Positions 1 through 64,000 of a stretch of DNA of 64,000 nt are shown here, in pieces (positions within the stretch are counted from its first letter, which is position 1; each line of letters starts with the position of its first letter). The notes below the pieces were generated by a model, which was not told where the DNA came from, did not search any database, and saw nothing but the letters and a program-made list of their open reading frames with translations. The stretch lies in the NCBI GenBank assembly GCA_021844425.1, contig JAKBTL010000076.1:1-64000 (forward strand), in the 5' to 3' direction. The position numbers were made by a program, and so were the translations under genes. The DNA is from Actinomycetes bacterium (GTDB lineage: Bacteria > Actinomycetota > Acidimicrobiia > Acidimicrobiales > RAAP-2).

Positions 1-747
1 GCGACTTCGCAGTTCCTCCTGGCGGGCCTCGTCGTCTGTGCCCGCTGCGGCAAGCACTTCGTCGGCACCTCGGCTGTCGGCAACCGCTACCGGTACCGCT
101 ACTACACGTGCTTTACCCGCCAGCGCTCCGGCACGAGGTACTGCGACGTCGAGCGCCTTCCCGCAGAAGAGCCGGACGCGGCGATCCTCGACGCGCTCCT
201 CTGCACCTACGAGCGCACCGACCTCTTCGAGAAGGCCGTCACCGACGGCGCCGTGCCGGCGCGCAAGGCACCGCTCCAGGCGCTCGTCCACGAGATCCGC
301 TTCGAAGGTCGCGACCGCGTTGTACCGTGGTTCCGCGTGCCAGGCGGCGCGAACCCGAAGGTTCGCGCCCTGGCGTGTTCGGCGCCCCCGGCAGGACTCG
401 AACCTGCGCTCCCGGCTCCGGAGGCCGGTGCTCTATCCGCTGAGCTACGGGGGCACGTCGCAGAGCGGTCCCCCGTGGCCGGGATCGCCGCTCCGGCGAC
501 ACGCGACGCTGCGTGCGTTGCGACGACGATCGTACTCGGCGCCGTAGGGGGCGGTTCTCGGCTGTCGTATCCTTCGGCATGCCCAAGAGACCCCGCGACC
601 ACGAGGCTGCCGTCCGCGGGGCCGGGATCGCGCGAGGAGCGTCGGGGGGTGCCGACGCTGTCTCTCCGGACGCGCCCTTGGGTCGGCACCTGCTGCCGGA
701 CACCGCAGAGGTGGCGCCCGACGGGCACCTCGCTATCGGTGGCGTAG
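1..747 (+). CDS. Large serine recombinase, C-terminal part (5' end outside the window)
   Basis: The frame is open from base 1 and reads as the end of a large serine site-specific recombinase, which would integrate or excise a mobile element. It starts inside the recombinase zinc-ribbon (CARCGKHF, then YYTCFTR and RYCDVERL, so about four metal-binding cysteines). An acidic helical segment follows, then the typical closing motif EIRFEGRDRVVPWFRVP near base 345. The catalytic serine domain is not visible. After about base 350 the frame no longer resembles a recombinase: it reads antisense through the tRNA-Arg gene (GLEPALPAPEAGALSAEL) and stops only at 745-747, inside lysA in another frame. I infer the native stop was lost or recruited at the attachment site. 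Family assignment is firm; the functional 3' end is not. Confidence 0.75.
   Translation, partial: ATSQFLLAGLVVCARCGKHFVGTSAVGNRYRYRYYTCFTRQRSGTRYCDVERLPAEEPDAAILDALLCTYERTDLFEKAVTDGAVPARKAPLQALVHEIRFEGRDRVVPWFRVPGGANPKVRALACSAPPAGLEPALPAPEAGALSAELRGHVAERSPVAGIAAPATRDAACVATTIVLGAVGGGSRLSYPSACPRDPATTRLPSAGPGSREERRGVPTLSLRTRPWVGTCCRTPQRWRPTGTSLSVA
383..454 (-). tRNA. tRNA-Arg, anticodon CCG
   Basis: The minus strand folds into a complete cloverleaf. It has a 7-bp acceptor stem (GCCCCCG with CGGGGGC), a D stem GCTC/GAGC, and a 5-bp anticodon stem CCGGC/GCCGG enclosing CTCCGGA (anticodon CCG, reads codon CGG). The variable loop has 4 nt and the T arm is GCAGG-TTCGAGT-CCTGC. The discriminator is G; the CCA end is not encoded. 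The 3' end faces the recombinase frame at the left edge, the usual geometry for an integrative element using a tRNA 3' half as attachment site. The arginyl-tRNA synthetase gene lies 5.5 kb away. Confidence 0.95.
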
Positions 748-1976
748 ACCTGCTCGACCTCGCCGAGGAGAACGGGACCCCACTCTTCGTCTACGACGAG
801 GCCCACCTACGCAGGCGTTGTCGCGAGGCGGTGGCCGCATGGGGTGACGGGGTCGCCTACGCCACGAAGGCATTCCTCTGCAAGGCCGTCGCCCGCCTCG
901 TGCACGAAGAGGGGATGTGCCTCGACGTCTCCACTCTCGGGGAGCTCCAGGTCGTCCTCGCCGCCGGCGTCCCGCCGTCACGCCTCGTGCTGCACGGCAA
1001 CAACAAGTCCGAAGAAGAGCTCGCCGCCGCGCTCGACGCCGGGGTCGGCAGGATCGTCGTGGACTCCTTCGACGAGATCGGCCGGCTCGGCCATCTCACC
1101 GACGAGCCGGTTCGCCCCGCGAGCCTCGGAGCAACGGGGCCGTCGCAGCGCCCGAAGGTGCTGGTCCGCGTGACGCCGGGCGTGGAAGTCCACACCCACG
1201 AGTTCGTCCGGACCGGGCAGGAGGACACGAAGTTCGGCTTCTCGATCGCGTCCGGCGCTGCGTCGAAGGCGGTCGCGGCGCTCGAGCTCCTGCCTGGGGT
1301 GGAGCTGGTCGGGATGCATGCGCACATCGGCAGCCAGGTCTTGGACGTCGGCCACTTCGAAGAAGCGGCTCGCGTGCTCGGCGAGTTCGCCGCCCCGCTG
1401 CAGCTCCCTGAGCTCGTGGTCGGCGGAGGGCTCGGGGTCGCGTACATGAACGGCGAGGTCGCCCCGACGCAGCAGGAGTGGGCAGATGCCACGCGACACG
1501 CGTGCGCGAGTGCCGGGATGGACCCCGAGACGAGGATCACCGCCGAGCCCGGTCGCTCGATCGTGGCCAGCGCGGCGATCACCCTGTACAGGGTCGGCAC
1601 GATCAAGGATCTCCCCGGAATCCGTACCTACGTCGCCGTGGACGGCGGCATGAGCGACAATCCTCGGCCCGTCCTCTACGGCAGCGGCTACGAGGCCTTC
1701 CTCCCGCGCAAGGTGGACGCCGCCCGGCCGAAGGTGGTACGGGTCGTGGGCAAGCACTGCGAGACCGGCGATGTCCTCGTCGACGAGGCACACGTGCCTG
1801 CGGACCTCGCCGTCGGCGACATGCTCGCGACGCCCGTCACTGGCGCCTACGGCTACTCGATGGCGTCCAACTACAACAAGGTGCCGCGTCCGGCGATCGT
1901 CTTCGTGCGCGACGGCTCGGCGAAGGTGGTCGTCCGACGCGAGACGGTGGAAGATCTCCTTCGTCTGGACTGCTGA
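579..1976 (+). CDS. lysA: Diaminopimelate decarboxylase
   Basis: PLP enzyme making L-lysine and CO2 from meso-diaminopimelate, the last step of lysine synthesis in the cytosol. The 465-residue protein shows the group IV decarboxylase fold: the PLP-Schiff-base lysine in GVAYATKAF (about Lys97), the HIGSQ motif near residue 250, a glycine-rich phosphate loop (VGGGLGVAY), the dimer active-site CETGD motif near residue 393, and the family tail GAYGYSMASNYN. I chose ATG 579; an in-frame start at 513 would add arginine-rich, non-conserved residues and push into the tRNA side. A TATCCT box sits 5 nt before this ATG and no Shine-Dalgarno is visible. The length is slightly above the usual 420-450 because of a 50-residue N-terminal extension. 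Confidence 0.95.
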   Translation: MPKRPRDHEAAVRGAGIARGASGGADAVSPDAPLGRHLLPDTAEVAPDGHLAIGGVDLLDLAEENGTPLFVYDEAHLRRRCREAVAAWGDGVAYATKAFLCKAVARLVHEEGMCLDVSTLGELQVVLAAGVPPSRLVLHGNNKSEEELAAALDAGVGRIVVDSFDEIGRLGHLTDEPVRPASLGATGPSQRPKVLVRVTPGVEVHTHEFVRTGQEDTKFGFSIASGAASKAVAALELLPGVELVGMHAHIGSQVLDVGHFEEAARVLGEFAAPLQLPELVVGGGLGVAYMNGEVAPTQQEWADATRHACASAGMDPETRITAEPGRSIVASAAITLYRVGTIKDLPGIRTYVAVDGGMSDNPRPVLYGSGYEAFLPRKVDAARPKVVRVVGKHCETGDVLVDEAHVPADLAVGDMLATPVTGAYGYSMASNYNKVPRPAIVFVRDGSAKVVVRRETVEDLLRLDC

Positions 1977-2084
1977 CCGAGGCCAGGAGAGAGAGGACAT
2001 GCGCGTACAACGGAGCAGACCAACAGGTGAAGTCGGTGGAGCGGGCGGAGCCGGGCGATCCGGACGACCGGCAGCGAGCCGGCG

Positions 2085-2918
2085 ATGACCGACGTACGCG
2101 ACCGCGTCGCGCTGGTCACTGGCGGCGCGTCGGGCATCGGGCGCTTGCTCGCTCTCGAGCTCGCCCGGCGCGGGGCGGTACCCGTCGTGTGGGACGTCGA
2201 CGAGGAGCGGCTCTCGGCAACGATCGAGGAGCTGGGGCGCCTGTCGTCGAGGCGCGCCCGCGGCTACACCTGCGACGTGCGCGACCCCGACGCCGTGCGC
2301 TCGACGGCGGAGCGGGTGCACGACGAGGTCGGCGACCCGACGATCCTGGTGAACAACGCCGGAGTGGTGAGCGGCGCGCGACTCCTCGACCTCCCCGACG
2401 AGGCCATCCGCAGGACGTTCGACGTCAACGTGCTCGCGCTCTTCTGGGTCACGAAAGCCTTCCTTCCCGCCATGGTCGACGCCGGGCGCGGCCACGTGGT
2501 CACCATGGCGTCGGCCGCCGGCCTCGTCGGGGTGGCGCGCCAGACCGACTATTCGGCGTCCAAGCATGCCGCTGTCGGGTTCGACGAGTCCCTCCGCGCC
2601 GAGCTGCACCGGATCGCCCCTCGGGTGCGGACGACCGTCGTCTGCCCGTACTACGTCGACACCGGGATGTTCGAGGGCGTCCGGACTCGGGTGCCGTTCC
2701 TCCTCCCGATCCTGAGGCAAGAAGACGTCGCTCTGCGCATCGCCGATGCCATCGCCAAGGACCGGCAGGTCTTGGTCCTGCCGCCGATCGTCAGGCTCAT
2801 CCCGGCACTCAGGCTGCTTCCCTCAGCTGCTTTCGACTGGGTCATGGACCTCTTCGGCGTGAACGTCTCGATGGACCATTTCGTCGGACGGCGCGGCTCT
2901 CCCCCGCCCCCGGCCTGA
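2085..2918 (+). CDS. Short-chain dehydrogenase/reductase (retinol/steroid-dehydrogenase-like)
   Basis: Classical SDR of 277 residues, NAD(P)-dependent, substrate unknown. Seen: the cofactor motif TGGASGIG at residues 11-18, an acidic residue pattern after beta-2 (VVWDVDEE) that favours NAD(H), the NNAG motif near residue 89, and the catalytic YSASK (Tyr155/Lys159). The hydrophobic C-terminal stretch (LIPALRLLPSAAFDWVMDLFG) resembles the membrane-associating end of retinol dehydrogenase 10 / 17-beta-HSD11-like SDRs. It starts 108 bp after lysA and is followed 57 bp later by a class 3-like aldehyde dehydrogenase. An alcohol-to-aldehyde-to-acid pair for a lipophilic substrate is a reasonable inference but not proven. 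Confidence 0.85.
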   Translation: MTDVRDRVALVTGGASGIGRLLALELARRGAVPVVWDVDEERLSATIEELGRLSSRRARGYTCDVRDPDAVRSTAERVHDEVGDPTILVNNAGVVSGARLLDLPDEAIRRTFDVNVLALFWVTKAFLPAMVDAGRGHVVTMASAAGLVGVARQTDYSASKHAAVGFDESLRAELHRIAPRVRTTVVCPYYVDTGMFEGVRTRVPFLLPILRQEDVALRIADAIAKDRQVLVLPPIVRLIPALRLLPSAAFDWVMDLFGVNVSMDHFVGRRGSPPPPA

Positions 2919-2975
2919 CCGCGCGGCAGAGCCTCGGGCCCGCCGTCGGGCACGTCTCCGCAATAGGGTGAGCGC

Positions 2976-4364
2976 ATGGCCGCCACGAAGCTCGATGCCT
3001 CCTCGACGGTCGCCGCGCTTCGCCGCTCGTTCGAGGGCGGGCTCACGAGACCCCTCGGCTGGAGAAGAGCGCAGCTGCTCGCGCTCAAGGACCTGCTCAG
3101 GCATGGCGAGGACGAGCTCATCGACGCCATGCGGGCGGACTTGGGCAAGCCGACCGTGGAGAGCCGGCTGACCGACCTCTCGTTCGTCGCCGCCGAGATC
3201 GACGTCATGCTGCGGCACCTCGACGCGTGGGCCAGTCCCGAGCGCGTGCGGGTGCCGTTCGCCCAGCGGCCAGGCCAGGCGACGATCATTCGCGAGCCGC
3301 TCGGCGTTGCGCTGGTCATCGCGCCGTGGAACTACCCGGTCCACCTCCTGCTCTTGCCGATGGCCGCGGCCGTCGCGGCGGGCAACTGCGTCGTCGGCAA
3401 GCCGTCCGAGATCTCCCCTGCGACGTCGGCGGCGCTCGCCAGGCTGGCCGAGCGGCATCTGGACCCGCAGGCCGTCGCGATCGTGGAGGGCGGTCCCGAA
3501 GAGGCCGAGATGCTGCTCGAGCAGCGCTTCGACAAGATCTTCTACACCGGCAACGGCAGGGTGGGGCGCATCGTGATGGAGGCTGCGGCCAGGCACCTCA
3601 CGCCGGTGACGCTCGAGCTCGGAGGGAAGAGCCCGGTCCTGGTGGATGCCGACGCGGACATCGATGTCGCGGCACGGCGGATCGCGTGGGGAAAATTCCT
3701 GAACGCGGGCCAGACCTGCGTGGCTCCGGACTACGCGCTCGTCCACGAGCGCGTCGAGCGCAGGCTCGTCGACGCGCTGGCGCGGACGCTTCGCACGTTC
3801 TACGGGGAGGACCCGAAACGGAGCCGGGATTACGCACGGATCGTGAATCAACAGCATTTCGAGCGGCTCTCCCGCCTCCTCGCCGCGACGTCCGGGACGA
3901 TCGCCTGCGGCGGCGAGCACGACAAGGCGCAGCGGTACTTCGCCCCCACGGTCGTGTCCGAGGTTCTCCCGGACGACCCGCTCATGGACGACGAGATCTT
4001 CGGCCCAATCCTCCCGGTGCTGCGCGTCGGCGACATGGACGAAGCGGTGCAGCACGTCTCGTCTCGGGGCAAGCCCCTCGCGCTGTACGTCTTCTCCGCC
4101 TCCAAGAGCTCCGTCGACCGCATCCTCGAGCGCACGTCGTCGGGCACGGCCGGGGTGAACCTCACCGTCCAGCAGCTCGCGATCCCAGGGCTCCCCTTCG
4201 GCGGCGTCGGGCCGAGCGGGATGGGCGCCTACCACGGTCGTCACGGGTTCGAGGCGTTCAGCCACCGGCGAGCCGTCTTCTCGAAGCCGACGCAGCTCGA
4301 CCCTCCGGTGCAGTACCCCCCCTACACGAAGATCAAGGAGTGGATCCTGCAGAAGATGCTGTGA
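2976..4364 (+). CDS. Aldehyde dehydrogenase, ALDH3-like
   Basis: NAD(P)-dependent oxidation of an aldehyde to its carboxylate. The 462-residue protein has the ALDH order: cofactor region with APWNYP, the general-base motif LELGGKSP (Glu near 214), the nucleophile motif GQTCVAPDY (Cys near 248), EIFGPILPV, and a PFGGVGPSGMGAYHG loop. The short N-terminus and the C-terminal YPPYTKIKEWILQKML segment match class 3 / fatty-aldehyde and coniferyl-aldehyde dehydrogenases. ATG 2976 begins right after a GTGAGCGC spacer; no strong Shine-Dalgarno is visible. The preceding SDR could supply its aldehyde. Exact substrate unknown. Confidence 0.9.
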   Translation: MAATKLDASSTVAALRRSFEGGLTRPLGWRRAQLLALKDLLRHGEDELIDAMRADLGKPTVESRLTDLSFVAAEIDVMLRHLDAWASPERVRVPFAQRPGQATIIREPLGVALVIAPWNYPVHLLLLPMAAAVAAGNCVVGKPSEISPATSAALARLAERHLDPQAVAIVEGGPEEAEMLLEQRFDKIFYTGNGRVGRIVMEAAARHLTPVTLELGGKSPVLVDADADIDVAARRIAWGKFLNAGQTCVAPDYALVHERVERRLVDALARTLRTFYGEDPKRSRDYARIVNQQHFERLSRLLAATSGTIACGGEHDKAQRYFAPTVVSEVLPDDPLMDDEIFGPILPVLRVGDMDEAVQHVSSRGKPLALYVFSASKSSVDRILERTSSGTAGVNLTVQQLAIPGLPFGGVGPSGMGAYHGRHGFEAFSHRRAVFSKPTQLDPPVQYPPYTKIKEWILQKML

Positions 4365-4374
4365 GCGCCGATGG

Positions 4375-4403
4375 GCCCCCGGCCGCAGCGTCGCCTCGGG
4401 GGC
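4375..4403. terminator. Hairpin between convergent ALDH and L,D-transpeptidase genes
   Basis: A perfect 7-bp stem (GCCCCCG with CGGGGGC) around a 15-nt loop sits in the 45-bp gap between two converging stop codons. There is no T-run, so an intrinsic bidirectional terminator is only a candidate. Confidence 0.4.
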
Positions 4404-4409
4404 TTGGGC

Positions 4410-5726
4410 TCAAGGAGTGGCGGCCGCCGCGGACGACGGTGTTGTGTTCTTCGAGGATGTCACGCCGTATGTCGGCCCCTGGACCGTCACGAGGGTCCCG
4501 ATCGGCGTGTTCGGCCACAGGCTCGCGGCTGTCGCCAGTTGCATCTCGACGCACCCGTTGCTCTGCGGGAACCCGTAGGCCGCGCGGGGATAGTAGTGCA
4601 GCGCGTCGCCACCGTTGAAGTAGCTCACCCAGGGAACTGTCGGGATTGTGTAGTGCGTGCCTGTCACATCGGTGCCCGACATGTGCGAGGTGCGGACGTG
4701 CTCGAACACCTGGTAGGTGCCGTTGTGGGTTGTGGCACCGCGTACCCCGGTGTTGACGAGGACGTCATGGAGCTCGAGCGTGCCGTTGACCCATGCTGTG
4801 AGGTGCTCCACGGGGTTCGTGTTCTTTGTGACGAGCACATAGCTGACCGGCTCGGTGTTGGCCCTGCTGCTCTCGACGTCGTGGAGGAGCGCTGTCCAGA
4901 CTGCCGGGCCCGCGATGCCGTCGACAGAGAGGCTGTTCTCTGTCTCGAACATCATCACTGCACCCTTGGTGATCGCGCCTGTTGCTCCCGGCACCCACTG
5001 GCTCGTGAGCGCTGCGGGAAGACCTGGCCACCGCCACGAGAATGTGCCCGGCTGCGGTGTGGCCATGTCGCGCGCGATCGGCGTCGCACCGTTGAAGGAG
5101 ACCGGGAGGTACCCGAGCTCGGCGAGGAGCTGCTGGAGGCGGAGCACGTTGCCGTTCGCGATCGTGAACGTCACCGTCCGGCTCGCGCGCAGCCACGCAC
5201 CGGTCGTGCTCCGCACCCCGCCGGGGCCACCGGGGATCGAGAGCGTGTACTTCGTGAAGGGGAGGAACGGCTCGGATGGCGTGAAGACGAGGCGGTCGGC
5301 CCCACGCGGCCGCCACGAGCCCACGACTGGCGGAGACAGCGTCGGCGTGGGCCCGCTCGCTTTCACCGCGGAGTCGAACGTGACCGTGAGCTGCGTGCTG
5401 GGAGCGACGCCTGTCGCTCCGGGCGCCGGTGCGGTCGACGACACCCGGAAGGCCCCGGATGCACCAGGGCCCGGGGTCGAGGCGCCGGCCCCCTGGCTGC
5501 CGGCACCCGCCGTGCACGACCGACCGGCACAGGTGAGCGACGCTGCAGTCCTCTGGCTGGCGACGTACGCGGTCACGCCCCCGGCGACGACGAGCACCAC
5601 GGCGACCAGCAGCCAGAGCGACCAGCGTCGTCCGTGCAATGTGCTTCGATCCCGGAGTGCCTGCACCGGTTGCTCCCGTCGCTTCAGGCGGTCAGGTTGT
5701 CCGAGCCCGTAGGCGACCAGCTCCAC
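4410..5726 (-). CDS. Membrane-anchored L,D-transpeptidase with Ig-like and peptidoglycan-binding domains
   Basis: Predicted to make 3-3 peptidoglycan crosslinks or attach proteins outside the membrane. In order over 438 residues: a basic cytoplasmic N-terminus, one transmembrane segment (about 37-57, SLWLLVAVVLVVAGGVTAYV), a Gly/Pro/Ala-rich linker, an Ig-like domain (about 105-190, TQLTVTFDSAVK to TRTVTFTI), a peptidoglycan-binding repeat (LRLQQLLAELGYLP to ITKGAVMMFETENSLSVDGIAGPAVWTAL), and a YkuD catalytic domain. The catalytic stretch reads PQSNGCVEM with Cys near 392 and His in ALHYYP upstream; the usual S-H-G-C is S-N-G-C here. The tail is Ser/Ala-rich. The gene is monocistronic, 184 bp beyond argS. 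The class is clear; whether the Asn substitution affects activity is unknown. Confidence 0.85.
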   Translation of the reverse strand: MELVAYGLGQPDRLKRREQPVQALRDRSTLHGRRWSLWLLVAVVLVVAGGVTAYVASQRTAASLTCAGRSCTAGAGSQGAGASTPGPGASGAFRVSSTAPAPGATGVAPSTQLTVTFDSAVKASGPTPTLSPPVVGSWRPRGADRLVFTPSEPFLPFTKYTLSIPGGPGGVRSTTGAWLRASRTVTFTIANGNVLRLQQLLAELGYLPVSFNGATPIARDMATPQPGTFSWRWPGLPAALTSQWVPGATGAITKGAVMMFETENSLSVDGIAGPAVWTALLHDVESSRANTEPVSYVLVTKNTNPVEHLTAWVNGTLELHDVLVNTGVRGATTHNGTYQVFEHVRTSHMSGTDVTGTHYTIPTVPWVSYFNGGDALHYYPRAAYGFPQSNGCVEMQLATAASLWPNTPIGTLVTVQGPTYGVTSSKNTTPSSAAAATP

Positions 5727-5805
5727 CCGGCGATGCGCGGCGACCGTGCGCCACCGCCGGCCCCTACACCGCCGTTGAAACTCGTTACCTGCTCAGAGCT
5801 ACGGC

Positions 5806-5835
5806 CGGCACCGTGCTCGCATCGACGGTGCCGGT
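5806..5835. terminator. Strong hairpin after argS
   Basis: A perfect 10-bp inverted repeat (CCGGCACCGT / ACGGTGCCGG) with a 10-nt loop lies 75 bp past the argS stop and upstream of the L,D-transpeptidase gene. No T-run follows on the minus strand, so it is a candidate terminator or a processing/attenuation hairpin. Nothing else is recognisable in 5727-5910. Confidence 0.45.
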
Positions 5836-5910
5836 CCCGACCTTAGCGAGCGCACGTGCCCGAGCGTTGGCAGGGTGGGCACCTCGCACGAGACGGGCCC
5901 GGACGTCTGC

Positions 5911-7674
5911 TCACATGCGTGCGGGCGCCTCGATACCGAGCAATCCAAGACCTTCGGCGAGCACCCGCGCGGTCGTGTCCACGAGCGCGAGACGGCTTCG
6001 TCTCGTCGTCTCGTCGGGTGCACGCAGCACCGGGCAACGCTCGTAGAAGCTGGTGAACGTCGTGGCGAGGCTGTACAGGTACGCACACAGCTTGGACGGA
6101 GACGACTCCTCGACCGCGCTGTGGACTGCGGCGGCGTACCCGAGCAACGTGAGGCCGAGCGCACGCTCCTGTGGATCCCTGATCACGATCGCGGACGCAG
6201 GCACAGCAGATTCGTCGGCCCACGAGTGCCCGGTGGCGGACGCCTCCGACGCTGCACGCCGGAAGATCGACCTGATCCGCGCGTGCGCGTACTGCAGGTA
6301 CGGCCCGGTGTCGCCCTCGAAGCTGAGCATCCGGTCCCAGTCGAACACGTAGTCGCGCACCCGATCCGTCGAGAGGTCGGCGTACTTGACTGCGCCGATG
6401 CCCAGCGCACGTGCCACCGCCTGCCGCTCCTCTGGAGCGAGGTCGGCGTCACGATCCCTCTCCGCCATGGCCTCAGCAGCCCTCGAGACGGCCTCGTCGA
6501 GCAGGTCGACGAGCTTGACCGACGTCCCGGCCCGGGTACGCAGCATCCGGTGGTCGGCACCGAGCACGCTGCCGAAGGCAACGTGCTCCACCCTCAGCCT
6601 GTCCGGCAGCCACCCTGCCATCCGGGCGACTTCGAAGCACATCCGGAGGTGCTGGGACTGGGGCGCGCCGACCACGTAGAGGATCTGCGTGGCGCGGACC
6701 GAGTCGACGCGGTCCCGGATGCACGCGAGATCGGTCGCGGCGTAGCCGAACCCGCCGTCGGACTTCTGGACGATGAGCGGGAGCGGATCGCCCTCTCGGT
6801 TCGTGAAGCCCCGGGGGAACACGCACAGCGCCCCTGCGTCCTTCACGAGGAGGCCGGCGGCGTCGAGATCCGCGACGACGCCGGGGAGCATGGGGTTGTA
6901 GAAGCTCTCACCCTTCACGTCGTCATCGGTGAGCAGCACCCCCAGTTTCGCGTACACCTCGTCGAAGTAGGCGATGCTGTGCTCGACGAGGACGCGCCAC
7001 ATGCGCAGGGTCTCTGCGTCGCCGCTCTGCAGCAGCACCACTCGCCGCCGGCTGCGCTCCTTGAACGCGCCGTCACCGTCGAAGGAGGCCCGCGCCGACT
7101 GGTAGAAACCGGTCAGGTCACCGACCGAGAGCTCGGCGATCGCCATCTCTTCGCCGACGTCGACCAAGTGCTCGATCAGCATCCCGAAGGGCGTTCCCCA
7201 GTCGCCGATGTGGTTCTCCCGGACGACGTCGTGCCCCAGGTGGCCGAGCATCCGGCAGAGCGCGTCGCCGATCACCGTCGAGCGCAGGTGTCCGACGTGC
7301 ATCTCCTTCGCCACGTTGGGATGGGAGTATGTGACCACCACTCGCTCAGGGATCGCGGCCGGCTCGATGCCGAGCCGGCGATCCGCTGCCATCTCCCGGG
7401 TGCTCCGCTCGACGAAGGAAGCCGAGAGGAAAAGGTTCACGAAGCCCGGGCCGCTGACCTCGACCCGCTCGCAGAGGTCGTCGAGGCGAGCCGCGGCGAC
7501 GACCGCCTCCGCGACCTCGACGGGATGGCGTCCGAGACGCTTGGCGAGCGCCAGCGCACCGTTCGCCTGGAAGTCCGCCCGGTCCGACGGACGGAGCACC
7601 GGGTCCGAGCCCGGCGCCAGGGTGTCGAACGCGCTCTGGAGACGTTCGGCAAGAAGAGCGGCAACACCTGGCAT
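5911..7674 (-). CDS. argS: Arginyl-tRNA synthetase
   Basis: Class Ia synthetase charging tRNA-Arg in the cytosol. The 587-residue protein carries the N-terminal Add1 tRNA-binding domain, the HIGH-class motif as HVGH ([10 protein letters not shown], about residue 124), the Rossmann fold, the degenerate second signature MLRTRAG in place of KMSK (usual in ArgRS), and the DALR anticodon-binding domain ending [20 protein letters not shown] 7674 starts at the conserved [12 protein letters not shown]; the frame continues open upstream, but that part reads antisense into the aconitase region. It is divergent from acnA with 136 bp between start codons. The cognate tRNA-Arg(CCG) is in the same window. 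Confidence 0.96.
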
Positions 7675-7810
7675 GGCCCATCTTCGCACGGCGCGCGAGC
7701 AGCCCAGGTCCGACCCCTCGACGCAGCCCTGCGGCACCGCGGGCGGCCACGTTCGGCTCGCAGAACGCGCGCTCGCGACGCCAGTCGAAGAGCAGCGGCA
7801 GAATGGCCAC

Positions 7811-10504
7811 ATGGCACACCCTGACAGCTTCGGCGCCCGGTCCACGTTCCACCTCGGCGAACGGCGGTTCGAGATCTTCCGTCTCTCCGCCCTCGCCGGA
7901 TCGGAGCGGCTGCCGTACACCATGAAGATCCTCCTCGAGAACCTCCTCCGCCACGAGGACGGGGTGAAGGTCACCGCCGCGGACATCGAGGCGGTCGCCG
8001 GCTTCGGCAGCACCGAGAGCTCGGCGGAACCCAAGGAGATCGCCTTCACCCCCGAACGCGTCCTGCTGCAGGACTTCACCGGCGTCCCCGCGGTCGTCGA
8101 CCTGGCGGCGATGCGCGACGCGCTGCGCGCGCTCGGCGGGGACCCCGCACGCGTCGACCCGCTCGTCCCTTGCGAGCTGGTCATCGACCACTCCGTCATC
8201 GCAGAGCGCTCCGGCGGACCGCGAGCGTTCGAGGACAACGTCGAGATCGAGTACGCGCGCAACCTCGAGCGCTACCAGCTCCTGCGATGGGCCCAGCAGG
8301 CCTTCGACCGGTTCCAGGTGGTCCCCCCCGGCACCGGGATCTGCCATCAGGTCAACCTCGAGTACCTGGCGCGGGTGGTGTTCGAGACCGACGGCGCAGC
8401 GTTCCCCGACACGATCGTCGGGACCGACTCGCACACGACGATGGTCAACGGCCTCGGGGTGCTGGGTTGGGGCGTCGGGGGCATCGAAGCCGAAGCTGCG
8501 ATGCTCGGACAGCCGCTCTCGATGCTGGTGCCCCCGGTGGTGGGGCTCCACCTGCACGGAAAGATGCCTGAGGGCACGACCGCGACCGACCTGGTGCTCA
8601 CCATCACCGAGCTGCTGCGCCGCCACGGCGTCGTCGGCAAGTTCGTCGAGGCGTGCGGACCAGGCGTCGCGTCCCTTCCGGTCGAGAACCGCGCCACCAT
8701 CGGCAACATGTCCCCCGAGTACGGCGCCACCTGCACGGTGTTCCCCATCGACCAAGTCACCATGGACTACCTGCGGTTCACCGGCCGTAGCGCGGAGCAC
8801 GTCGCGCTCGTCGAGGCGTACGCGAAGGAGCAGGGCCTCTGGCACGACCCCTCGATGCCGGAGCCCGCATTCTCCGAGACCGTCGACCTCGACCTCTCGA
8901 CCGTCGTGCCGAGCCTCGCTGGCCCGTCACGTCCTCAAGACCGCGTCACCCTCTCGGGGGCGGGAAAGGCTTTCCGCGTCGCGCTCGGCAGGGAGCCGAA
9001 GCGCGCGCGAGCCGAGCACATGCCTGCCGCCGGCACCGGCGACGCAGGCGCCGCCGCCGGGGGCGGCTCTCCGATGCCCCTCGCCGACGGCGACGTCGTC
9101 ATTGCCGCGATCACCAGCTGCACGAACACGTCGAACCCTCAGGTCCTCGTGGCGGCCGGGCTGCTCGCGAAGAAGGCGGTCGAACGCGGTCTCACCGCGA
9201 AGCCGTGGGTGAAGACGTCGCTCGCACCGGGCTCACGTGTCGTCATGGACTACCTCGAGAAGGCGGGTCTCCTCGAACCGCTGGAGAAGCTCGGGTTCTG
9301 GCTCGTCGGATTCGGCTGCACCACCTGCATCGGGAACTCCGGGCCGCTCCTGCCAGGCGTCTCCGAGGCAGTCCAGGCGCTCGACCTCTCCGTCGCCTCC
9401 GTCCTGTCGGGCAACCGCAACTTCGAAGGTCGGATCCACCCGGACGTGCGCATGAACTACCTCGCGTCCCCACCGCTCGTGGTGGCCTACGCGCTCGCCG
9501 GGACGATGGACATCGACCTCACGGTCGACCCCATCGGCACGGACCAGCAAGGGACACCCGTGAAGCTCGCGGACCTCTGGCCGTCGAGCCACGAGATCGC
9601 CGACGCGATCCGTTCTTCGCTCAGCTCGGAGGAGTTCCACACGCGCTACTCGTCGGTGTTCGAAGGCGACGCGCGCTGGCAGTCGATGGAGATCGCCGGC
9701 GGCGACACGTTCGCGTGGGACCCCGACTCCACCTACGTGCTCCACCCCCCGTACTTCGAGGGGATGGGGATGGAGCCGGACCCCCTCGAGGACATCGACG
9801 GGGCACGCGTGCTCGTCATGCTCGGCGACAGCGTGACGACCGACCACATCTCGCCCGCGGGCTCCATCCGCGTGACGTCACCAGCCGGCGAGTACCTCAT
9901 CGCGCACGGCATCGACCGCGCGGACTTCAACTCCTACGGAGCGCGTCGCGGCAATCACGAGGTGATGCTGCGCGGGACCTTCGCGAACGTCCGGCTGCGC
10001 AACCAGCTCGTCCCGGGCGTCGAAGGAGGGGAGACCGTCCACCTGCCGGACGGAGAGCGGACCACGATCTTCGAGGCCGCAGAGCGATACCGAGCAGACG
10101 GCGTGCCGCTCGTGGTGCTCGCCGGCAGGGAGTACGGGTCGGGCTCGAGCCGGGACTGGGCTGCGAAGGGACCGCGACTCCTCGGCGTACGCGCCGTGAT
10201 CGCGCAGAGCTACGAGCGCATCCACCGCACGAACCTGATCGGCATGGGCATCCTTCCCTTGCAGTTCCAGCCGGACGACTCGGTCTCCTCGCTCGGGCTC
10301 ACCGGCCGTGAACGGTTCTTCGTCCGAGGAGTCCGCGAGATCGGGCGAGGCGACCTCCCCAAGGAGCTCGAAGTCGAAGCGACGTCTGACGACGGGGCGA
10401 CGACGACGTTCAGCGCGCGAGTCCGCATCGACACCCCGATGGAGGCGGAGTACTACCGCCACGGGGGGATCCTGCAGTACGTCCTCAGGCAGCTCGCGCG
10501 CTGA
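7811..10504 (+). CDS. acnA: Aconitate hydratase A
   Basis: TCA-cycle enzyme interconverting citrate and isocitrate through a 4Fe-4S cluster. The 897-residue length is typical of the AcnA/IRP1 family. Seen: [22 protein letters not shown] near residue 200, the cluster ligand Cys in SCTNTSNP (about 437), two more ligands in [12 protein letters not shown] (about 503 and 506), and the C-terminal swivel domain with [17 protein letters not shown] low-complexity [14 protein letters not shown] insert lies between domains (about residue 405-425). ATG 7811 ([16 protein letters not shown]) matches the family N-terminus. It is expressed divergently from argS; the intergenic region shows no obvious operator. 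The stop lies 16 bp from the converging deacetylase gene. Confidence 0.96.
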
Positions 10505-10520
10505 GGACGAAGACGGTCTC

Positions 10521-11279
10521 TCAGCTCGTCACCACGCGTCGGAACACCTCGGCCAACGACCCTTCGGGCATGCCCGCGTCCTGAGCCGCAGCAGCGGCTC
10601 CGGCTCGCATGCGTTCGACGATCCCTGCGGGGTCGTCGACCTGGGTCCGATGGCACAACAGTGCGGCGATCTTGCGCTCGAAGGTCCCGGTGATCTCGAC
10701 TGCCACGTTCTGCGCGCCTGATGCCATGAGCCACAGCTCGTCGACAGCGTGAGGCTGGAGCCCCTCGTCGAGGAGCTCGGGGTGGGCGAACGGGTTCCGA
10801 GCGTCGGGGTAGACCGCGCAGGTAGCCGCCTCACCGGCGGCCAGATGGTCGGGATGGCTCGCTTGGATGCGCTCCCACCACCGCTCGGGCGAGGGTGCGA
10901 GCACGAGCTGCGGCCGAAAGGCGCGGACCGCTCTCGTGACGTCGCGCCGCAGCGCCTGACTGACCTCGAGCCGTCCGTCGGGATAGCCGAGGAAGGAGAC
11001 CGAGCGCACGCCCACCTCCTTGGCCGCGGCCCGTTGCTCGTCGCGCCGCAGGTTCGCCATCTCGGCTCGGGAGACCGACGGGTCCTCGCCGCCCGCCTCG
11101 CCGTCCGTCACGACGCAGTACGCGACCTCGACACCCGCGTCGGTCCACGCCGCGACGGTCCCTGCAGCGCCGAAATCGACGTCGTCGGGATGGGCAGCGA
11201 CGACGAGGACGCGCTCGAGGTCCTCGCGAGGCGCCCACCGCTCGATCAGATGACGGCCTCCTCGTAGGAGGGCTCCCAT
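10521..11279 (-). CDS. PIG-L / LmbE family zinc-dependent deacetylase
   Basis: Metal-dependent N-deacetylase of the family that includes mycothiol enzymes MshB/Mca and GlcNAc-PI deacetylase. In 252 residues the zinc motif AAHPDDVDFG (His30, Asp33) and the second motif SHPDHLAAGEA are present, with an acidic metal/catalytic region between them. ATG 11279 overlaps the helicase stop by 34 bp, so the two minus-strand genes are likely cotranscribed. Actinobacteria use this family in mycothiol and sugar metabolism, but the sequence alone does not fix the substrate; no other mycothiol gene is adjacent. Confidence 0.85.
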   Translation of the reverse strand: MGALLRGGRHLIERWAPREDLERVLVVAAHPDDVDFGAAGTVAAWTDAGVEVAYCVVTDGEAGGEDPSVSRAEMANLRRDEQRAAAKEVGVRSVSFLGYPDGRLEVSQALRRDVTRAVRAFRPQLVLAPSPERWWERIQASHPDHLAAGEAATCAVYPDARNPFAHPELLDEGLQPHAVDELWLMASGAQNVAVEITGTFERKIAALLCHRTQVDDPAGIVERMRAGAAAAAQDAGMPEGSLAEVFRRVVTS

Positions 11280-12466
11280 TCGCCCAGGTCCTGGAGGCGA
11301 GGGTCGTTCGAGAAGACTTCGATGATCGGGACGCGCAGCCCGAGCCTGCGCTGGACGACCTCCGCCTCGACGACCTGGTTCCACAGCACCAGGCTCACGA
11401 CGACACCGGTCGACCCGGCACGAGCCGTCCTTCCCGAGCGATGCAGGTATGCCTTATGGTCCTCGGGCGGGTCGTAGTGCACGACGACGTCGACAGCTTC
11501 GATATGGAGCCCGCGTGCGGCGACGTCCGTCGCGACCAGGACAGGGAGCGTTCCGGACGCGAAGTCGGCGAGCGCCCGCTCACGGTTCGACTGGCGCAGG
11601 TCCCCGTGGATCGCAGCGGCGCGCACCCCTTCGTCGCCGAGCTGCTCCACGAGCCGGTCCGCACCCCTCTTCGTCCGCACGAAGATCAACGTCTTGTCCT
11701 CAGCGCGGGCAATCGACGCGGCGACGCGCACCTTGTCCATCTGGTGGACCTGGAAGAAGCGGTGGACCATGGCGGAGACGGTCTGGGTGCTGGAGGCCAC
11801 CTCGTGGTGCACGGGATCGTGCAGGTACCGGCGCACCAGTCGGTCCACGGCACCGTCGAGGGTCGCGGAGAACAGGAGGGTCTGGTGGGACCGCCCCAGC
11901 CGCCGCAGGACCCACTCCACCTGGGGCATGAAGCCCATGTCGGCCATGCGGTCAGCCTCGTCGAGCACGAGCACCTCGACGTCGGCCACCGAGAGCTCGC
12001 CTCTGTCCCCCATGTCGATCAACCGGCCCGGCGTCGCGATGACCACGTCGACGCCCTTTCGCAGCTTCGCCACCTGGCGGTCGACGTCCGCCCCCCCGTA
12101 GATGGCGGCGATCCGGAGGCTGACCCTCTTGGCCAGCGGAGCGAGCACGTCGTGCACCTGCACCGCCAGCTCCCGCGTCGGGAGGAGGACCAGGGCCCGT
12201 GGGCGTGCGGGGTGCCCCCTGGCACGTCCCTCGCCGTCGAGCGCTGCCGCGGTGCGCTGCAGCAGGGGGAGGCCGAATGCCAGGGTCTTGCCCGATCCGG
12301 TCTTCGCCTTCCCGCAGACGTCCCGTCCGGCAAGCCCGTCTGCGACCGTCAGCGCCTGGATGGGGAAGGGGGTGGTGATCCCTTGGTCGGCGAGCTCCTT
12401 GACCAAGAGATCGGCGACACCGAGGGACTCGAACGTCCCTGCGGTCTCGTACGTGTCGGTTGTCAT
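11246..12466 (-). CDS. DEAD-box ATP-dependent RNA helicase (RhlE-like)
   Basis: ATP-driven RNA unwinding, probably in ribosome assembly or RNA turnover. The 406 residues include the Q-motif FPIQALT (about 35-40), Walker A AKTGSGKT (54-61), PTRELA, the DEAD box VLDEADRMADMGF, the motif III LLFSATLD, and motif VI HRSGRTARAG in the second RecA domain. The compact C-terminus without an RGG or DbpA domain fits RhlE-type enzymes. I chose ATG 12466 because AGCAGGA stands just upstream; a TTG start at 12565 is possible. It is followed by an overlapping PIG-L deacetylase and is divergent from a peroxiredoxin gene. Confidence 0.92.
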   Translation of the reverse strand: MTTDTYETAGTFESLGVADLLVKELADQGITTPFPIQALTVADGLAGRDVCGKAKTGSGKTLAFGLPLLQRTAAALDGEGRARGHPARPRALVLLPTRELAVQVHDVLAPLAKRVSLRIAAIYGGADVDRQVAKLRKGVDVVIATPGRLIDMGDRGELSVADVEVLVLDEADRMADMGFMPQVEWVLRRLGRSHQTLLFSATLDGAVDRLVRRYLHDPVHHEVASSTQTVSAMVHRFFQVHQMDKVRVAASIARAEDKTLIFVRTKRGADRLVEQLGDEGVRAAAIHGDLRQSNRERALADFASGTLPVLVATDVAARGLHIEAVDVVVHYDPPEDHKAYLHRSGRTARAGSTGVVVSLVLWNQVVEAEVVQRRLGLRVPIIEVFSNDPRLQDLGEWEPSYEEAVI

Positions 12467-12635
12467 TCCTGCTCTCTCACCTTGGCGGGGCCCGGCGCCG
12501 TCCAACGTAAGAGGAGGGCCCAGACGACCGGATCGCACGAGGGCGCCCGTTGCCGTCAGGTTCAATCTACCAGGGTGAGGCCGCCGATCAGCGCATTTGG
12601 CGCGCGCTGGGCGCCGTTATGCCAAGCTTCCAGCC

Positions 12636-13100
12636 GTGACGCGACTCGCTGAAGGTGGCTCCGCACCGGAATTCACCCTCCCCGACCAAGACGGGAGCCC
12701 GGTCTCGCTGCGCGACTTCCGGGGCTCGACGGTCATCGTCTACTTCTATCCCGCCGACGACACGCCGGGGTGCACGAAGGAGGCGTGCCAGTTCAACGAG
12801 AACCTCGCCGCCTTCCAGCGCTCGGGCGCGAAGGTGCTGGGCATCTCCCCCGACAGCGCTGCCAAGCACGTGAAGTTCCGGGAGAAGTACGGCCTCGCGT
12901 TCCCGTTGCTCTCCGACCCCGATCACCGCGTCATGGAGGCCTACGGCGCGTGGGGAGAGAAGACCATGTACGGCAGGAAGACCCTCGGCACCATCCGCTC
13001 GACCTTCGTGGTGGACGGCCAGGGGAACGTGGTCCGGGCCTGGTACAACGTGCGCGCGGACGGGCACGCAGCGAAGGTGCTCGAGACGCTCCAGAGCTGA
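12636..13100 (+). CDS. bcp: Thioredoxin-dependent peroxiredoxin, BCP/PrxQ family
   Basis: Cytosolic peroxidase reducing hydrogen and organic peroxides with thioredoxin. From GTG 12636 the protein has 154 residues, the normal length. The peroxidatic and resolving cysteines sit in DDTPGCTKEACQF (Cys46 and Cys51), the CX4C arrangement of atypical 2-Cys PrxQ enzymes, and the supporting Arg is in TLGTIRSTFVVD. An in-frame ATG-like start at 12597 would add 13 basic, non-conserved residues. It is divergent from the helicase and 39 bp from the next gene, separated by an inverted repeat. Confidence 0.9.
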   Translation: MTRLAEGGSAPEFTLPDQDGSPVSLRDFRGSTVIVYFYPADDTPGCTKEACQFNENLAAFQRSGAKVLGISPDSAAKHVKFREKYGLAFPLLSDPDHRVMEAYGAWGEKTMYGRKTLGTIRSTFVVDGQGNVVRAWYNVRADGHAAKVLETLQS

Positions 13101-13107
13101 CGCCTGC

Positions 13108-13133
13108 AGGCGGATGTGCAGTCCGCCTATGGT
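13108..13133 (+). promoter_or_regulatory. Inverted repeat and -10 box before the FrhB-like gene
   Basis: Perfect 7-bp arms AGGCGGA (13108-13114) and TCCGCCT (13122-13128) with a 7-nt centre fill the gap after bcp. TATGGT (13128-13133) follows and stands exactly 6 nt before ATG 13140, a leaderless promoter layout. The hairpin may end bcp transcription, act as an operator, or both. Confidence 0.5.
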
Positions 13134-13139
13134 ACGCAC

Positions 13140-14267
13140 ATGCCGCCGGTGAAGCCCCATTGGGCCGATCTGTACAGCGAGGTCGTGACGTCCGGCCTTT
13201 GCACGGGCTGCTCGGCCTGCGTGATCGTCTGCCCGTACGACGTGCTCGGCTACGACAGCGAGGGCGGCTACAAGCCGTTCCACGTCGAGGCCACAGGCGG
13301 GCTCGACGACTGCACGCACGGCGAGCGCGGCTGCACCCTGTGCACGAGGGCGTGCCCTCGCTTTCGGGAGTGGGAGCCCGAGATCGACCAGCACCTCTTC
13401 GGGCGGCCGCGCAGCGAAGACGAGGTCGCCGGCGTCGCCGAGCAGGTCGTCCTGGCCCGGGCCACGGACCCCGAGCTGCACGAGGCGGGCCAGGACGGCG
13501 GGCTCGTCTCGGCGATCCTCCTGTGGGCGCTCGAGCACGACGTGATCGACGCTGCGCTGGTGTCCGCGCTCGAAGGTGACGGCTCCGGCTGGAAGGCGGT
13601 GCCGGCGGTCGTCCGAGACCGGGCAGGGGTCCTCGCCGCGGCGGGGTCGCGCTACACCTACTCCGCCAACCCGCTGGCGTACGCCGAAGCCGTCGAAGGC
13701 GGCGCCGAGCGCCTCGCGCTGGTCGGGATGGGCTGCCAGGCGTCGGTTCCATCGGTCATGGCCGCGCGCAAGGCCGGGAAGGTCGCTCGGCGCTTCGCGT
13801 TGTCGATCGGGCTGATGTGCTCGAAGACCTTCGACGACGCGATCCTCCCCGAGCTCTTCGAGGCGCGTCACGGCCTTCGGCGCGAGGACATCGCGAAGAT
13901 GAACATCAAGGGCGTGCTCCAGATCTGGACGAAGGACGGCGCGTACCACGAGATCCCGCTGGGTGAAGCGCACGGCTGGACTCGTGACGGTTGCACGTCG
14001 TGCCCTGACTTCGCCGCGGAGCACGCTGACATCTCGACCGGCGGGATCGGCGCGTTCGACGACTGGACGCTCACGGTGATCCGCACGGTGCGGGGCCGCG
14101 AGCTCTTCTCCTCGATGGTCGCCGACGGGTCCATCCAGGTCCGGCCCGCCGACGACGACCCTGGAGCGGTCAAGCTGCTCAGGAGGCTGAGCAGGGCCAG
14201 CCGAAAACGCTGGCCGGTGACGGCGGCACCCGCACCTGGCCGGCTCCCTGCCCCTCAGCCCGCCTGA
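13140..14267 (+). CDS. F420-hydrogenase/dehydrogenase beta-subunit-like (FrhB/FdhB) Fe-S flavoprotein
   Basis: The FrhB family moves electrons between coenzyme F420 (or ferredoxin) and a substrate through FAD and Fe-S clusters. The protein has 375 residues from ATG 13140. Two N-terminal 4Fe-4S motifs are clear: CTGCSACVIVCP (Cys21/24/27/31) and CTLCTRACP (Cys65/68/72, with Cys58 nearby). Then comes the flavin-binding region AGQDGGLVSAIL and the conserved GMGCQASVPS and CSKTFD stretches, with another cysteine pair in GCTSCPDF. The tail is basic and Pro/Ala-rich. No hydrogenase or formate dehydrogenase large subunit is nearby, so partner and substrate are unknown. An alternative start at 13116 adds 8 residues. 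The 3' end overlaps the converging glycosylase gene by 13 bp. Confidence 0.85.
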   Translation: MPPVKPHWADLYSEVVTSGLCTGCSACVIVCPYDVLGYDSEGGYKPFHVEATGGLDDCTHGERGCTLCTRACPRFREWEPEIDQHLFGRPRSEDEVAGVAEQVVLARATDPELHEAGQDGGLVSAILLWALEHDVIDAALVSALEGDGSGWKAVPAVVRDRAGVLAAAGSRYTYSANPLAYAEAVEGGAERLALVGMGCQASVPSVMAARKAGKVARRFALSIGLMCSKTFDDAILPELFEARHGLRREDIAKMNIKGVLQIWTKDGAYHEIPLGEAHGWTRDGCTSCPDFAAEHADISTGGIGAFDDWTLTVIRTVRGRELFSSMVADGSIQVRPADDDPGAVKLLRRLSRASRKRWPVTAAPAPGRLPAPQPA

Positions 14268-14953
14268 AGAGACGGAGCGAGCTCCCTGGCCCGAGCGAAC
14301 ACCGCGTCGAACATGGGCTCGGTGAGCTTGCCCGTGAACGTGTTCTGCTGGCTCGGGTGGTAGGAGCACACGAGCACCTTGCCGTCGGGGAGCACGCGCT
14401 CGGCGAGGTGCGCGAAGCGGACCCTCGGCGACAGCCCGTAGAGAGACGACACGGTGTCGCACGCCAGCTTCCCGAGGACGACGACGACCCGTGCGCCGAC
14501 GAGCAGCGACAGCTCCTCTCGCAGGTACCCCACGCAGGCGGCCCGCTCGTCGGGCGTGGGCCTGTTGGCCGGCGGTGCGCAGCGCACCGACGCGGTGACC
14601 CATGCGTCACGCAGCGCGAGGCCGTCGTGCGCGGCGAGGCTCTCAGGCCTGTCGGCGAAGCCGGCACGGTGCAAGGAGCGGAAGAGCCAGTCACCTGAGC
14701 GATCGCCGGTGAACATACGCCCCGTCCTGTTGGCTCCGTGCGCAGCGGGCGCGAGGCCGACGACCACCACCGACGCCCGAGGGTCGCCGAAGCCGGGTAC
14801 CGGCTTGCGCCAGTAGGTCTGCGTGCGGAAGGCGGCGCGCGCGGGCACTTCCTCTCGCCACGAGACGAGCCTCGGGCAACGGCGGCAGGCCACGATCGCC
14901 TCGGCCAGACCGGCGAGATGGTCGGAGGTCACGGGCACGGAGCATACGATCAT
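14255..14953 (-). CDS. Uracil-DNA glycosylase, family 5 (UdgB-like)
   Basis: Base-excision repair enzyme removing uracil and other deaminated bases from DNA. The 232-residue protein has N-terminal Fe-S cysteines (CRRCPRL, Cys23/26), the family-5 active-site stretch GLAPAAHGANRTGRMFTGD (Ala-rich where families 1 and 4 carry Asp or Glu), and the second motif CSYHPSQQNT. A further cysteine in SVRCAPPANRP fits the fourth cluster ligand region. ATG 14953 stands only 5 bp from the GTG of the divergent phosphatase, so a slightly later GTG in VPVTSDHLAGL is equally possible. High-GC DNA is prone to cytosine deamination, consistent with this function. Confidence 0.88.
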   Translation of the reverse strand: MIVCSVPVTSDHLAGLAEAIVACRRCPRLVSWREEVPARAAFRTQTYWRKPVPGFGDPRASVVVVGLAPAAHGANRTGRMFTGDRSGDWLFRSLHRAGFADRPESLAAHDGLALRDAWVTASVRCAPPANRPTPDERAACVGYLREELSLLVGARVVVVLGKLACDTVSSLYGLSPRVRFAHLAERVLPDGKVLVCSYHPSQQNTFTGKLTEPMFDAVFARARELAPSLQAG

Positions 14954-14958
14954 CGTCC

Positions 14959-15588
14959 GTGCCTCTCCCTGAGCCGACCACGGTCCTGCTGGTCCGTCAC
15001 GGCGCCACCCCCACGACCGGGAAGCTCCTGCCGGGCCGCGCCGCGGGGTTGCACCTCTCGCCAGCAGGACGAGCGCAGGCCGAACGCGTCGCCTCGGAGA
15101 TCGCAGCCCTCGACCCGAGACCAGTCGCGGTCTACACGTCCCCCCTCGAGCGCGCCCGTCAGACCGCAGCGCCGATCGCCCGCGCGCTCGGCGTGCGCGT
15201 CCGCACCGAGCGCGGGCTCGTCGACCTGGACATCGGCGAATGGACGGGGATGTCGCTCAAGCAGGCGGCCCGGCGGCGCGAATGGGACGCAGTACAGCGC
15301 TGGCCGGCAGGTTTCACGTTTCCCGGCGGCGAGTCCTTCGCCGGCCTTCTCGCCCGCGCGACGGACGCCGTGGGCCGCCTGGTCAGTGCGCACCCCGGCG
15401 AGACCGTCGTGGCGGTGTCGCACGCCGACCCGATCCGCGAGCTCGTCGCGACGGCTGCCGGCGTGCCGCTCGACCTCTTCCAACGGCTCATGGTGTCGAC
15501 GTGCTCGGTATCGGCGGTCCGCTACGCGTCCAACGGACCGCGCGTGATCTGCGTCAACGCCTCGGCTGACGGGTTGGTCCGCACGTGA
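14959..15588 (+). CDS. Histidine phosphatase / phosphoglycerate-mutase-like protein (MSMEG_4193 family)
   Basis: Histidine-phosphatase superfamily enzyme of 209 residues; substrate unknown. The catalytic RHG motif is LLVRHGATPTTG (His about 14), with TSPLERARQTA, the conserved LVDLDIGEWTGMS and the second catalytic His in VAVSHADPIREL. GTG 14959 gives the family N-terminus. It is the first of three genes joined by GTGA stop/start overlaps (phosphatase, DUF3090, SCO1664-type), an order I recognise from actinobacteria, where mycothiol ligase mshC often follows; mshC is absent here. Translational coupling suggests a shared role. Confidence 0.85.
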   Translation: MPLPEPTTVLLVRHGATPTTGKLLPGRAAGLHLSPAGRAQAERVASEIAALDPRPVAVYTSPLERARQTAAPIARALGVRVRTERGLVDLDIGEWTGMSLKQAARRREWDAVQRWPAGFTFPGGESFAGLLARATDAVGRLVSAHPGETVVAVSHADPIRELVATAAGVPLDLFQRLMVSTCSVSAVRYASNGPRVICVNASADGLVRT

Positions 15589-16073
15589 ACGGCGACATGG
15601 ACCTCGGCGACCCCGACATGTTCTCCGTCGGCACGAGCGGCCCCGTCGGGGATCGCCTCTTCCTCCTCCACTTCTCCGAGGGGCCGATCCAGGCAACCGT
15701 GAAAGTCGAGAAGCAGCAGGTCGCGGTGCTCGCCACCTACCTCGGACGTATCGTCCGCCAACTCGGGCGCCCTGGCCACCTCCCCGAGGACCTGGACTTC
15801 GACGTCGAGGTCGAGCCCGACTGGGTGGTGGGGACGATCGGGGTCTCCTACGACGAGGACGACGACCGGCTCGTGGTGATCGTCGAAGAAGCCGGCGAGG
15901 ACGGCGCAGTGGCGCGTATCGCGATCACGAGGGAGCAGGCGGCCGCGTTCGCCATACGCGCGACGAGGCTCGTAGAAGCGGGCCGTCCGCCCTGCCCGCT
16001 CTGCGGCTTCCCCCTCGACCCCTCGGGCCACGACTGCCCGCGCACGAACGGCCATCGACCGCCGGCGACGTGA
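15585..16073 (+). CDS. DUF3090 family protein
   Basis: Actinobacterial protein of unknown function, 162 residues. It has the family opening around FSVGTSGPVGDRLFLLHFSEG, a basic/hydrophobic alpha-beta core (VKVEKQQVAVLATYLGRIV), an acidic centre (YDEDDDRLVVIVEEA) and a short zinc-knuckle-like C-terminus CPLCGFPLDPSGHDCPR, where two or three cysteines and a His could bind metal. GTG 15585 overlaps the phosphatase stop; ATG 15597 is an alternative. The last codons overlap the next GTG, so all three genes are probably translated together. Confidence 0.85.
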   Translation: MNGDMDLGDPDMFSVGTSGPVGDRLFLLHFSEGPIQATVKVEKQQVAVLATYLGRIVRQLGRPGHLPEDLDFDVEVEPDWVVGTIGVSYDEDDDRLVVIVEEAGEDGAVARIAITREQAAAFAIRATRLVEAGRPPCPLCGFPLDPSGHDCPRTNGHRPPAT

Positions 16074-16771
16074 CCCCCGGCACAGCGGCGGACGCGCTGC
16101 GTCGGGGCCGGATCGAGGTCCACGGCCAGATCGCCGGAAGCTCCAACGTCACGCTGCTCGTGTCGTGCAGGCTCGACGACGTCGAGTGCCTCGCGGTGTA
16201 CAAGCCGCTCGCCGGCGAACGCGAGCTGTGGGACTTCCCGCCCGGGCTGCACCGTCGCGAGGTCGCCGCGCGGGCCCTTTCCGACTGGCTCGGCTGGGGG
16301 ATCGTCCCCGAGACGGTGCTCCGAGTGGACGCGCCCTTCGGGGAAGGCTCCGTCCAGCGAATGGTGGAGGAAGACGGCGTCTCCCACTACTTCACCTTGC
16401 GCGACGACCCGCGCTTCTTCCCCGAGCTCCGGCGCATCGCGGCGTTCGACGTGCTCACGAACAACGCGGACCGCAAGAGCGGCCACGTGCTCCTGGCGCA
16501 GGGCCGGCTGTGGGCCATCGACCACGGCCTCACCTTCCACCACGAGCCGAAGCTCCGCACGGTGATCTGGGACTTCGCAGGCGACCACCTCGACGACGCA
16601 GTCCGTGACGCCATCGCTCGGCTCGTGGACGAGCCGATCCCCGGTGAGCTTCAGGAGCTGCTCGACGACGAGGAGACCGACGCGCTCGTCCGTCGCGCCC
16701 GGGCGCTCCTGTCGGCGGACACGCTCCCGCCGCCCGGCCCTGGGCGTCCGTACCCCTGGCCGCTCGTCTGA
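16070..16771 (+). CDS. SCO1664-family protein, PI3/PI4-kinase-like fold
   Basis: Conserved actinobacterial protein of 233 residues, distantly related to the phosphatidylinositol 3/4-kinase-like family; biochemical role unknown. Seen: a possible nucleotide-binding lysine in AVYKPLAGERELWDFP, HRREVAARALSDWLGWGIVPETV, the catalytic-loop-like FDVLTNNADRKSGHVLL (D-N pattern) and the metal-binding-like AIDHGLTFHHEPKLRTVIWDF. GTG 16070 overlaps the DUF3090 stop. It is the last gene of the operon and converges on etfA with 43 bp between stops. Confidence 0.82.
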   Translation: MTPGTAADALRRGRIEVHGQIAGSSNVTLLVSCRLDDVECLAVYKPLAGERELWDFPPGLHRREVAARALSDWLGWGIVPETVLRVDAPFGEGSVQRMVEEDGVSHYFTLRDDPRFFPELRRIAAFDVLTNNADRKSGHVLLAQGRLWAIDHGLTFHHEPKLRTVIWDFAGDHLDDAVRDAIARLVDEPIPGELQELLDDEETDALVRRARALLSADTLPPPGPGRPYPWPLV

Positions 16772-16814
16772 GACCCGCCGCGCCGACGCCGCCCGGGTGA
16801 GTGCGCCTTCCCGA

Positions 16815-17780
16815 TCAGCTTCGCTTCTGGAGCGCCTCGACGAGCGCCGGCAGCACCTTGTGCACGTCGCCCACGATGCCGAGGTCGGCGACCGAGAAGA
16901 TCGGTGCCTCCCGGTCCTTGTTGATCGCCACGATGTGCTTGGACCCCTTCATCCCGACGAGGTGCTGGGTCGCGCCCGAGATGCCGCACGCCACGTACAC
17001 TGTCGGCTTCACGGTCTTGCCGGTCTGGCCGACCTGGTGCGAGTAGGGCACCCAGCCCGCGTCCACGATCGCCCGGCTCGCTCCCGGGGCACCGTGCAGG
17101 AGCCGAGCGAGCTCCTCGATCAACGCGTAGTGCTCCTGCGAGCCGAGGCCGCGCCCGCCGGACACCACGATCGGGGCTTCGTCGAGCTTCGGGCCGGTGG
17201 CCTCCTCGACGTGGCGCTGGACGATCCTTGCCACGCCGGTCGGGCCGACGTCGCCGGGCGGCGCTGCGACCACCTCGGCCGGGCTGCCCCCGGCGGACTC
17301 GGCGGAGAACGACTTCGCACGCACGACGTAGATCCCCGGGGCCTCGCCGGTGAAGCGGGCGCGCACGATCTGCGTGCCTCCGAATACCAGATGCTCGGTG
17401 AGCAGCCCGCCGTCGCGCTCGACGAGCCCGGTGACGTTCGTGAGGACCGGCCGGTCGAGCCGTGCCGACAACCGGCCCGCCACGTCCCGGCCGTCGTAGG
17501 ACGCGGGAACGAGCACCGCCTCTGGGCGCTCCCCGGCATCGACGAGCGCCGCCATCGCAGACGCGACGGGCGGACCCGGCAGGGCTCCCGCCAGGTCGCC
17601 GACGTCGTAGACCCGCGTCGCGCCGTAGTCGCCGAGCGTGCCTGCGACAGAGGCGGTCTCGGCACCCCAGGCCACGGCCTCGACCGTCGAGGCGAGCGAG
17701 CGGGCCTCGGTGAGCAGCTCGAGCGTGAGCGCCGTCGGCCCCTGCCCGGTCGCCTCTGCGAGCACCCAGATCCTTTCCAT
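16815..17780 (-). CDS. etfA: Electron transfer flavoprotein, alpha subunit
   Basis: FAD-carrying subunit of the soluble heterodimer that takes electrons from acyl-CoA dehydrogenases and passes them to ETF:quinone oxidoreductase. Length is 321 residues. The C-terminal FAD-binding domain is well preserved: [62 protein letters not shown], then [12 protein letters not shown]. The N-terminal AMP-like domain begins [16 protein letters not shown]. The start codon is 1 bp past the etfB stop, so the two form an etfBA operon. Two acyl-CoA dehydrogenase genes elsewhere in the window are likely electron donors. Confidence 0.96.
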
Positions 17781-17781
17781 G

Positions 17782-18561
17782 TCAGATCACCCTCAGCTGC
17801 TCGAGGAAGGCGACGACGCGCTGGGCCCCGTCGCCCTCGTCCACCACGATCTCGCCCGCGCCGCGCTGCTCGGCGTCGGCGACGTCGACGATCTCCTCAC
17901 GCGCCCCTGCGGCACCGACCTGTGACGCGTCGATCCCGAGGTCCGCGAGGCTCAGCACGTCGATGGGCTTGGACTTGGCCGCCATGATGCCCTTGAAGGA
18001 CGGGTAGCGGGGCTCGACGACCCCTGCGGTCACGGTCACGACGGCAGGCAGCGGGCACTCGACGTCGTCGTAGCCGGCTTCGGTCTGCCGTTCCACCTCC
18101 ACCTTCGCGCCGTCGGTGGAGATCCGCTTCGCGAAGGTGACCGACGGCATCCCGAGCAGCTCGGCGAGCTGCACGGGCAGCGTGCCCGTATACCCGTCCG
18201 TCGACTCGGTCGCCGCGATCACGAGGTCCGGCTCGGCGCGCCGGATCGCCGCAGCGAGCACCTTCGCGGTCGACAGCGCGTCGGAGCCGGCGAGCGCCTC
18301 GTCGCTCACGAGGATCGCGCGGCCTGCGCCCATGGCCAACGCGGTCCGCAGACCCGACGTCTCGCCGCCCGGCGCCATGGAGACGAGCGTCACCTCGCTC
18401 CCCTCGACGCCACCGGCGAGCTGCAGCGCCATCTCGACACCGTAGGAGTCGGAGTCGTCCATGATGAGCTTGCCGGAGCGGTCGAGGGTGTGGGAGCCCG
18501 GCTCGAGCGAGGCGGGAGCGGCCGGGTCGGGGATCTGCTTCACGCAGACGACGACGTGCAT
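17782..18561 (-). CDS. etfB: Electron transfer flavoprotein, beta subunit
   Basis: AMP-binding partner of EtfA. It has 259 residues from ATG 18561, which gives the canonical start MHVVVCVKQIPDP; the frame stays open further upstream with no similarity. Family marks include DDSDSYGVEMALQL, the GRAILVSDEALAGSDALSTAKVLAAAI region, DLVIAATESTDGYTGTLPVQLAELLGMP (the ETF signature-like segment), and the C-terminal ETF recognition loop (YPSFKGIMAAKSKPIDVLSLADLG). No Shine-Dalgarno is obvious. Upstream lies the divergent whiB gene with its promoter region. Confidence 0.96.
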   Translation of the reverse strand: MHVVVCVKQIPDPAAPASLEPGSHTLDRSGKLIMDDSDSYGVEMALQLAGGVEGSEVTLVSMAPGGETSGLRTALAMGAGRAILVSDEALAGSDALSTAKVLAAAIRRAEPDLVIAATESTDGYTGTLPVQLAELLGMPSVTFAKRISTDGAKVEVERQTEAGYDDVECPLPAVVTVTAGVVEPRYPSFKGIMAAKSKPIDVLSLADLGIDASQVGAAGAREEIVDVADAEQRGAGEIVVDEGDGAQRVVAFLEQLRVI

Positions 18562-18715
18562 GACCGCATTGTTGACTACCCGGCGTGGTCGCCGCCATTC
18601 CGTGCCTCCCGCCGGCCCCGGGGCTGGATCCGCGGCGAACGACTCGGCGGGCGCGCGGGGCGGGGGCACGCCGGTTCAACCCCAGTTGGGGAAGATGGCG
18701 GCCACCCGTCACTCC

Positions 18716-18743
18716 TTGCATTTCCGAGAAGATTGCTTATAAT
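18716..18743 (+). promoter_or_regulatory. Sigma-70-type promoter of whiB
   Basis: TTGCAT (18716-18721), a 16-bp spacer and TATAAT (18738-18743) form the closest match to consensus in the window. An inverted repeat ATCCC-TG-GGGAT overlaps the end of the -10 box at 18742-18753. Transcription would start near 18750, leaving a leader of about 70 nt with GGAGGA at 18809-18814 placed 7 nt before the ATG. Confidence 0.7.
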
Positions 18744-18762
18744 CCCTGGGGATCACCATTCC

Positions 18763-18804
18763 ATGACGGCCATGTCATCAGGCCGGATATGTGAAATGGT
18801 TCAC
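18763..18804 (+). promoter_or_regulatory. Two inverted repeats in the whiB leader
   Basis: ATGAC-N6-GTCAT (18763-18778) and GTGAA-ATGG-TTCAC (18791-18804) are perfect 5-bp arm dyads between the promoter and the ribosome binding site. They could be binding sites for a CRP/FNR-like or WhiB-type regulator, or RNA hairpins that affect translation. Confidence 0.45.
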
Positions 18805-18821
18805 AACCGGAGGACCGACGC

Positions 18822-19172
18822 ATGGCACTGATGTGGAACCGGACGGCGGACTGGGATGCCGGCGACTGGCGACGCGTGGCGGCATGCCGCAACACCGAGC
18901 CCGACCTCTTCTTCCCCGTCGGGACCACCGGTCCGGCGGTCGAGCAGATCGAGGCGGCCAAGCGGGTCTGCCGGGCGTGCGAGGCGCAGGAGCCCTGCCT
19001 CGACTTCGCCCTCGCGACGAACCAGGAGTCGGGGGTCTGGGGCGGGACCTCCGAGGAGGAGCGCCGAAAGCTCCGCAGGGCATGGCTCGCCGCGCGCCGT
19101 AGCGCCGGCGCGAGCGCCGGCGCGTCCGCCTCGCCGGTCGAGTCGATCCGGTCGGTGACCCTCGAGCGCTGA
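18822..19172 (+). CDS. WhiB family redox-sensing transcriptional regulator (WhiB1-like)
   Basis: Small 4Fe-4S protein that controls transcription through the main sigma factor and responds to NO/redox. The 116 residues hold four cluster cysteines (Cys22, Cys50, Cys53, Cys59 in RVCRACEAQEPCLDFA), the tryptophan-glycine turn GVWGGTSEEER and a basic C-terminal helix (RRKLRRAWLAARRS). About 25 residues beyond the usual end are Ala/Gly-rich. It converges on a PdtaS-like kinase gene, the arrangement of whiB1 and pdtaS in mycobacteria, which supports WhiB1 identity. A strong GGAGGA and a TATAAT promoter suggest high expression. Confidence 0.92.
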   Translation: MALMWNRTADWDAGDWRRVAACRNTEPDLFFPVGTTGPAVEQIEAAKRVCRACEAQEPCLDFALATNQESGVWGGTSEEERRKLRRAWLAARRSAGASAGASASPVESIRSVTLER

Positions 19173-19201
19173 GCGCCCCTGCTCCGCGCCGACGCGCCAG
19201 G

Positions 19202-20692
19202 TCAGCGGGCCGACGGCAGGCGGATCTCGACCAGCGTTCCCCCGCCGTCCGCCGCGCCCATCGTGATCGAGCCGCCCAGCTGGCTCACGATCAGGTCACG
19301 CACGATGGAGAGCCCCAGGCTGGTCGTGCGCTCGATGTCGAATCCCGGCTCGATCCCCTTCCCGTCGTCGCTCACGGTGACCTCGAGACCGTGACGCCCG
19401 CGCGCGAGGGTCACCTCCACGTGCCCGACCGGCCTGTCGCCGGCCCGCGCGCCGCCTTCGCCAGCACCCGTGCCGGCGAAGGCGTGCTCGACGGCGTTCT
19501 GGAGGAGCTCCGCCAGCGTGACGGCGAGCGGCGTGGCGATGTCGGCGGTCACCTCCCCGAGGTCGCCGTGCACGGAGATCTCCACAGGCCTCGCGGAGAC
19601 CACGGAGTCCTCGGCCATCCGCACGAGCGACACGACGATCTCGTCGAAGGGCACCTGGTCGCCCGGGTCCCTCGAGAGGATCTCGTGCACGAGAGAGATC
19701 GAGCGCACGCGGCGCTCGGCCTCGTACAGAGCGGCCCTGCCGTCTGCCGACGTCAGCCGGCGCGCCTGGAGGCTGAGCAGCGAGGAGATCGTCTGCAGGT
19801 TGTTCTTCACGCGGTGGTGGACCTCGCGTATCGCCGCGTCCTTCGAGAGCAGCAGGCGGTCGAGCCGCCGGACGTCGGTGACGTCGCGCATCAGGATCAC
19901 CGCACCGTTGGCGACGTGGTGCTCGAGCAGCGGGATGCACTGCACCAGGACGATCACGTCGGGTCGCCGCTCGACCTCTTCGACGACGGGGTGGCACGTG
20001 GCGAGCGCCCACTGGACCGCCGAGGCCTCCACGCCGAGCTCTGTGAACGTGTGGCCCTCGAGCGTCGAGTAGACACCCATGCGATGGAAGGCGTTGCTCG
20101 CGTTCGGGGACGCGAACTCGATGCGGCCCTCACCGTCCACCAGGACGAAGCCATCCCCGACCCTCGGCATCTCCTCCGTGCCGACCTCTTCTTGGGCGAA
20201 GGGGAACTCGCCAGCCGTGATCATCGCGACCAGCCGACCGAACACGTCGAAGTAGTTCTTCTCGTACAGGCTGATCGGGGTCGCCACGGCCCGCGAGTAC
20301 ACGCGCACCATGACCGCGATCACTCTGTCGCCGAAGCGCACCGGGATGTTCTCGACCGGGACGGACTCACCGATCAGCGGGTGGTGCACGGCGCCGCGCA
20401 CCACCTCCCCGCGCTCGAACGCGGCGGCGGACAAGGACCACGACGCCCGCAGCACCGTCTGACCCACCAGGTCCTGCACGAGCATCGTCGGGCGGTTGTT
20501 CGGCCGGATCTGGCCGATCACGACGAGTCGGGGCTCCTCCCCGGGGGGCGTCGACGCCGGCACCACGAGCAGGAGGTCCGAGAACGAGAGGTCGGCGAGG
20601 CTCGACCAGGACCGGAAGAGCCGCTGGAGGTGCGCGAGCTCAGAAGGGGTGAGATCGGTGGACGTGAACGCGAGCTCCGCCGGAGTCGTCAT
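19202..20692 (-). CDS. pdtaS: PdtaS-like cytosolic sensor histidine kinase
   Basis: Soluble histidine kinase that in mycobacteria phosphorylates the RNA-binding antiterminator PdtaR. The 496 residues include an N-terminal GAF-like sensor (about 1-150), a PAS domain (about 165-275, starting GDGFVLVDGEGRIEFASPNA), a HisKA_2 phosphoacceptor helix REVHHRVKNNLQTISSLLSLQARR (His near 291), and an HATPase domain with LLQNAVEHAF (N box), VSDDGKGIEPGF (G1) and LGLSIVRDLI (G2). No membrane segment is seen. The ATG overlaps the stop of the upstream PHP gene (ATGA). The partner response regulator is not in the window. Confidence 0.88.
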   Translation of the reverse strand: MTTPAELAFTSTDLTPSELAHLQRLFRSWSSLADLSFSDLLLVVPASTPPGEEPRLVVIGQIRPNNRPTMLVQDLVGQTVLRASWSLSAAAFERGEVVRGAVHHPLIGESVPVENIPVRFGDRVIAVMVRVYSRAVATPISLYEKNYFDVFGRLVAMITAGEFPFAQEEVGTEEMPRVGDGFVLVDGEGRIEFASPNASNAFHRMGVYSTLEGHTFTELGVEASAVQWALATCHPVVEEVERRPDVIVLVQCIPLLEHHVANGAVILMRDVTDVRRLDRLLLSKDAAIREVHHRVKNNLQTISSLLSLQARRLTSADGRAALYEAERRVRSISLVHEILSRDPGDQVPFDEIVVSLVRMAEDSVVSARPVEISVHGDLGEVTADIATPLAVTLAELLQNAVEHAFAGTGAGEGGARAGDRPVGHVEVTLARGRHGLEVTVSDDGKGIEPGFDIERTTSLGLSIVRDLIVSQLGGSITMGAADGGGTLVEIRLPSAR

Positions 20693-21603
20693 TGCGCGCC
20701 GTCCTCGAGCGCGTCCAGGAGCGGGAGCGGCTCGGTGAGCGCAAGGGTGTGCGCCTGTCGGCGGCGGTAGCCGGTGAGGTGATCGACGCCGACGGAGGCC
20801 AGCAACGCGTACAGGTCCCCCACGCGGTCGGCCACGTGAGAGAGATGGTGTGCGTCGGACGCCGTCGTGAACGGCACCCCGCGGGCGGCGAGCCGAGCGA
20901 GGAGCCCCTCGGCGGGGTACTGCTCTGCTGCGGGCTTCCCCCACCCAGCTGACGACACCTCCGCGGCCATCCCGCTCGACGCCACGGCATCCGCGAGGCG
21001 GTCCCACCACTCCTTCGGGTGCTCGGGCCGGTGGCCCGCGGCCTTGATGACGTCGGGGTGCGCCAACACGTCGCACGTCCCGGTGGCGGCAAGCTCGCCG
21101 AACGCGTCGGTGTACGCGTCCCAGCATTCGTCCACCTTCCTCGCAGACCACTCCGACATGGACAGTGCGTCGTCTATGTCGTCGAAGCGCCATCCGTCGA
21201 CCCAGTGGACCGAGCCGAGCAGCACGTCGAAGGGATACTCGCCCAGGAGTGCCGCCACCTGGTCCATCCGGCCGCGGTAGTAGTCCACCTCGAGGCCCAG
21301 GACGACGGGGAGACCCTGGCGCCTCGCCTCCAGCACCGTCTCGACGTACTCGTCCAGATCGGCGCCCACGTGGAACCGCCAGTACTCGGCCATGGACCGC
21401 CGCAGGTGCGCAGGGACGTCGTCGTCCTCCCAGAAGCCGCCGAGCAGCCGGTCCGCCTGGACGAAGCGGAACAGGTGCTCGGTCAGTGCGATCTCCTGGA
21501 CGCCTGCCGCGTTCGCGCGCTCGCAGTACGCCGCGACCTGGTCGAGGACGAGAGGGGCGTCGGGTCGTGTGTGCGGCCACAGGTGGAGGTGGTAGTCGAG
21601 CAC
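20689..21603 (-). CDS. PHP-domain phosphatase, histidinol-phosphatase-like
   Basis: Polymerase-and-histidinol-phosphatase fold, probably a trinuclear-metal phosphoesterase acting on histidinol phosphate or a related substrate. From GTG 21603 there are 304 residues. Metal motifs in order: DYHLHLW at the N-terminus, ALTEH, GLEVDYYRG, LLGSVHWVDGW, DVLAHPDV and the final TASDAHHLSHVADRVG. GTG is the only start near the conserved DYHLH. The stop overlaps the pdtaS ATG, so the two are translationally coupled. No other histidine-biosynthesis gene is close. Confidence 0.85.
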   Translation of the reverse strand: MLDYHLHLWPHTRPDAPLVLDQVAAYCERANAAGVQEIALTEHLFRFVQADRLLGGFWEDDDVPAHLRRSMAEYWRFHVGADLDEYVETVLEARRQGLPVVLGLEVDYYRGRMDQVAALLGEYPFDVLLGSVHWVDGWRFDDIDDALSMSEWSARKVDECWDAYTDAFGELAATGTCDVLAHPDVIKAAGHRPEHPKEWWDRLADAVASSGMAAEVSSAGWGKPAAEQYPAEGLLARLAARGVPFTTASDAHHLSHVADRVGDLYALLASVGVDHLTGYRRRQAHTLALTEPLPLLDALEDGAQ

Positions 21604-21698
21604 GGGCCCATTCCACCAGCATTCCGGCCGCGCCGCGGCCGCCCCGAGCACGGCCGGACATCGCTCGCCTGGGCTCTGGCCGGACCAGTGCCGCCGGG

Positions 21699-22988
21699 TC
21701 AGTGCCACATCGTGGCGCCCAGGCGGAGGAGTCCCTCCATGTCGACGATGTCCGCGTCGAAGAACGGAACCGTCGTGAGCACCTCTGGTCTCGTGGCGAG
21801 CTCGGCCTGCTGCTCGGCCTCGCGGCGGGCGACCACGCCGAAGTTCAAGAAGCTCTCGGCGACCTCGCCGAGCACCCGGGCCGTGAGATCTCGATCCGTC
21901 CCGAGCGGCCCGCCGAGGCGCTCGGCGAGGGAGCCTGCGCTGTCGCGCAGCTGCTCGGCGAGCGACGCCGCGTCCCGGTCCCGAAAGTACGTCGGGAGAA
22001 CCTTGTTCAAGACGATCGCTCCGAGAGGCAGCTTGCGCGCGACGAGCGCACGAGCGAAGTACTCGGCCTCCCGCACCGGCGTCGCCTCCAGGGTGGACAC
22101 CACGAGGAACGTCGTGCGCCGGTCCGCCAGCAGCCGCGTCACCGCATCCGCGCGCTCGACGAACCCCGAGTACATCGACTGGAACAGGATGAAGAACTCC
22201 GCGATGTCGGCGAGGAACTCGGTGCCGAGGATCCGGTCGGCCACTTGGGAGAAAGGTCTTGACGCAAGGTTCACCACCCGGGAGCGGTAGGAGGCGGTGA
22301 GCCAACGAAGAAGGCGGCTCGAGAAGAACTCGGACATCCGCGCTGGCGCGTCGAGGAAGTCGATGGCGTTGCGGGTCGGCGGCGTGTCGACGACGATCAA
22401 GTCGTACTTGCCCTGCGCATGCAGCTCGTACAGGCGTTCCATCGCGATGTAGTCGTGGCTCTGGACGAAGCGACCGGAGATGTTGCGGTAGAGAGGGTTC
22501 GCGAGGATCTTGTCGCGGGTCCGCGCGTCGGGCGCGTGCCGGCGCACCAGTGCGTCCCAGCTCTCCTTCGTGTCGAGCATTGCCGCCCACAGCTCTCCTC
22601 GCGGCGAGGCCCCGGTCGCGGCCCGGAACACCTCGTCGGGAATGCGCCGCTCGGAGTTCCCGAGGCCGTGACCGCCGCGGCCGTTCGAGGTCAGGCCGAG
22701 CGCGTCGGCAAGCCTGCGAGCCGGGTCGATCGTGAGCACGAGCACGCGATCGCCATGGTGGTAGGCAGCCATCGCCGCGGTCGCTGCCGCCGCCGTGGTC
22801 TTCCCGACACCCCCAGGACCGCATGCGATGACGATCTCCTTCGAGGCCACGAGCCCGTCGAGCGTCCCCTCCTTCGGGCGTCCCGAAGGCGCCGGGTCGT
22901 CGAGCTGCGGGACCGGGTCGCTCTCCGCAGCGCCGCTGCGGTCGGATCTCCGCGCGCGTGCCAGGGGGCTCGGGCGGCTGGGCGTCAC
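21699..22988 (-). CDS. ArsA/Get3-like ATPase, second of a pair (altered Walker A)
   Basis: SIMIBI-class ATPase of the anion-pump/tail-anchored-protein-targeting family, 429 residues. The P-loop reads CGPGGVGKTT (about 56-65): the signature lysine of the deviant Walker A (KGGxGKT) is replaced by proline. Switch regions are present (DPARRLADALG, VVDTPPTRNAIDFLD), with an A-loop-like LNKVLP. The first 50 residues are Pro/Arg/Asp-rich and probably disordered. GTG 22988 overlaps the stop of the partner gene, like the adjacent Rv3679-Rv3680 pair of M. tuberculosis, which suggests a heterocomplex. Cargo unknown. Confidence 0.85.
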   Translation of the reverse strand: MTPSRPSPLARARRSDRSGAAESDPVPQLDDPAPSGRPKEGTLDGLVASKEIVIACGPGGVGKTTAAAATAAMAAYHHGDRVLVLTIDPARRLADALGLTSNGRGGHGLGNSERRIPDEVFRAATGASPRGELWAAMLDTKESWDALVRRHAPDARTRDKILANPLYRNISGRFVQSHDYIAMERLYELHAQGKYDLIVVDTPPTRNAIDFLDAPARMSEFFSSRLLRWLTASYRSRVVNLASRPFSQVADRILGTEFLADIAEFFILFQSMYSGFVERADAVTRLLADRRTTFLVVSTLEATPVREAEYFARALVARKLPLGAIVLNKVLPTYFRDRDAASLAEQLRDSAGSLAERLGGPLGTDRDLTARVLGEVAESFLNFGVVARREAEQQAELATRPEVLTTVPFFDADIVDMEGLLRLGATMWH

Positions 22989-23965
22989 AGCCCCAGCTCC
23001 TCCCCGAGGGCGGTCGCGACCTGGCGCATGGAGCGCAGACCGTGGGCGCGTGAGAAGAGGTAGGGCACGTAGAGCACCGGCGGGGGCGAGGCCCCCGACG
23101 ACTCCGCTTCGGACGCGAGCCCCTGGCGCAGCCGCTGCAGGTGCCCCGCACGGGTCCGCCGCATCGTCACCGCGAGGCGCGCGCCCTCGAGCAACGGTCC
23201 TGCATCTCCGCCGAGCAGCTTGGAGAGCTCCTCGCCATGGGCGGACACCTCGTCGAAGACCTCTTCTTCGTGGAGCCCGAACAGCTCGGGGAGCACTCGG
23301 TTCACGACGACGGCGGAGAGCTCGACCGTCGTCTCGGAGCGGACCCGCCCGGCGAGCTCCAGCGTCTCGTTGACCGGCATCTCCTCGGGCGTCGTGACGG
23401 CAACCAGTCCCGTTCGGCGCGGGTCGGAGAGGATCTCGAGCATCCAATCGGTCTGGGAACGGATGAGCCCGACCTTCACCAGGTCATTGATGGCCTGCGG
23501 AGCCGCGAGCTGGCTCACGATGTGCCCGGTCGCAGCGGCGTCGACGACGACGAGGTCGTAGCTGCGATCGCGGACCTCGTAGCAGAGCTTCCCCACGGTG
23601 AGGATCTCGCGCACCCCGGGAGCCGCCGCTGCCACGAAGTCGAGCGCCCTGGCGAGGGGCCCGAGCCGCGTCGCGACAGGGATCCGAAGCTGGAGCTTCA
23701 AGTACTCCCGAAGCGACGCTTCGGTGTCCATCGACATGGCGACCACGCCCGGCGCGACCTCGCGCCCGGCGAAATCGGTGGGCGCAGCCTCGAAGAGCGC
23801 GGCGAGATCGCCCTTCGCGTCGACCTCGCAGGCGAGCACGTGCTTCCCGCGCCCGGCGGCGAGCTGGGCGAGCGCGGCGGCGACGGTCGTCTTTCCGGTG
23901 CCGCCCTTCCCCGTGACGAAGAGCAGCCGGCGGTCCAGCAGCGGGAACGGCCGAGCGTCAGCCAC
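22985..23965 (-). CDS. ArsA/Get3-like ATPase, first of a pair
   Basis: 326-residue SIMIBI ATPase. The complete deviant Walker A GKGGTGKTT (about 19-27) keeps the intermonomer lysine; switch I CEVDAKGDLAALF and switch II VVDAAATGHIVSQL are intact, and VNRVLPELFGLHEEEVF corresponds to the helical subdomain. Lacking the Cys-based metal sites of arsenite pumps, it is unlikely to be an arsenic ATPase. It precedes and overlaps the second ATPase (GTGA) and may pair with it, contributing the active-site lysine missing in the partner. A DUF3107 gene lies 25 bp upstream on the same strand. Confidence 0.87.
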   Translation of the reverse strand: MADARPFPLLDRRLLFVTGKGGTGKTTVAAALAQLAAGRGKHVLACEVDAKGDLAALFEAAPTDFAGREVAPGVVAMSMDTEASLREYLKLQLRIPVATRLGPLARALDFVAAAAPGVREILTVGKLCYEVRDRSYDLVVVDAAATGHIVSQLAAPQAINDLVKVGLIRSQTDWMLEILSDPRRTGLVAVTTPEEMPVNETLELAGRVRSETTVELSAVVVNRVLPELFGLHEEEVFDEVSAHGEELSKLLGGDAGPLLEGARLAVTMRRTRAGHLQRLRQGLASEAESSGASPPPVLYVPYLFSRAHGLRSMRQVATALGEELGL

Positions 23966-23990
23966 GGGAGCGGGTCCCTTACGTGTCGCC

Positions 23991-24224
23991 CTACGGCGCG
24001 CCGAAGCCGACGCGGCGCTCCGGAGTCGGCGCGCCGACCTCCACGTACGCGACCTTGGCGACTGGGACGCCGACGCGCCGGCCGCGCCGGTCCGTGAGCC
24101 ACAGCACTGCGTCGTCGGCGAGCGCCGCCTCGATCTCCCTCAGCAGCTTGTCTCGGTCCACGTCTTCGCTGAGCTCCACCTCGAGCTCCTTCGCGGTCTG
24201 GACGATCCCGATGCGTACGTCCAC
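23991..24224 (-). CDS. DUF3107 family small protein
   Basis: 77-residue actinobacterial protein of unknown function starting at GTG 24224 with GAGGAG 6 nt upstream. It reads VDVRIGIVQTAKELEVELSE and ends VAKVAYVEVGAPTPERRVGFG, a beta-rich fold with the family's DDAVLWLTDRRGRRVGVPVAKVAYVE core. It is the first gene of a minus-strand series with the two ArsA-like ATPases (25-bp gap). The frame is open far upstream, but that region is antisense to the dGTPase gene and not coding. Confidence 0.82.
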   Translation of the reverse strand: MDVRIGIVQTAKELEVELSEDVDRDKLLREIEAALADDAVLWLTDRRGRRVGVPVAKVAYVEVGAPTPERRVGFGAP

Positions 24225-24432
24225 GCTTGCTCCTCGATCATGTGGCGCCTCTGCGGGACGCCGCCTGCGACTGCACCCGCGCGTGCGGGCGCAACACTCG
24301 ACGATACAGCGGCGCGGCAGACTCTCCGCCATGGCTTCCACGGACCGCAGCCCTCGCCGGGCGAGAGCAACCGGAGCCATCGGGGGCACCTCGCCAGCGC
24401 AGACGACCCGCGCCAGTCGATGGGCGGCGACG

Positions 24433-25503
24433 ATGGAGGGATACCGGTCCGACCTGCCCGGGTTCCGACAGGCGCATGCCGGAGCCGGCATCGCGATCGG
24501 GAGCCGCCCCATCGTGGACCGGACGTCGCGCGAAGCGATGGAAGAGGAGCTCCTTGCCCCAGGCGCGACGCGAGCGAAAGGAGCAGGAAGCCGGCCCGAG
24601 ATCGAAGAACCGGACCCGTGGAGAACGTGCTTCGAGCGGGACCGTGACCGCATCCTCCATTCGACGGCCTTTCGTCGCCTCGCAGGGAAGACCCAGGTGT
24701 TCATCTTTCCGGCCGATCACCAGCGCACCCGCTTGACCCACGCGCTCGAGGTCGCGCAGGTCGCGCGGGCGATCGCCCACGCCCTCGGTCTCAACGTTGC
24801 CCTGGCCGAGGCCATCGCTCTCGGGCACGACTGCGGTCATGGACCGTTCGGACATGCCAGCGAAGACGCCCTCGACCCGCTGGCGCCCGGGGGTTTCGAC
24901 CACGCCCCGTGGGGAGCGGACATCACGCTCGCGTCGCTGAACCTGACCCAAGAGGTGAGCGACGGGATACGGAACCACAGCTGGTCACGGCCTGCTCCGG
25001 CGACGCCCGAAGCAGAGGCCTGCGCCATCGCGGACCGGGTCAGCTACGCGACGCATGACGCCGAAGACGCTGCCCGTGCGGGGATCGTCGACCTGCACGA
25101 CCTGCCGCCGATCGTGCACGAGCGGCTGGGGACCAAGCGCTCGACACAGCTCGACGCGCTCGTCCACGACGTCGTGGTCACGAGCCAGCGCGCGGGGGCC
25201 GTGGGCATGAGCGACGACTCGGCCGAGGCGCTGGCGGCGCTGCGCGCATGGAACTACGAGCGCATCTACCTCCGCAGCGACTCGACGCGCCAGGCGCGCG
25301 CGGTCCATCGCCTTCTCCAGGCCCTGGTCGAGCACTACGTCGCCCACCCGCTGCTCCTCCCCCGTGATCTCGCGAAAGGCATGAGCCCGCAGCACGAGGC
25401 GGTCGCGTACGTCGCCGGGATGACCGACAGGTTCGCGTGCATGCAAGCGTCGGCGCTGCTCGGGTGGGTGAGGGAGGAGATGCCCGCCGGGTTCGACACC
25501 TGA
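24433..25503 (+). CDS. dgt: dGTP triphosphohydrolase-like HD protein
   Basis: HD-domain phosphohydrolase that would cleave dNTPs to nucleosides and triphosphate, controlling dNTP pools. The 356-residue protein shows the family opening SREAMEEELLAPGATRAKG, then DRDRILHSTAFRRLAGKTQVF, the first metal His in RLTHALEVAQVARAIA, the HD pair in ALGHDCGHGPFGHASED and the last Asp in AIADRVSYATHDAEDA. ATG 24433 is chosen; ATG 24331 would add 34 Arg/Thr-rich residues, and neither has a clear Shine-Dalgarno. Two tandem hairpins follow the stop. Confidence 0.88.
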   Translation: MEGYRSDLPGFRQAHAGAGIAIGSRPIVDRTSREAMEEELLAPGATRAKGAGSRPEIEEPDPWRTCFERDRDRILHSTAFRRLAGKTQVFIFPADHQRTRLTHALEVAQVARAIAHALGLNVALAEAIALGHDCGHGPFGHASEDALDPLAPGGFDHAPWGADITLASLNLTQEVSDGIRNHSWSRPAPATPEAEACAIADRVSYATHDAEDAARAGIVDLHDLPPIVHERLGTKRSTQLDALVHDVVVTSQRAGAVGMSDDSAEALAALRAWNYERIYLRSDSTRQARAVHRLLQALVEHYVAHPLLLPRDLAKGMSPQHEAVAYVAGMTDRFACMQASALLGWVREEMPAGFDT

Positions 25504-25533
25504 GGCCCGGATCAACGGGCCCGGCTGTGCCGG
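25504..25533. terminator. Tandem hairpins between dgt and the SQR gene
   Basis: GGCCCG-GATCAA-CGGGCC (25504-25521) begins at the base after the dgt stop. It shares its last base with CCGGC-TGT-GCCGG (25521-25533). Both stems are perfect; no T-run. Likely a bidirectional terminator between converging genes. Confidence 0.5.
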
Positions 25534-25553
25534 GGCGCACTAGCGAGCCCGGG

Positions 25554-26846
25554 TCAGCCGAGACCCCGCAGCATGCCGTGCCAGTAGAAGGCGGGCAAGC
25601 CGTAGCGTTTCAGAAGCCACATGTCGTAGCGCTCGCGCGTGGTGTCGATGAACGGCAGAGTCGGGTGCGGCGTCAGGCTGTAGTCGAACTCCGCCAGCAG
25701 CATCTTGCCCCGGGCAGTGGTGAAGGGGCACGCGGCGTAGCCGTCGTAGCGCGCAGTGGGCTCGCGCCCACGCAGCGTGGCGAGAACGTTCTCGACGACG
25801 ACAGGCGCTTGCGCACGGATCGCGGCACCCGTCTTCGAGGTGGGAGCGTCGCACACGTCGCCGAGGGAGAACACCTCCGGGTAGGTGGCGTGGCGCAAGC
25901 TGTACCGGTCGACCGGCACCCAGCCGTACGCGCTGGTGCCACCGAGCGCGCCCTCACGGACGAAGACCGGAGCTCGCTGCGGCGGGGCGGCCCACAGCAG
26001 GTCGTAGTCGACGCCCGTACGGGTCTTGCCCTTCGCATCGGTGGTCTCGAAGGTTGCCGTGCGGCGCTCGGCGTCGACCTCGACCAGCTCGACGGAGAAG
26101 CGCGCCCTGATGCCGTAACGCTCCACCACGCCTTCGAGGACGCGCGCGAACTCGGGCACCCCGAAGATGCCTCCCGCCCCCGTCGCGTAGATCACCTCGA
26201 CGTCGCCGAGCGCCCCCCTTCGGTCCCAGTAGTCGCAGGCCAGGTAGGCGGCCTTCTGGGGGGCGCCCGGGCACTTGATCGGCGAGCCGGGCGCGCAGAA
26301 CACCGCTCGTCCGCCACGGAGGCGGCGCACGAGCTCGGACGTCTTCACCGCCAGGTCTGCGGTGTAGTTCGTGGTGGCGCTCGGGCCCGACAGCGCCTCG
26401 GAGAGCCCCGGAACCATGTCGAGAGCGAGCTCGAGCCCAGGGCAGAGCACCAGCACGTCGTAGCCGAGGCGCGCGCCCCCTGCCGTGACGACGACGCGCG
26501 CGCGCGGGTCGATCTCGACCGCGGCGTCACGGACCCAGGACACACCCTGCGGGACGACGTCGGCCTGACGCCGGCGGCTCTTCTCGATCGCCACGACACC
26601 TGCGCCGACCAGGGTCCAAAGGGGCTGGTAGTAGTGCCACAGCGAGGGATCCACGAGAGCGACGTCGTCTTCGCCCGCGCGTCGCAGTCGTGCAGCGACG
26701 CTGATCCCGGCGCTTCCTCCGCCGACGATCACGATCCGATGATGCGAATGCCGCTGCAGCCGCTGCAGCCGCTGCAGCGGCCTGCCGTACGGCTCGGCGT
26801 CGACGGGGTTCTCCGACGGGGTCTTCGGCGTTGAATCTTGAGTCAT
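25554..26846 (-). CDS. sqr: Sulfide:quinone oxidoreductase-type FAD enzyme
   Basis: Membrane-associated flavoprotein oxidising sulfide to sulfane sulfur and reducing quinone. The 430-residue protein has the FAD dinucleotide fold IVIVGGGSAGISVAARLRRAG near residue 38-58, HYYQPLWTLVGAG, and FCAPGSPIKCPGAPQKAAYLACDYW with two cysteines (about 187 and 195) that match the active site of the mitochondrial-type (type II) SQR branch. A second FAD motif FSLGDVCDAPTSKTGAAIRAQAP is present. The N-terminus carries a 9-bp repeat encoding LQRLQRLQR. The ATG stands directly against a 28-bp palindrome and has no Shine-Dalgarno, so the mRNA is probably leaderless. Confidence 0.88.
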   Translation of the reverse strand: MTQDSTPKTPSENPVDAEPYGRPLQRLQRLQRHSHHRIVIVGGGSAGISVAARLRRAGEDDVALVDPSLWHYYQPLWTLVGAGVVAIEKSRRRQADVVPQGVSWVRDAAVEIDPRARVVVTAGGARLGYDVLVLCPGLELALDMVPGLSEALSGPSATTNYTADLAVKTSELVRRLRGGRAVFCAPGSPIKCPGAPQKAAYLACDYWDRRGALGDVEVIYATGAGGIFGVPEFARVLEGVVERYGIRARFSVELVEVDAERRTATFETTDAKGKTRTGVDYDLLWAAPPQRAPVFVREGALGGTSAYGWVPVDRYSLRHATYPEVFSLGDVCDAPTSKTGAAIRAQAPVVVENVLATLRGREPTARYDGYAACPFTTARGKMLLAEFDYSLTPHPTLPFIDTTRERYDMWLLKRYGLPAFYWHGMLRGLG

Positions 26847-26883
26847 TTGGTCGACAATAGTTATTGTCGACCAAAGAAGTCAA
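26847..26883 (-). promoter_or_regulatory. Leaderless SQR promoter covered by a large palindrome
   Basis: On the minus strand TTGACT (26883-26878), an 18-bp spacer and TATTGT (26859-26854) stand 7 nt before the ATG. Perfect 13-bp arms TTGGTCGACAATA / TATTGTCGACCAA with a 2-nt centre occupy 26847-26874, covering the -10 and most of the spacer. A repressor here would block RNA polymerase. Confidence 0.75.
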
Positions 26884-26971
26884 CTTTCCTCGGTGCCTCC
26901 GCGTCGACGCCGCCGGCTGGCGCAGCCGTCACCTCCGTCCCCCGCCGTCAGCTGACGTAGCCTTCGGCGAG

Positions 26972-28255
26972 ATGACCGACGACGCAGCGACGACGCAGCC
27001 GTTCCTCGTGATGGCCAAGCCCGTCGGTCCGATATGCAATCTCGACTGCGGCTACTGCTACTACCTCGGGAAGAAAGCCCTCTTCCCGCACGGTGAGCCG
27101 TTCAAGATGCGCCGCGAGGTGCTCGAGACCTACGTCGCGAAGTACATCGCCGCAAGCCCCGGGCCCCTCGTCCACTTCGTGTGGCACGGCGGGGAGCCCA
27201 CCTTGGCCGGGATCGACTTCTACCGCCGAGTCGTCGAGCTCCAGGCCCGCCACCTGCCCGAGGACTGGCAGTGCCTCAACAGCCTCCAGACCAACGGGAC
27301 CCTGCTCGACGACGCGTGGGGCGCCTTCCTCGCCGAGCACCGCTTCTTGGTCGGTCTGAGCCTCGACGGCCCGCCACAGCTTCACGATGCCGGAAGGGTC
27401 GACCGCAGGGGGCGACCGACCTACGATCGGACCCTACGAGGGTTGCGTGCTCTGCGAGCGCACGGCATCGACCCCGACGTCCTGTGCGCGCTCCATGCCG
27501 GCAATGCCAGGCACCCGCTCGACGTGTACCGCTTCTTCTTGGACCTCGGGATCTCGTGGCTCCAGTTCCTCCCTGTGGTGCGCCGCGGCGTAGACGGGCA
27601 CGTGGACAGCTGGTCGGTGTCGCCCGAGCTGATGGGGGACTTCCTCTGCACCGTCTTCGACGAATGGGTCCGCTACGACGTCGGGCGCATCGGCATCCAG
27701 AACTTCCTCGAGCCCTTCCTCGTCGTGAAGGGCCAACCCGCCAACCTCTGCGTCATGGCCGAGACCTGCGGGCGCGCGCTCGCCCTCGAGCACGACGGAA
27801 GCGTGTACGCCTGCGACCACTTCGTCGACGCGCCCCACCGCCTCGGCTCGATCGTCACCGAAGATCTCCGAGACCTCGCCGACGCGCCCGGGCAGCGGGC
27901 CTTCGGCGAAGCGAAGCGCGACGACCTGCCCAGTGCCTGCCGCTCCTGTGACGTCCGGCACTTCTGTCACGGAGGCTGCCCGAAGGACCGCGTCGCGTCG
28001 GACCCGAACGGGGAGCCGCAGCTCAACTACCTGTGCGCCGGCTACCGGAAGTTCTACCGTCACGTCAATCCCTACCTGACGCGCATGGGGCTCCTCGCCC
28101 TCCAGGGGCACCCGGTCACCGGGATCGCGGACGAGCTCGAAGCGGCCGAACGCCACGAACGCCGACTATGGCGCACGGCCCCGAGAAACGGACCATGCCC
28201 TTGCGGGAGCGGGGAGAAGTACAAGCGCTGCTGCCTCCCGCGCCAGCGCCTGTAG
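26972..28255 (+). CDS. Radical SAM/SPASM protein, anaerobic sulfatase-maturase-like, with SEC-C tail
   Basis: Resembles anaerobic sulfatase-maturating enzymes, which make formylglycine from Cys or Ser. The 427 residues hold the radical SAM cluster CNLDCGYCYY (Cys22/26/29), FVWHGGEPTLAG for SAM binding, a SPASM domain with cysteines in CVMAETCGRALALEHDGSVYACDH and CRSCDVRHFCHGGCPKDR, and a C-terminal SEC-C zinc motif NGPCPCGSGEKYKRCC. ATG 26972 is chosen; TAGCCT lies 8 nt upstream. No sulfatase is present in the window, so the target is unknown. It is divergent from SQR, sharing a 125-bp regulatory region. Confidence 0.85.
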   Translation: MTDDAATTQPFLVMAKPVGPICNLDCGYCYYLGKKALFPHGEPFKMRREVLETYVAKYIAASPGPLVHFVWHGGEPTLAGIDFYRRVVELQARHLPEDWQCLNSLQTNGTLLDDAWGAFLAEHRFLVGLSLDGPPQLHDAGRVDRRGRPTYDRTLRGLRALRAHGIDPDVLCALHAGNARHPLDVYRFFLDLGISWLQFLPVVRRGVDGHVDSWSVSPELMGDFLCTVFDEWVRYDVGRIGIQNFLEPFLVVKGQPANLCVMAETCGRALALEHDGSVYACDHFVDAPHRLGSIVTEDLRDLADAPGQRAFGEAKRDDLPSACRSCDVRHFCHGGCPKDRVASDPNGEPQLNYLCAGYRKFYRHVNPYLTRMGLLALQGHPVTGIADELEAAERHERRLWRTAPRNGPCPCGSGEKYKRCCLPRQRL

Positions 28256-28305
28256 GCCGCCGCCCCCGCAACATCGAAGCGACGCGGAGGTCGCCTGCCT
28301 GCCGG

Positions 28306-28890
28306 CTACCAGCCCCCGCCGGAGCTGCTGGACGAGCTCGAGCTTTTCGACGAGCCCGAGCTTTTCGACGAGCTCTTCGAAGAGGCCAGCGTTGCCTTGA
28401 CCGGGAAGCCGCTGCCCCTGAGGACGTACCACGTGCCACCGAAGCTCTTGATGCCCTCTCCGTACACCTGCCCGGGGCGGCTGTCACCGGCGTAGAGGTA
28501 CAGCGGGTGGCCGTCGTAGGTCACCTGCAGCCGTGACCCGCGCTTCACGGTGGCGAGCTTCTTCTTCGCGATGCCGCTCCCTGCGCGCGGCTTGCCCTTC
28601 GTGAACAGCGGTGGCCACAGCCCGGTGCACCCGTTCGCGCAGGCAAACGACTTCCCCTTTGTATCGGAGAGGAAGTAGAGGACCTTGCCTGAAGAGTCGA
28701 CGAGGATCTTCCCGTACTTCGACGACTTCTCCGCCTTCACCACGACGCCGTGGGATTTCGCCCGATGCTTGTGGTGCGTGCGCGTGGACGCGCCGGCGGC
28801 CGTTGGTGCGGCTATCGCAGCAGCGAGCGCAAGCGACGACGCCACCGTCGCGACAGTGACGAGGGTACGGCGGGACGAGGGTTCAGCCAT
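28306..28890 (-). CDS. Secreted protein with lipoprotein-type repeats and a Ser/Gly tail
   Basis: Exported protein of 194 residues with a signal peptide (LVTVATVASSLALAAAIAAPTAAGAS) and no lipobox. Two copies of the secreted repeat found in COG4315-type proteins follow: GKILVDSSGKVLYFLSDTKG with FACANGCTGLWPPLF, and YDGHPLYLYAGDSRPGQVYGEG with GGTWYVL. The C-terminus is a low-complexity stretch of Ser, Lys and Gly, from a GAGCTTTTCGACGAG-type DNA repeat. Function unknown; similar proteins have been linked to the cell envelope and electron transfer. AGAGAGGAG precedes the ATG and is partly inside a small hairpin. Confidence 0.78.
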   Translation of the reverse strand: MAEPSSRRTLVTVATVASSLALAAAIAAPTAAGASTRTHHKHRAKSHGVVVKAEKSSKYGKILVDSSGKVLYFLSDTKGKSFACANGCTGLWPPLFTKGKPRAGSGIAKKKLATVKRGSRLQVTYDGHPLYLYAGDSRPGQVYGEGIKSFGGTWYVLRGSGFPVKATLASSKSSSKSSGSSKSSSSSSSSGGGW

Positions 28891-28899
28891 CTGCAGCTC

Positions 28900-29008
28900 C
28901 TCTCTGTGCTCAGAGGTTGGTTACCCGGAAGAAACGGTAGCCCTGCGGACCAAGCCGCGGGCATCGGGCCGCGCGTCGCTGTCAGTCGGACGCGCGCGTC
29001 GCTGTCAG
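28900..29008 (-). promoter_or_regulatory. Leader of the secreted repeat protein: RBS hairpin and direct repeat
   Basis: On the minus strand CTCTG-AGCA-CAGAG forms a hairpin that abuts the AGAGAGGAG ribosome binding site. Further upstream GCGCGTCGCTGTCAG occurs twice as a perfect 15-bp direct repeat (28971-28985 and 28994-29008, plus-strand reading). A leader-based control or repeated operator is possible; I cannot match it to a known riboswitch. Confidence 0.35.
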
Positions 29009-29033
29009 CTGTCAGGAGGATCTCGGGGTGTAG

Positions 29034-30215
29034 TCAGCGCACGCTGAGCTCGGGCCGGTAGACGCGCGCGGGGCCCATCGCGAGGAGCGTCTCCGCGAGC
29101 GCACCGAACGCGGCCGCCGCCTCCCCGCCTGGGTCCCGGAGCGCCACCGGCACTCCTTCGTCCCCTCCTTCACGCAAGGCGGGAACGAGCGGCACCTGGC
29201 CGAGCAGCGGCACCCCGAGATCGTCCGCGAGCACCCGGCCTCCGCCCCGGCCGAACAGCTCGTAGCGCGTGCCGTCGTCGGCGGTGAACCAGCTCATGTT
29301 CTCGATCACGCCGCGCACGGAGAGCTTCAGCTTGCGCGCCGCGAAAGCCGACCGCTGTGCGACCCGTTGCGCGGCAGGCTGCGGCGTGGTGACCACCAGG
29401 ATCTCCGCACGGGTCATGTACTGCGCGAGCGAGAGCGTGACGTCTCCGGTGCCCGGCGGCATGTCCACCAGGAGCACGTCTGGATCGCCCCAGTACGCGT
29501 CGCCGAGGAACTGCTCGATCGCCTTGTGGAGCATCGGGCCGCGCCAGATCACCGGCGTGTCGTCCGGCACGAAAAAGCCCATCGAAAGCACCCTCACGCC
29601 ATGGCAGACCGCTGGGACGACCGTGTCGCCGACGACGACCGGCTCGTGGTCGGCTCCGACCATCCTGGGCACCGAGAAGCCGTAGACGTCCGCGTCGAGG
29701 ATGCCGACGCGTCGCCCCGCCTGTGCCAACGCGATCGCCAGGTTGACCGTCACAGACGACTTCCCGACGCCACCCTTACCCGAAGAGATCCCGACCACCC
29801 TCGTCTTCGACCCGGGTTGGAGGAAGGACGGCGTCGGCCGCTCCTGGTCACCGTGGCCGCCGTGCGCATGTCGGTGCTCGCCGGGCGAGCCCGAGCGGCC
29901 CGTGGCATCGGATGCCGAGCCGGCCATCCGCCGGCGCAGCTCCACGCGCAACGCGTCGCGCTCGCCTTCGGTCATGGCTCCGACCCTGACCTCGGTCTCG
30001 CGAACGCCCGGAACCGAGGCCGCGACCTCGGCCACCCGGCGTCTCAGGTCGTCCTCGCCCGGCCAAGGCGAGACCGGCGCCACGAGCACGACCTCCGCGC
30101 GCTGTCGCCGCACGCCTGCCGAACGCACCATGCCGACCTCTCCGAGCGGCAGGTCCAGCTCACGGTCGATCACGGCCGCCACTGCACGCTCGAGGGCCCT
30201 CTCGTCGACTGCCAT
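29034..30215 (-). CDS. mrp: Mrp/NBP35-type Fe-S carrier ATPase
   Basis: P-loop ATPase thought to load Fe-S clusters on target proteins. The 393 residues comprise an N-terminal MIP18/FeS-assembly-like domain (about 1-100), a His/Gly-rich linker (HRHAHGGHGDQ), then the ATPase with SSGKGGVGKSS (about 143), ILDADVYGFSVPRMVG, VDMPPGTGDVTLSL and GVIENMSWFTADDGTRYELFG. The CXXC cluster motif of E. coli-type Mrp is absent at the ENMS region, a state I know from other actinobacterial members. It is divergent from a SufR-like regulator and close to a cysteine desulfurase, consistent with Fe-S biogenesis. Confidence 0.9.
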   Translation of the reverse strand: MAVDERALERAVAAVIDRELDLPLGEVGMVRSAGVRRQRAEVVLVAPVSPWPGEDDLRRRVAEVAASVPGVRETEVRVGAMTEGERDALRVELRRRMAGSASDATGRSGSPGEHRHAHGGHGDQERPTPSFLQPGSKTRVVGISSGKGGVGKSSVTVNLAIALAQAGRRVGILDADVYGFSVPRMVGADHEPVVVGDTVVPAVCHGVRVLSMGFFVPDDTPVIWRGPMLHKAIEQFLGDAYWGDPDVLLVDMPPGTGDVTLSLAQYMTRAEILVVTTPQPAAQRVAQRSAFAARKLKLSVRGVIENMSWFTADDGTRYELFGRGGGRVLADDLGVPLLGQVPLVPALREGGDEGVPVALRDPGGEAAAAFGALAETLLAMGPARVYRPELSVR

Positions 30216-30273
30216 GGCCTCCCTCAGCCCTGCCCGCTCGCCCCGCTACGACAGCGGAGCCGATGGGGCGCCA

Positions 30274-30288
30274 TCGGTAGACTACCGA
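30274..30288. promoter_or_regulatory. Palindromic operator over divergent -10 boxes of mrp and the SufR-like gene
   Basis: Perfect 7-bp arms TCGGTAG / CTACCGA with a single central A span 30274-30288. The plus-strand -10 TAGACT (30278-30283) lies inside and is 7 nt before GTG 30291. On the minus strand TAGTCT (30284-30279) can serve mrp. One bound protein could control both directions. Confidence 0.65.
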
Positions 30289-30290
30289 CC

Positions 30291-31034
30291 GTGCAACCTG
30301 CGGCAGACAACGCAGCCGCATCCAGACGCCATCTGGTCGACGCGGAGGACGCACGCTTCGCTTCTCACGTAGCTGCCGTCACCGCTGCGTTCGGCGACCC
30401 GACGCGTCGGGACATCTTTCTTCGCGTCCGATCTTCGCCCGGGATGACCGCCTCCGAGGTCGCCTCGGCGTTCTCGCTGCACCCCAACGTCGCTCGCCAC
30501 CACCTCGAGCGCCTCCTCGCAGGCGGCTACCTGCGCGTCGAGACCGAGCGCCGGCCGCAGGGAGCAGGAAGGCCGTCGAAGCGGTTCTTCCCGGCCACGG
30601 GCGACGCTGCGGTCGAGTTCCTCACCCGACGCGACGACCTCCTCGTGACGCTCCTCGGAAAGGCCCTCGACCTGCTCGGTCCACAGGTGGCAGAAGAGAT
30701 GGCCGCCCAAGTGGGCGAGAGCTACGGCCGGTCCCTCGCTCGAGAGATGGGCGTGAGCGAGGGTCAGCGCTCCGTGCGCAACGCAATGAGGGTGGTCGCC
30801 GACATGTTGACCGCGCACGGCTTCGCCGCCCACGCAGAGGACCAGAGCGGCGGAACTGCAGTTATCGCAGAGCAGTGCCCGTTCGGCACCGCTGCAGCGA
30901 GCCACCCGGTCCTGTGCGCCGTCGACCGCGGCATGGTGAAGGGGCTCCTGTCGGGCCTCTGCCGGGAACGGCCGGCGCCGGTGGTGCTCTCCTCCAGGGC
31001 CCGCGGCGACGACACGTGCGTCGCGCGGGCGTGA
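30291..31034 (+). CDS. Winged-helix regulator with C-terminal cysteines, SufR-like
   Basis: Probable Fe-S-sensing repressor of 247 residues. The N-terminal winged helix (about 20-90) includes AFGDPTRRDIFLRVRSSPGMTASEVASAFSLHPNVARHHLERLLAGGYL and the wing ERRPQGAGRPSKRFF. The C-terminal region carries four cysteines in the spacing CX12CX14CX18C (EQCPF to VLCAV to GLCRE to DTCVA), close to SufR's cluster ligands. GTG 30291 is supported by a TAGACT box 7 nt upstream (leaderless). It is followed 44 bp later by a cysteine desulfurase and is divergent from mrp, so autoregulated control of this Fe-S group is likely. Confidence 0.8.
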   Translation: MQPAADNAAASRRHLVDAEDARFASHVAAVTAAFGDPTRRDIFLRVRSSPGMTASEVASAFSLHPNVARHHLERLLAGGYLRVETERRPQGAGRPSKRFFPATGDAAVEFLTRRDDLLVTLLGKALDLLGPQVAEEMAAQVGESYGRSLAREMGVSEGQRSVRNAMRVVADMLTAHGFAAHAEDQSGGTAVIAEQCPFGTAAASHPVLCAVDRGMVKGLLSGLCRERPAPVVLSSRARGDDTCVARA

Positions 31035-31078
31035 CGGCCTGAGGCCCGACGGCCTGAGCAGCGGACGCCCCCGCTCGC

Positions 31079-32206
31079 GTGCGACGCCACTACCTCGACC
31101 ACGCTTCCACGTCGCCCCTCCGGCCCGAGGCAGCTGCGGCGATCCGCGAGTGGCTCGACGCCCCCGCCGGAGACCCTGGCAGGGTGCACCACGAGGGTCG
31201 ACAAGTGCGCGAGGCCATCGAGATCGCTCGCGAGCAGGTCGCGGCGCTCCTCGGTGTCCGTCCGCTCCAGGTCGTCTTCACCTCCGGCGCGACCGAGGCC
31301 GTCCACGCCGCGGTGTGGGCCGCGACGTGGGACCGCCCCGGCGCGGCGGTCCTCTGCGCCGGCGTCGAGCACTCGTCCGTCCGAGCCTCCTCGGGACGCC
31401 TCGCGCCACTCGTAGAGCTGCCCGTCGACGGCGTCGGACGGATCGACCCCGACGGCGTCGACGCAGCGCTGGAGCGTTCGGGCGGCGCTGTGTCCCTGGT
31501 GCACTGCCAGTGGGCCAACCACGAGGTCGGCACCGTGCAGCCCGTCGCCGAGGTCGTGGAGCGGTGCCGGCGAGCAGGGGTCCTGGTCCATGCCGACGCC
31601 GCCGCGGCATGCGGCCACCTCGAGCTGGACCTCGACCACGGCCCCGACTTCGTGTCGGTGAGCGCGCACAAGCTCGGCGGCCCGTCGGGGATCGGCGCCC
31701 TGGTGCTGCGCCGCGGGCTGCGGGCGGAGCCACTCTTCGTCGGCGGCCAGCAGGAGCGGGCGCGTCGGGCAGGGCTGGAGAACGTCTGCGGCATCGTCGG
31801 CTTCGGAGCGGCGGCCGGCGCACTGGCCGACGGTGCGCTCGGCGACGAGGCAGGTGCTGCGCGCGCCGAGACCGCGGGCGTCGCGCAGGCGGTGCTCGCC
31901 GTGCCGGGAACGGTGCAAGTCGGCGACCCAGACGACCGCGTCCCGCACATCGTGTGCTTCGGCGTCGAAGGGGTCGAAGCGGAGCCCGTGCTCCTCGGGC
32001 TCGACCGCGCCGGGATCGCCGTGCACTCTGGCTCCGCGTGCGCCTCCGAGGCGCTCGAGCCCTCCCCCGTGCTCGAAGCGATGGGCGCGGACCCGAACCA
32101 CTCGCTGCGAGTGTCTGTGGGCTGGTCCACGACCGATGATGACGTGCGCGCCTTCGCCGCTGCGTTCGAGCGGGTGGTCGCCGAGCTGCGGGCCCTTCGC
32201 GCCTGA
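31079..32206 (+). CDS. Cysteine desulfurase (IscS/NifS family)
   Basis: PLP enzyme that removes sulfur from L-cysteine for Fe-S clusters or tRNA thiolation. The 375-residue protein starts at GTG 31079 with RRHYLDHASTSPLRPEA, has TSGATEAVHAAVW, the PLP lysine in VSVSAHKLGGPSGIGALVL (about Lys198), and the catalytic cysteine in HSGSACASEALEPSPVLEAMG (about Cys320), placing it in the IscS/NifS class with a long active loop. It is slightly shorter than E. coli IscS. Downstream of the SufR-like regulator, probably in one operon. No IscU/SufU scaffold is visible nearby. Confidence 0.92.
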   Translation: MRRHYLDHASTSPLRPEAAAAIREWLDAPAGDPGRVHHEGRQVREAIEIAREQVAALLGVRPLQVVFTSGATEAVHAAVWAATWDRPGAAVLCAGVEHSSVRASSGRLAPLVELPVDGVGRIDPDGVDAALERSGGAVSLVHCQWANHEVGTVQPVAEVVERCRRAGVLVHADAAAACGHLELDLDHGPDFVSVSAHKLGGPSGIGALVLRRGLRAEPLFVGGQQERARRAGLENVCGIVGFGAAAGALADGALGDEAGAARAETAGVAQAVLAVPGTVQVGDPDDRVPHIVCFGVEGVEAEPVLLGLDRAGIAVHSGSACASEALEPSPVLEAMGADPNHSLRVSVGWSTTDDDVRAFAAAFERVVAELRALRA

Positions 32207-32271
32207 CTGACGCTCAGCGCGCTCCAGCACCGAGTGCGCCACCTCGTGCTCGTGGGCTGCCCAGCACCGGG

Positions 32272-32754
32272 TCAGCCGCGGCTCGCAGCCGGATCGACGC
32301 GCACGTCGCCCACCTCGCCGCCCGACAGCGCCACGAGCTCGTCGAAGGTCGTCGAGTAGACCGCGTGGGGGGTGCCGGCGGCAGCCCAGACGACGTCGTA
32401 GGCAGCGAGCCCAGCGTCGACGACCACTGGGACGTCGTGACCGACGGGGCTCACCCCGCCGATCGGGAAGCCGGTCGCCGCCCGGACCGTGTCCGCGTCG
32501 GCGCGCTCGACCCGGTGCCCCCCTCGCAGTCTTCGGAGCTTCTCTGCGTCGAGCCTGTCCACACCGGAGAGCACCGCGACGACTGGCTCGCCATCGACCA
32601 CGAACACGAGCGACTTGGCGATCTGGCCGACCTCCACGCCGATCGCCGCGGCTGCCTCGACCGCGGTGCGCGTGGAGCCGGAGAGCTCGACGACCTCGGC
32701 GCCTCCACCTGCGGCCCGAAGCGCGCCTTGCACTCGGAGCGCGTTCGGGTGCAC
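32272..32754 (-). CDS. YbaK/EbsC-type aminoacyl-tRNA deacylase
   Basis: Trans-editing domain protein that hydrolyses mischarged tRNA, typically Cys-tRNA-Pro or Ala-tRNA-Pro. 160 residues from GTG 32754. Seen: the conserved lysine in EVGQIAKSLVFVVDGEPVVAVLSG, DRLDAEKLRRLRG, and GFPIGGVSPVGHDVPVVVDAGLA, the family's substrate loop. It starts 12 bp after the ccmI stop and is the last gene of the gmd-ccd-ccm array. Its presence in a cytochrome operon has no clear functional reason. Confidence 0.87.
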   Translation of the reverse strand: MHPNALRVQGALRAAGGGAEVVELSGSTRTAVEAAAAIGVEVGQIAKSLVFVVDGEPVVAVLSGVDRLDAEKLRRLRGGHRVERADADTVRAATGFPIGGVSPVGHDVPVVVDAGLAAYDVVWAAAGTPHAVYSTTFDELVALSGGEVGDVRVDPAASRG

Positions 32755-32766
32755 GGTCTACGTCCC

Positions 32767-33717
32767 CTACCCTGCCGGGACGCTCGGCGGCAGCGGCTCG
32801 CGGGCTGCGCGGTATGCGGCACGCAGCTTCGGCGCCGCGTCGCGCAGCCACGTGGCTGTGGGCTTGTCGGCGAGGAAACGGGCGAAGTGGGTCACCGCCT
32901 TCGCCGCGGCACCTTCCTCGTAGAGCACCACCCCGAGGTAGTACTGCGCTGCGAACAGGGAAGGATCCACTTTGACCGCTTCTTCGAGGGCGGACGCACC
33001 CTCTACAGCGAATGTCTGCTCCTTCGCGCTGGACGCGGCTCGCCAGTCGAGCCAGCCCCATTCGGCGAGCGCGACAGGCTGACGCGGGTCTTCGGCCAGA
33101 ACGTCGCCGTAGAGCGCCAGCGCCTCAGTGCTCTTGCCGTCCGCCACGAGGGCCTTGGCCTGCCCGAGCTGCCGTTCGATCCTCTGCGCAGTGTTCAGCG
33201 AGATGCTGCCGGTCGCGTACTGGCCCGGGAGCCGAGGGGCAACCAGGTCGACGAGGAGCAGGACCGCCGCCGCGAGCACCGCCGCCGCACCGCCCGCCGC
33301 AAGCCACCACCGCCGGCGCCACCGCCGGCGCCACCGTGCGCGCTGGCGGACGCGACGTCCGCGGGCGTCGTCACCGGAGCCTCCGGCCCCGTCGGCCACG
33401 GCAGGCTCGTCGCCCCCGTCGGCCTCGGCAGGCTCGTCGCCCCCGTCGGCCTCGGCAGGCTCGTCGCCCCCGTCGGCCTCGGCAGGCTCGGACGCCTCGG
33501 CGAGCCTCCCCTCGAGCGCGGCGACGACCTCGGCCAGCCGGCGTTCGTCTCTTGCCCGCAGCAGCGCGTAGTCCTCGTCGGTGAGGTCGCCCGCTCCGTG
33601 CTCGCGCTCGGCGTCCACGAGGGATCGCTCAAGGAGCTCGCGCTCGTCGCGCAGGTGCCAATCATCGCCACTGCGGACCCCCGCGACCCTCTCGGCACCT
33701 CCGGTCAACCCGGTCAT
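32767..33717 (-). CDS. ccmI: CcmI/CycH-like TPR protein of cytochrome c maturation
   Basis: Probable apocytochrome chaperone of the haem ligation step. 316 residues. The N-terminal half matches CcmI: ERSLVDAEREHGAGDLTDEDYALLRARDERRLAEVV. Then an acidic repeat EPAEADGGD (about residues 80-107), a basic patch, a transmembrane segment (WLAAGGAAAVLAAAVLLLVDLVA) and a TPR domain (AQRIERQLGQAKALVADGKSTEALALYGDVLAEDPRQPVAL and ASALEEAVKVDPSLFAAQYYLGVVLYEEG). ATG 33717 overlaps the ccmH stop (ATGA); a start at 33747 is less likely. The order soluble-TM-TPR differs from proteobacterial CcmI, which starts with two TM helices. Confidence 0.75.
   Translation of the reverse strand: MTGLTGGAERVAGVRSGDDWHLRDERELLERSLVDAEREHGAGDLTDEDYALLRARDERRLAEVVAALEGRLAEASEPAEADGGDEPAEADGGDEPAEADGGDEPAVADGAGGSGDDARGRRVRQRARWRRRWRRRWWLAAGGAAAVLAAAVLLLVDLVAPRLPGQYATGSISLNTAQRIERQLGQAKALVADGKSTEALALYGDVLAEDPRQPVALAEWGWLDWRAASSAKEQTFAVEGASALEEAVKVDPSLFAAQYYLGVVLYEEGAAAKAVTHFARFLADKPTATWLRDAAPKLRAAYRAAREPLPPSVPAG
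33400..33490 (-). repeat. 27-bp tandem repeat in ccmI
   Basis: Three perfect 27-bp copies (33400-33480) plus 10 bases of a fourth encode the acidic nonapeptide EPAEADGGD ahead of the transmembrane segment. Identical DNA copies indicate recent expansion. Confidence 0.9.
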
Positions 33718-34181
33718 GCGGAAGCCTCGGCACGGAGCCGACGCCACGAACGGGAACGCCGCCAGAAGAAGACTCCGAGGCCGCCCACGGCGACGAGCCC
33801 GGCGACGAGCGGGAGCAGCCAGACAAGGGAAGAGAGCCCGGAGTCCGGAGGCGAGAGCAGGATGCTCGAACCGTACTGGGCGACGAGACGCTGCTCGATG
33901 GCGTGATCGCTCATCCCGGCTGACGCCAGACGATCCACCTCATGACGCACGGCGATCGCCGAGGAGGCAGAGGACTGCGCGACCGACACGTCCTCACAGC
34001 TCGGACACCGGATCTGCGTCTCCAGTGCGGCCGCGCGCTGGGCCGCGGTCGGCGCGGCGGATGACGCGACCCCGCTTCCGACCACGAGCGCCGCGGCGAG
34101 CACGGCGAGCGCCAACACGAAGCTCGCTCGCCCGCGCACGCGCCGCTGCCCTCTCGCGCCTTCAGCCATCGTGCACAGCAT
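33714..34181 (-). CDS. ccmH: Cytochrome c maturation protein CcmH
   Basis: Membrane-anchored thiol oxidoreductase that reduces apocytochrome CXXCH motifs for haem ligation. 155 residues from ATG 34181: an N-terminal signal anchor (SFVLALAVLAAALVVGSGVA), the redox motif QIRCPSCEDVSVAQS (Cys59 and Cys62), the three-helix CcmH domain to YGSSILLSPP, and a C-terminal transmembrane helix (SLVWLLPLVAGLVAVGGLGVFFW). The ATG shares a base with the ccmG stop (TGATG) and the stop overlaps ccmI. A second possible start, ATG 34169, is 4 codons in. Confidence 0.93.
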   Translation of the reverse strand: MLCTMAEGARGQRRVRGRASFVLALAVLAAALVVGSGVASSAAPTAAQRAAALETQIRCPSCEDVSVAQSSASSAIAVRHEVDRLASAGMSDHAIEQRLVAQYGSSILLSPPDSGLSSLVWLLPLVAGLVAVGGLGVFFWRRSRSWRRLRAEASA

Positions 34182-34816
34182 CAGCCATTGCCGGTTCCCG
34201 CGCCGCCGCTGAAGAGCTCGCCACGGCGAGCCGCGGCGAGCATCTGATCGAGCTGTGCGACAGTCACCGGTCCGACCCACGTCCCGACCACGGCCCCCGA
34301 CGGATCGACGAGGAAGGTCATCGGTGGCGACCCGACGCCGTAGCGGTTCGCGATCGCCCCTTGGCTGTCCGGAACGACAGGCCAGCGGATCCCCCAGTCC
34401 GCGACGAAGCGCCGGGCATCGCTCACCGTGTCGTTGAACACGACGCTCACCATCCGTGCGCCGTTGCTGCCATCACGCGACTGGCGGAAGGCGAAGTCGA
34501 CGAGCGCGGGCTCCTCCTCCTGGCACGGCGGGCACCAGCTCGCGAAGAAATTCACGTAGACGTAGTGACCACGCTCGCTCGCAAGCGAGAACTCGTGCCC
34601 TGCGAGCGTCGTCCCGCTGAGCGGGGGGGCGCGATGGCCCACGAGCGGGCTCTGCACCTGGGTCGCCTGCGACGAGGGTCGGGTTGCCGCCACGACGGCC
34701 ACTGCGACGAGCGCGACGAGCACGCCGCCGGCTACCCAACGCGTGAGGTGGCGGCGCGGGCGTCGCTCCCCTCCGCCTTGCGGTACGCCGGCTCGCAGAG
34801 ACGTGACCTCGGTCAT
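34181..34816 (-). CDS. ccmG: TlpA/CcmG-type membrane-anchored thioredoxin
   Basis: Extracytoplasmic thiol reductase of the cytochrome c pathway, 211 residues. One transmembrane segment (about 28-47, WVAGGVLVALVAVAVVAA) precedes a thioredoxin fold with FFASWCPPCQEEEP (Cys95 and Cys98), VVFNDTVSDARRFVADWGIRWPVVPD (the CcmG insert) and the cis-Pro region GVGSPPMTFLVD. ATG 34816 overlaps the ccmF stop (ATGA). Electrons would come from the CcdA protein encoded further upstream in the same array. Confidence 0.93.
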   Translation of the reverse strand: MTEVTSLRAGVPQGGGERRPRRHLTRWVAGGVLVALVAVAVVAATRPSSQATQVQSPLVGHRAPPLSGTTLAGHEFSLASERGHYVYVNFFASWCPPCQEEEPALVDFAFRQSRDGSNGARMVSVVFNDTVSDARRFVADWGIRWPVVPDSQGAIANRYGVGSPPMTFLVDPSGAVVGTWVGPVTVAQLDQMLAAARRGELFSGGAGTGNG

Positions 34817-36948
34817 CGCGCCTCGCTCCCGACGCTCGCCCGCTCGGGCTCGGGCTCGGGCTCGGGCGGGGGCGGGGCACCTGCCACGAGCGGCGAGAGG
34901 GCGGAGACCGGATCGGTCGCGCGTCGTCTCGCCCCAGGCACCATCGCGAGCAGCCCCCCTAGCCCGACGAGGAGGCCTCCCGCCCACATCCACGCCATCA
35001 GGGGCTCGACGATCGCACCGATCGCGATCGATGTCTTCGGCAGTGTCGGAACGACGTTCCCCCCGGTCGACTTCCCTGTCCGCCCTGTGGCGTCCCACGT
35101 GAGGTAGACGTCGCCGAACAACCCCGAGTCGATGGCGGGCGTGCCGACTACCTCCGAGCTCGGTCCCCCGTACTGGCTCACCGCCGGGGTGAACGGACCA
35201 CCGCCGTCGACACGTACGAGCGCCTCGGTGGCGAGCCGCTGGGGGGTGTCGACCGTGCGCAGTCCTTCGAAGGCGAAGGTGTGCCCGGCGAAGTGAACGA
35301 CCTTCCCGGGGCGCAGCACGAGCTCGGCCTGCGATCGAAACGAGGTCGCCGCGACGAGCCCGATCGCGAGCACGACGACCCCGAGGTGGACGACCATCCC
35401 TCCGTTGGTCCGCCCTACGAGCCCGCGCCACGCTCCGGCGCCTCGGCGCACGCTCCCTCGGACCGCGAGGACGAGCGACCGCAGCGCCGACGCCGCCGCG
35501 AACGCGGCGAGACCGAACCCGAGGAGCGGCTCGACCCCGCGCACACCGCCTGCCACACACCCAACGACCGTGAGGACTCCCGCCCATGCGGGCAGGGCAA
35601 GGCGGCCCCACAGCACGCCGGCGTCGACCTTGCGCCACGAGAGCGCGGGCGCCACCGCCATGAGGAGCAGGAGCGCCAGGCCGACAGGCACCGCCACAGT
35701 GTCGAAGTACGGAGCTCCGACGGTGACCGCCTGGTTCTTCAGCGCCTGGTAGAGGATCGGGAACAGGGTGCCGAGAAGGACGACGAAGGCGAACCCCACG
35801 AGCACGAGGTTGTTCACCAAGAACGCGCCCTCGCGCCCCAGCGGCGCGTCGACGCCCACGGGCGATCGAAGACGGTCACCGCGCCACGCGATGAGCCCGA
35901 ACCCCGTGACCGCGACGAGCAGGAAGAAGCCGATCAGCACCGGACCGAGGTTGGACTCGCTGAAGGCGTGCACCGAGACCACGATCCCCGAACGCGTGAG
36001 AAACGTCCCGAGGATGGTGAGGGAGAAGGTCGCCACCGAGAGCGACAGGTTCCAGACGCGCAGCAATCCCCGCCGTTCCTGCACCAGAACGGAGTGCAGG
36101 TAGGCCGTGCCGCACAGCCACGGCATCAGCGCTGCGTTCTCGACGGGGTCCCAGCCCCAGAAGCCACCCCAGCCAAGGACCTGGTACGACCACCATGCCC
36201 CGAGCACGATGCCGACGCTCAGCGCGGTCCACGCGATCAAGGTCCAGCGCCGGACCTCCGCCTGCCACTGCTCCCCCACCCGTCCGGTCGCGAGCATGCC
36301 GACGGCGAAAGCGAAGGGCACCGTGAACCCGACGAACCCGATGTAGAGGAGCGGAGGATGGACCGCGACGAGCGGGTTGTCCTGCAGCAACGCGTTCGGC
36401 CCCGCGCCCTTGAGCGGCCCCGTGCTCGTGAGGAAGGGGTTCGCCAGGCTCACCATCAGCCCGAAGAAGAACGCCGTGACCGCGTACATGACGAGCATCG
36501 CCCACCGGACAACGTCGTCGTCGGCACGTCGGCGGTAGCGCCAGACGACGAGCGCGGTGAAGACGGCCAGCATGAAGCCCCACAGAAGGAGCGACCCGGC
36601 GAGCGCCGACCAAAGCCCGGTGATCGAGTAGATGAGCGGCGTCGCCTTCGCGTTGTTGTCCGCCACGTAGACGAGGTGGAAGTCGTGCGTCACGAGCGCG
36701 ATCTCCATCGCCCCCACTGAGACCACAGCGCCGAGGAGCACGATCGGCGCCAGCAGCCTGGCGTCGAACCCAGCTTCTCGGGGGCCCGGACCGCGACCGA
36801 TCCGCCTGGCGTCGACGTGCTCGACCTTCCCGCGAGCGAGACTGGCGGGTCGCCGGCGAGCCAGCCCCGCCGCACACACGACCACGCCCGCAAGCGCCCC
36901 GACGAAGGCGAGCCAGAGACCCGCCGCTCCGAACGCTGCAGGCAGCAT
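34813..36948 (-). CDS. ccmF: Haem lyase CcmF
   Basis: Core subunit of the haem-ligation complex, 711 residues with about 14-15 membrane helices. The tryptophan-rich WWD motif is VLGWGGFWGWDPVENAALMPWL; conserved His residues appear in DNPLVAVHPPLLYIGFVGF and LTILGTFLTRSGIVVSVHAFSES. A periplasmic domain follows (SFRSQAELVLRPGKVVHFAGHTFAFEGL). The cytoplasmic tail ends in PPPPEPEPEPERASVG, from a CGGGCT-type DNA repeat near 34841-34870. ATG 36948 shares a base with the ccmE stop. Size and motifs are typical. Confidence 0.96.
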   Translation of the reverse strand: MLPAAFGAAGLWLAFVGALAGVVVCAAGLARRRPASLARGKVEHVDARRIGRGPGPREAGFDARLLAPIVLLGAVVSVGAMEIALVTHDFHLVYVADNNAKATPLIYSITGLWSALAGSLLLWGFMLAVFTALVVWRYRRRADDDVVRWAMLVMYAVTAFFFGLMVSLANPFLTSTGPLKGAGPNALLQDNPLVAVHPPLLYIGFVGFTVPFAFAVGMLATGRVGEQWQAEVRRWTLIAWTALSVGIVLGAWWSYQVLGWGGFWGWDPVENAALMPWLCGTAYLHSVLVQERRGLLRVWNLSLSVATFSLTILGTFLTRSGIVVSVHAFSESNLGPVLIGFFLLVAVTGFGLIAWRGDRLRSPVGVDAPLGREGAFLVNNLVLVGFAFVVLLGTLFPILYQALKNQAVTVGAPYFDTVAVPVGLALLLLMAVAPALSWRKVDAGVLWGRLALPAWAGVLTVVGCVAGGVRGVEPLLGFGLAAFAAASALRSLVLAVRGSVRRGAGAWRGLVGRTNGGMVVHLGVVVLAIGLVAATSFRSQAELVLRPGKVVHFAGHTFAFEGLRTVDTPQRLATEALVRVDGGGPFTPAVSQYGGPSSEVVGTPAIDSGLFGDVYLTWDATGRTGKSTGGNVVPTLPKTSIAIGAIVEPLMAWMWAGGLLVGLGGLLAMVPGARRRATDPVSALSPLVAGAPPPPEPEPEPERASVGSEAR

Positions 36949-37430
36949 CAGCGCACGGTGCCGTTAGGAGCCCGGACACGTGCCGGGTGCTCGGCGATGT
37001 ATGTGGGCGAGTGCTTCACCATGATCTGGTTCGACACGAAGAGGTCCGAGCTCCTCGACGCGAAGTGCCCGACCACGACGACGGGAATGTTCTGCTGGAA
37101 GAGCTGCGGGGGAGAGCCGACGTTGTGCACGACGACCTCGTGGCCGCCCCCGGAGACCTCGAAGTCCGCCCCGCGAGCCGTGCGGCGGACCGAGCCGGGG
37201 ACGACAAGGCCTTCGAGGCGGAAGACGGTCGTCCCGATCTTCGTCTTGTGCGCGAGCGCCTGGCTCACCGTGTCGAAGTAGTCGAGCGAGCTACCGAGAC
37301 CTTCGACGAGGAGGTAGACGATCGCCGCCGCGAGCAGCGCGAAGACGACGAGAAGGCGGGTACGCCGCTGGCGAGGGCTACGGTGCGCGGCCGTGGCCGA
37401 GGCCGCCGCCGGAGTCGTGGCGACGCTCAC
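36948..37430 (-). CDS. ccmE: Haem chaperone CcmE
   Basis: Single-pass protein that binds haem covalently and hands it to CcmF. 160 residues from GTG 37430: a basic N-terminus, transmembrane segment LLVVFALLAAAIVYLLVEGL, and an OB-fold beta barrel (FRLEGLVVPGSVRRTARGADFEVSGGGHEVVVHNVG). The haem-binding motif HxxxY is present as KHSPTY (His140, Tyr144), so it belongs to the His-type rather than the Cys-type. The start overlaps the ccmD stop (GTGA). Confidence 0.93.
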   Translation of the reverse strand: MSVATTPAAASATAAHRSPRQRRTRLLVVFALLAAAIVYLLVEGLGSSLDYFDTVSQALAHKTKIGTTVFRLEGLVVPGSVRRTARGADFEVSGGGHEVVVHNVGSPPQLFQQNIPVVVVGHFASRSSDLFVSNQIMVKHSPTYIAEHPARVRAPNGTVR

Positions 37431-37597
37431 CGATCCGATCCCCGGGAAGGCGCATCGCCCAACCGGACACCGTCCTCTCCCCCCGCTCCCACCCGCTCCG
37501 CAGCACGTTCGAGCCGTCGACGGCGCAGGAGCAACGAGAGCGAGTAGAGCGCGAGGACGCCGAGCGCGATCCCGTACCCCGCGTCGACGTAGCTCAT
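37427..37597 (-). CDS. ccmD: Short CcmD protein
   Basis: A 56-residue reading frame overlaps the ccmC stop (ATGA) and the ccmE start (GTGA). It begins MSYVDAGYGIALGVLALYSLSLLL followed by an arginine-rich stretch RRRRLERAAERV: one transmembrane helix with a positive flank, the standard CcmD layout. CcmD stabilises the CcmABC-E complex that releases haem-loaded CcmE. Gene order C-D-E supports the call. The acidic/Arg-rich C-terminus is not conserved. Confidence 0.88.
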   Translation of the reverse strand: MSYVDAGYGIALGVLALYSLSLLLRRRRLERAAERVGAGGEDGVRLGDAPSRGSDR

Positions 37598-38469
37598 CGT
37601 CCTCCCCCTGCGGGCTGGCGGAGCGTCGTGGCGACCGGCGTGACGGGTGTCGTGGCGACCGGCGTGACGGGCGTCGTGACGGGTGTCGTGGCGACCGGCG
37701 TGACGGGCGTCGTGACGGGTGTCGTGGCGACCGGCGTGACGGGCGTCGACCCCTCCGCCCAGCGCTCGGACAACGAGACCTCGAGCTCCTCGTCACCGAT
37801 CCGGTCCGAGAGAGCCTCGACCCGATAGCGGACGAGCAGCATCCAGACGAACACCAACGTCATGGCCAGGAACCCGAGCCCCATGGTCCACGCCATCAAC
37901 CCGTGCACCTTGAGTGTGAGCCCGGGGTTCAGCACCGTCCCTCGCTGGTGCAAGGTCTGCCACCAGTCGACCGAGAACGTGACGATCGGCACGTCGACGA
38001 ACGCGACGAGCGCGGCGACCGCGCATCGCCGTGCCCGGACCTCTGGATCCGCAGGGACGCGCCGGAGCGCGAGGTAGCCGAGGAAGAGCACGAGCAAGAG
38101 GGCAGTCGAGGTCAGTCGGGCTGTCCACGTCCACCACACGCCCCACGTCGGCCGGCCCCACAGGGACCCGGTGACGAGCGTGAGGGCGGTGAACACCACC
38201 CCCACCTCGACCGCGGACGCCCCCAGACGGTCCCAGAACAGCGACCGGGTGCGATGCCAGAGGTAGAGGACGCTCGACAGCGCTGCGACGCCGAAGGCGC
38301 AGTAGAGGGCCACCCACGCGATCGGCGGATGGAGGTAGAGGAGGCGCGCCAGTGTTCCCTGGACCTCAGCTGGAGGGGTCACCCAGAGCCCCAGCCAGAC
38401 GGTGAGGGCGGTGGTCACCACCGCCGAGGCGCCGACCCAGCGCGTGACCGACCGCATGCGGGCGCTCAT
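37594..38469 (-). CDS. ccmC: Haem exporter/transferase CcmC
   Basis: Membrane protein delivering haem to CcmE. 291 residues with six helices. Haem-handling features: YLHPPIAWVALYCAFGVAAL near residue 45, the WWD motif RPTWGVWWTWTARLTS and a later His in NPGLTLKVHGLMAW. After the last helix (about residue 225) it carries an unusual tail of TTPVTPVA repeats that other CcmC proteins lack. ATG 38469 overlaps the ccmB stop (ATGA) and its stop overlaps ccmD. Confidence 0.95.
   Translation of the reverse strand: MSARMRSVTRWVGASAVVTTALTVWLGLWVTPPAEVQGTLARLLYLHPPIAWVALYCAFGVAALSSVLYLWHRTRSLFWDRLGASAVEVGVVFTALTLVTGSLWGRPTWGVWWTWTARLTSTALLLVLFLGYLALRRVPADPEVRARRCAVAALVAFVDVPIVTFSVDWWQTLHQRGTVLNPGLTLKVHGLMAWTMGLGFLAMTLVFVWMLLVRYRVEALSDRIGDEELEVSLSERWAEGSTPVTPVATTPVTTPVTPVATTPVTTPVTPVATTPVTPVATTLRQPAGGGR
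37625..37744 (-). repeat. 12/24-bp tandem repeat encoding the CcmC tail
   Basis: Four 24-bp units and two 12-bp units (built on GTCGTGGCGACC and GGCGTGACGGGC) alternate without interruption over 120 bp in frame, giving TTPVTPVA and TTPV blocks. Near-identity of copies points to recent slippage. Confidence 0.92.
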
Positions 38470-39143
38470 GCTACCTCCTGGAGCGGCCCGTAGAGCGCGA
38501 CCCCGACCGCCAGGTACACGGCGGCGAACGGCCCGAGGATCTTGAGCCACGACGCGCCGGAGGCGACCGCACCGCTGACCGCGGCCGACCACGCACGCGA
38601 TCCGGAGATCAGCACCGGTGCGACGATCGGAAGCACGAGCAGCGGGAGCAGCGTCTCGCGAACTCGGAGCCCCGCGGACAAGGCGCCGTAGAGCACGCCG
38701 GCCGCCGACAGCCCGATGGTGGCGAGGACCGAGGCGGCAAGCGCGAGCCACCAGGTCTGCACGTGCACGTCGAAGAGCACCACGATGCCCGCTCCGAGCA
38801 AGACCTGGACCGCGACGAGCTGGATCGCCACGGCCGCTGCCTTCCCCAAGAACACCCCTGCCGGGTCGATCCCAGAGAGCCGGAGGCCATCGCGCGTGCC
38901 CTCCCCGGACTCGATCGCCATGCTGCGCTGCGTCGCGAGCACGGTGGAGAAGAGCACGGCCAGCCAGTACAGCCCCGGAGCGGCCACGCGCAGCGCCTTC
39001 GGGCCAGGACCGAGCGCAAAACCGAAGAGCACCAGGACGAGGACTGCGAAGGGCAACACCTGCCACAGCGCCACGCGCGAGCGCAACTCGATCCTGATGT
39101 CCTTCCCCGCGACGAGGAGCGCGTCACGCCACACCGACGTCAT
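38466..39143 (-). CDS. ccmB: Haem-exporter ABC permease CcmB
   Basis: Permease partner of CcmA in the ATP-dependent release of holo-CcmE. 225 residues, six membrane helices, with ALLVAGKDIRIELRSR at the N-terminus, ATQRSMAIESGEGTRDGLRLSGIDPAGVFLGKA (the family loop) and LLPLLVLPIVAPVLISGSRAWSAA. The start is 20 bp inside ccmA and the stop overlaps ccmC, so expression is tightly coupled. Confidence 0.94.
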   Translation of the reverse strand: MTSVWRDALLVAGKDIRIELRSRVALWQVLPFAVLVLVLFGFALGPGPKALRVAAPGLYWLAVLFSTVLATQRSMAIESGEGTRDGLRLSGIDPAGVFLGKAAAVAIQLVAVQVLLGAGIVVLFDVHVQTWWLALAASVLATIGLSAAGVLYGALSAGLRVRETLLPLLVLPIVAPVLISGSRAWSAAVSGAVASGASWLKILGPFAAVYLAVGVALYGPLQEVA

Positions 39144-39858
39144 CCCTCCTCACCGCGACCAGAACCCGATCCGCGGCGCCGGCGACGCATCGTCCCCCGT
39201 CGCGCACGTCGTCGACCCGTCCGCCTCGCATGACCACGACACGATCGGCGAGCGGAACCGAGAGGTCCGGCTCGTGCGAGGTGAGCACCACCGCCGCGCC
39301 GGACGCGGCGGCTTCCCCGACGAGGGCACCGACGAACGCTCGGGCATCGGCATCGAGCCCTGCATGCGGCTCGTCGAGCAACCACACCTCCGGCCCACGT
39401 GCCACGAGCACCGCGAGCGCCGTCCTACGCCGCTGACCGGCCGACATCCGAATCACGGGCGTCCTACCCAGGCGCCCGACGAGGCCGAGCCGGTCGAGCG
39501 CTGCACCCACACGCTCGGTGCCAAGGCCCGCCGCGCGGACGGAGAAACGCACGTTCTCGAGCGCGGTGAGCTCGTCATAGAGCGCCGGGTCGTGACCGAG
39601 AAGGCCGACCCGGCGGCGTACCTGGGTCCGGTCTGCCCGCAGATCGCAGCCGAGCACGGTCGCCTCCCCCGACGTCACCGGCAGAAGCCCGGCGCAGGTA
39701 CGCAGCAGGCTCGTCTTGCCAGCCCCGTTCGGTCCGAGGACGGCGACGACCTCGCCGAGCGCGACGTCGAGATCGACTCCCGAGAGCGCGGGGAACCGGC
39801 CGGCCAGGGCGACCGCCGAGCGAAGGTGGACTGCACGATCCATGACCCGAGCCGACAT
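39124..39858 (-). CDS. ccmA: Haem-exporter ABC ATPase CcmA
   Basis: ATPase of the CcmAB complex, 244 residues. Walker A LGPNGAGKTSLLRTCAG (about 41-57), the signature IRMSAGQRRRTALAVLVARG, Walker B VWLLDEPHAGLD and the switch His in LTSHEPD. ATG 39858 is used; ATG 39843 (MDRAVHLRS) would shorten it by five codons. It is 34 bp from the ccdA stop and overlaps ccmB. Confidence 0.93.
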   Translation of the reverse strand: MSARVMDRAVHLRSAVALAGRFPALSGVDLDVALGEVVAVLGPNGAGKTSLLRTCAGLLPVTSGEATVLGCDLRADRTQVRRRVGLLGHDPALYDELTALENVRFSVRAAGLGTERVGAALDRLGLVGRLGRTPVIRMSAGQRRRTALAVLVARGPEVWLLDEPHAGLDADARAFVGALVGEAAASGAAVVLTSHEPDLSVPLADRVVVMRGGRVDDVRDGGRCVAGAADRVLVAVRRDDVGVA

Positions 39859-39892
39859 GCTACGGGCGGTCGTCGAAGCGGTCCAAGCGGGC

Positions 39893-40726
39893 CTAGCTGA
39901 CCGTCAGGCGCTGCAACCCCAGGTGATCGAGCAGTGAGGAGAACTGTGCGGAAAGCCACCCGAGGTCGCCTGCGAGAAGGATCGCCCCGAAGGCCACCAG
40001 CACCAGCGCTGCGGCAGCCTGGAGCACGGCGAGGGGCTTGCGAGCACGAGCGTAGAAGGTCGTCACTCGGTCGAATGCCAGGCCCGTCAAGAGGAACGGG
40101 ACGCCGAGGCCGAGGGAGTACGCGAACAGCAGGGCCACGCCTCCGCCGAGCGTCGAGCGGGCCATCGTGAGGGCGAGGACCGCCCCGAGCACCGGCCCGA
40201 TGCAGGGGGTCCAAGCGAACGCGAAGGCCATTCCCATCACCGGCGCCGCCCACGCGCCGAGGGTCTCCGGGCGGACGTGGACTCGGCGCTCGCCGACGAA
40301 CCAGGCCGCTCGCCCCGCGACGCGCGGCCCGAGCCGGGACCACGCACCGGCGGGCAGGGAGGTCGCGAGCATCACCGCGCCGAGCGCCACGACGACAGCG
40401 CCCGAGGTGAGGGTCAGCACATGCAGGTGGCGGTACAACAACGCGTGCACCCCCGACGCGGTCGCTCCGAGTGCGACGAAGACGGCCGTGAACCCCGCGA
40501 CGAACAGCAAGATGCCGCGGAGCAGCGGCACGAGCGCCGGCGAGGGTGAGGGTGAGGGTGAGGGTGCTGCCCTCGAGGAGCCGAGCTCTGCAGCGGACAG
40601 CCCGGACACGAGCGAGAGGTAGCCGGGCACGAGCGGCAGGACGCACGGTGAGAGGAACGACAAGATGCCGGCGCCGAATGCGACGAGCGCTCCGAGCGGA
40701 CCGAAGGTGATCGCGCCGGCGAGCAC
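39893..40726 (-). CDS. ccdA: CcdA-type transmembrane thiol transporter
   Basis: Moves reducing equivalents from cytoplasmic thioredoxin across the membrane to CcmG/CcmH. 277 residues from GTG 40726, with GAGGG just upstream. The redox cysteines lie in LSFLSPCVLPLVPGYLSL (Cys28) and FAWTPCIGPVLGAVL (about Cys175), the internal-repeat arrangement of the DsbD-beta family. A PSPSPSPSPA linker, from a GAGGGT DNA repeat near 40546-40563, separates helices 1 and 2. Eight base pairs after gmd and immediately before ccmA. Confidence 0.92.
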   Translation of the reverse strand: MLAGAITFGPLGALVAFGAGILSFLSPCVLPLVPGYLSLVSGLSAAELGSSRAAPSPSPSPSPALVPLLRGILLFVAGFTAVFVALGATASGVHALLYRHLHVLTLTSGAVVVALGAVMLATSLPAGAWSRLGPRVAGRAAWFVGERRVHVRPETLGAWAAPVMGMAFAFAWTPCIGPVLGAVLALTMARSTLGGGVALLFAYSLGLGVPFLLTGLAFDRVTTFYARARKPLAVLQAAAALVLVAFGAILLAGDLGWLSAQFSSLLDHLGLQRLTVS

Positions 40727-40734
40727 CTCAGCCC

Positions 40735-41709
40735 TCAGCCCAGCTGGCTGCGGACCAGGTCGAGGTCCGCCTCGACCATCATCTCCACGAGCCGCGGGAA
40801 GTCGACGTCGCGTTGCCAGCCAAGGGTCGTGCGTGCCTTCGCCGGGTCGCCCACGAGAAGGTCCACCTCCGCAGGGCGCAGGAACCGCTCGTCGACGACG
40901 ACGTGCTCCTCCCACTCGAGCCCTGCTGCAGCGAAGGCCAACTCGCACAGCTCGCGCACCGAGTGCGTCTGCCCCGTCGCGACGACGTAGTCGGAAGGGA
41001 TGTCCTGCTGGAGCATGAGCCACATCGCTCGGACGTAGTCCGCCGCGTAGCCCCAGTCGCGCTGGGAGTCGAGGTTGCCCAGCGCGAGCTTGTCGTCGAG
41101 GCCGCAGGCGATCCGGGCGACGCCGTGGCTGACCTTGCGCGTGACGAACTCGAGACCACGGCGCGGCGACTCGTGGTTGAAGAGCATGCCGGAGGATGCG
41201 TGGAGGCCGTAGGACTCGCGGTAGTTGACGGTGATCCAGTGCCCGTACACCTTCGCCACCCCGTAGGGGCTCCGGGGATAGAAGGGCGTCGTCTCGGTCT
41301 GCGGGACCTCGTTGACCTTGCCGAACATCTCGGACGAGCTCGCCTGGTAGAAGCGGATCTCCGGGTCGACGATGCGGATCGCGTCGAGCAGCCTCGTCAC
41401 GCCCAGCGCCGTGGTCTCGCCGGTGAAGACCGGCTGGCTCCAGCTCGTCTGGACGAAGGACTGGGCGGCGAGGTTGTACACCTCGGTCGGGCGATGGTCG
41501 CGGAGCACGGCGATGAGCGACACCTCGTCCAGCAGGTCGGCCGGGACCAGGGTCATGCGGTCCTGGATGTGCGCGATCCGCTCGAAGTTCAAGGTGCTCG
41601 ACCGTCGGACCACTCCGACCACCTCGTAACCCTGCTCGAGCAGGAGCTCAGCGAGGTATGAGCCGTCCTGTCCGGTCACGCCGGTGATCAACGCGCGCCT
41701 CGCGACCAT
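40735..41709 (-). CDS. gmd: GDP-mannose 4,6-dehydratase
   Basis: SDR-family enzyme converting GDP-D-mannose to GDP-4-keto-6-deoxymannose for deoxyhexose (fucose/rhamnose-type) glycans. 324 residues: NAD(P) motif [14 protein letters not shown] at the N-terminus, [22 protein letters not shown], catalytic QASSSEMFG and [10 protein letters not shown] (Tyr/Lys), the GDP-mannose loop [18 protein letters not shown] and DWGYAADYV. It heads the ccd-ccm array only 8 bp before ccdA, although its role is in glycan synthesis; the divergent gene is a glycosyltransferase, which is the more natural partner. Confidence 0.95.
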
Positions 41710-41744
41710 GGCGCCACGGTAGCCGAGAGGAGCTGCGCGCAGTC

Positions 41745-41798
41745 CGCCAGGGTGCCGACGCCCGCCAGGGCGCCTGCACCCACCAGGGCACCGCTGAG
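41745..41798. repeat. Three degenerate 18-bp direct repeats
   Basis: Units starting CGCCAGGGTGCC (41745), CGCCAGGGCGCC (41763) and CACCAGGGCACC (41781) tile the region between divergent gmd and the glycosyltransferase gene. They could be repeated protein-binding sites. Confidence 0.55.
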
Positions 41799-41805
41799 AC
41801 CACGA

Positions 41806-41823
41806 CGCACTCGCTACAGTGCG
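41806..41823 (+). promoter_or_regulatory. Dyad over the -10 box of the glycosyltransferase gene
   Basis: CGCACT-N6-AGTGCG (perfect 6-bp arms) overlaps TACAGT (41815-41820), which stands 6 nt before GTG 41827. No -35 match is seen. The layout is that of a leaderless, operator-controlled promoter. Confidence 0.5.
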
Positions 41824-41826
41824 CAG

Positions 41827-42882
41827 GTGCCGAGGGCAGCAATCGTCTCCTTCCGGCTCGGCGGCGGCGACGGCGTCTCGGTCGAGGCGACCAAGTGGTC
41901 CTGGGCGCTCGAGCAGCTAGGGTTCGAGACCGTCGGCGTCGCAGGCTCGGGCACCCCCGATCGGCTCGTACCAGGCCTCGCGATCGATGCCACGTCGCCC
42001 CCGACAAAGGCGGACGTCGAGGAGGCGCTTCGCGACGCTGACCTCGTCGTCGTCGAGAACCTCTGCTCCCTCCCGCTGAACCCGCCCGGTGCCAACGTCG
42101 TGGCTCGCGTCCTCGCCGGGCGGCCAGCGGTTCTCCACCACCACGACCTCCCCTGGCAACGCCCGCAATTCGCCGGCTGGCCACCGCCCCCCGACGACCC
42201 AGCCTGGCGCCATGTCACCATCAACGAGCAGAGTCGACGGGAGCTGGCCACCCACGGCATCGAGGCGACCACGATCTACAACGCGTTCGACCCAGATCCC
42301 CTGCCGGGCAGACGCAGCGAGACCCGCGCCGCGCTCGGCGTCGCCCAGGACGAGCGGCTCGTGCTGCAGCCCACGCGCGCGCTCGCGAGAAAGCGCGTCG
42401 ACGCCGCAGTTCGCGTCGCACAACGGCTCGGAGCGACGTTCTGGCTGCTCGGTCAAGCGGAGGACGGCTACGGCCCCGAGCTCGAGCGCGTGCTCGCAGC
42501 AGCACGCTGTCCGGTGCGGCAGGGTGCGCCACAGCTCGCGCTGGGTGGCGCAGCCACGGTGGCCGACGCGTACGCCGCGTGCGACGTGGTCGCGCTCACC
42601 TCGAGCGCCGAGGGGTTCGGCAACCCCGCGCTCGAGGCTGCGACCCACCGCCGCCCGCTCGTGGTCGGCCCGTACCGGGTCGCAGCCGAGCTCGCCGGCT
42701 TCGGCTTCCAGTGGTTCACGGAATCGGCAGCGGACCTCTCTCGACTCGGGGCATGGCTCGAGGTACCTGACCCGGCGCTCGTGGAGCACAATGCGTCCGT
42801 GGCGAGGCGGAGCTTCTCGCTCGCGTCGCTGCCAGACAAGCTGGGCGCTGTGCTCGCCCCGCTTGGATTGCCGCACGGGTAG
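41827..42882 (+). CDS. Glycosyltransferase, GT4-like (GT-B fold)
   Basis: Predicted retaining glycosyltransferase, 351 residues. The N-terminal domain begins [21 protein letters not shown], the glycine-rich acceptor loop typical of GT4 enzymes. The C-terminal donor domain includes [24 protein letters not shown], a K-R pair for the nucleotide diphosphate, [25 protein letters not shown] (the EX7E region) and a C-terminal helix. The acceptor and sugar are unknown. Divergence from gmd suggests a GDP-deoxyhexose glycan. GTG start without Shine-Dalgarno; see the -10 box just upstream. Confidence 0.83.
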
Positions 42883-42906
42883 CCGGCGAGTCGTTAGCGT
42901 CACGGC

Positions 42907-43581
42907 GTGGCGTCGGCGCAATCCCGTGAGCTCCCCTTGGGCCACATGGCCCGAGGGAGCCCGTCGCGTCGCCTGAGCGGCGGCGAGCGACGACGGCAGC
43001 TCTCGACGGTGGCCCTGCGGCTCTTCGCGGAGCGCGGCTACGAGTCGACGACGATGGACGAGATCGCAGAAGCTTCAGGGGTCACCAAACCGCTTCTCTA
43101 CCAGCACTTCTCTTCCAAGCGGGCGCTGTACCTGGAGCTCGTGGACTCGGTGGCCGAGGAGCTTCTCGCCGAGATCTCGGCCGCGACCGCCGCGGCCTCC
43201 GGGCCGAGAGAGCAGGTGGAAGACGGGTTCGCGGCGTACTTCCGCATGGTCGTCACGCACGAGACAGCCTTCCGGCTGCTCTACTCGAGGAGCAGCTCGG
43301 CCAACCCTGAGCTCGGCGACGCGCTTCGCAGAGTGGAAGACGCGATCGCCGTGGCGATCGACCCGCTCATCGCAGCGGGACTCGATCCAGGTCACCGCCG
43401 CTTCCTCGCACATGCCGTCGTAGGCATGGCCGAAGGAGCGAGCCGTCATTGGGTCGAGACGCGCGGGGAGCGATCGGACGGCTCGCGCGACGCACGATGG
43501 CTGGGCACGGAGGCGCAGCGGCTCGCGCGGCGCATCGCCGAGCTGGCGTGGGCGGGACTGCGCGCAGTGCACGCGGACTGA
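42907..43581 (+). CDS. TetR/AcrR family transcriptional regulator
   Basis: 224-residue one-component repressor. The HTH region (about residues 28-75) reads LSTVALRLFAERGYESTTMDEIAEASGVTKPLLYQHFSSKRALYLELV. The C-terminal ligand domain is helical and undistinctive (FRLLYSRSSSANPELGDALRRVEDA). GTG 42907 is supported by TAGCGT at 42895-42900, exactly 6 nt upstream; ATG 42946 is the alternative and fits the usual TetR N-terminus. It lies 24 bp after the glycosyltransferase but has its own apparent promoter. Regulon unknown. Confidence 0.85.
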   Translation: MASAQSRELPLGHMARGSPSRRLSGGERRRQLSTVALRLFAERGYESTTMDEIAEASGVTKPLLYQHFSSKRALYLELVDSVAEELLAEISAATAAASGPREQVEDGFAAYFRMVVTHETAFRLLYSRSSSANPELGDALRRVEDAIAVAIDPLIAAGLDPGHRRFLAHAVVGMAEGASRHWVETRGERSDGSRDARWLGTEAQRLARRIAELAWAGLRAVHAD

Positions 43582-43663
43582 GCCTGCGGACTGAGCCTGC
43601 GGACCGCAGACCGTACCGGGGGGTCGGCCGCCGGAGTCCCGAGAACGGATCCGACGGGCGGCA

Positions 43664-43669
43664 TAACCT
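43664..43669 (+). promoter_or_regulatory. -10 box of the leaderless AsnC/Lrp gene
   Basis: TAACCT stands 7 nt before GTG 43677; no Shine-Dalgarno and no -35 match are present. Confidence 0.5.
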
Positions 43670-43676
43670 GGAAGCA

Positions 43677-44225
43677 GTGGACGGACAACCGCAGCGGCTC
43701 GACGCCACGGACCTCGCGCTCTTGCGGCTCTTGCAGCGCGACGCGCGCCAGACCAACAAGGACCTGGCCGAGGCGGTCGGGATCGCGCAGTCGACCTGCC
43801 TGGAGCGCGTCCGCGCATTGCGCTCGCAGGGGGTGATCAGGGGCTGGCACGCGGATGTCGACCTCGACGCGATCGGCAGGCCGCTGCGCGCCATGATCAG
43901 CGTCCGCCTGCGCCCGAAGACCACGGCCTCGGCTCGGGCCTTCCAGCAGGCGATGGTCAGCGCCCCCGAAGTGCTCGCGGTGTGGACGGTCACCGGAGCG
44001 GACGACTTCCTCGTCGAGGTCGCGACGCGCGACGTCGCCCACCTCCGGGACTTCGTCCTCGACCACGTGACGGGGCGCCGCGAGGTGGTCGACGCGCGAA
44101 CGTCCCTCGTCTACGACCAGGTGCGCGCCTGGGAGACCCCTCCGGGCGAGGAGCTCACCGCTGTGGGAAGCGCAGCAGACGCTCGGCAAGCTCCTCTCGG
44201 TACGACACCACGCTCCTCTCCTTGA
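43677..44225 (+). CDS. Lrp/AsnC family transcriptional regulator
   Basis: 182-residue feast/famine regulator. The AsnC-type HTH (about 8-55) is LDATDLALLRLLQRDARQTNKDLAEAVGIAQSTCLERVRALRSQGVIRG; the RAM ligand/oligomer domain follows (LRAMISVRLRPKTTASARAFQQAMVSAPEVLAVWTVTGADDFLVEVATRD). Such regulators sense amino acids. Its last 71 bp overlap the 3' end of the converging ferredoxin oxidoreductase gene, whose substrates derive from amino acids; direct control of that gene is plausible. The last 25 residues beyond the RAM domain are encoded in the overlap. Confidence 0.9.
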   Translation: MDGQPQRLDATDLALLRLLQRDARQTNKDLAEAVGIAQSTCLERVRALRSQGVIRGWHADVDLDAIGRPLRAMISVRLRPKTTASARAFQQAMVSAPEVLAVWTVTGADDFLVEVATRDVAHLRDFVLDHVTGRREVVDARTSLVYDQVRAWETPPGEELTAVGSAADARQAPLGTTPRSSP

Positions 44226-47200
44226 TGCGCTCGTAGCCGCGGACGCGGTCGGGCAGCCTCGCGATCTCGGTAGCCAGGCCGAGGTTCGACGCGTCGAGCC
44301 TCGGCAAGATGGAGCCGATCGCTTCGGCGTACTCCGAGGGAAGCTGGCGTTCGATCCGGCGCAGCTCGGTCCGGCCGAAGAAGTCGAGCGCGGTCCCTCG
44401 CACGCGGCGGGACGCCCGAAGGGCTCGCATCACGGGGCGCGACCAGGTGCCGAGGCGGATCTTATGAGCGAGCCCCTTCGCACGAAGTGCCGGCGGGTGC
44501 AGGAGCCAGGTCGTATCTCCTTCAGAAGGGTCGACGGCCGGGTGGTCGAGGAGGAGCCGGGCCACCTCGTACTCGTCCTTGTACGCCAGGAGCTTGTGGT
44601 AGCCGAACGCGACACCGGCCGTGAGGCGGCCGTCTCCTCCCACGCGCCGCTCGGCGGCCGCGGTCTCTCCCACGAGCCGGGCGAAACGGCGTGCGAGCGC
44701 CTCGTCCTGGTAGTCCACCAGGTCGCCGGCGAGCCATTGGACGTGCCGCCAGCCCGCGGCGGGGAGCCCCGAGGGGTCGATCCCCGACAGCACGCGAGCA
44801 CCGGCCTGCTCGGGGATCGTCGTCGGTTCGGTCCCGGCCTCGCCGCTCGACCCGCCGCTCGACCCGCCGCTCGACCCGCCGCTCGACCCGGCACCGGCGG
44901 ACGGCGCGCGCTCTGCGCGATCGTGTGCCACCACCCAGCGACGCCCCGCCTCGAAGGCAGCGACGTTGGCGTGGACAGAGACCCCGTTGCGCTCGATCGC
45001 GGTCCTGATCGACCGGGCAGAGACGGGGAGCATCCCGAGCTGGCACGCCACCCCTAGCAGCACGACGTTCGCCGCGGTCGAGGGCGCGCCCGCCTCGTGG
45101 GCGACGGCGATCGCGTCGACGAAGGTGGCGCAGTCGTCAGCCGCCGCGGCGACAAGAACGGCCTCCAGCTCGGTGACCGGAACCTCGCGCGATTCGAGAC
45201 CGAGGACCATCGGCCCGCTCAGGCTGGCGGCGGAAGAGCCGACGACTGCAGTGCGCCCCTGTGCCATGCTCGCGAGCACCTTCGGCTCGCTCGCGGCCAT
45301 GAGATCCGCGGCAAGGAGGACGTCGACCTCGCCTTCGCCGAGCACGTTCGAGCGATCGCCCGCGCCTGGGCCGATACGCAGGTCGGAGATGACCGGGCCG
45401 GCCTTCTGCGACAACCCGGTCTGGTCGAGCCCCCAGACCTCCACGCCCTCGAGCAGCGCTGCCCACGCGAGGAGGTGCGCGGACGTGACGACGCCGGTTC
45501 CCCCCACCCCCGCGATCCGCACGGTGAGCGCCCGATCGAGCTCGACGACCGGCGCGTCCGGCAGGCCGCGCGAGGCGCTGGTCGCGGCGGCGTCCTCCAT
45601 GGGCGGAGCGACTGCACGCGGCCGGCCGCCGGAGCGCGCCTTTACGAGCGTGAAGGCGGGGCAATCACCCTTCAAGCACGAGCGGTCGACGTTGCAGCTG
45701 TCCTCGTCGATGCGGGTCTTCTGGCCCAATGGCGTGTCGATCGTCTGCAGCGACAGGCAGTTCGACTTCACCTGGCAATCTCCGCAGCCCTCGCAGACCC
45801 GCTCGTTGATCACGACGCGTTCGGTCGGCAACGGCGCCAGCCCACGCTTCCTCGCTCGGCGCAGCTCGGTCGCGCACTGCTGGTCGTGGACCAGCACCGT
45901 CACGCCATCGACGCCCGCGAGCTCCTCTTGGACGGCGACCACGTCGTCGCGCGAGCGAACCGAGACACCTCGGGGCAACCGCGTGCGGCGGTAACGGGAG
46001 CGGTCGTCGGTGGTGATCACCACGCGGCTCACGCCCTCGAGCAGCAACATGCGCGCGAGATCGATCGGTGAAGCGGTGCCTCCGACGACCCGCTGGCCAC
46101 CCGTCATCGCGGTCGTGCCGTTCCAGAGGATCTTGAAGGTGATCGGCACTCCGGCGGCGACCGCAGCGCGCACCGCGAGCTGGCCCGAGTGGAAGAAGGT
46201 GCCGTCGCCCAGGTTCTGCACGAGGTGGTGCTCCTTCACGAACGGCTCCATGCCGATCCACTGCGCGCCCTCCCCTCCCATCTGGGTGATGCCGACACGG
46301 TGGCCGACGCGTGCTTCGGGCATGTAGTGGACGATCGTGTGGCAGCCGATCCCTTCTCCCACGAGCGTCCCCTCGGGCACGACGGTGCTCACCGAGTGCG
46401 GGCACCCCGAGCAGAACCACGGGACGCGCGTGCCCGGTTGCACCGCGCGAGACGCCTGTGTGGCCACAGTCGGCCGCGGCGGTGCGGGCGCAGTCGCTCC
46501 CGGCGATCCGGGGGCGGTCGCTCGCAGCTCGACGCGCTGACGGGGCTCCGGCAGCTCTTTGACGACGGTGCCGAGGCTCGCACGCAGGAGGGGCCCGAGG
46601 ATGCGGGCGATCGACGCTGCGTCGAGCACGCCATGGCGAGGAACGAGCGTGCGTCCGTCCAGGTCCAGCTTTCCGAGGACAGCGGGGCTCCTCGGCCGGC
46701 GGGCGATCATGGAGAGGAGCTGGCTCTCCACGAGGTCGCGACGCTCCTCGACCACGATCACCTGGTCGACTCCGTCCGAGATCGCTCGTGCGAACCTCGG
46801 GCCGATCGGAAACGGCAGTCTGACCTCGCCAAGGGCCGCGCCGTTGGCGCGCAGCACGTCGTCGTCGAGCCCGAGGAGGCGCAGCGCCTCCACGACCTCC
46901 GAGAACACGATGCCCGCCGCCACGATCGCGAGCCGGGGCCGCTCGGGCGCGACCAAGAGCCGGTTCAGCCGGTTCGCGTCGCCGTAGCGGGCAGCTGCTG
47001 CGATGCGATCCGTGAGCACGACGCGCTCGCGCTCGAGGGTGGCCGGCGTGAGCAGATCGCCTGAGACCGGCGGGGCCACGTACCCGTCGGGCAAGACAGG
47101 CTCGCGCCATTGTCGCAGCACCACGGTGCCTTCAGCGTCCGCGACCGCGGTCGCCAGCTTGATCCCCACCCACGCGCCCGTGAAGCGCGAGAGCGCCACG

Positions 47201-47838
47201 GCGTGGCGGCCCAGGTCGAGGACCTCCTCGAGGGAGCGGGGGAACACCACGGGCATACCGAGGTCGGCGAGCACCGCCTCGGATGCGCTCGGAAGCGTGG
47301 AGGACTTGGCGGAGGGGTCGTCGCCGACGATCGCGAGGGCGCCGCCGTCCGCCGACGCGCCCGCGAAGCTCGCGTGACGCAGGGCGTCGAGGCTCCGGTC
47401 GAGCCCTGGTGCCTTGCCGTACCACACACCGAGCACCCCGTCGACGAGCGCCGAGGCGTGGGTGCTGGCGAGCTGGCTTCCCATCACCGCGGTCGCACCG
47501 AGCTCCTCGTTGACCGCGGGGCGGTGAAGGATCTCGACGTCGAGGTGCGAGCGCAAGGCGCTCTCGAGCTCTTTGTCGAAGCCGGCGAGCGGCGACCCCT
47601 GGTACCCCGAGACGAAGGCAGCCGTGCGCTTCCCTGCCGCTCGGTCGGCACGAAGTGCGTCGACGAGCACGCGGATGGTCGCCTGGACGCCCGACAGGTG
47701 CACCCTCGGCACATCCGGCCCCCAGCGGTCACCGGGGTCCAGGTCACCGGGGTCCGGACCGGCGGGGCCCAGGACACCGGGGTCCGGACCGGCGGGATCC
47801 GCGTCGGCGGGGAGACGGCCGTCGTCGGTGACTGCCAC
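44155..47838 (-). CDS. Fused indolepyruvate-type ferredoxin oxidoreductase
   Basis: Oxidises aryl- or branched-chain 2-oxo acids to acyl-CoA and CO2 with reduction of ferredoxin. At 1227 residues it fuses the IorA-like and IorB-like chains. N-terminal pyrimidine-binding domain (AAFVSGYQGSPLAGFDKELES, RPAVNEELGATAVMGSQ), TPP-binding domain (WFCSGCPHSVSTVVPEGTLVGEGIGCHTIVHYM and VQNLGDGTFFHSG), cysteine-rich segment (CEGCGDCQVKSNCLSLQ then DSCNVDRSCLKGDCPAF), and the IorB-like gamma domain (VRIAGVGGTGVVTSAHLLAWAALLEG). A GGSS-repeat linker precedes the C-terminal domain. GTG 47838 is supported by a promoter; ATG 47979 would give 47 unconserved residues. The 3' end overlaps the AsnC gene. Confidence 0.92.
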   Translation of the reverse strand: MAVTDDGRLPADADPAGPDPGVLGPAGPDPGDLDPGDRWGPDVPRVHLSGVQATIRVLVDALRADRAAGKRTAAFVSGYQGSPLAGFDKELESALRSHLDVEILHRPAVNEELGATAVMGSQLASTHASALVDGVLGVWYGKAPGLDRSLDALRHASFAGASADGGALAIVGDDPSAKSSTLPSASEAVLADLGMPVVFPRSLEEVLDLGRHAVALSRFTGAWVGIKLATAVADAEGTVVLRQWREPVLPDGYVAPPVSGDLLTPATLERERVVLTDRIAAAARYGDANRLNRLLVAPERPRLAIVAAGIVFSEVVEALRLLGLDDDVLRANGAALGEVRLPFPIGPRFARAISDGVDQVIVVEERRDLVESQLLSMIARRPRSPAVLGKLDLDGRTLVPRHGVLDAASIARILGPLLRASLGTVVKELPEPRQRVELRATAPGSPGATAPAPPRPTVATQASRAVQPGTRVPWFCSGCPHSVSTVVPEGTLVGEGIGCHTIVHYMPEARVGHRVGITQMGGEGAQWIGMEPFVKEHHLVQNLGDGTFFHSGQLAVRAAVAAGVPITFKILWNGTTAMTGGQRVVGGTASPIDLARMLLLEGVSRVVITTDDRSRYRRTRLPRGVSVRSRDDVVAVQEELAGVDGVTVLVHDQQCATELRRARKRGLAPLPTERVVINERVCEGCGDCQVKSNCLSLQTIDTPLGQKTRIDEDSCNVDRSCLKGDCPAFTLVKARSGGRPRAVAPPMEDAAATSASRGLPDAPVVELDRALTVRIAGVGGTGVVTSAHLLAWAALLEGVEVWGLDQTGLSQKAGPVISDLRIGPGAGDRSNVLGEGEVDVLLAADLMAASEPKVLASMAQGRTAVVGSSAASLSGPMVLGLESREVPVTELEAVLVAAAADDCATFVDAIAVAHEAGAPSTAANVVLLGVACQLGMLPVSARSIRTAIERNGVSVHANVAAFEAGRRWVVAHDRAERAPSAGAGSSGGSSGGSSGGSSGEAGTEPTTIPEQAGARVLSGIDPSGLPAAGWRHVQWLAGDLVDYQDEALARRFARLVGETAAAERRVGGDGRLTAGVAFGYHKLLAYKDEYEVARLLLDHPAVDPSEGDTTWLLHPPALRAKGLAHKIRLGTWSRPVMRALRASRRVRGTALDFFGRTELRRIERQLPSEYAEAIGSILPRLDASNLGLATEIARLPDRVRGYERIKERSVVSYREELAERLLRFPQR
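44844..44891 (-). repeat. 12-bp tandem repeat in the oxidoreductase linker
   Basis: Four copies of CGCTCGACCCGC in frame encode the flexible GSSGGSSGGSSG linker between the gamma domain and the C-terminal domain. Confidence 0.85.
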
Positions 47839-47844
47839 GTGTTC

Positions 47845-47873
47845 AGTATGCGGGGCCTTCGCCTTGCTGTGAA
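47845..47873 (-). promoter_or_regulatory. Promoter of the ferredoxin oxidoreductase gene
   Basis: On the minus strand TTCACA (47873-47868), a 17-bp spacer and CATACT (47850-47845) lie 6 nt before GTG 47838, a leaderless arrangement. Upstream are a TCTCT-CGA-AGAGA dyad (47894-47906) and two GAACGAT copies 10 bp apart (47941-47957), candidate sites for the neighbouring Lrp-type regulator. Confidence 0.6.
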
Positions 47874-48065
47874 GCATCCCGCGCAAGATTTCATCTCTCG
47901 AAGAGACGTCGAAGAACGTTTCAGAGCCGTCCGAGCACCCGAACGATTTCGAACGATACGCGGCGATCCGGCGTGCCACTGCGAGCGCCTGGCGGCGGGT
48001 GCGAGCGTGCCGCTACCTGTCGCTCGCCTCCGCGCGCCCAGCGTCGGAGAGCTCCGCGGCCTTGG

Positions 48066-49256
48066 TCACGCCTCGCCCGGGCCTCCACGAGTGCCTCCGA
48101 ACCCCAGGTGGCGGGCGATGACCATGCGGAGCACTTCCGAGGTGCCCTCCCCGATCTCGAGGACCTTGGCGTCCCTGTAGAAACGACCGGCCGGCGTCTC
48201 GTTCATAAACCCGTACCCGCCGAAGATCTGCGTCGCCTCCCTGGCGTTCACCATCGCCGCGTCCGACGCGACGAGCTTGGCGATCGCTGCTTCGCGCTTG
48301 AAGGGCCTCCCCGTGGTCAGCCGCCGCGCCGCCTCGTAGTACGCGAGACGCGCCACGTGCGTACGGGCGTCCATGTCCGACAGCTTGAACTGGAGGAACT
48401 GGGACTCGCCGAGCGTTCGCCCGAACGCCTCGCGCTCGGAGAGATGCCGGACACACTCGTCGACGCACCCCTGCGCGAGCCCCACAGAGAGCGCGGCGAT
48501 CGCGACACGACCCGCGTCGAGGACCGAGAGGCACTGGGGGTACCCGCGGCCCTCCTCTCCGAGCAGGTGATCGAGGGGGACGCGGCAGTCGTCGAACGCC
48601 AGCTCGTGGGTGTCCGACGCGCACCATCCCACTTTCGAGTACCCCGGCGCGACAGTGAACCCGGGCGTCCCGGTCGGAACGACGATGGTCGAGATCGACG
48701 GCCGCCCGTCGCCGGCGCGCCCCGTCACCGCGGTGACCGTCACGAAGGCGGTGATGTCGGTGCCCGAGTTCGTGATGAACGCCTTGGAGCCGTTGACCAC
48801 CCACGCGTCGCCGTCGCGCGCCGCGGTCGTCCGCGTGCCCGCGGCGTCGGAGCCCCCGCCGGGCTCGGTCAAGCCGAACGCGCCGAGCGCGCTACCCGCG
48901 CAGAGGGAGGGCAGCCAGCGCCCGCGCTGCGTCTCGGTCCCGAAACGGTAGATCGGCATCGCGCCAAGGCCGACGGCCGCTTCGAGCGTCACCGCGAGCG
49001 ACGAGTCGACCCGCGCGAGCTCTTCGATCGCGAGGCAGAGCGCGAAGACGTCGCCCCCCATGCCGCCGTACTCCTCGGGAAACGGTAGCCCGAAGAGCCC
49101 CATCTCCCCCATCTTCTGGACCAGCGCGTACGGGAAGCTCCCGTGCTCGTAGTACTCGGCCACGACCGGCGCGACCTCTTCTTGGGCGAAACGCCGGACC
49201 GTCGCCCGGAGCTCTTCGTGCTCCTCGCTCAGCTCTCCTGCCTCCATTGGGGCCAT
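48066..49256 (-). CDS. Acyl-CoA dehydrogenase (isovaleryl-CoA dehydrogenase candidate)
   Basis: FAD enzyme introducing the alpha-beta double bond in an acyl-CoA and passing electrons to ETF. 396 residues: N-terminal helical domain, GSALGAFGLTEPGGGSDAAGTRTTA (flavin loop), WVVNGSKAFITNSGTDITAF, the linker SDTHELAFDDCRVP, and the C-terminal IFGGYGFMNETPAGRFYRDAKVLEIGEGTSEVLRMVIAR, with a Glu in EGTSE. Good RBS (GGGAGGCAGG) 5 nt before the ATG. It lies 27 bp after the HMG-CoA lyase gene in a run with methylcrotonyl-CoA carboxylase, so isovaleryl-CoA is the likely substrate. Confidence 0.92.
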   Translation of the reverse strand: MAPMEAGELSEEHEELRATVRRFAQEEVAPVVAEYYEHGSFPYALVQKMGEMGLFGLPFPEEYGGMGGDVFALCLAIEELARVDSSLAVTLEAAVGLGAMPIYRFGTETQRGRWLPSLCAGSALGAFGLTEPGGGSDAAGTRTTAARDGDAWVVNGSKAFITNSGTDITAFVTVTAVTGRAGDGRPSISTIVVPTGTPGFTVAPGYSKVGWCASDTHELAFDDCRVPLDHLLGEEGRGYPQCLSVLDAGRVAIAALSVGLAQGCVDECVRHLSEREAFGRTLGESQFLQFKLSDMDARTHVARLAYYEAARRLTTGRPFKREAAIAKLVASDAAMVNAREATQIFGGYGFMNETPAGRFYRDAKVLEIGEGTSEVLRMVIARHLGFGGTRGGPGEA

Positions 49257-49283
49257 CGTCCTGCCTCCCTCCTCTCGCTCCGC

Positions 49284-50267
49284 TCACTCCCGGGATCTGT
49301 GCCCCTGGGCGAGCGCCCGCACGACCTTGGACGGGCTCGGCCGCCCGAGGTGCTCGGCCATCCACACCGAGGTCTCGACGAGCCGGCCGAGGTCGACACC
49401 GGTCGCCACCCCGGCTCCGGCAAGCGCCCAGCAAAGGTCCTCGGTCGCGAGGTTGCCGGTCGCGCTCTTGGCGAACGGGCAGCCGCCGATCCCGCCCGCC
49501 GAAGAGTCGACGGTCGTGACCCCGCACGACAGCGCGGTGAGGGTGTTCGCCAACGCCTGGCCGTAGGTGTCGTGGAAGTGGACGGCGACCTGGTCCGCCA
49601 CGATCCCGGCGCGCGCGAGCGCGTCCAGCACGTCCACGACCTGGCCCGTGGTCGCGACGCCGATCGTGTCGCCAAGGCTCACTTCGTCGGCACCCATCTC
49701 GAGCAGCCGTTCACACACCGAGACGACGCCCTCGGCCGCCACGGGTCCCTCCCACGGGTCGCCGAAGCACATCGACACGTAGGCCCGAACCCCCAGCCCG
49801 TCGGCCTTCGCTCCGGCGACCACGGGGGCGAACATCTCGAGTGCCTCGTCACGCGAGCGGTCGAGGTTCCTGCGGGCGAACGTCTCGGTCGCGCTGGCGA
49901 ACACGCAGACGTCGCGCACGCCGGAGGACACGGCACGCTCGAGACCCGCCAGGTTCGGCACCAGCGCCGGGAAGCGGAGCCCTGCGCCGCGCGCCTGCTC
50001 CCAGGTTCCTCGAAGAGGGGCGAGGAGCGAGAAGACCTCCTCTGCGTCGGCGAGCTGCGGCACCCGAGCGGGGTTCACGAAGCTCGTCGTCTCGACGGTC
50101 GTGAGCCCAGCGTCGACGAGCCGAGTGACGAGCTCTGCCTTCACCTGGGCGGGGACGACAGAGGGCTCGTTCTGCAACCCGTCCCGAGGGGCGACCTCCC
50201 AGATCCGCACAGCGGCGGGCAGGTCCGGGCGCCGGTGCACGGGCGGCAGCCACGGCGCGATCGTCAC
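49284..50267 (-). CDS. Hydroxymethylglutaryl-CoA lyase
   Basis: Splits HMG-CoA into acetyl-CoA and acetoacetate, the last step of leucine breakdown. The 327-residue TIM barrel shows VRIWEVAPRDGLQNEPSVVP, TTSFVNPARVPQLADAEEV, the metal-binding HFHDTYGQALAN, and the signature GIGGCPFAKSATGNLATED with the catalytic Cys. GTG 50267 directly follows the carboxylase alpha stop (1-bp gap), so they are cotranscribed and probably coupled. Acetoacetate could be activated by the CoA-transferase encoded 5 kb upstream. Confidence 0.94.
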   Translation of the reverse strand: MTIAPWLPPVHRRPDLPAAVRIWEVAPRDGLQNEPSVVPAQVKAELVTRLVDAGLTTVETTSFVNPARVPQLADAEEVFSLLAPLRGTWEQARGAGLRFPALVPNLAGLERAVSSGVRDVCVFASATETFARRNLDRSRDEALEMFAPVVAGAKADGLGVRAYVSMCFGDPWEGPVAAEGVVSVCERLLEMGADEVSLGDTIGVATTGQVVDVLDALARAGIVADQVAVHFHDTYGQALANTLTALSCGVTTVDSSAGGIGGCPFAKSATGNLATEDLCWALAGAGVATGVDLGRLVETSVWMAEHLGRPSPSKVVRALAQGHRSRE

Positions 50268-50268
50268 G

Positions 50269-52308
50269 TCAGTCGCCCCCCGAAGCGCCTTCGACCGCTT
50301 CGCCCTCCCCCACGCGCCCGAGCAGCTGATCGAGGCCGACCGACTGGCCCTGGCGCACGAGCAGCTCGGTCACGACGCCGTCTGCAGGAGCGACCACCAC
50401 GTGCTCCATCTTCATCGCCTCGATCACGACGAGCGGCTGCCCGGCGCGCACCGCCTCTCCGACACCGACGTGGACAGCGGCGACCACCCCAGGCATCGGG
50501 CTCTTGACCGGCCCCGTCATGCGCTCCGACTCGCCACATCCACGTCGCAGCGCGTCGCGGGATGAAAAGCGCCACGCGTCTCCCCGCCGGCAGACCCAGA
50601 CGTCGCTGCCCTGCACCGCAGTGCGCCACTTCCCCGTGACGCCGTCGATCTCCAGCGCGAGCTCGCCCGCGCCCCGGGCCCGGGCGCGCACCTCGAGCCA
50701 CGGTCCGTCGTCGACGCGCACCCTCGCCGAGAGAGAGACCCTTCCCTGCACGCGCACGCTCACCGCACGCCCCTCGTGCCCGAAGGCCACTTCCCACTCC
50801 CTGGGCCCTGCGATCGTCCAGCCGTCGGGCACCTCCCACGGGTCGATGACAGAGCCGTTCGGTTCGACCTCGGCCGCGAGCACGCACAGCGCAGCGACTG
50901 CCGCGTCGCGGGTATCGCCGTCGTCGGGGGTGGCGAGCTCCGCGAGCGTCCGGTCCACCAGACCCGTGTCGAGGCGCCCAGCGGCGACCTCGGGGTGCGC
51001 GAGCAGTCGGGTGAGGTAGCCGACGTTCGTCGTGACCCCCAGGACGGCCGTCTCCTCGAGTGCTGCGCGCAACCGCCGGACTGCCTCGTCGCGCGTGGTC
51101 CCCCACGCGACGACCTTGGCGAGCATCGGGTCATAGCGCGTCCCCACCATCGCCCCAGAAGCGAGCGCAGCGTCCACGCGTACGTGGGGATCCTGGCGAA
51201 CGTCGGGCAGGGACGGGGGGAGAGCGACGACCGCCACGGTGCCGCTGGCAGGGAGAAAGTCGCGTGCAGGATCCTCCGCGTACACCCGCGCCTCGACGGC
51301 GTGCCCGCGGCACGTCGGCGGGGTCTGTGCAACCTGGGCGGCGGGGAGCGCCTCTCCGGCGGCCACGCGCAGCTGCCACTCGACGAGGTCGACCCCCGTG
51401 ACCGCCTCGGTGACGGGGTGCTCGACCTGCAGGCGGGTGTTCATCTCCATGAAGAAGTACTCGTCGGGACGGTCGCCAGGGACGATGAACTCCACGGTCC
51501 CGGCTCCCACATAGCTGCAGGACCTCGCGACTTCGACGGCACTCTGCGTCATCGCTGCCCGCATCGCGTCGCCGACGAGGGGGGACGGGCTCTCTTCGAC
51601 GATCTTCTGGTGACGCCGCTGCAAGCTGCACTCGCGCTCCCCGAGGTGCACGACGTTGCCCAGAGCATCCGCGAAGACCTGCACCTCGATATGGCGCGGG
51701 CGCTCGATCCAGCGCTCCACGAGGAGCGTGCCGTCGCCGAACGCGTTCTTGGCTTCGCGCCGCGCCGAGGTGATGGAACCGAAGAGATCCTCTGGTGCCG
51801 TCACCCGGCGCATGCCCTTCCCGCCGCCTCCCGCGGCAGGCTTGAGCAGCACCGGAAGCCCCAGGTCGAGCGCGGCAGCCGCGAGCTCTTCGTCGTCCAT
51901 GCCGGGACGTCCGGCACCGGGGACGACGGGGACTCCCGCTGCCGCAACGGTCTGCTTGGCTCGAATCTTGTCCCCCATCGCCTCGATGGCTCCAGGCGGC
52001 GGCCCGACCCACAGCAAGCCCGCTGCGATGACCGCCCGTGCGAACGCCGGGTCCTCGGAGAGGAAGCCGTAGCCGGGGTGGACCGCCTCTGCACGCGCGA
52101 ACTTCGCCGCGTCGACGAGCGCGTCCGCGTCCAGGTAGCTGTGCACCGCACGGGCGGCGTCCGCGGCCAGGGCGTGGGGCGCGTCCTCGTCGTCGGGGGC
52201 GTAGACGGCGATCGAACGGATGCCGAGCGCACGGAGCGTCCGAAAGATCCGCACGACGATCTCGCCGCGATTGGCGACGAGAACCGAACCGATCCCTTTC
52301 ACGGTCAC
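50269..52308 (-). CDS. Methylcrotonyl-CoA carboxylase alpha (biotin carboxylase + biotin carrier)
   Basis: ATP-dependent carboxylation of biotin for the beta subunit. 679 residues: biotin carboxylase ([24 protein letters not shown]-grasp loop [38 protein letters not shown] with the catalytic [10 protein letters not shown]), a BT-type middle domain (about 460-600), and a C-terminal biotinyl domain with [11 protein letters not shown] (biotinyl-Lys near 634). GTG 52308 overlaps the beta stop (GTGA). The context with HMG-CoA lyase supports 3-methylcrotonyl-CoA rather than acetyl-CoA or propionyl-CoA as substrate. Confidence 0.93.
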
Positions 52309-53936
52309 ATCCGGAAGATGCCGTAGCCGACGTCGTCGAGCGGTGCGTTGCGCGCCACCGAGAGCCCGAGCCCGACGAGCCGGCGGGTGTCGAGAGGGTC
52401 GACGACTCCGTCGTCCCACAGCCGGGCGGTCGAGTAGTACGGGTTCCCTTGCGCTTCGAACTGCGCACGAATCGGGGCCTTGAACGCCTCTTCCTCGTCG
52501 TCGCCCCAACTGCCCCCCAGCGCTTCGACCTGGTCCCGCCTGATCGTCGCGAGCACCGACGCGGCCTGCTCCCCGCCCATCACCGAGATCCGCGCGTTGG
52601 GCCACATCCAAAGGAAGCGTGGGCTGTAGGCACGGCCGCACATCGAGTAGTTCCCCGCGCCGTAGCTCCCGCCGATCACGACGGTGATCTTCGGGACGCG
52701 GGCGCACGCGACGGCGGTCACCATCTTGGCGCCGTGCTTGGCGATGCCGCCGGCCTCGTACTCGCGCCCCACCATGAAGCCGCTGATGTTCTGGAGGAAG
52801 AGCAGCGGAATGCACCGGCGATCGCACAATTGGATGAAGTGCGCCCCTTTCAGCGCCGACTCCGAGAAGAGCACGCCGTTGTTCGCCACCACCCCGACCG
52901 GATGACCCCAGATGTGGGCGAACCCGCAGACGAGGGTCGACCCGTACTGCGCCTTGAACTCCAAGAAGCGCGAGCCGTCGACGAGGCGCCCGATCACCTC
53001 GCGCACGTCGTAGGCCATGCGAAGGTCCGTCGGCACGATGCCGAAGAGCTCGGCCGGATCGAGCGCCGGCTCCTCGGCGGCTCGCACCTCCCAGGGGCGA
53101 GCCGGCCGCGGGCCGATCGTCGAGACGATCTCGCGCACCCGTTCGAGGGCGTGCTGGTCGTCGTCCACGAGGTGGTCGGTGACCCCGGACTGGCGGGCGT
53201 GCAGCTCTCCGCCGCCAAGCTCCTCCGCCGTCACGACTTGGCCGGTCGCGGCCTTGACCAGCGGCGGGCCGCCGAGGAAGACCGTGCCCTGGTTCCTCAC
53301 GATGATCGCCTCGTCGCTCATCGCCGGCACGTACGCACCACCCGCGGTGCACGAGCCGAGCACGGCGGCGATCTGCGCGATCCCCTTCTCCGACATCGTG
53401 GCCTGGTTGTAGAAGATGCGCCCGAAGTGCTCCCGGTCCGGGAACACGTCGTCTTGGCGGGGCAGGTAGGCACCTCCCGAATCGACGAGGTAGATGCACG
53501 GCAGGCGGTTCGACAACGCGACCTCCTGGGCGCGCAGGTGCTTCTTGACCGTCAGCGGGTAGTACGTGCCACCTTTCACCGTTGCGTCGTTCACGACGAT
53601 GACACACTCTCTTCTGCCGACGCGCCCGATGCCGCAGATGATCCCCGCAGCGGGCGCCTCGTCGTCGTAGCAGCCAGTGGCCGCGAGCGGCGAGAGCTCG
53701 AGGAACGGCGAACCCGGATCGAGGAGCCGAGCCAGCCGTTCCCTCGGCAGGAGCTTCCCACGTTCGACGTGCCGGCGACGAGCCGCTTCGGGACCGCCGA
53801 GTGCCGCCCGCTCCAGGCGCGCCCGGAGGTCGTCGACGAGATCACGGTTACAGGCGACGTTCTCCGAGAACGCCTGCGACGTGGTGTCGAGGGTCGAGCG
53901 GAGCGGGGGAAACGGGGCGGTTGCCGCCGGGGCCAT
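52305..53936 (-). CDS. Methylcrotonyl-CoA carboxylase beta (carboxyltransferase)
   Basis: Transfers CO2 from carboxybiotin to 3-methylcrotonyl-CoA. 543 residues with tandem crotonase-fold halves: [43 protein letters not shown] and [35 protein letters not shown] (N-half oxyanion and biotin site), then [36 protein letters not shown] and [38 protein letters not shown] (C-half). These MCC-specific stretches separate it from propionyl-CoA carboxylase. First gene of a four-gene leucine catabolic operon. ATG 53936 has no Shine-Dalgarno; TAACAT lies 7 nt upstream, covered by a palindrome. Confidence 0.95.
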
Positions 53937-53943
53937 CGTCTCG

Positions 53944-53983
53944 ATGTTAGCGATCGCTAACGGGACTGCGCTAGCGCTAGCCT
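53944..53983. promoter_or_regulatory. Divergent leaderless promoters with two palindromes (leucine operon / TetR)
   Basis: GTTAGCGATCGCTAAC (53946-53961, perfect) overlaps the minus-strand -10 TAACAT (53949-53944), which is 7 nt before ATG 53936. GCTAGCGCTAGC (53970-53981, perfect) overlaps the plus-strand -10 TAGCCT (53978-53983), 6 nt before GTG 53990. Both palindromes share the TAGCG/CGCTA core, consistent with one regulator binding both promoters. Confidence 0.75.
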
Positions 53984-53989
53984 CGCCCC

Positions 53990-54595
53990 GTGCCTGCGAC
54001 CACCACGGCCGGACGGCGCCCTGCCCGCGAGGAGCGCAGGCAGCAGATCCTGCGCTGCGCCGCGCAGCTCTTCGCCGGCCGCGGCTTCCACGGGGTCTCC
54101 GTCGACGACCTGGGAGCCGCCGCCGGCGTGACCGGCCCGGCCCTCTACCGCCATTTCCGCTCGAAAGAGGACATTCTCTCCGAGCTCCTCGTCTCGGCGA
54201 GCGAGCGCCTCCTTGACGGCGGACGCCGGCGCGTCCAGGACGCGCAGCACCCGGGCCAGGCGCTCGACGCGCTGATCGCGTTCCACGTGGCGTTCGCGCT
54301 CGACGAACCGGACGTGATCACCGTCCACCAGCGCGACCTTTCGAGCCTTCCCCCGCGTGCTCGCCGAGCGGTTCGTGCACTCCAGCACGAGTACGTCCTC
54401 ATCTGGGCGCAGGTCGTCGAGCGGATCACGGGCTGCGGTACGGAGCGCGCGATCGCGGCCGCGCACGCTGGCTTCGGCCTCATGAACTCGACCCCGCACT
54501 CGGCGCGGCTGCCGAGCGACGCCATGTCGGCGCTCCTGCGCGAGATGGCGGGCGCGGCGCTGCGCGCGGCTTCGGGGACCACTCCTACCCGCTGA
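53990..54595 (+). CDS. TetR family regulator of the leucine-catabolic operon (candidate)
   Basis: 201 residues. HTH at about 15-62: [52 protein letters not shown]. The ligand domain includes [36 protein letters not shown], as in TetR proteins near acyl-CoA genes, suggesting an acyl-CoA ligand. It is divergent from the carboxylase beta gene with 53 bp between start codons, the space filled by two related palindromes. Autoregulation and repression of the operon are inferred. Confidence 0.88.
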
Positions 54596-54640
54596 GGCGC
54601 AGCCCTGGCAAGGGCCCGACGCCGAGTATCCCCCGGACGC

Positions 54641-55339
54641 TCAGTGCCGAGCCTCGATCCCCCGACGATCCTCCGAAGGTCCCCCGACCGGGATCGTCGC
54701 GGGCGGCTCGGGCACGAGGAGCTTCGGCTCGGTAGCTGCCTGGACGTCGTCGGCGCTGACGCCCGGAGCGACCTCACGAAGTACGAGCCCGAGCGGCGTC
54801 ACGTCGATCACCGCGAGGTCGGTGACGATCATGTCCACGACGCCCGCGCCCGTGAGCGGGAGCGAGCAGCGCTCCACGATCTTGTAGGAGCCGTCTTTCG
54901 CGACATGCTCCATCACGACGATGACTCTGCGGACGCCGTGGACGAGGTCCATCGCCCCACCCATCCCCTTCACCATCTTGCCGGGGATCATCCAATTCGC
55001 GAGGTCTCCGGACGCCGAGACCTGCATCGCGCCGAGCACCGCCGCGTCGACGTGACCTCCACGGATCATCCCGAATGACAGCGAGGAATCGAAGAACGAC
55101 GCCCCCGGCTCGATCGTGACCGTCTCCTTCGACGCGTTGACGAGGTCGGGGTCCTCCTCGCCTTCGTGGGGGTAGGGCCCGACGCCGAGGATCCCGTTCT
55201 CGCTCTGCAGCACCACGTGCACACCGGGAGGCAGGTGGTTCGAGATCAGCGTCGGCATGCCGATGCCGAGGTTCACGTAGGCGCCGTCTCGAAGGTCCAT
55301 CGCCGCCCGGGCGGCGATCTGCTCGTGCGTGAGGCTCAC
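54641..55339 (-). CDS. 3-oxoacid CoA-transferase, subunit B
   Basis: Beta chain of a succinyl-CoA:3-ketoacid (acetoacetate) CoA-transferase. 232 residues from GTG 55339. The catalytic glutamate is in [16 protein letters not shown] (SENG motif); other marks are [17 protein letters not shown] and [35 protein letters not shown]. The GTG overlaps the alpha stop (GTGA). It would turn acetoacetate from HMG-CoA lyase into acetoacetyl-CoA. The C-terminus is slightly extended and proline-rich. A weak GCCCT-GGCA-AGGGC hairpin (54602-54615) lies between this and the converging TetR stop. Confidence 0.93.
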
Positions 55340-56121
55340 GCGGCTCCCCCCTCTACGCCGGCCGCCCTCGGGCGGACCGTGCGCTTCTCGATGTGCTTCT
55401 CCCGGCTCGGATCCGCTCGGACGACCCGCTGGACGAAGATGCCTGGCACATGCACCACCGCCGGGTCGAGCGTCCCGGCAGGGACCAGCTCCTCGACCTC
55501 CGCGATCGTGACACGGCCCGCCATCGCGCACAGCGGGTTGAAGTTCCGGGTCGCCTTGTCGAACACGAGGTTGCCCACCGTGTCCCCCCTGCTCGCCCGG
55601 ACGAGCGCGAAGTCAGTGGTGATCGCGTGCTCGAGGACGTACTGTCGGCCGCCGAACTCGCGAACCTCGCGCGGCGGCGAGGCGACGGAGACCGTGCCGT
55701 CGGGTGCGTAACGCCACGGCAGACCCCCCTCGGCGACCAGGGTGCCCACCCCTGCTGGGGTGTAGAAGGCAGGGATCCCGCAGCCGCCGGCGCGGAGCCG
55801 CTCGGCGAGCGTCCCCTGGGGGATGAGCTCCACCTCGAGCTCGCCGGCGAGGAATTGGCGGGCGAACTCCTTGTTCTCGCCGACGTAGGAGCTCGTCACG
55901 CGTGCGATCCGATGCTGCTGGAGGAGACGGCCGAGCCCCCAGCCGTCGACTCCGCAGTTGTTCGAGACGACCGAGAGATCGGTCGCGCCATTCTCGACGA
56001 GCGCGTCGATCAGGTCGACGGGGACCCCGCACAACCCAAAGCCTCCGACCGACAACGAGGCGCCGTCTCCGACGTCCTCGACGGCCGCCGTAGCGCTGTC
56101 GACGACCTTGGTCAGCGCCAT
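55336..56121 (-). CDS. 3-oxoacid CoA-transferase, subunit A
   Basis: Alpha chain, 261 residues from ATG 56121 with the strong RBS GAGGAGGG. CoA-binding loop [22 protein letters not shown] (glycine-rich), [52 protein letters not shown] and [18 protein letters not shown]. Together with subunit B it forms the acetoacetate-activating enzyme that fits the leucine degradation genes downstream. Promoter not identified. Confidence 0.94.
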
Positions 56122-56354
56122 GAGCCCTCCTCGCAGCTGCCGCACGAGGCATGGTCCACCTGGACAGGGATCCAGCTGTTCGAAGCCGACGCCGCCCGGC
56201 CGCAGGCCAAGTGCTCGCCGCGAGCTCGGCGCTCCTGCCCAACTCCCGTGTGCACAGCGCCAATCACTGCTCTCCTCCTAGACGTCGTCTGCCGGCACGA
56301 CACGCGTCGTACGACGCGTGCCCAGCGAGAACGCTACCGCCGTACGCGAGCCGT

Positions 56355-56389
56355 GCTCTCGGACGCGGCTCTCGGACGCGGCTCTCGGA
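56355..56389. repeat. 13-bp tandem repeat upstream of the HAD remnant
   Basis: GCTCTCGGACGCG occurs twice in tandem, followed by GCTCTCGGA. It lies where the missing start of the HAD gene would be expected. Apart from this, 56122-56415 holds no recognisable gene or promoter. Confidence 0.7.
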
Positions 56390-56415
56390 GCGCGCGGGAC
56401 CGCCGGCTCGACGGC

Positions 56416-56988
56416 ATGGTCGTCGGCTCCGAGCAGCTCTGGGACGCGGCGCGCCGCTCGGTCGTCGCCGAGCATGGCGGAGCGTGGCGTGACGACGCCA
56501 CCAGCGCCATGCAGGGCATGAGCTCGCCAGAGGGGTCCCGTTACCGGCACGATCGGCTGGGAGTGCCGCTTCGGGATCAGGAGATCGTGCGTCGCGTGGT
56601 CACCGGGCTTCTCGCGCGCTGCGGACGCGAGCTGCCGCTCCTCCCCGGCGCTATCGAGGCCGTCCGCCGCGTCGCGTCGCACCGGCCTCCCGCTCTCACG
56701 ACGTCGTCGAACCGCGTCGTCATCGACGAGGTGCTCGAGCTCTCAGGCCTGGCTGGCACCTTCGACGTGACCGTGCCCTGCGAGGAGGTGGCGCACGGGA
56801 AGCCTTTCCCCGACGTGTACCTGGCTGCGGCACGAGGGCTGGGCGCCGCCCCCGAGGACTGCGCGGCCCTCGAGGCACTCGAGGTGATCAGCGGAGTGGA
56901 CGGCCACCTCGACGAGGAAGAGGCCGAGTCGCTCCCTGCCTCGGACCCGCATTCGGTCTGGGCTGGCCCGTCGAACCGATCCGCCTGA
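56416..56988 (+). pseudogene. HAD-superfamily phosphatase remnant (beta-phosphoglucomutase-like)
   Basis: The translation LDGMVVGSEQLWDAARRSVVAEHGG resembles the start of a subfamily IA HAD hydrolase, where FDLDGVLVDSE is expected, but the catalytic first aspartate is missing (RRLDG). Motif II is approximate (ALTTSSNRVVIDEVLE), motif III lysine is present in EEVAHGKPFPDVYLAAARGLGAAPEDC, and after that the DS.NG motif IV is replaced by LEALEVISGVDGHLDEE, as after a frameshift or deletion. From ATG 56416 there are 190 residues. I read it as a decaying gene; an active divergent protein is less likely. Confidence 0.6.
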
Positions 56989-57074
56989 ACCGCCTCACCC
57001 TCGACCGGTGGCCGCTCTCGCCGCTGGCCCTCTCGAACCTCCGCGGGACGCGGGCAGTGCGCGGTCAGAGCCAA

Positions 57075-57093
57075 TAGTCTGACGTTGACGTAA
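57075..57093 (+). promoter_or_regulatory. Candidate promoter and dyad of the MFS-MerR operon
   Basis: TAGTCT (57075-57080) overlaps the first base of TGACGT-TG-ACGTAA (57080-57093), an imperfect dyad (5 of 6 pairs) of the type bound by MerR or acyl-CoA-responsive repressors. No -35 match. Placement suggests repression. Confidence 0.35.
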
Positions 57094-57160
57094 ACCAGAG
57101 ATGCAAGCTGCGGCACCGGGCCACCCGCAACGGCCCTCAGCCGGGCGCGGACACTCGGTC

Positions 57161-57216
57161 GAGTCGCGTCGGTCGAGTCGCGTCGGGCGAGTCGCGTCGG
57201 GCGAGTCGCGTCGGGC
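57161..57216 (+). repeat. Four 14-bp tandem repeats in the MFS leader
   Basis: GAGTCGCGTCGGTC followed by three copies of GAGTCGCGTCGGGC run without a break, ending 36 bp before the MFS start. Nothing else is recognised in 56989-57252 except the dyad upstream. Confidence 0.9.
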
Positions 57217-57252
57217 GAGTCAACGCAGCGCAGGAGCAGCAGAGGACGAGAG

Positions 57253-59142
57253 ATGGCAGCGACGAGCAGCACGACCCCCGCAACGCCCGAGGCCCCCGGC
57301 GAGGGGTACAAGTGGATCGCCTTGTCGAACACCACCCTCGGCATCCTGATGGCGACCATCAACTCGTCGATCATCCTCATCGCCCTCCCGGACATCTTCC
57401 GAGGCATCCACATGAACCCGCTCGTGTCGTCGAACACGAGCTACCTGCTCTGGCTCCTCATGGGCTACCTCGTGGTCACCGCGGTGCTCGTGGTGAGCTT
57501 CGGCCGCCTCGGCGACATGTACGGCAGAGTTCGGATGTACAACCTCGGCTTCGTCATCTTCACCGCGTTCTCGATCTTGCTGTCGGTGACCTGGATGACG
57601 GGCGGGGCGGGCGCGCTGTGGTTGATCGTCATGCGCATCTTGCAAGGCGTCGGCGGCGCCTTCCTCTTCGCCAACTCCGCGGCGATCCTGACCGACGCGT
57701 TCCCCCAGCACCAGCGAGGGCTCGCGCTCGGCATCAACAACGTCGCTGCGATCGCCGGGTCGTTCCTCGGCCTGATCCTCGGCGGCCTGCTCGGCCCGGT
57801 CGAATGGCACCTGGTGTTCGTCGTCTCGGTGCCCTTCGGGATCTTCGGCACCTTCTGGTCCTACAGCAAGCTGCGCGACATCGGGGTGCGCGTCCCGACC
57901 AGCATCGACTGGTGGGGCAACGCGACGTTCGCCGTCGGACTGGTCGCCCTGTTGGCAGGCATCACCTATGGCATCATGCCCTACGGGCACGACGCGATGG
58001 GCTGGACCGATCCCCTCGTCCTCCTCGCCCTGTCCGGCGGGGCCGCGGTGCTGGCGGTCTTCGCCTTCATCGAGACCAAGGTGAAGAACCCGATGTTCCG
58101 CTTGCCGCTGTTCAGGATACGGGCGTTCGCCGCCGGCAACGTGGCCGCGCTGCTCGCCTCGCTCGGGCGAGGCGGGATGATGTTCATCCTCATCATCTGG
58201 CTTCAAGGGATCTGGCTCCCGCTGCACGGCTTCAGCTTCCAGAACACCCCGCTCTGGGCCGGCATCTACATGCTGCCGCTCACCGCGGGCTTCCTCATGG
58301 CCGGTCCGACGTCGGGCTACCTGTCCGACCACTTCGGTGCCCGCCCGTTCGCGACCGGGGGCATGGTCGTCGCGGCGATCAGCTTCCTCTTGCTGACCTT
58401 CCTTCCCGTCAACTTCTCGTACGTCTTCTTCGCCTTGCTGCTGCTCCTGAACGGGCTCGCCATGGGCCTCTTCGCATCGCCGAACCGCGCGGGGATCATG
58501 AACAGCCTCCCGCCGCACCAGCGTGGTGCGGGCGGCGGGATGTCGGCGACCTTCCAGAACTCGGCCATGGTGCTCTCGATCGGGATCTTCTTCACCCTGA
58601 TCATCACGGGTCTCGCGTCGCACCTCCCTGCTGAGATGTACAGCGGTCTCGTGCACCAGGGCGTCCGGGCACGAGACGCCGCTCGCGTGTCGCACCTGCC
58701 CCCGACCGCGACCGTCTTCGCCGCATTCTTGGGCTACAACCCGGTGAAGAGCCTCCTCGGCCCAGTCCTGGCGCACATGCCCGCGACACGGGTCGCGTAC
58801 CTCACGGGCAGGGCGTTCTTCCCGCACCTGATCGCGCACGCCTTCGGCGACGGTCTGCACGAGGCCTTCTACTTCGCGCTCGCGGCGTGCGCGGTCGCCG
58901 CGGGCGCATCGTGGTTGCGAGGCGGCAAGTACCACTACGTAGAAGGAGCTGAGCTCCCCAGTGCCGTCCAGGTCGCTGCGGACGGACGCGCCGACGCGGC
59001 GCTCGGCGCGAACGGTGCCGTCGCCGTCGCCGTCGCCGACGCGGTCGCCGCCGACAGCGACAACGGCGCGAAGGGCGCGACGGCCAATGGCGCGAAGAGC
59101 AGGCGACGGGGCGGGGCTCATGGGCGCGGCGTTGGACGCTGA
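57253..59142 (+). CDS. MFS transporter, DHA2 (14-helix) drug-exporter family
   Basis: Proton-driven exporter of 629 residues with 14 predicted helices. Family marks: an early acid-free helix 1 ([24 protein letters not shown]), motif [21 protein letters not shown], motif C-like [21 protein letters not shown], the 14-TM central loop, and a last helix [15 protein letters not shown]. The C-terminal 60 residues are Ala/Asp-rich with [12 protein letters not shown] repeats and then basic. AGAGGACGAG serves as RBS. The following MerR gene overlaps its end by 23 bp, so they form an operon; substrate unknown. Confidence 0.9.
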
Positions 59143-59620
59143 GGGGCCCGACGGCACCCAGGCGCGCGGCGAGCAGCTGCACGGCATCGGTGCCGTGGCC
59201 GCGCAGACCGGCGTGTCCGAGAGGACGTTGCGCTACTACGAAGAGATCGGTCTGCTCTCCCCGCGGGACCACAGCCCCGGCGGCATGCGCCGCTACTGCC
59301 GTGACGACATCGACCGAGTCCTGAGGATCCGCGAGCTCCAGAACCTCATGGGGTTCAACCTGGAAGAGATCCGGAGGGTGACCGCAGCCGAGTCGCGGCT
59401 CAGCTCTCTGCGCGAGGACTTTCGCGCGAGCTCAGACAGCGGGCGTCAGCGCGAGGTCCTCGACGAGGCGCTTCGGGCGCTCGACGAGCTCCGTGACGCG
59501 GCGCAGGCGAAGATCGCCGCGCTCCAAGGGTTTCTCGCCGACCTCGACGAGCGCTTCGAGCGTCACCGCCGAAGGCTCGAGGGGCTGCAGGATCTCGACG
59601 ACGCCAAGGAGGAGACCTGA
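59120..59620 (+). CDS. MerR family transcriptional regulator
   Basis: 166 residues with a MerR winged helix at about 24-90 ([67 protein letters not shown]) and a long coiled-coil C-terminus ([46 protein letters not shown]). No conserved metal cysteines, so an organic or drug ligand is likely. ATG 59120 lies inside the MFS gene. It probably controls the exporter operon. Confidence 0.88.
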
Positions 59621-59689
59621 ACGATCCCTGCGGTGCCGGCGAGGCTCTGGCCGCCTCCCTTGCGCGGCGTCGCGCCTTCCTCGCCCGGG

Positions 59690-60904
59690 TCAGTCGATGT
59701 GGATCCCCGAGATCGCCCGGGCGATGACGAGCCGCTGGATCTCCGAGGTCCCCTCGAAGATGGTGTAGATCTTGGCGTCCCGGTACCAGCGCTCGACGGG
59801 GTGCTCGCGGATGTACCCGTAGCCGCCGAGGATCTGGATCGCCTGCTCGGTCACCCACACCGCCGTCTCTCCGGCGAAGAGCTTGGACTGGGAGCCCTCG
59901 CCAGCCTCGAACTTCTTGCGGTTCGCGGCCATCCAGGCGGCCCGCCAGCACAGCAGGCGAGCCGCGTCCGTGCGCATCTTCATGTCCGCGAGCTTGAAGG
60001 CGATCGCCTGGTTCTCGATGATCGCCCGGTTGAACTGCCTGCGTTCCCTCGCGTAGTCGAGCGCGTGCTCGTAGGCGGCGCGCGCGATGCCCACGGCCTG
60101 CGCCCCGACCGACGGGCGGGACATCTCGAACGTGGCCATCGCGGCCTGCGACGAGGTGCGCGCCCCCTCCCGCGCCCGCGCGAGGCGTTCCTCCAGCCTC
60201 TCCTTGCCCCCGAGCAGGCAACGACCAGGAACACGGCAATCGTCGAGCACCACCTCTGCCGTATGCGACGCCCGAATGCCCATCTTCTTGAATTTCTGCC
60301 CCTGGCTGACGCCGGGCGTGCCCTCGGGGACGACGAAGCTCGCCTGGCCGCGGGCACCGAGCGCAGGTGTCACGGACGCGACGATGACGTGGATGTTCGC
60401 AAGGCCCCCATTCGTGATCCACGTCTTCGTGCCGTTCAACACCCACTCGTCCTTGGCCTCGTCGTAGACCGCACGGGTCTTGAGCGAGGAGACGTCCGAG
60501 CCTGCGTCGGGCTCGGAGACGCCGAACGCGGCGAGCTTGACGTCGTCGGGGGTCCCGAAGCACTGGGGGATCCACTCCGCGTGCTGCTCGGGCGTGCCGT
60601 TCCCGTAGATCCCCACGACCGCGAGCGTCGAGCCGAAGATCGCCAGCGCGATGCCGGCGTCGCCCCAGCTCATCTCCTCGTTCACGAGGAGCAGGGTCAA
60701 GCCGGTGGGGTCGAGGAAGGCGTTGGCGACGAAGTCGAAGGAGTACAGCCCGATCGTCGCCGCCTCCTTGATGATGGGCCACGGCGTCTCTTCGCGCTCG
60801 TCCCATTCGTGGGCTGCGGGGCGGACCACGTTCTGCGCGAAGTCGTGCACCCACTTCTGGATCTGCACCTGGTCTTCGTTGAGCTCGAGAGAAAAATCGG
60901 CCAT
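59690..60904 (-). CDS. Acyl-CoA dehydrogenase
   Basis: 404-residue FAD enzyme feeding ETF. N-terminal [30 protein letters not shown], flavin loop [47 protein letters not shown], substrate-side [15 protein letters not shown], and the C-terminal [39 protein letters not shown]. It carries an unusual acidic/Arg insert [25 protein letters not shown] precedes the ATG by 10 nt. Chain-length specificity cannot be read from sequence. A palindrome about 65 bp upstream suggests its own regulator, possibly the nearby MerR or a distant TetR. Confidence 0.93.
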
Positions 60905-60967
60905 CTGAGCGCACTCCTTCGCATCACCCCCGCCCCGCCCAGGGGACCCGAGCGGTTGACGATCGCG

Positions 60968-60986
60968 AGGTTACCCAAAGGTAACC
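60968..60986 (-). promoter_or_regulatory. Palindrome and -10 box upstream of the acyl-CoA dehydrogenase
   Basis: GGTTACC-CAAA-GGTAACC (60969-60986, perfect 7-bp arms). On the minus strand TAACCT (60973-60968) at its edge could be the -10, giving a leader of about 55 nt with AAGGAG. Likely a repressor site. Confidence 0.6.
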
Positions 60987-61126
60987 ACGAAGAGGCCGGG
61001 CCGCTCCACTGGCGCGCTGGCGGGGGTCGCGTCGTCGACACGGCTCGCCTGGGCGCGAAACAGCACGGCTGAGCGCACGAGAGAGCAGACGACACCCCGG
61101 CAGGCCCCGGGGCCGGCGACGCCGGG

Positions 61127-61333
61127 TCAGCCGGTCGGTCGGACGTCCTTCGCCATGAGGCCCTTGGGGCCCTCCTCGACGCTGAACTCCACCTGTTGCC
61201 CCTCTTCGAGCACCCGGTAGCCGTTCATCTGAATCGCGGTGTGGTGCACGAACACATCGGCACCCCCATCGGGCTGCGAGATGAACCCGTAGCCCTTCTC
61301 CGCGTTGAACCACTTGACCGTCCCCGATGCCAC
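61127..61333 (-). CDS. Cold-shock-domain protein
   Basis: 68-residue single-stranded nucleic-acid-binding OB fold, an RNA chaperone. RNP1 is EKGYGFISQ and RNP2 VFVHHTAIQ, with [12 protein letters not shown] in the N-terminus. GTG 61333 has AAAGGGG 8 nt upstream. The 182-bp upstream region (61334-61515) is available for a long 5' leader such as those of CspA-type mRNAs; I see no certain promoter, with TACTAG near 61450 a weak -10. Monocistronic. Confidence 0.95.
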
Positions 61334-61515
61334 GGTGGCGATCCCCTTTCATCCTGCTGCTTCTCTATTGCCTGAGCTGGCCAGGCCTGCACCGACGTCC
61401 CGACGTCGACCCAGGTGCCGGTGCCCCAGCGCTCCGTTGCGGCAAGGACGCTAGTACACGGAACGGCGCTCGGTCGTGAGCAACGCGAAGATGGCCCGCG
61501 CCGTCGCGCGCAGCG

Positions 61516-62910
61516 TCAGCGGCGCACGATCGTTCCGTCAGGTCCGTCCTCCACCGTCCAACCGGCCGCGACGAGCTCGTCGCGCAGCGCGTCCGCACGC
61601 TCGAAGTCCCGGGCACGCCGCGCTGCGTCGCGGAGCGCGACGAGCCGTTCGGCAGCCTCGTCGACCTCGCCGGCGGTGGCGCGCAGGCGAAGCCCCAGCG
61701 CGCCGCACAGCAGCGCGACGGTGGCGCCGAGACGCTGCGCGGCCGGCATCTCGCCGGCGTCTGCGGCCGCGTGCGCGCGGTTCACCAGCTCGAAGACGAG
61801 CCCCATCGCGGCCGCGGTGTCGAGATCGTCGTCCATGTGAGCGCAGAAGCGGAGGACCGCGTCCTCGTCCACCCTGCCCGGCGCGGCGGCGACATACCGC
61901 TCCCGCACCACTGGCCCGTTCATCGGGTCGGCGAGCGACAGTCGACGTGCCAGCGCGTCGAGCCGGTCCAACGCTTTCTCCGCGTCGGCGATCGTCTCGG
62001 GGGTCACCTCGATCGGCGACGAGTAGTGCGCGCGCAGGACGAGGAGCCGGTAGGCACGAGCGTCGCCGCGCTCGAGCAGGTCGGCGATCGTCGTGAAGTT
62101 CTCGAGGGACTTCGACATCTTCTCGCCGCCGACCGTGACCCAGCCGTTGTGCAGCCAATGGTGAGCGAAGTCCTTCCCCGCCGCGACGGCCTGCGCGCGC
62201 TCGTTCTCGTGGTGGGGGAAGATCAGGTCCTGGCCGCCGCCGTGCAGGTCGAAGCTCTCGCCGAGCAGGCTGAGCGACATCACGACGCACTCGGTATGCC
62301 ATCCAGGGCGTCCCTCTCCCCACGGAGAGGGCCACGTGGGCTCGCCGGGCTTCGCCTTCTTCCACAGTGCGAAGTCGAGGGGCGAGCGCTTCTGGGCGGA
62401 GCTCTCCACGCGCGCCCCCGAGCGCAGCGATTCGAGCGGCTGGTGCGCGAGCAGTCCGTACCCGTCGACCGTGTCGACTTGCAGGTAGACCCCATCGTCG
62501 GTCTCGTACGCCGAGCCGCGGGCGACGAGGTCGGCGACGAGGTCGACCATGCCCTGGATGTAGGCGGTCGCGTGGGGCACGCCGGTGGGACGTAGCACCT
62601 CGAGGGCGTCCATGGCCTCCCACCATCGGGCCTCGTACTCTGCCGCGACCTCCGGCTCCCTGCGACCTTCCCGTGCCGCGCGCTCGATGATGTGGTCGTC
62701 GATGTCGGTGACGTTGGAGACGTGCACCACGTCGAGCCCGGTGAACGTCAGGTACCGGCGCAGGACGTCGAAGACCAGCATGAAGCGCCCGTGACCGAGG
62801 TGGGGCGCCTCGTAGACGGTCGGGCCGCAGACGTACATCGAGCAACGGCCTGGGTCGCGCAACGCCAGCGGACGAACGGAACCGGTGGCCGTGTCGTGGA
62901 GTCGCAGCAT
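61516..62910 (-). CDS. cysS: Cysteinyl-tRNA synthetase
   Basis: Class Ia enzyme charging tRNA-Cys, 464 residues. Zinc ligands include the Cys in MYVCGPTVYEAPHLGHGR (which holds the HIGH motif as HLGH), GWHTECVVMS and the HHENERAQ segment; KMSKS is GGEKMSKSLENF. The C-terminal helical and anticodon-binding domains are complete, which separates it from the shorter mycothiol ligase MshC. No RBS; TACCGT stands 6 nt before ATG 62910. Divergent from valS with 20 bp between start codons. Confidence 0.95.
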   Translation of the reverse strand: MLRLHDTATGSVRPLALRDPGRCSMYVCGPTVYEAPHLGHGRFMLVFDVLRRYLTFTGLDVVHVSNVTDIDDHIIERAAREGRREPEVAAEYEARWWEAMDALEVLRPTGVPHATAYIQGMVDLVADLVARGSAYETDDGVYLQVDTVDGYGLLAHQPLESLRSGARVESSAQKRSPLDFALWKKAKPGEPTWPSPWGEGRPGWHTECVVMSLSLLGESFDLHGGGQDLIFPHHENERAQAVAAGKDFAHHWLHNGWVTVGGEKMSKSLENFTTIADLLERGDARAYRLLVLRAHYSSPIEVTPETIADAEKALDRLDALARRLSLADPMNGPVVRERYVAAAPGRVDEDAVLRFCAHMDDDLDTAAAMGLVFELVNRAHAAADAGEMPAAQRLGATVALLCGALGLRLRATAGEVDEAAERLVALRDAARRARDFERADALRDELVAAGWTVEDGPDGTIVRR

Positions 62911-62915
62911 GAAGG

Positions 62916-62922
62916 TACGGTA
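62916..62922. promoter_or_regulatory. Shared divergent -10 region of cysS and valS
   Basis: TACGGTA reads as TACGGT on the plus strand (62916-62921, 9 nt before the valS ATG) and TACCGT on the minus strand (62922-62917, 6 nt before the cysS ATG). The two boxes overlap by five bases, so only one promoter can be melted at a time. Confidence 0.55.
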
Positions 62923-62930
62923 ACGCGGTC

Positions 62931-64000
62931 ATGTCCGCTCCGAAGGAAGGCAACGAAGGTGACGCCGTCCAGTCGGCACCCGGCACGCCGCGCGCACCCG
63001 GCACCTCGCGCGCGGTGCGCGTCCCGGACAAGCCGAGCGTCGACGGCCTGGAGACGAAGTGGGGCGAGGCGTGGGAGGCGGCCGGCGCCTACCGGTTCGA
63101 CAGGGACGCTCCTGCCGATCGGGTGTTCGCCATCGACACGCCCCCTCCCACGGTGTCCGGGGCGCTGCACATCGGGCACGCGATGTCCTACACCCACACC
63201 GACGTCACCGCGAGGTTCCAGCGCATGCGCGGGAAAGCCGTGCTCTACCCGATGGGATGGGACGACAACGGGCTCCCCACCGAGCGCCGGGTGCAGAACT
63301 ACTTCGGGGTGCGCTGCGACCCCGACCTCGCCTACGACCCCGGCTTCGAGCCGCCGCCGCAGCCGGGCAAGGAGCTCATCGCGGTCTCCCGGCCGAACTT
63401 CGTCGAGCTCTGCCACCGTCTGACCGCCGAGGACGAGCGGGCCTTCGAGCACCTCTGGCGGACCCTCGGCCTCTCAGTGGACTGGAGCCGGACCTACACC
63501 ACGATCGGAGACGTCGCGCGCAGGGCTTCTCAGCGGGCGTTCCTCCGGATGCTCGCGCGCGACGAGGTCTACCACCACGAAGCCCCGACGCTCTGGGACG
63601 TCGACTTCGGCACGGCGGTGTCCCAGGCCGAGCTCGAGGACCGGGAGCGTCCGGGGGCCTACCACCGGATCCGCTTCGGGCTCGTCGATGTCGACAGCCC
63701 CTCGTCCGTCGAGATCGAGACGACGCGTCCCGAGCTCCTCCCTGCCTGCGTCGCGCTCGTCGCGCACCCTGACGACGACCGCTACCGCCCGCTCTTCGGG
63801 CGCAGCACGTGCACGCCGCTGTTCGGCGTGCACGTGCCGGTGGTCGCACATCGCCTCGCCGATCCGGAGAAGGGAACGGGGATCGCGATGGTCTGCACCT
63901 TCGGCGACACGACCGACATCGTGTGGTGGCGAGAGCTCGACCTCCCGACGCGCACGGTGGTCGGGCGCGACGGGCGCCTCGAGCCCGTGCCGTGGGGCGC
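62931..64000 (+). CDS. valS: Valyl-tRNA synthetase, N-terminal part (continues past the window)
   Basis: Class Ia synthetase charging tRNA-Val. 356 codons are present without a stop. A 30-residue Pro/Gly/Arg-rich extension precedes VPDKPSVDGLETKWGEAWE; the HIGH motif is TVSGALHIGHAMSYTHTD, followed by YPMGWDDNGLPTERRVQNYFGVRCDP, the insertion SRPNFVELCHRLTAEDERAFEHLWRTLGLSVDWSRTYTTI, and the start of the editing domain (IETTRPELLPACVALVAHPDDDRY). The sequence belongs to the ValRS branch also found in archaea and some bacteria. KMSKS lies outside the window. Confidence 0.93.
   Translation, partial: MSAPKEGNEGDAVQSAPGTPRAPGTSRAVRVPDKPSVDGLETKWGEAWEAAGAYRFDRDAPADRVFAIDTPPPTVSGALHIGHAMSYTHTDVTARFQRMRGKAVLYPMGWDDNGLPTERRVQNYFGVRCDPDLAYDPGFEPPPQPGKELIAVSRPNFVELCHRLTAEDERAFEHLWRTLGLSVDWSRTYTTIGDVARRASQRAFLRMLARDEVYHHEAPTLWDVDFGTAVSQAELEDRERPGAYHRIRFGLVDVDSPSSVEIETTRPELLPACVALVAHPDDDRYRPLFGRSTCTPLFGVHVPVVAHRLADPEKGTGIAMVCTFGDTTDIVWWRELDLPTRTVVGRDGRLEPVPWG

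Follow-up and report, generated by a model that had tools for sequence, protein, structure and literature searches.

The promoter of a sulfide:quinone oxidoreductase-like gene (SQR) in the 64,000-nt stretch of DNA analysed here (the window) carries two neighbouring 27-bp operators whose facing half-sites make up a long perfect palindrome. Across the family, sulfate-assimilation and cysteine genes are preceded by this operator too, and we consider it probable that both copies belong to an Rrf2 regulon, lie over a leaderless SQR promoter and are bound by a repressing IscR/CymR-like Rrf2 protein. For uncultured actinobacteria, sequence alone sufficed to define both the operator and a sulfur-assimilation regulon that spans the family, and to name a candidate regulator, and a sulfide-oxidising enzyme would thereby be assigned to a sulfur-nutrition programme, not to a dedicated sulfide-detoxification circuit.

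The SQR gene (25554..26846, minus strand) encodes an FAD protein that matched Pyr_redox_2 at 60 bits and, as its best NCBIfam model, the type III model SQR_III_seleno at 216.5 bits, below the cut-off of 525. Its ATG (26844-26846, minus strand) is preceded at a distance of 7 nt by a -10 element, TATTGT (26854..26859, minus strand), and, 18 bp further upstream, by a -35 element, TTGACT (26878..26883, minus strand); an earlier note on this DNA had described both, and the interval it reported, ending at 26883, takes in the -35. TTGAC(T/C)-N18-TATTGT was also found in the nearest SQR-bearing relative (G012) and in L010, and the 7-nt distance recurs in L003 and L088. Because the ATG is placed alike relative to the -10 in three genomes (window, G012 and L088), these support the leaderless start that had been proposed, and the 7-nt spacing fits such a predicted promoter. 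The remaining SQR orthologues read start later, many of them after an apparent ribosome-binding site. A 9-bp tandem repeat, GCCGCTGCA, occupies 26750-26781 in the N-terminal extension of SQR (LQRLQRLQR) and is absent from the orthologues in G012 and L088.

Over this promoter the window reads as a palindrome of 30 bp at 26846-26875, TTTGGTCGACAATA-GT-TATTGTCGACCAAA, which has no strand and in which perfect 14-bp arms (26846-26859 and 26862-26875) enclose the 2-nt centre GT. The earlier note had recognised the palindrome and undercounted it, at 28 bp with 13-bp arms, one bp short per arm; it was right that the arms abut the ATG, the outer arm base being the A of the start codon. An inverted-repeat search of the window extended the arms imperfectly to 27 nt (26833-26859 / 26862-26888) at 81% complementarity, and these are exactly the coordinates of the two operators, separated by 2 bp, that emerged from the comparison of about 20 SQR orthologues. 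Operator 2 (26833..26859, minus strand; TATTGTCGACCAAATGACTCAAGATTC) spans both the -10 and the start codon of SQR and is orthologous to the lone operator of other SQR promoters, while operator 1 (26862..26888, minus strand; GAAAGTTGACTTCTTTGGTCGACAATA) covers the -35 and the spacer as a second copy, 29 bp away centre to centre. Each copy is a two-fold site by itself, with the symmetrised consensus AAWSYYGACYRAWTYRGTCRRSWTT and the core GTYGAC-N7-GTCRAC, and their inner half-sites are opposed across the 2 bp. The palindrome is perfect because these facing half-sites carry one shared consensus; the outer half of operator 2 is degenerate in the window (CTCAAG). A GntR/FadR-like reading of GTCGAC and an FNR/CRP spacing were dropped on seeing the N7 spacing and the GACT-N5-AGTC core.

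Upstream regions of orthologues from one family, mostly metagenome-assembled Actinomycetes/Acidimicrobiaceae, revealed a TAATGTTGAC-N7-GTCATGATTA-like imperfect inverted repeat over or near the -10 at SQR identities of at least ~61%, in some orthologues as a shifted variant such as GTTTAC-N7-GTAAAC. The operator was absent in this upstream comparison from SQR orthologues at ~55% identity or less. L010, L087, L088, L004, G012 and the window have the operator twice, the additional copy lying over the -35, some 29 bp further upstream, and L088 has a facing arrangement like that of the window with less perfect symmetry. The single, exceptionally long operator envisaged by the earlier note was accordingly abandoned, since the inner palindrome is missing from most orthologues, which keep the 27-bp operator, and the window has two of these in tandem. 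In G031 (L081), SQR at 54% identity has no operator although that genome has several regulon sites, which suggests later recruitment of SQR.

In the window's own genome, a sequence-only model built from 24 SQR sites (R1) matched the SQR promoter and otherwise only sites preceding a rhodanese-ThiF/MoeB fusion gene (C85) and a beta-carbonic anhydrase gene (C132). Across 17 SQR-bearing genomes it returned 32 matches at E<=0.5, and the same model with its columns reversed returned 0 in those genomes. The non-SQR matches whose DNA was read precede genes for sulfite reductase, a CysO-like ThiS protein, peroxiredoxin, carbonic anhydrase, DUF4395 and one unassigned protein. A refined model of 35 sites (R3) added the own cysD-cysH intergenic region (C127) as a weak match (E 1.4) and found matches in 95 of 172 family genomes at E<=0.1. 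Nearly all inspected sites (77/78) adjoin cysO, peroxiredoxin, cysH/cysD, sulfite reductase, metY, cysK, carbonic anhydrase, cysG, DsrE or a few other genes, a count that is descriptive and no independent test because the gene representatives were picked from the matches themselves; the gene names are mostly backed by Pfam. The rhodanese-MoeB fusion is also among the downstream genes in the own and related Acidimicrobiaceae-like genomes, and no isc/suf or cysteine-desulfurase promoter was found among the inspected sites. Because the motif lies upstream of cysteine and sulfate-assimilation genes and the reversed control is empty, SQR is predicted to belong to their family-wide regulon. Since these genes share its operator, the site is no specific element of sulfide oxidation, whose tight repression the earlier note had read from it. 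At L204 and L212 (G031, G008) the operator precedes the gene of a protein whose similarity to AurF/DUF455 (ferritin-like) is weak.

No regulator gene adjoins the site, as had been observed before, and in the loci read Rrf2 genes are unlinked to regulon genes. Of the four full-length Rrf2 genes in the own genome, one is of a type, C89 (G000:C89:11312-11707), that a family search recovered there and in 17/17 SQR-bearing genomes. It combines an IscR-like YLEQ recognition helix with a conserved GAC(D/N)HEGQC, and its closest solved structures are those of Thermincola IscR (4cic), E. coli IscR and CymR. The protein scored over the Rrf2 cut-offs (Pfam PF02082, 131.9 bits; TIGR00738, 117.4 vs 73.3) and below the NCBIfam cut-offs for the IscR equivalog (93.7 vs 207.55 bits) and CymR (80.6 vs 195 bits). 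Equivalents of the IscR cluster ligands C98 and C104 are present (GACDHEGQC; GACNHEGQC in one copy), while P and L stand at the positions of C92 and H107 in the phmmer alignment, leaving two of the four ligands. We therefore call it IscR/CymR-like and not IscR, two ligands being missing and both scores falling below the cut-offs. This conserved Rrf2 protein is the best candidate for the regulator.

A lesser though appreciable possibility is that the regulon is real and answers to another protein, either a different paralogue within Rrf2 or a cysteine regulator from outside that family. An operator was looked for at the promoter of the C89 Rrf2 gene and not found, so autoregulation lends that protein no support; together with the lack of linkage, and with the complete IscR-like CX6CX5CXXH ligands of one of the four own Rrf2 genes (C93), this speaks for a different regulator. 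Set against it are the other recognition helices of the C93, C112 and C1 types (VPRTFxSQ, VPRRLVPQ), an additional Rrf2 type of some relatives with no recognised counterpart in the own genome, and the agreement of the motif with IscR type 1 in both sequence and spacing. L161 and L164, upstream of CX6CX5CXXH-type Rrf2 genes, and the own L098 show what is possibly a separate motif (ATACGTC..GTAGAAAATT) of other Rrf2 paralogues.

The palindrome is real and regulatory, and no chance event. Perfect inverted repeats whose arms reach at least 14 bp (spacer <=10) occur only twice in the window, and the longest arm in 20 dinucleotide shuffles of it was 11 bp (spacer <=2); the other repeat, GCACGTGCACGCCG / CGGCGTGCACGTGC, with 14-bp arms and a 5-nt loop, lies at the window end (63805-63837). 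Even at 3 mismatches, the own draft genome of 3.0 Mb yields the full palindrome only once, and among 100 genomes (own and relatives) it occurs otherwise only in G012, at the identical position, as the 24-bp core GGTCGACAATAGCTATTGTCGACC; no copy was found in non-promoter repeats. Its perfect symmetry, and the fact that no other stretch is as well conserved between the window and G012 as the inner 24 bp, centre apart, would suit an inner operator of 24-30 bp for a dedicated sulfide or persulfide repressor (ArsR-type SqrR/BigR-like or other). We nevertheless regard such an operator as improbable, as the palindrome is missing in all other orthologues, where the 27-bp operator is kept instead, and two opposed half-sites of one motif account for the symmetry. 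The genome-wide search advised by the earlier note likewise left the palindrome unique, whereas the 27-bp motif, shared by sulfur genes, did define a regulon. That note had also called for a trans-acting persulfide or redox repressor: trans action is plausible, if the repressor exists, but a specificity for sulfide or persulfide is not supported. A persulfide sensor is conceivable, but the motif and gene set point to an IscR/CymR-type Rrf2 protein.

Control by a SufR-like, ArsR-fold winged-helix regulator, encoded about 3.5 kb from the site (30336-31034, plus strand; weak TIGR02702 similarity) beside a NifS/IscS-type cysteine desulfurase gene (31079-32206, plus strand), seems very improbable and was dropped because the linkage to SQR is found only in the window and G012; suf and cysteine-desulfurase promoters are moreover absent among the inspected regulon sites, and the gene's own promoter has no model match. 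That the palindrome is mere chance or a transcript-level feature (hairpin, terminator or mobile repeat) can safely be set aside, given the absence of comparable arms in the shuffles, the one genomic copy, the lack of a T-run and the conserved promoter position in G012.

Returning to an Rrf2 regulon with two operators at SQR, we infer that IscR/CymR-like dimers, probably of the C89 protein, occupy both sites, one over the -35 and the other over the -10 and start codon. The bound dimers would exclude RNA polymerase from the SQR promoter and probably also from that of the divergent gene (26972..28255, plus strand), which encodes a radical SAM/SPASM anaerobic sulfatase maturase (TIGR03942 over cut-off) with a C-terminal SEC-C motif. 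A possible mirror-image TTGAGT-N18-TATTGT (26838..26867, plus strand) could be the promoter of this gene; in G012 the -35 element of that mirror image is not kept. The SQR/radical-SAM neighbourhood is retained in six orthologous loci, which bears out the earlier statement that the two genes have the region in common. A change in cysteine, Fe-S or thiol redox status would free the SQR promoter, the signal most likely being loss of cysteine, cluster or reduced thiols, and SQR would be released along with cysH/cysD, cysO, sulfite reductase and similar genes. Rather more speculatively, and with considerable doubt, SQR might itself be assimilatory: under cysteine shortage it would convert sulfide to sulfane sulfur, with which the co-regulated rhodanese-MoeB fusion would load the carrier CysO to feed cysteine synthesis, and the one IscR-type-1-like Rrf2 regulon would also open the divergent sulfatase-maturase gene so that sulfate esters could be scavenged. 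Sulfatase maturation would fit sulfur scavenging.

Compared with known systems, the sulfide-responsive repressors SqrR/BigR and CstR are alike in placing SQR-type genes under a trans-acting repressor; they belong to other families and recognise other motifs, and the regulon here differs in being assimilatory. A search of the accessible literature found no paper that treats Rrf2 together with SQR or CysO. CymR, the cysteine regulator of Bacillus and Staphylococcus, shares the Rrf2 family and a regulon of cysteine and sulfur genes, but the operator here agrees with the IscR type-1 consensus and the candidate protein falls below the CymR model cut-off. Another actinobacterial Rrf2 sulfur regulator candidate is peg394 of Rhodococcus qingshengii IGTS8, a CymR candidate without linked sulfur genes that was proposed from proteomics as a global sulfur regulator; the accessible part of that report, unlike the present case, gives no operator or regulon (PMC8557817).

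The E. coli IscR type-1 site, of 25 bp, is ATASYYGACTRWWWYAGTCRRSTAT, and in P. aeruginosa the region of iscR that RNA polymerase recognises is covered by two type-1 sites (PMC3899308). The consensus AAWSYYGACYRAWTYRGTCRRSWTT found here comes very close to the E. coli site. Compared over its 19-bp core, our 35 sites agree with the E. coli consensus at 13-18 positions (mean 16.0), against 4-7 of 19 (mean 5.5) for the reversed control. Both window operators belong to the consensus, with 16/19 core and 19-20/25 full positions, and the two published P. aeruginosa sites agree at 15/19 core positions, one of them at 20/25 full. The type-1 operators of E. coli and P. aeruginosa are thus alike in the core SYYGAC-N7-GTCRRS and identical in spacing, and those of P. 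aeruginosa also in lying as a pair over the recognition region. They differ in the outer three bases per side, ATA/TAT there and AAW/WTT here, and in their targets, which are isc promoters there and sulfate assimilation, cysteine synthesis and SQR here, the inspected matches including no isc/suf promoter. IscR type-1-like DNA sites in cysteine metabolism would thus provide a link between the IscR and CymR branches of the Rrf2 family.

Follow-up and report, generated by a model that had tools for sequence, protein, structure and literature searches.

Comparative analysis of a 64-kb stretch of actinobacterial DNA (64,000 nucleotides, here called the window) makes it very likely that a local ortholog of the mycobacterial repressor BkaR controls both its own gene and a divergently transcribed leucine-degradation operon through one operator, GTTAGCGATCGCTAAC, and that a second palindrome in the same intergenic gap is not an operator. 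We also lean, with somewhat more caution, toward a scenario in which a two-operator BkaR switch has been reduced to one operator in this genus, with a single repressor dimer controlling two leaderless promoters whose polymerases also exclude each other.

Gene organization of the locus and identity of the TetR protein

The gap between the ATG of the accD gene (position 53936, minus strand) and the GTG of the tetR gene (position 53990) measures 53 bp. The accD gene (52305 to 53936, minus strand) is the first of its operon and, according to a family scan and the layout of its homologs, encodes an AccD1-like beta subunit of a biotin-dependent carboxylase, which is probably a methylcrotonyl-CoA carboxylase subunit. 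Downstream on the same strand lie a gene for an AccA1-like biotin carboxylase/carrier subunit (50269 to 52302), a reading frame named from its sequence without a family-library scan and with a presumed GTG start at 52302; a hydroxymethylglutaryl-CoA (HMG-CoA) lyase gene (49284 to 50267; NF004283, 346.7 bits against a cut-off of 246); and an acyl-CoA dehydrogenase gene (48066 to 49256), which was matched at the family level only and whose gene context suggests an isovaleryl-CoA dehydrogenase. This operon content, with carboxylase subunits, HMG-CoA lyase, and acyl-CoA dehydrogenase, fits leucine breakdown. Convergent with tetR (53990 to 54595, plus strand) are two minus-strand genes for subunits B (54641 to 55336) and A (55336 to 56145) of a 3-oxoacid CoA-transferase, to which TIGR02428 and TIGR02429 were assigned jointly. 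The divergence of tetR from an accD1-type carboxylase gene, which has its counterpart in the directly divergent bkaR and accD1 of M. smegmatis, is a layout common to most orthologs, and the accD homologs that face most of the orthologous tetR genes are ~69 to 93% identical. Downstream of the leucine operon, the family scan placed a fused indolepyruvate ferredoxin oxidoreductase family protein (44155 to 47979, minus strand), which may also be part of amino acid breakdown. Its gene is adjoined on the opposite strand by that of a Lrp/AsnC-like regulator recognized by eye (43449 to 44225, plus strand).

Sequence, phylogeny, and structural matching identify the TetR protein as an ortholog of mycobacterial BkaR/Fad35R (Rv2506). 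It matches the NCBIfam profile NF050111 (SACE_7040 family) over its whole length (profile positions 1 to 185 of 186) with 241.8 bits, a little short of the curated threshold of 250, while its next-best family reaches 59 bits. The best PDB sequence is 4G12 (E value, 2.9e-43), which is Fad35R of M. tuberculosis (PMC4418694); Fad35R and BkaR have been treated as one protein (PMC3920632). The recognition helix of the window protein is almost the same as VSGPAIYRHF of 4G12, and a tree of 54 TetR proteins grouped the 4G12 segment with the f89 sequences, in the family to which the window protein belongs. The AlphaFold2 model (mean pLDDT, 92.9) superposes on 6YJ2, taken as Rv2506 (BkaR) from the entry title, with a Z score of 24.2 and an rmsd of 1.6 over 183 residues at 48% identity.

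Divergent promoters and a probable conserved operator

Both genes appear to be transcribed from leaderless promoters with conserved -10 boxes, a reading that is well supported by comparison of the sequences. The initial annotation had likewise proposed two divergent leaderless promoters and had named the same two hexamers. On the operon side, TAACAT (53949 to 53944, minus strand) stands 7 nt before the ATG and has four bases (TAAC) in common with the operator; on the tetR side, TAGCCT (53978 to 53983, plus strand) stands 6 nt before the GTG. The promoter comparison covered 12 loci, eleven from the genus and one from a sister genus. In all 12, TANNNT precedes the tetR start codon by 6 to 7 nt, against a background of 0.0009 per position, and TAAC[AC]T precedes an operon start codon by 6 to 9 nt; the fitting start codon was chosen in some loci, so that these counts carry some dependence, chiefly on the operon side. 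The room between -10 box and start codon hardly admits a normal ribosome-binding site with its spacer.

The gap contains two perfect palindromes at the places where they had initially been read, one of 16 bp, GTTAGCGATCGCTAAC (53946 to 53961; palindrome 1), and one of 12 bp, GCTAGCGCTAGC (53970 to 53981; palindrome 2). Symmetry by itself is weak evidence, because perfect palindromes are about as common in the window (70% G+C) as a first-order Markov model predicts, with 50 of at least 12 bp (51 expected) and 4 of at least 16 bp (4.8 expected). The weight must therefore rest on comparison with related loci.

This comparison indicates that palindrome 1 is very probably the genuine operator of the BkaR-type TetR. 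It presents the GTTA-N8-TAAC arrangement within the divergent gap, and sites of this type, counted with at most one arm mismatch, lie upstream in 53 of the 54 family loci tabulated across actinobacterial orthologs, mostly opposite the same accD gene. The search relied on the GTTA/TAAC arms, so arm invariance is built into the matrix derived from it, whereas the near-universal presence of a site beside the orthologs is not. Two or more operators, usually 25 to 31 bp apart, were counted in 31 of the 54 loci and one operator in 22; at the locus L148, no site satisfies the limit of one arm mismatch, and the operator of L160 is a divergent form. Some of the sites are identical to published BkaR sites, namely, GTTAATGACGACTAAC in L121 and L122 and GTTAGTGACGATTAAC in L128 and L129. 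A matrix built exclusively from 63 out-of-genus sites, the lowest-scoring of which reaches 16.7, gives palindrome 1 a score of 24.5 bits, and the next best position in the 64-kb window scores 7.1.

Of the 13 genomes of the genus, 12 contain GTTAGYGATCGYTMRC exactly once, each time at the tetR locus; in the 13th (G571), the contig breaks off 1.8 kb beyond the HMG-CoA lyase gene and does not reach the locus, so this genome is uninformative. The same pattern read backwards has zero occurrences in the genus genomes searched. A genome search of the kind suggested in the initial annotation found no second exact GTTANNGANCNNTAAC in the 3.0-Mb assembly (~92% complete), and TTAGCG-N2-CGCTAA has no match with fewer than 2 mismatches elsewhere in that assembly. 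In a sister lineage, L092 and L164 carry two operators 28 bp apart upstream of tetR (GTTAACGATCGTTAAT or GTTAACGATCGTTAAC, plus GTTAGCGATCGTTCAC), and such one- and two-operator forms among relatives could help to trace the loss or gain of a site.

Two other sites in the window were noted in passing. The sequence GTTCGCGATCGTGAAC (5154 to 5169) is three mismatches away from a BkaR-type operator, has a matrix score of 6.2, and is probably a chance match. The sequence GTTACCCAAAGGTAAC (60970 to 60985) lies ~66 bp upstream of an acyl-CoA dehydrogenase gene starting at 60904 on the minus strand and is the sole exact GTTACC-N4-GGTAAC in the 3.0-Mb assembly; it may serve as the operator of another TetR, since comparable sites occur close to where other TetR genes of the order begin (L105, L114, and L120).

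Likely origin of the second palindrome

Palindrome 2 is most likely the by-product of a doubled hexamer rather than a second operator. It consists of a tandem duplication of GCTAGC at the tetR -10 region, a hexamer that occurs nowhere else in the window, and its perfect symmetry follows because any tandem repeat of a self-complementary hexamer is itself perfectly palindromic. The corresponding position in relatives holds just one GCTANNNT, for example GCGCTAGCCT in L152, and palindrome 2 is absent from all 11 other loci compared. These include the closest relatives (TetR 87% and 84% identical), among which L151 reads TGTGCCAGGGGCTATCGT and L152 is 7 bases shorter. The duplication may predate the split between the window and L151, with the copy having decayed in the latter, because these two share a longer operator-to--10 distance (16 bp, versus 9 to 10 bp in most others of the genus); the tree leaves the branching order of the window, L151, and L152 not firmly settled.

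The two palindromes had initially been described as related, and the same TetR had been proposed to bind both with different affinities, repressing the operon from the first and its own gene from the second. Mycobacterial BkaR does have two such sites, bound with unequal affinity, in the equivalent divergent gap (PMC3920632), so the proposal describes the ortholog well, and palindrome 2 does cover the tetR -10 box, with its centre 22 bp from that of palindrome 1 (25 to 31 bp in two-site loci). However, the proposal is not supported for palindrome 2 itself. Apart from being missing in every other locus compared, this sequence is without GTTA/TAAC arms, its own GCTA/TAGC arms are 4 bp apart and not 8 as in the operator, and the TAGCG/CGCTA element that prompted the claim of relatedness maps to the operator's interior, which is variable. 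In its best register, palindrome 2 has a matrix score of -17.0, far from the training-site minimum of 16.7 and exceeded by 406 other window positions, and the doubled hexamer describes it fully. The reversed pattern, no fair control for this 12-mer, was left out of the argument. The lack of conservation, the arms, their spacing, and the matrix score together led to the rejection of palindrome 2 as an operator, and we regard the binding of one TetR to both palindromes as quite improbable.

The doubled hexamer might instead have provided tetR with a second, overlapping -10-like box (TAGCGC beside TAGCCT) and thereby changed its promoter strength or choice of start site. The upstream hexamer is similar to the genuine -10 box, and the ~7 additional bases between operator and -10 box in the window and L151 agree with such an effect, but TAGCGC is without the conserved final T of TANNNT, and the extra copy in L151 no longer starts with TA (CAGGGG), so we consider this reading unlikely. 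As for the 16-bp palindrome, it could in principle be the site of a different regulator, with the adjacent TetR acting elsewhere, given that the binding of this TetR to the operator in the window organism is predicted from comparison. This is hardly credible, since the motif accompanies the BkaR-type TetR family throughout the phylum and within the genus is found at this locus and nowhere else, and the ortholog BkaR binds the same type of motif (PMC3920632).

Predicted regulation and comparison with known BkaR systems

With a single operator as the preferred reading, the local BkaR ortholog would bind GTTAGCGATCGCTAAC as a dimer, in the manner of its mycobacterial counterpart. Toward the leaderless leucine-degradation operon, the operator shares sequence with the -10 box; toward tetR, it would cover the -35 region, at -44 to -29 with the GTG taken as the transcription start. 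A single dimer bound there could plausibly shut off the accD operon and tetR together, because the operator spans both elements; this prediction draws on the geometry of the gap and on the ortholog. A build-up of leucine-derived acyl-CoA, the presumed inducer, with isovaleryl- or methylcrotonyl-CoA as candidates, would then release the repressor from the operator and allow expression of the operon. The two polymerases would probably exclude each other, because the start sites are only 54 bp apart. One operator is expected to suffice for control, though two are present in the majority of Mycobacterium-like, f84, and Nocardiopsis loci. The initial annotation had anticipated a TetR operator between tetR and the divergent leucine operon that serves both repression and autoregulation. 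Such behavior has been published for the ortholog BkaR (PMC3920632) and is predicted by analogy in the window organism.

These results add an actinobacterial lineage, sampled mainly through metagenome assemblies, to the known range of the BkaR leucine-catabolism switch, and the family-wide operator pattern GTTA-N8-TAAC is usable for regulon prediction. They also illustrate that a doubled hexamer can yield a perfect palindrome as a by-product and that such a palindrome can pass for a second operator.

Mycobacterial BkaR acts as a repressor of its own gene (fourfold autoregulation) and of the divergent accD1 operon; its dimer recognizes two copies of a 16-bp core sequence, GTTA(N)T(N4)A(N)TAAC, in the gap and binds one of them more weakly (PMC3920632). 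The AccD1-AccA1 enzyme is a methylcrotonyl-CoA carboxylase of leucine breakdown (PMC4347857). Palmitoyl-CoA, which is no leucine intermediate, has been reported to affect Fad35R, for which tetracycline is reported as well (PMC4418694). AibR of Myxococcus (5K7H, with isovaleryl-CoA bound) has the TetR fold in common with the window protein and binds an intermediate of leucine breakdown, but the two are only 17 to 19% identical and belong to different families.

The window differs from the mycobacterial systems in several respects. Its gap has one operator and not two, spans 53 bp, and separates two genes with apparently leaderless mRNAs, the HMG-CoA lyase gene is inside the operon, and no separate BkaR-type operator, such as M. 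tuberculosis has before scoAB, was found before these genes in the window. Both mycobacterial sites carry the GTTA...TAAC core, and one M. tuberculosis copy has TAGC. The strict mycobacterial core, GTTANTNNNNANTAAC, is not matched by the window operator, in which C and G replace T and A at positions 6 and 11, and M. tuberculosis BkaR did not bind the Rv0575c/Rv0576 sites with such a core change at positions 6/11 (PMC3920632). This feature separates the window from the mycobacterial form and not from the wider family, because approximately one-third of the out-of-genus half-sites have C or G at core positions 6/11. What the window has in common with Mycobacterium (Rv2506, MSMEG_4718) is an orthologous TetR divergent from an accD1-accA1 leucine operon and a 16-bp palindromic GTTA...TAAC operator, together with the predicted repression and autoregulation. 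Collectively, the finding is a mostly ordinary one, a BkaR switch of the kind already known, with one operator and two leaderless promoters as a modest variation.
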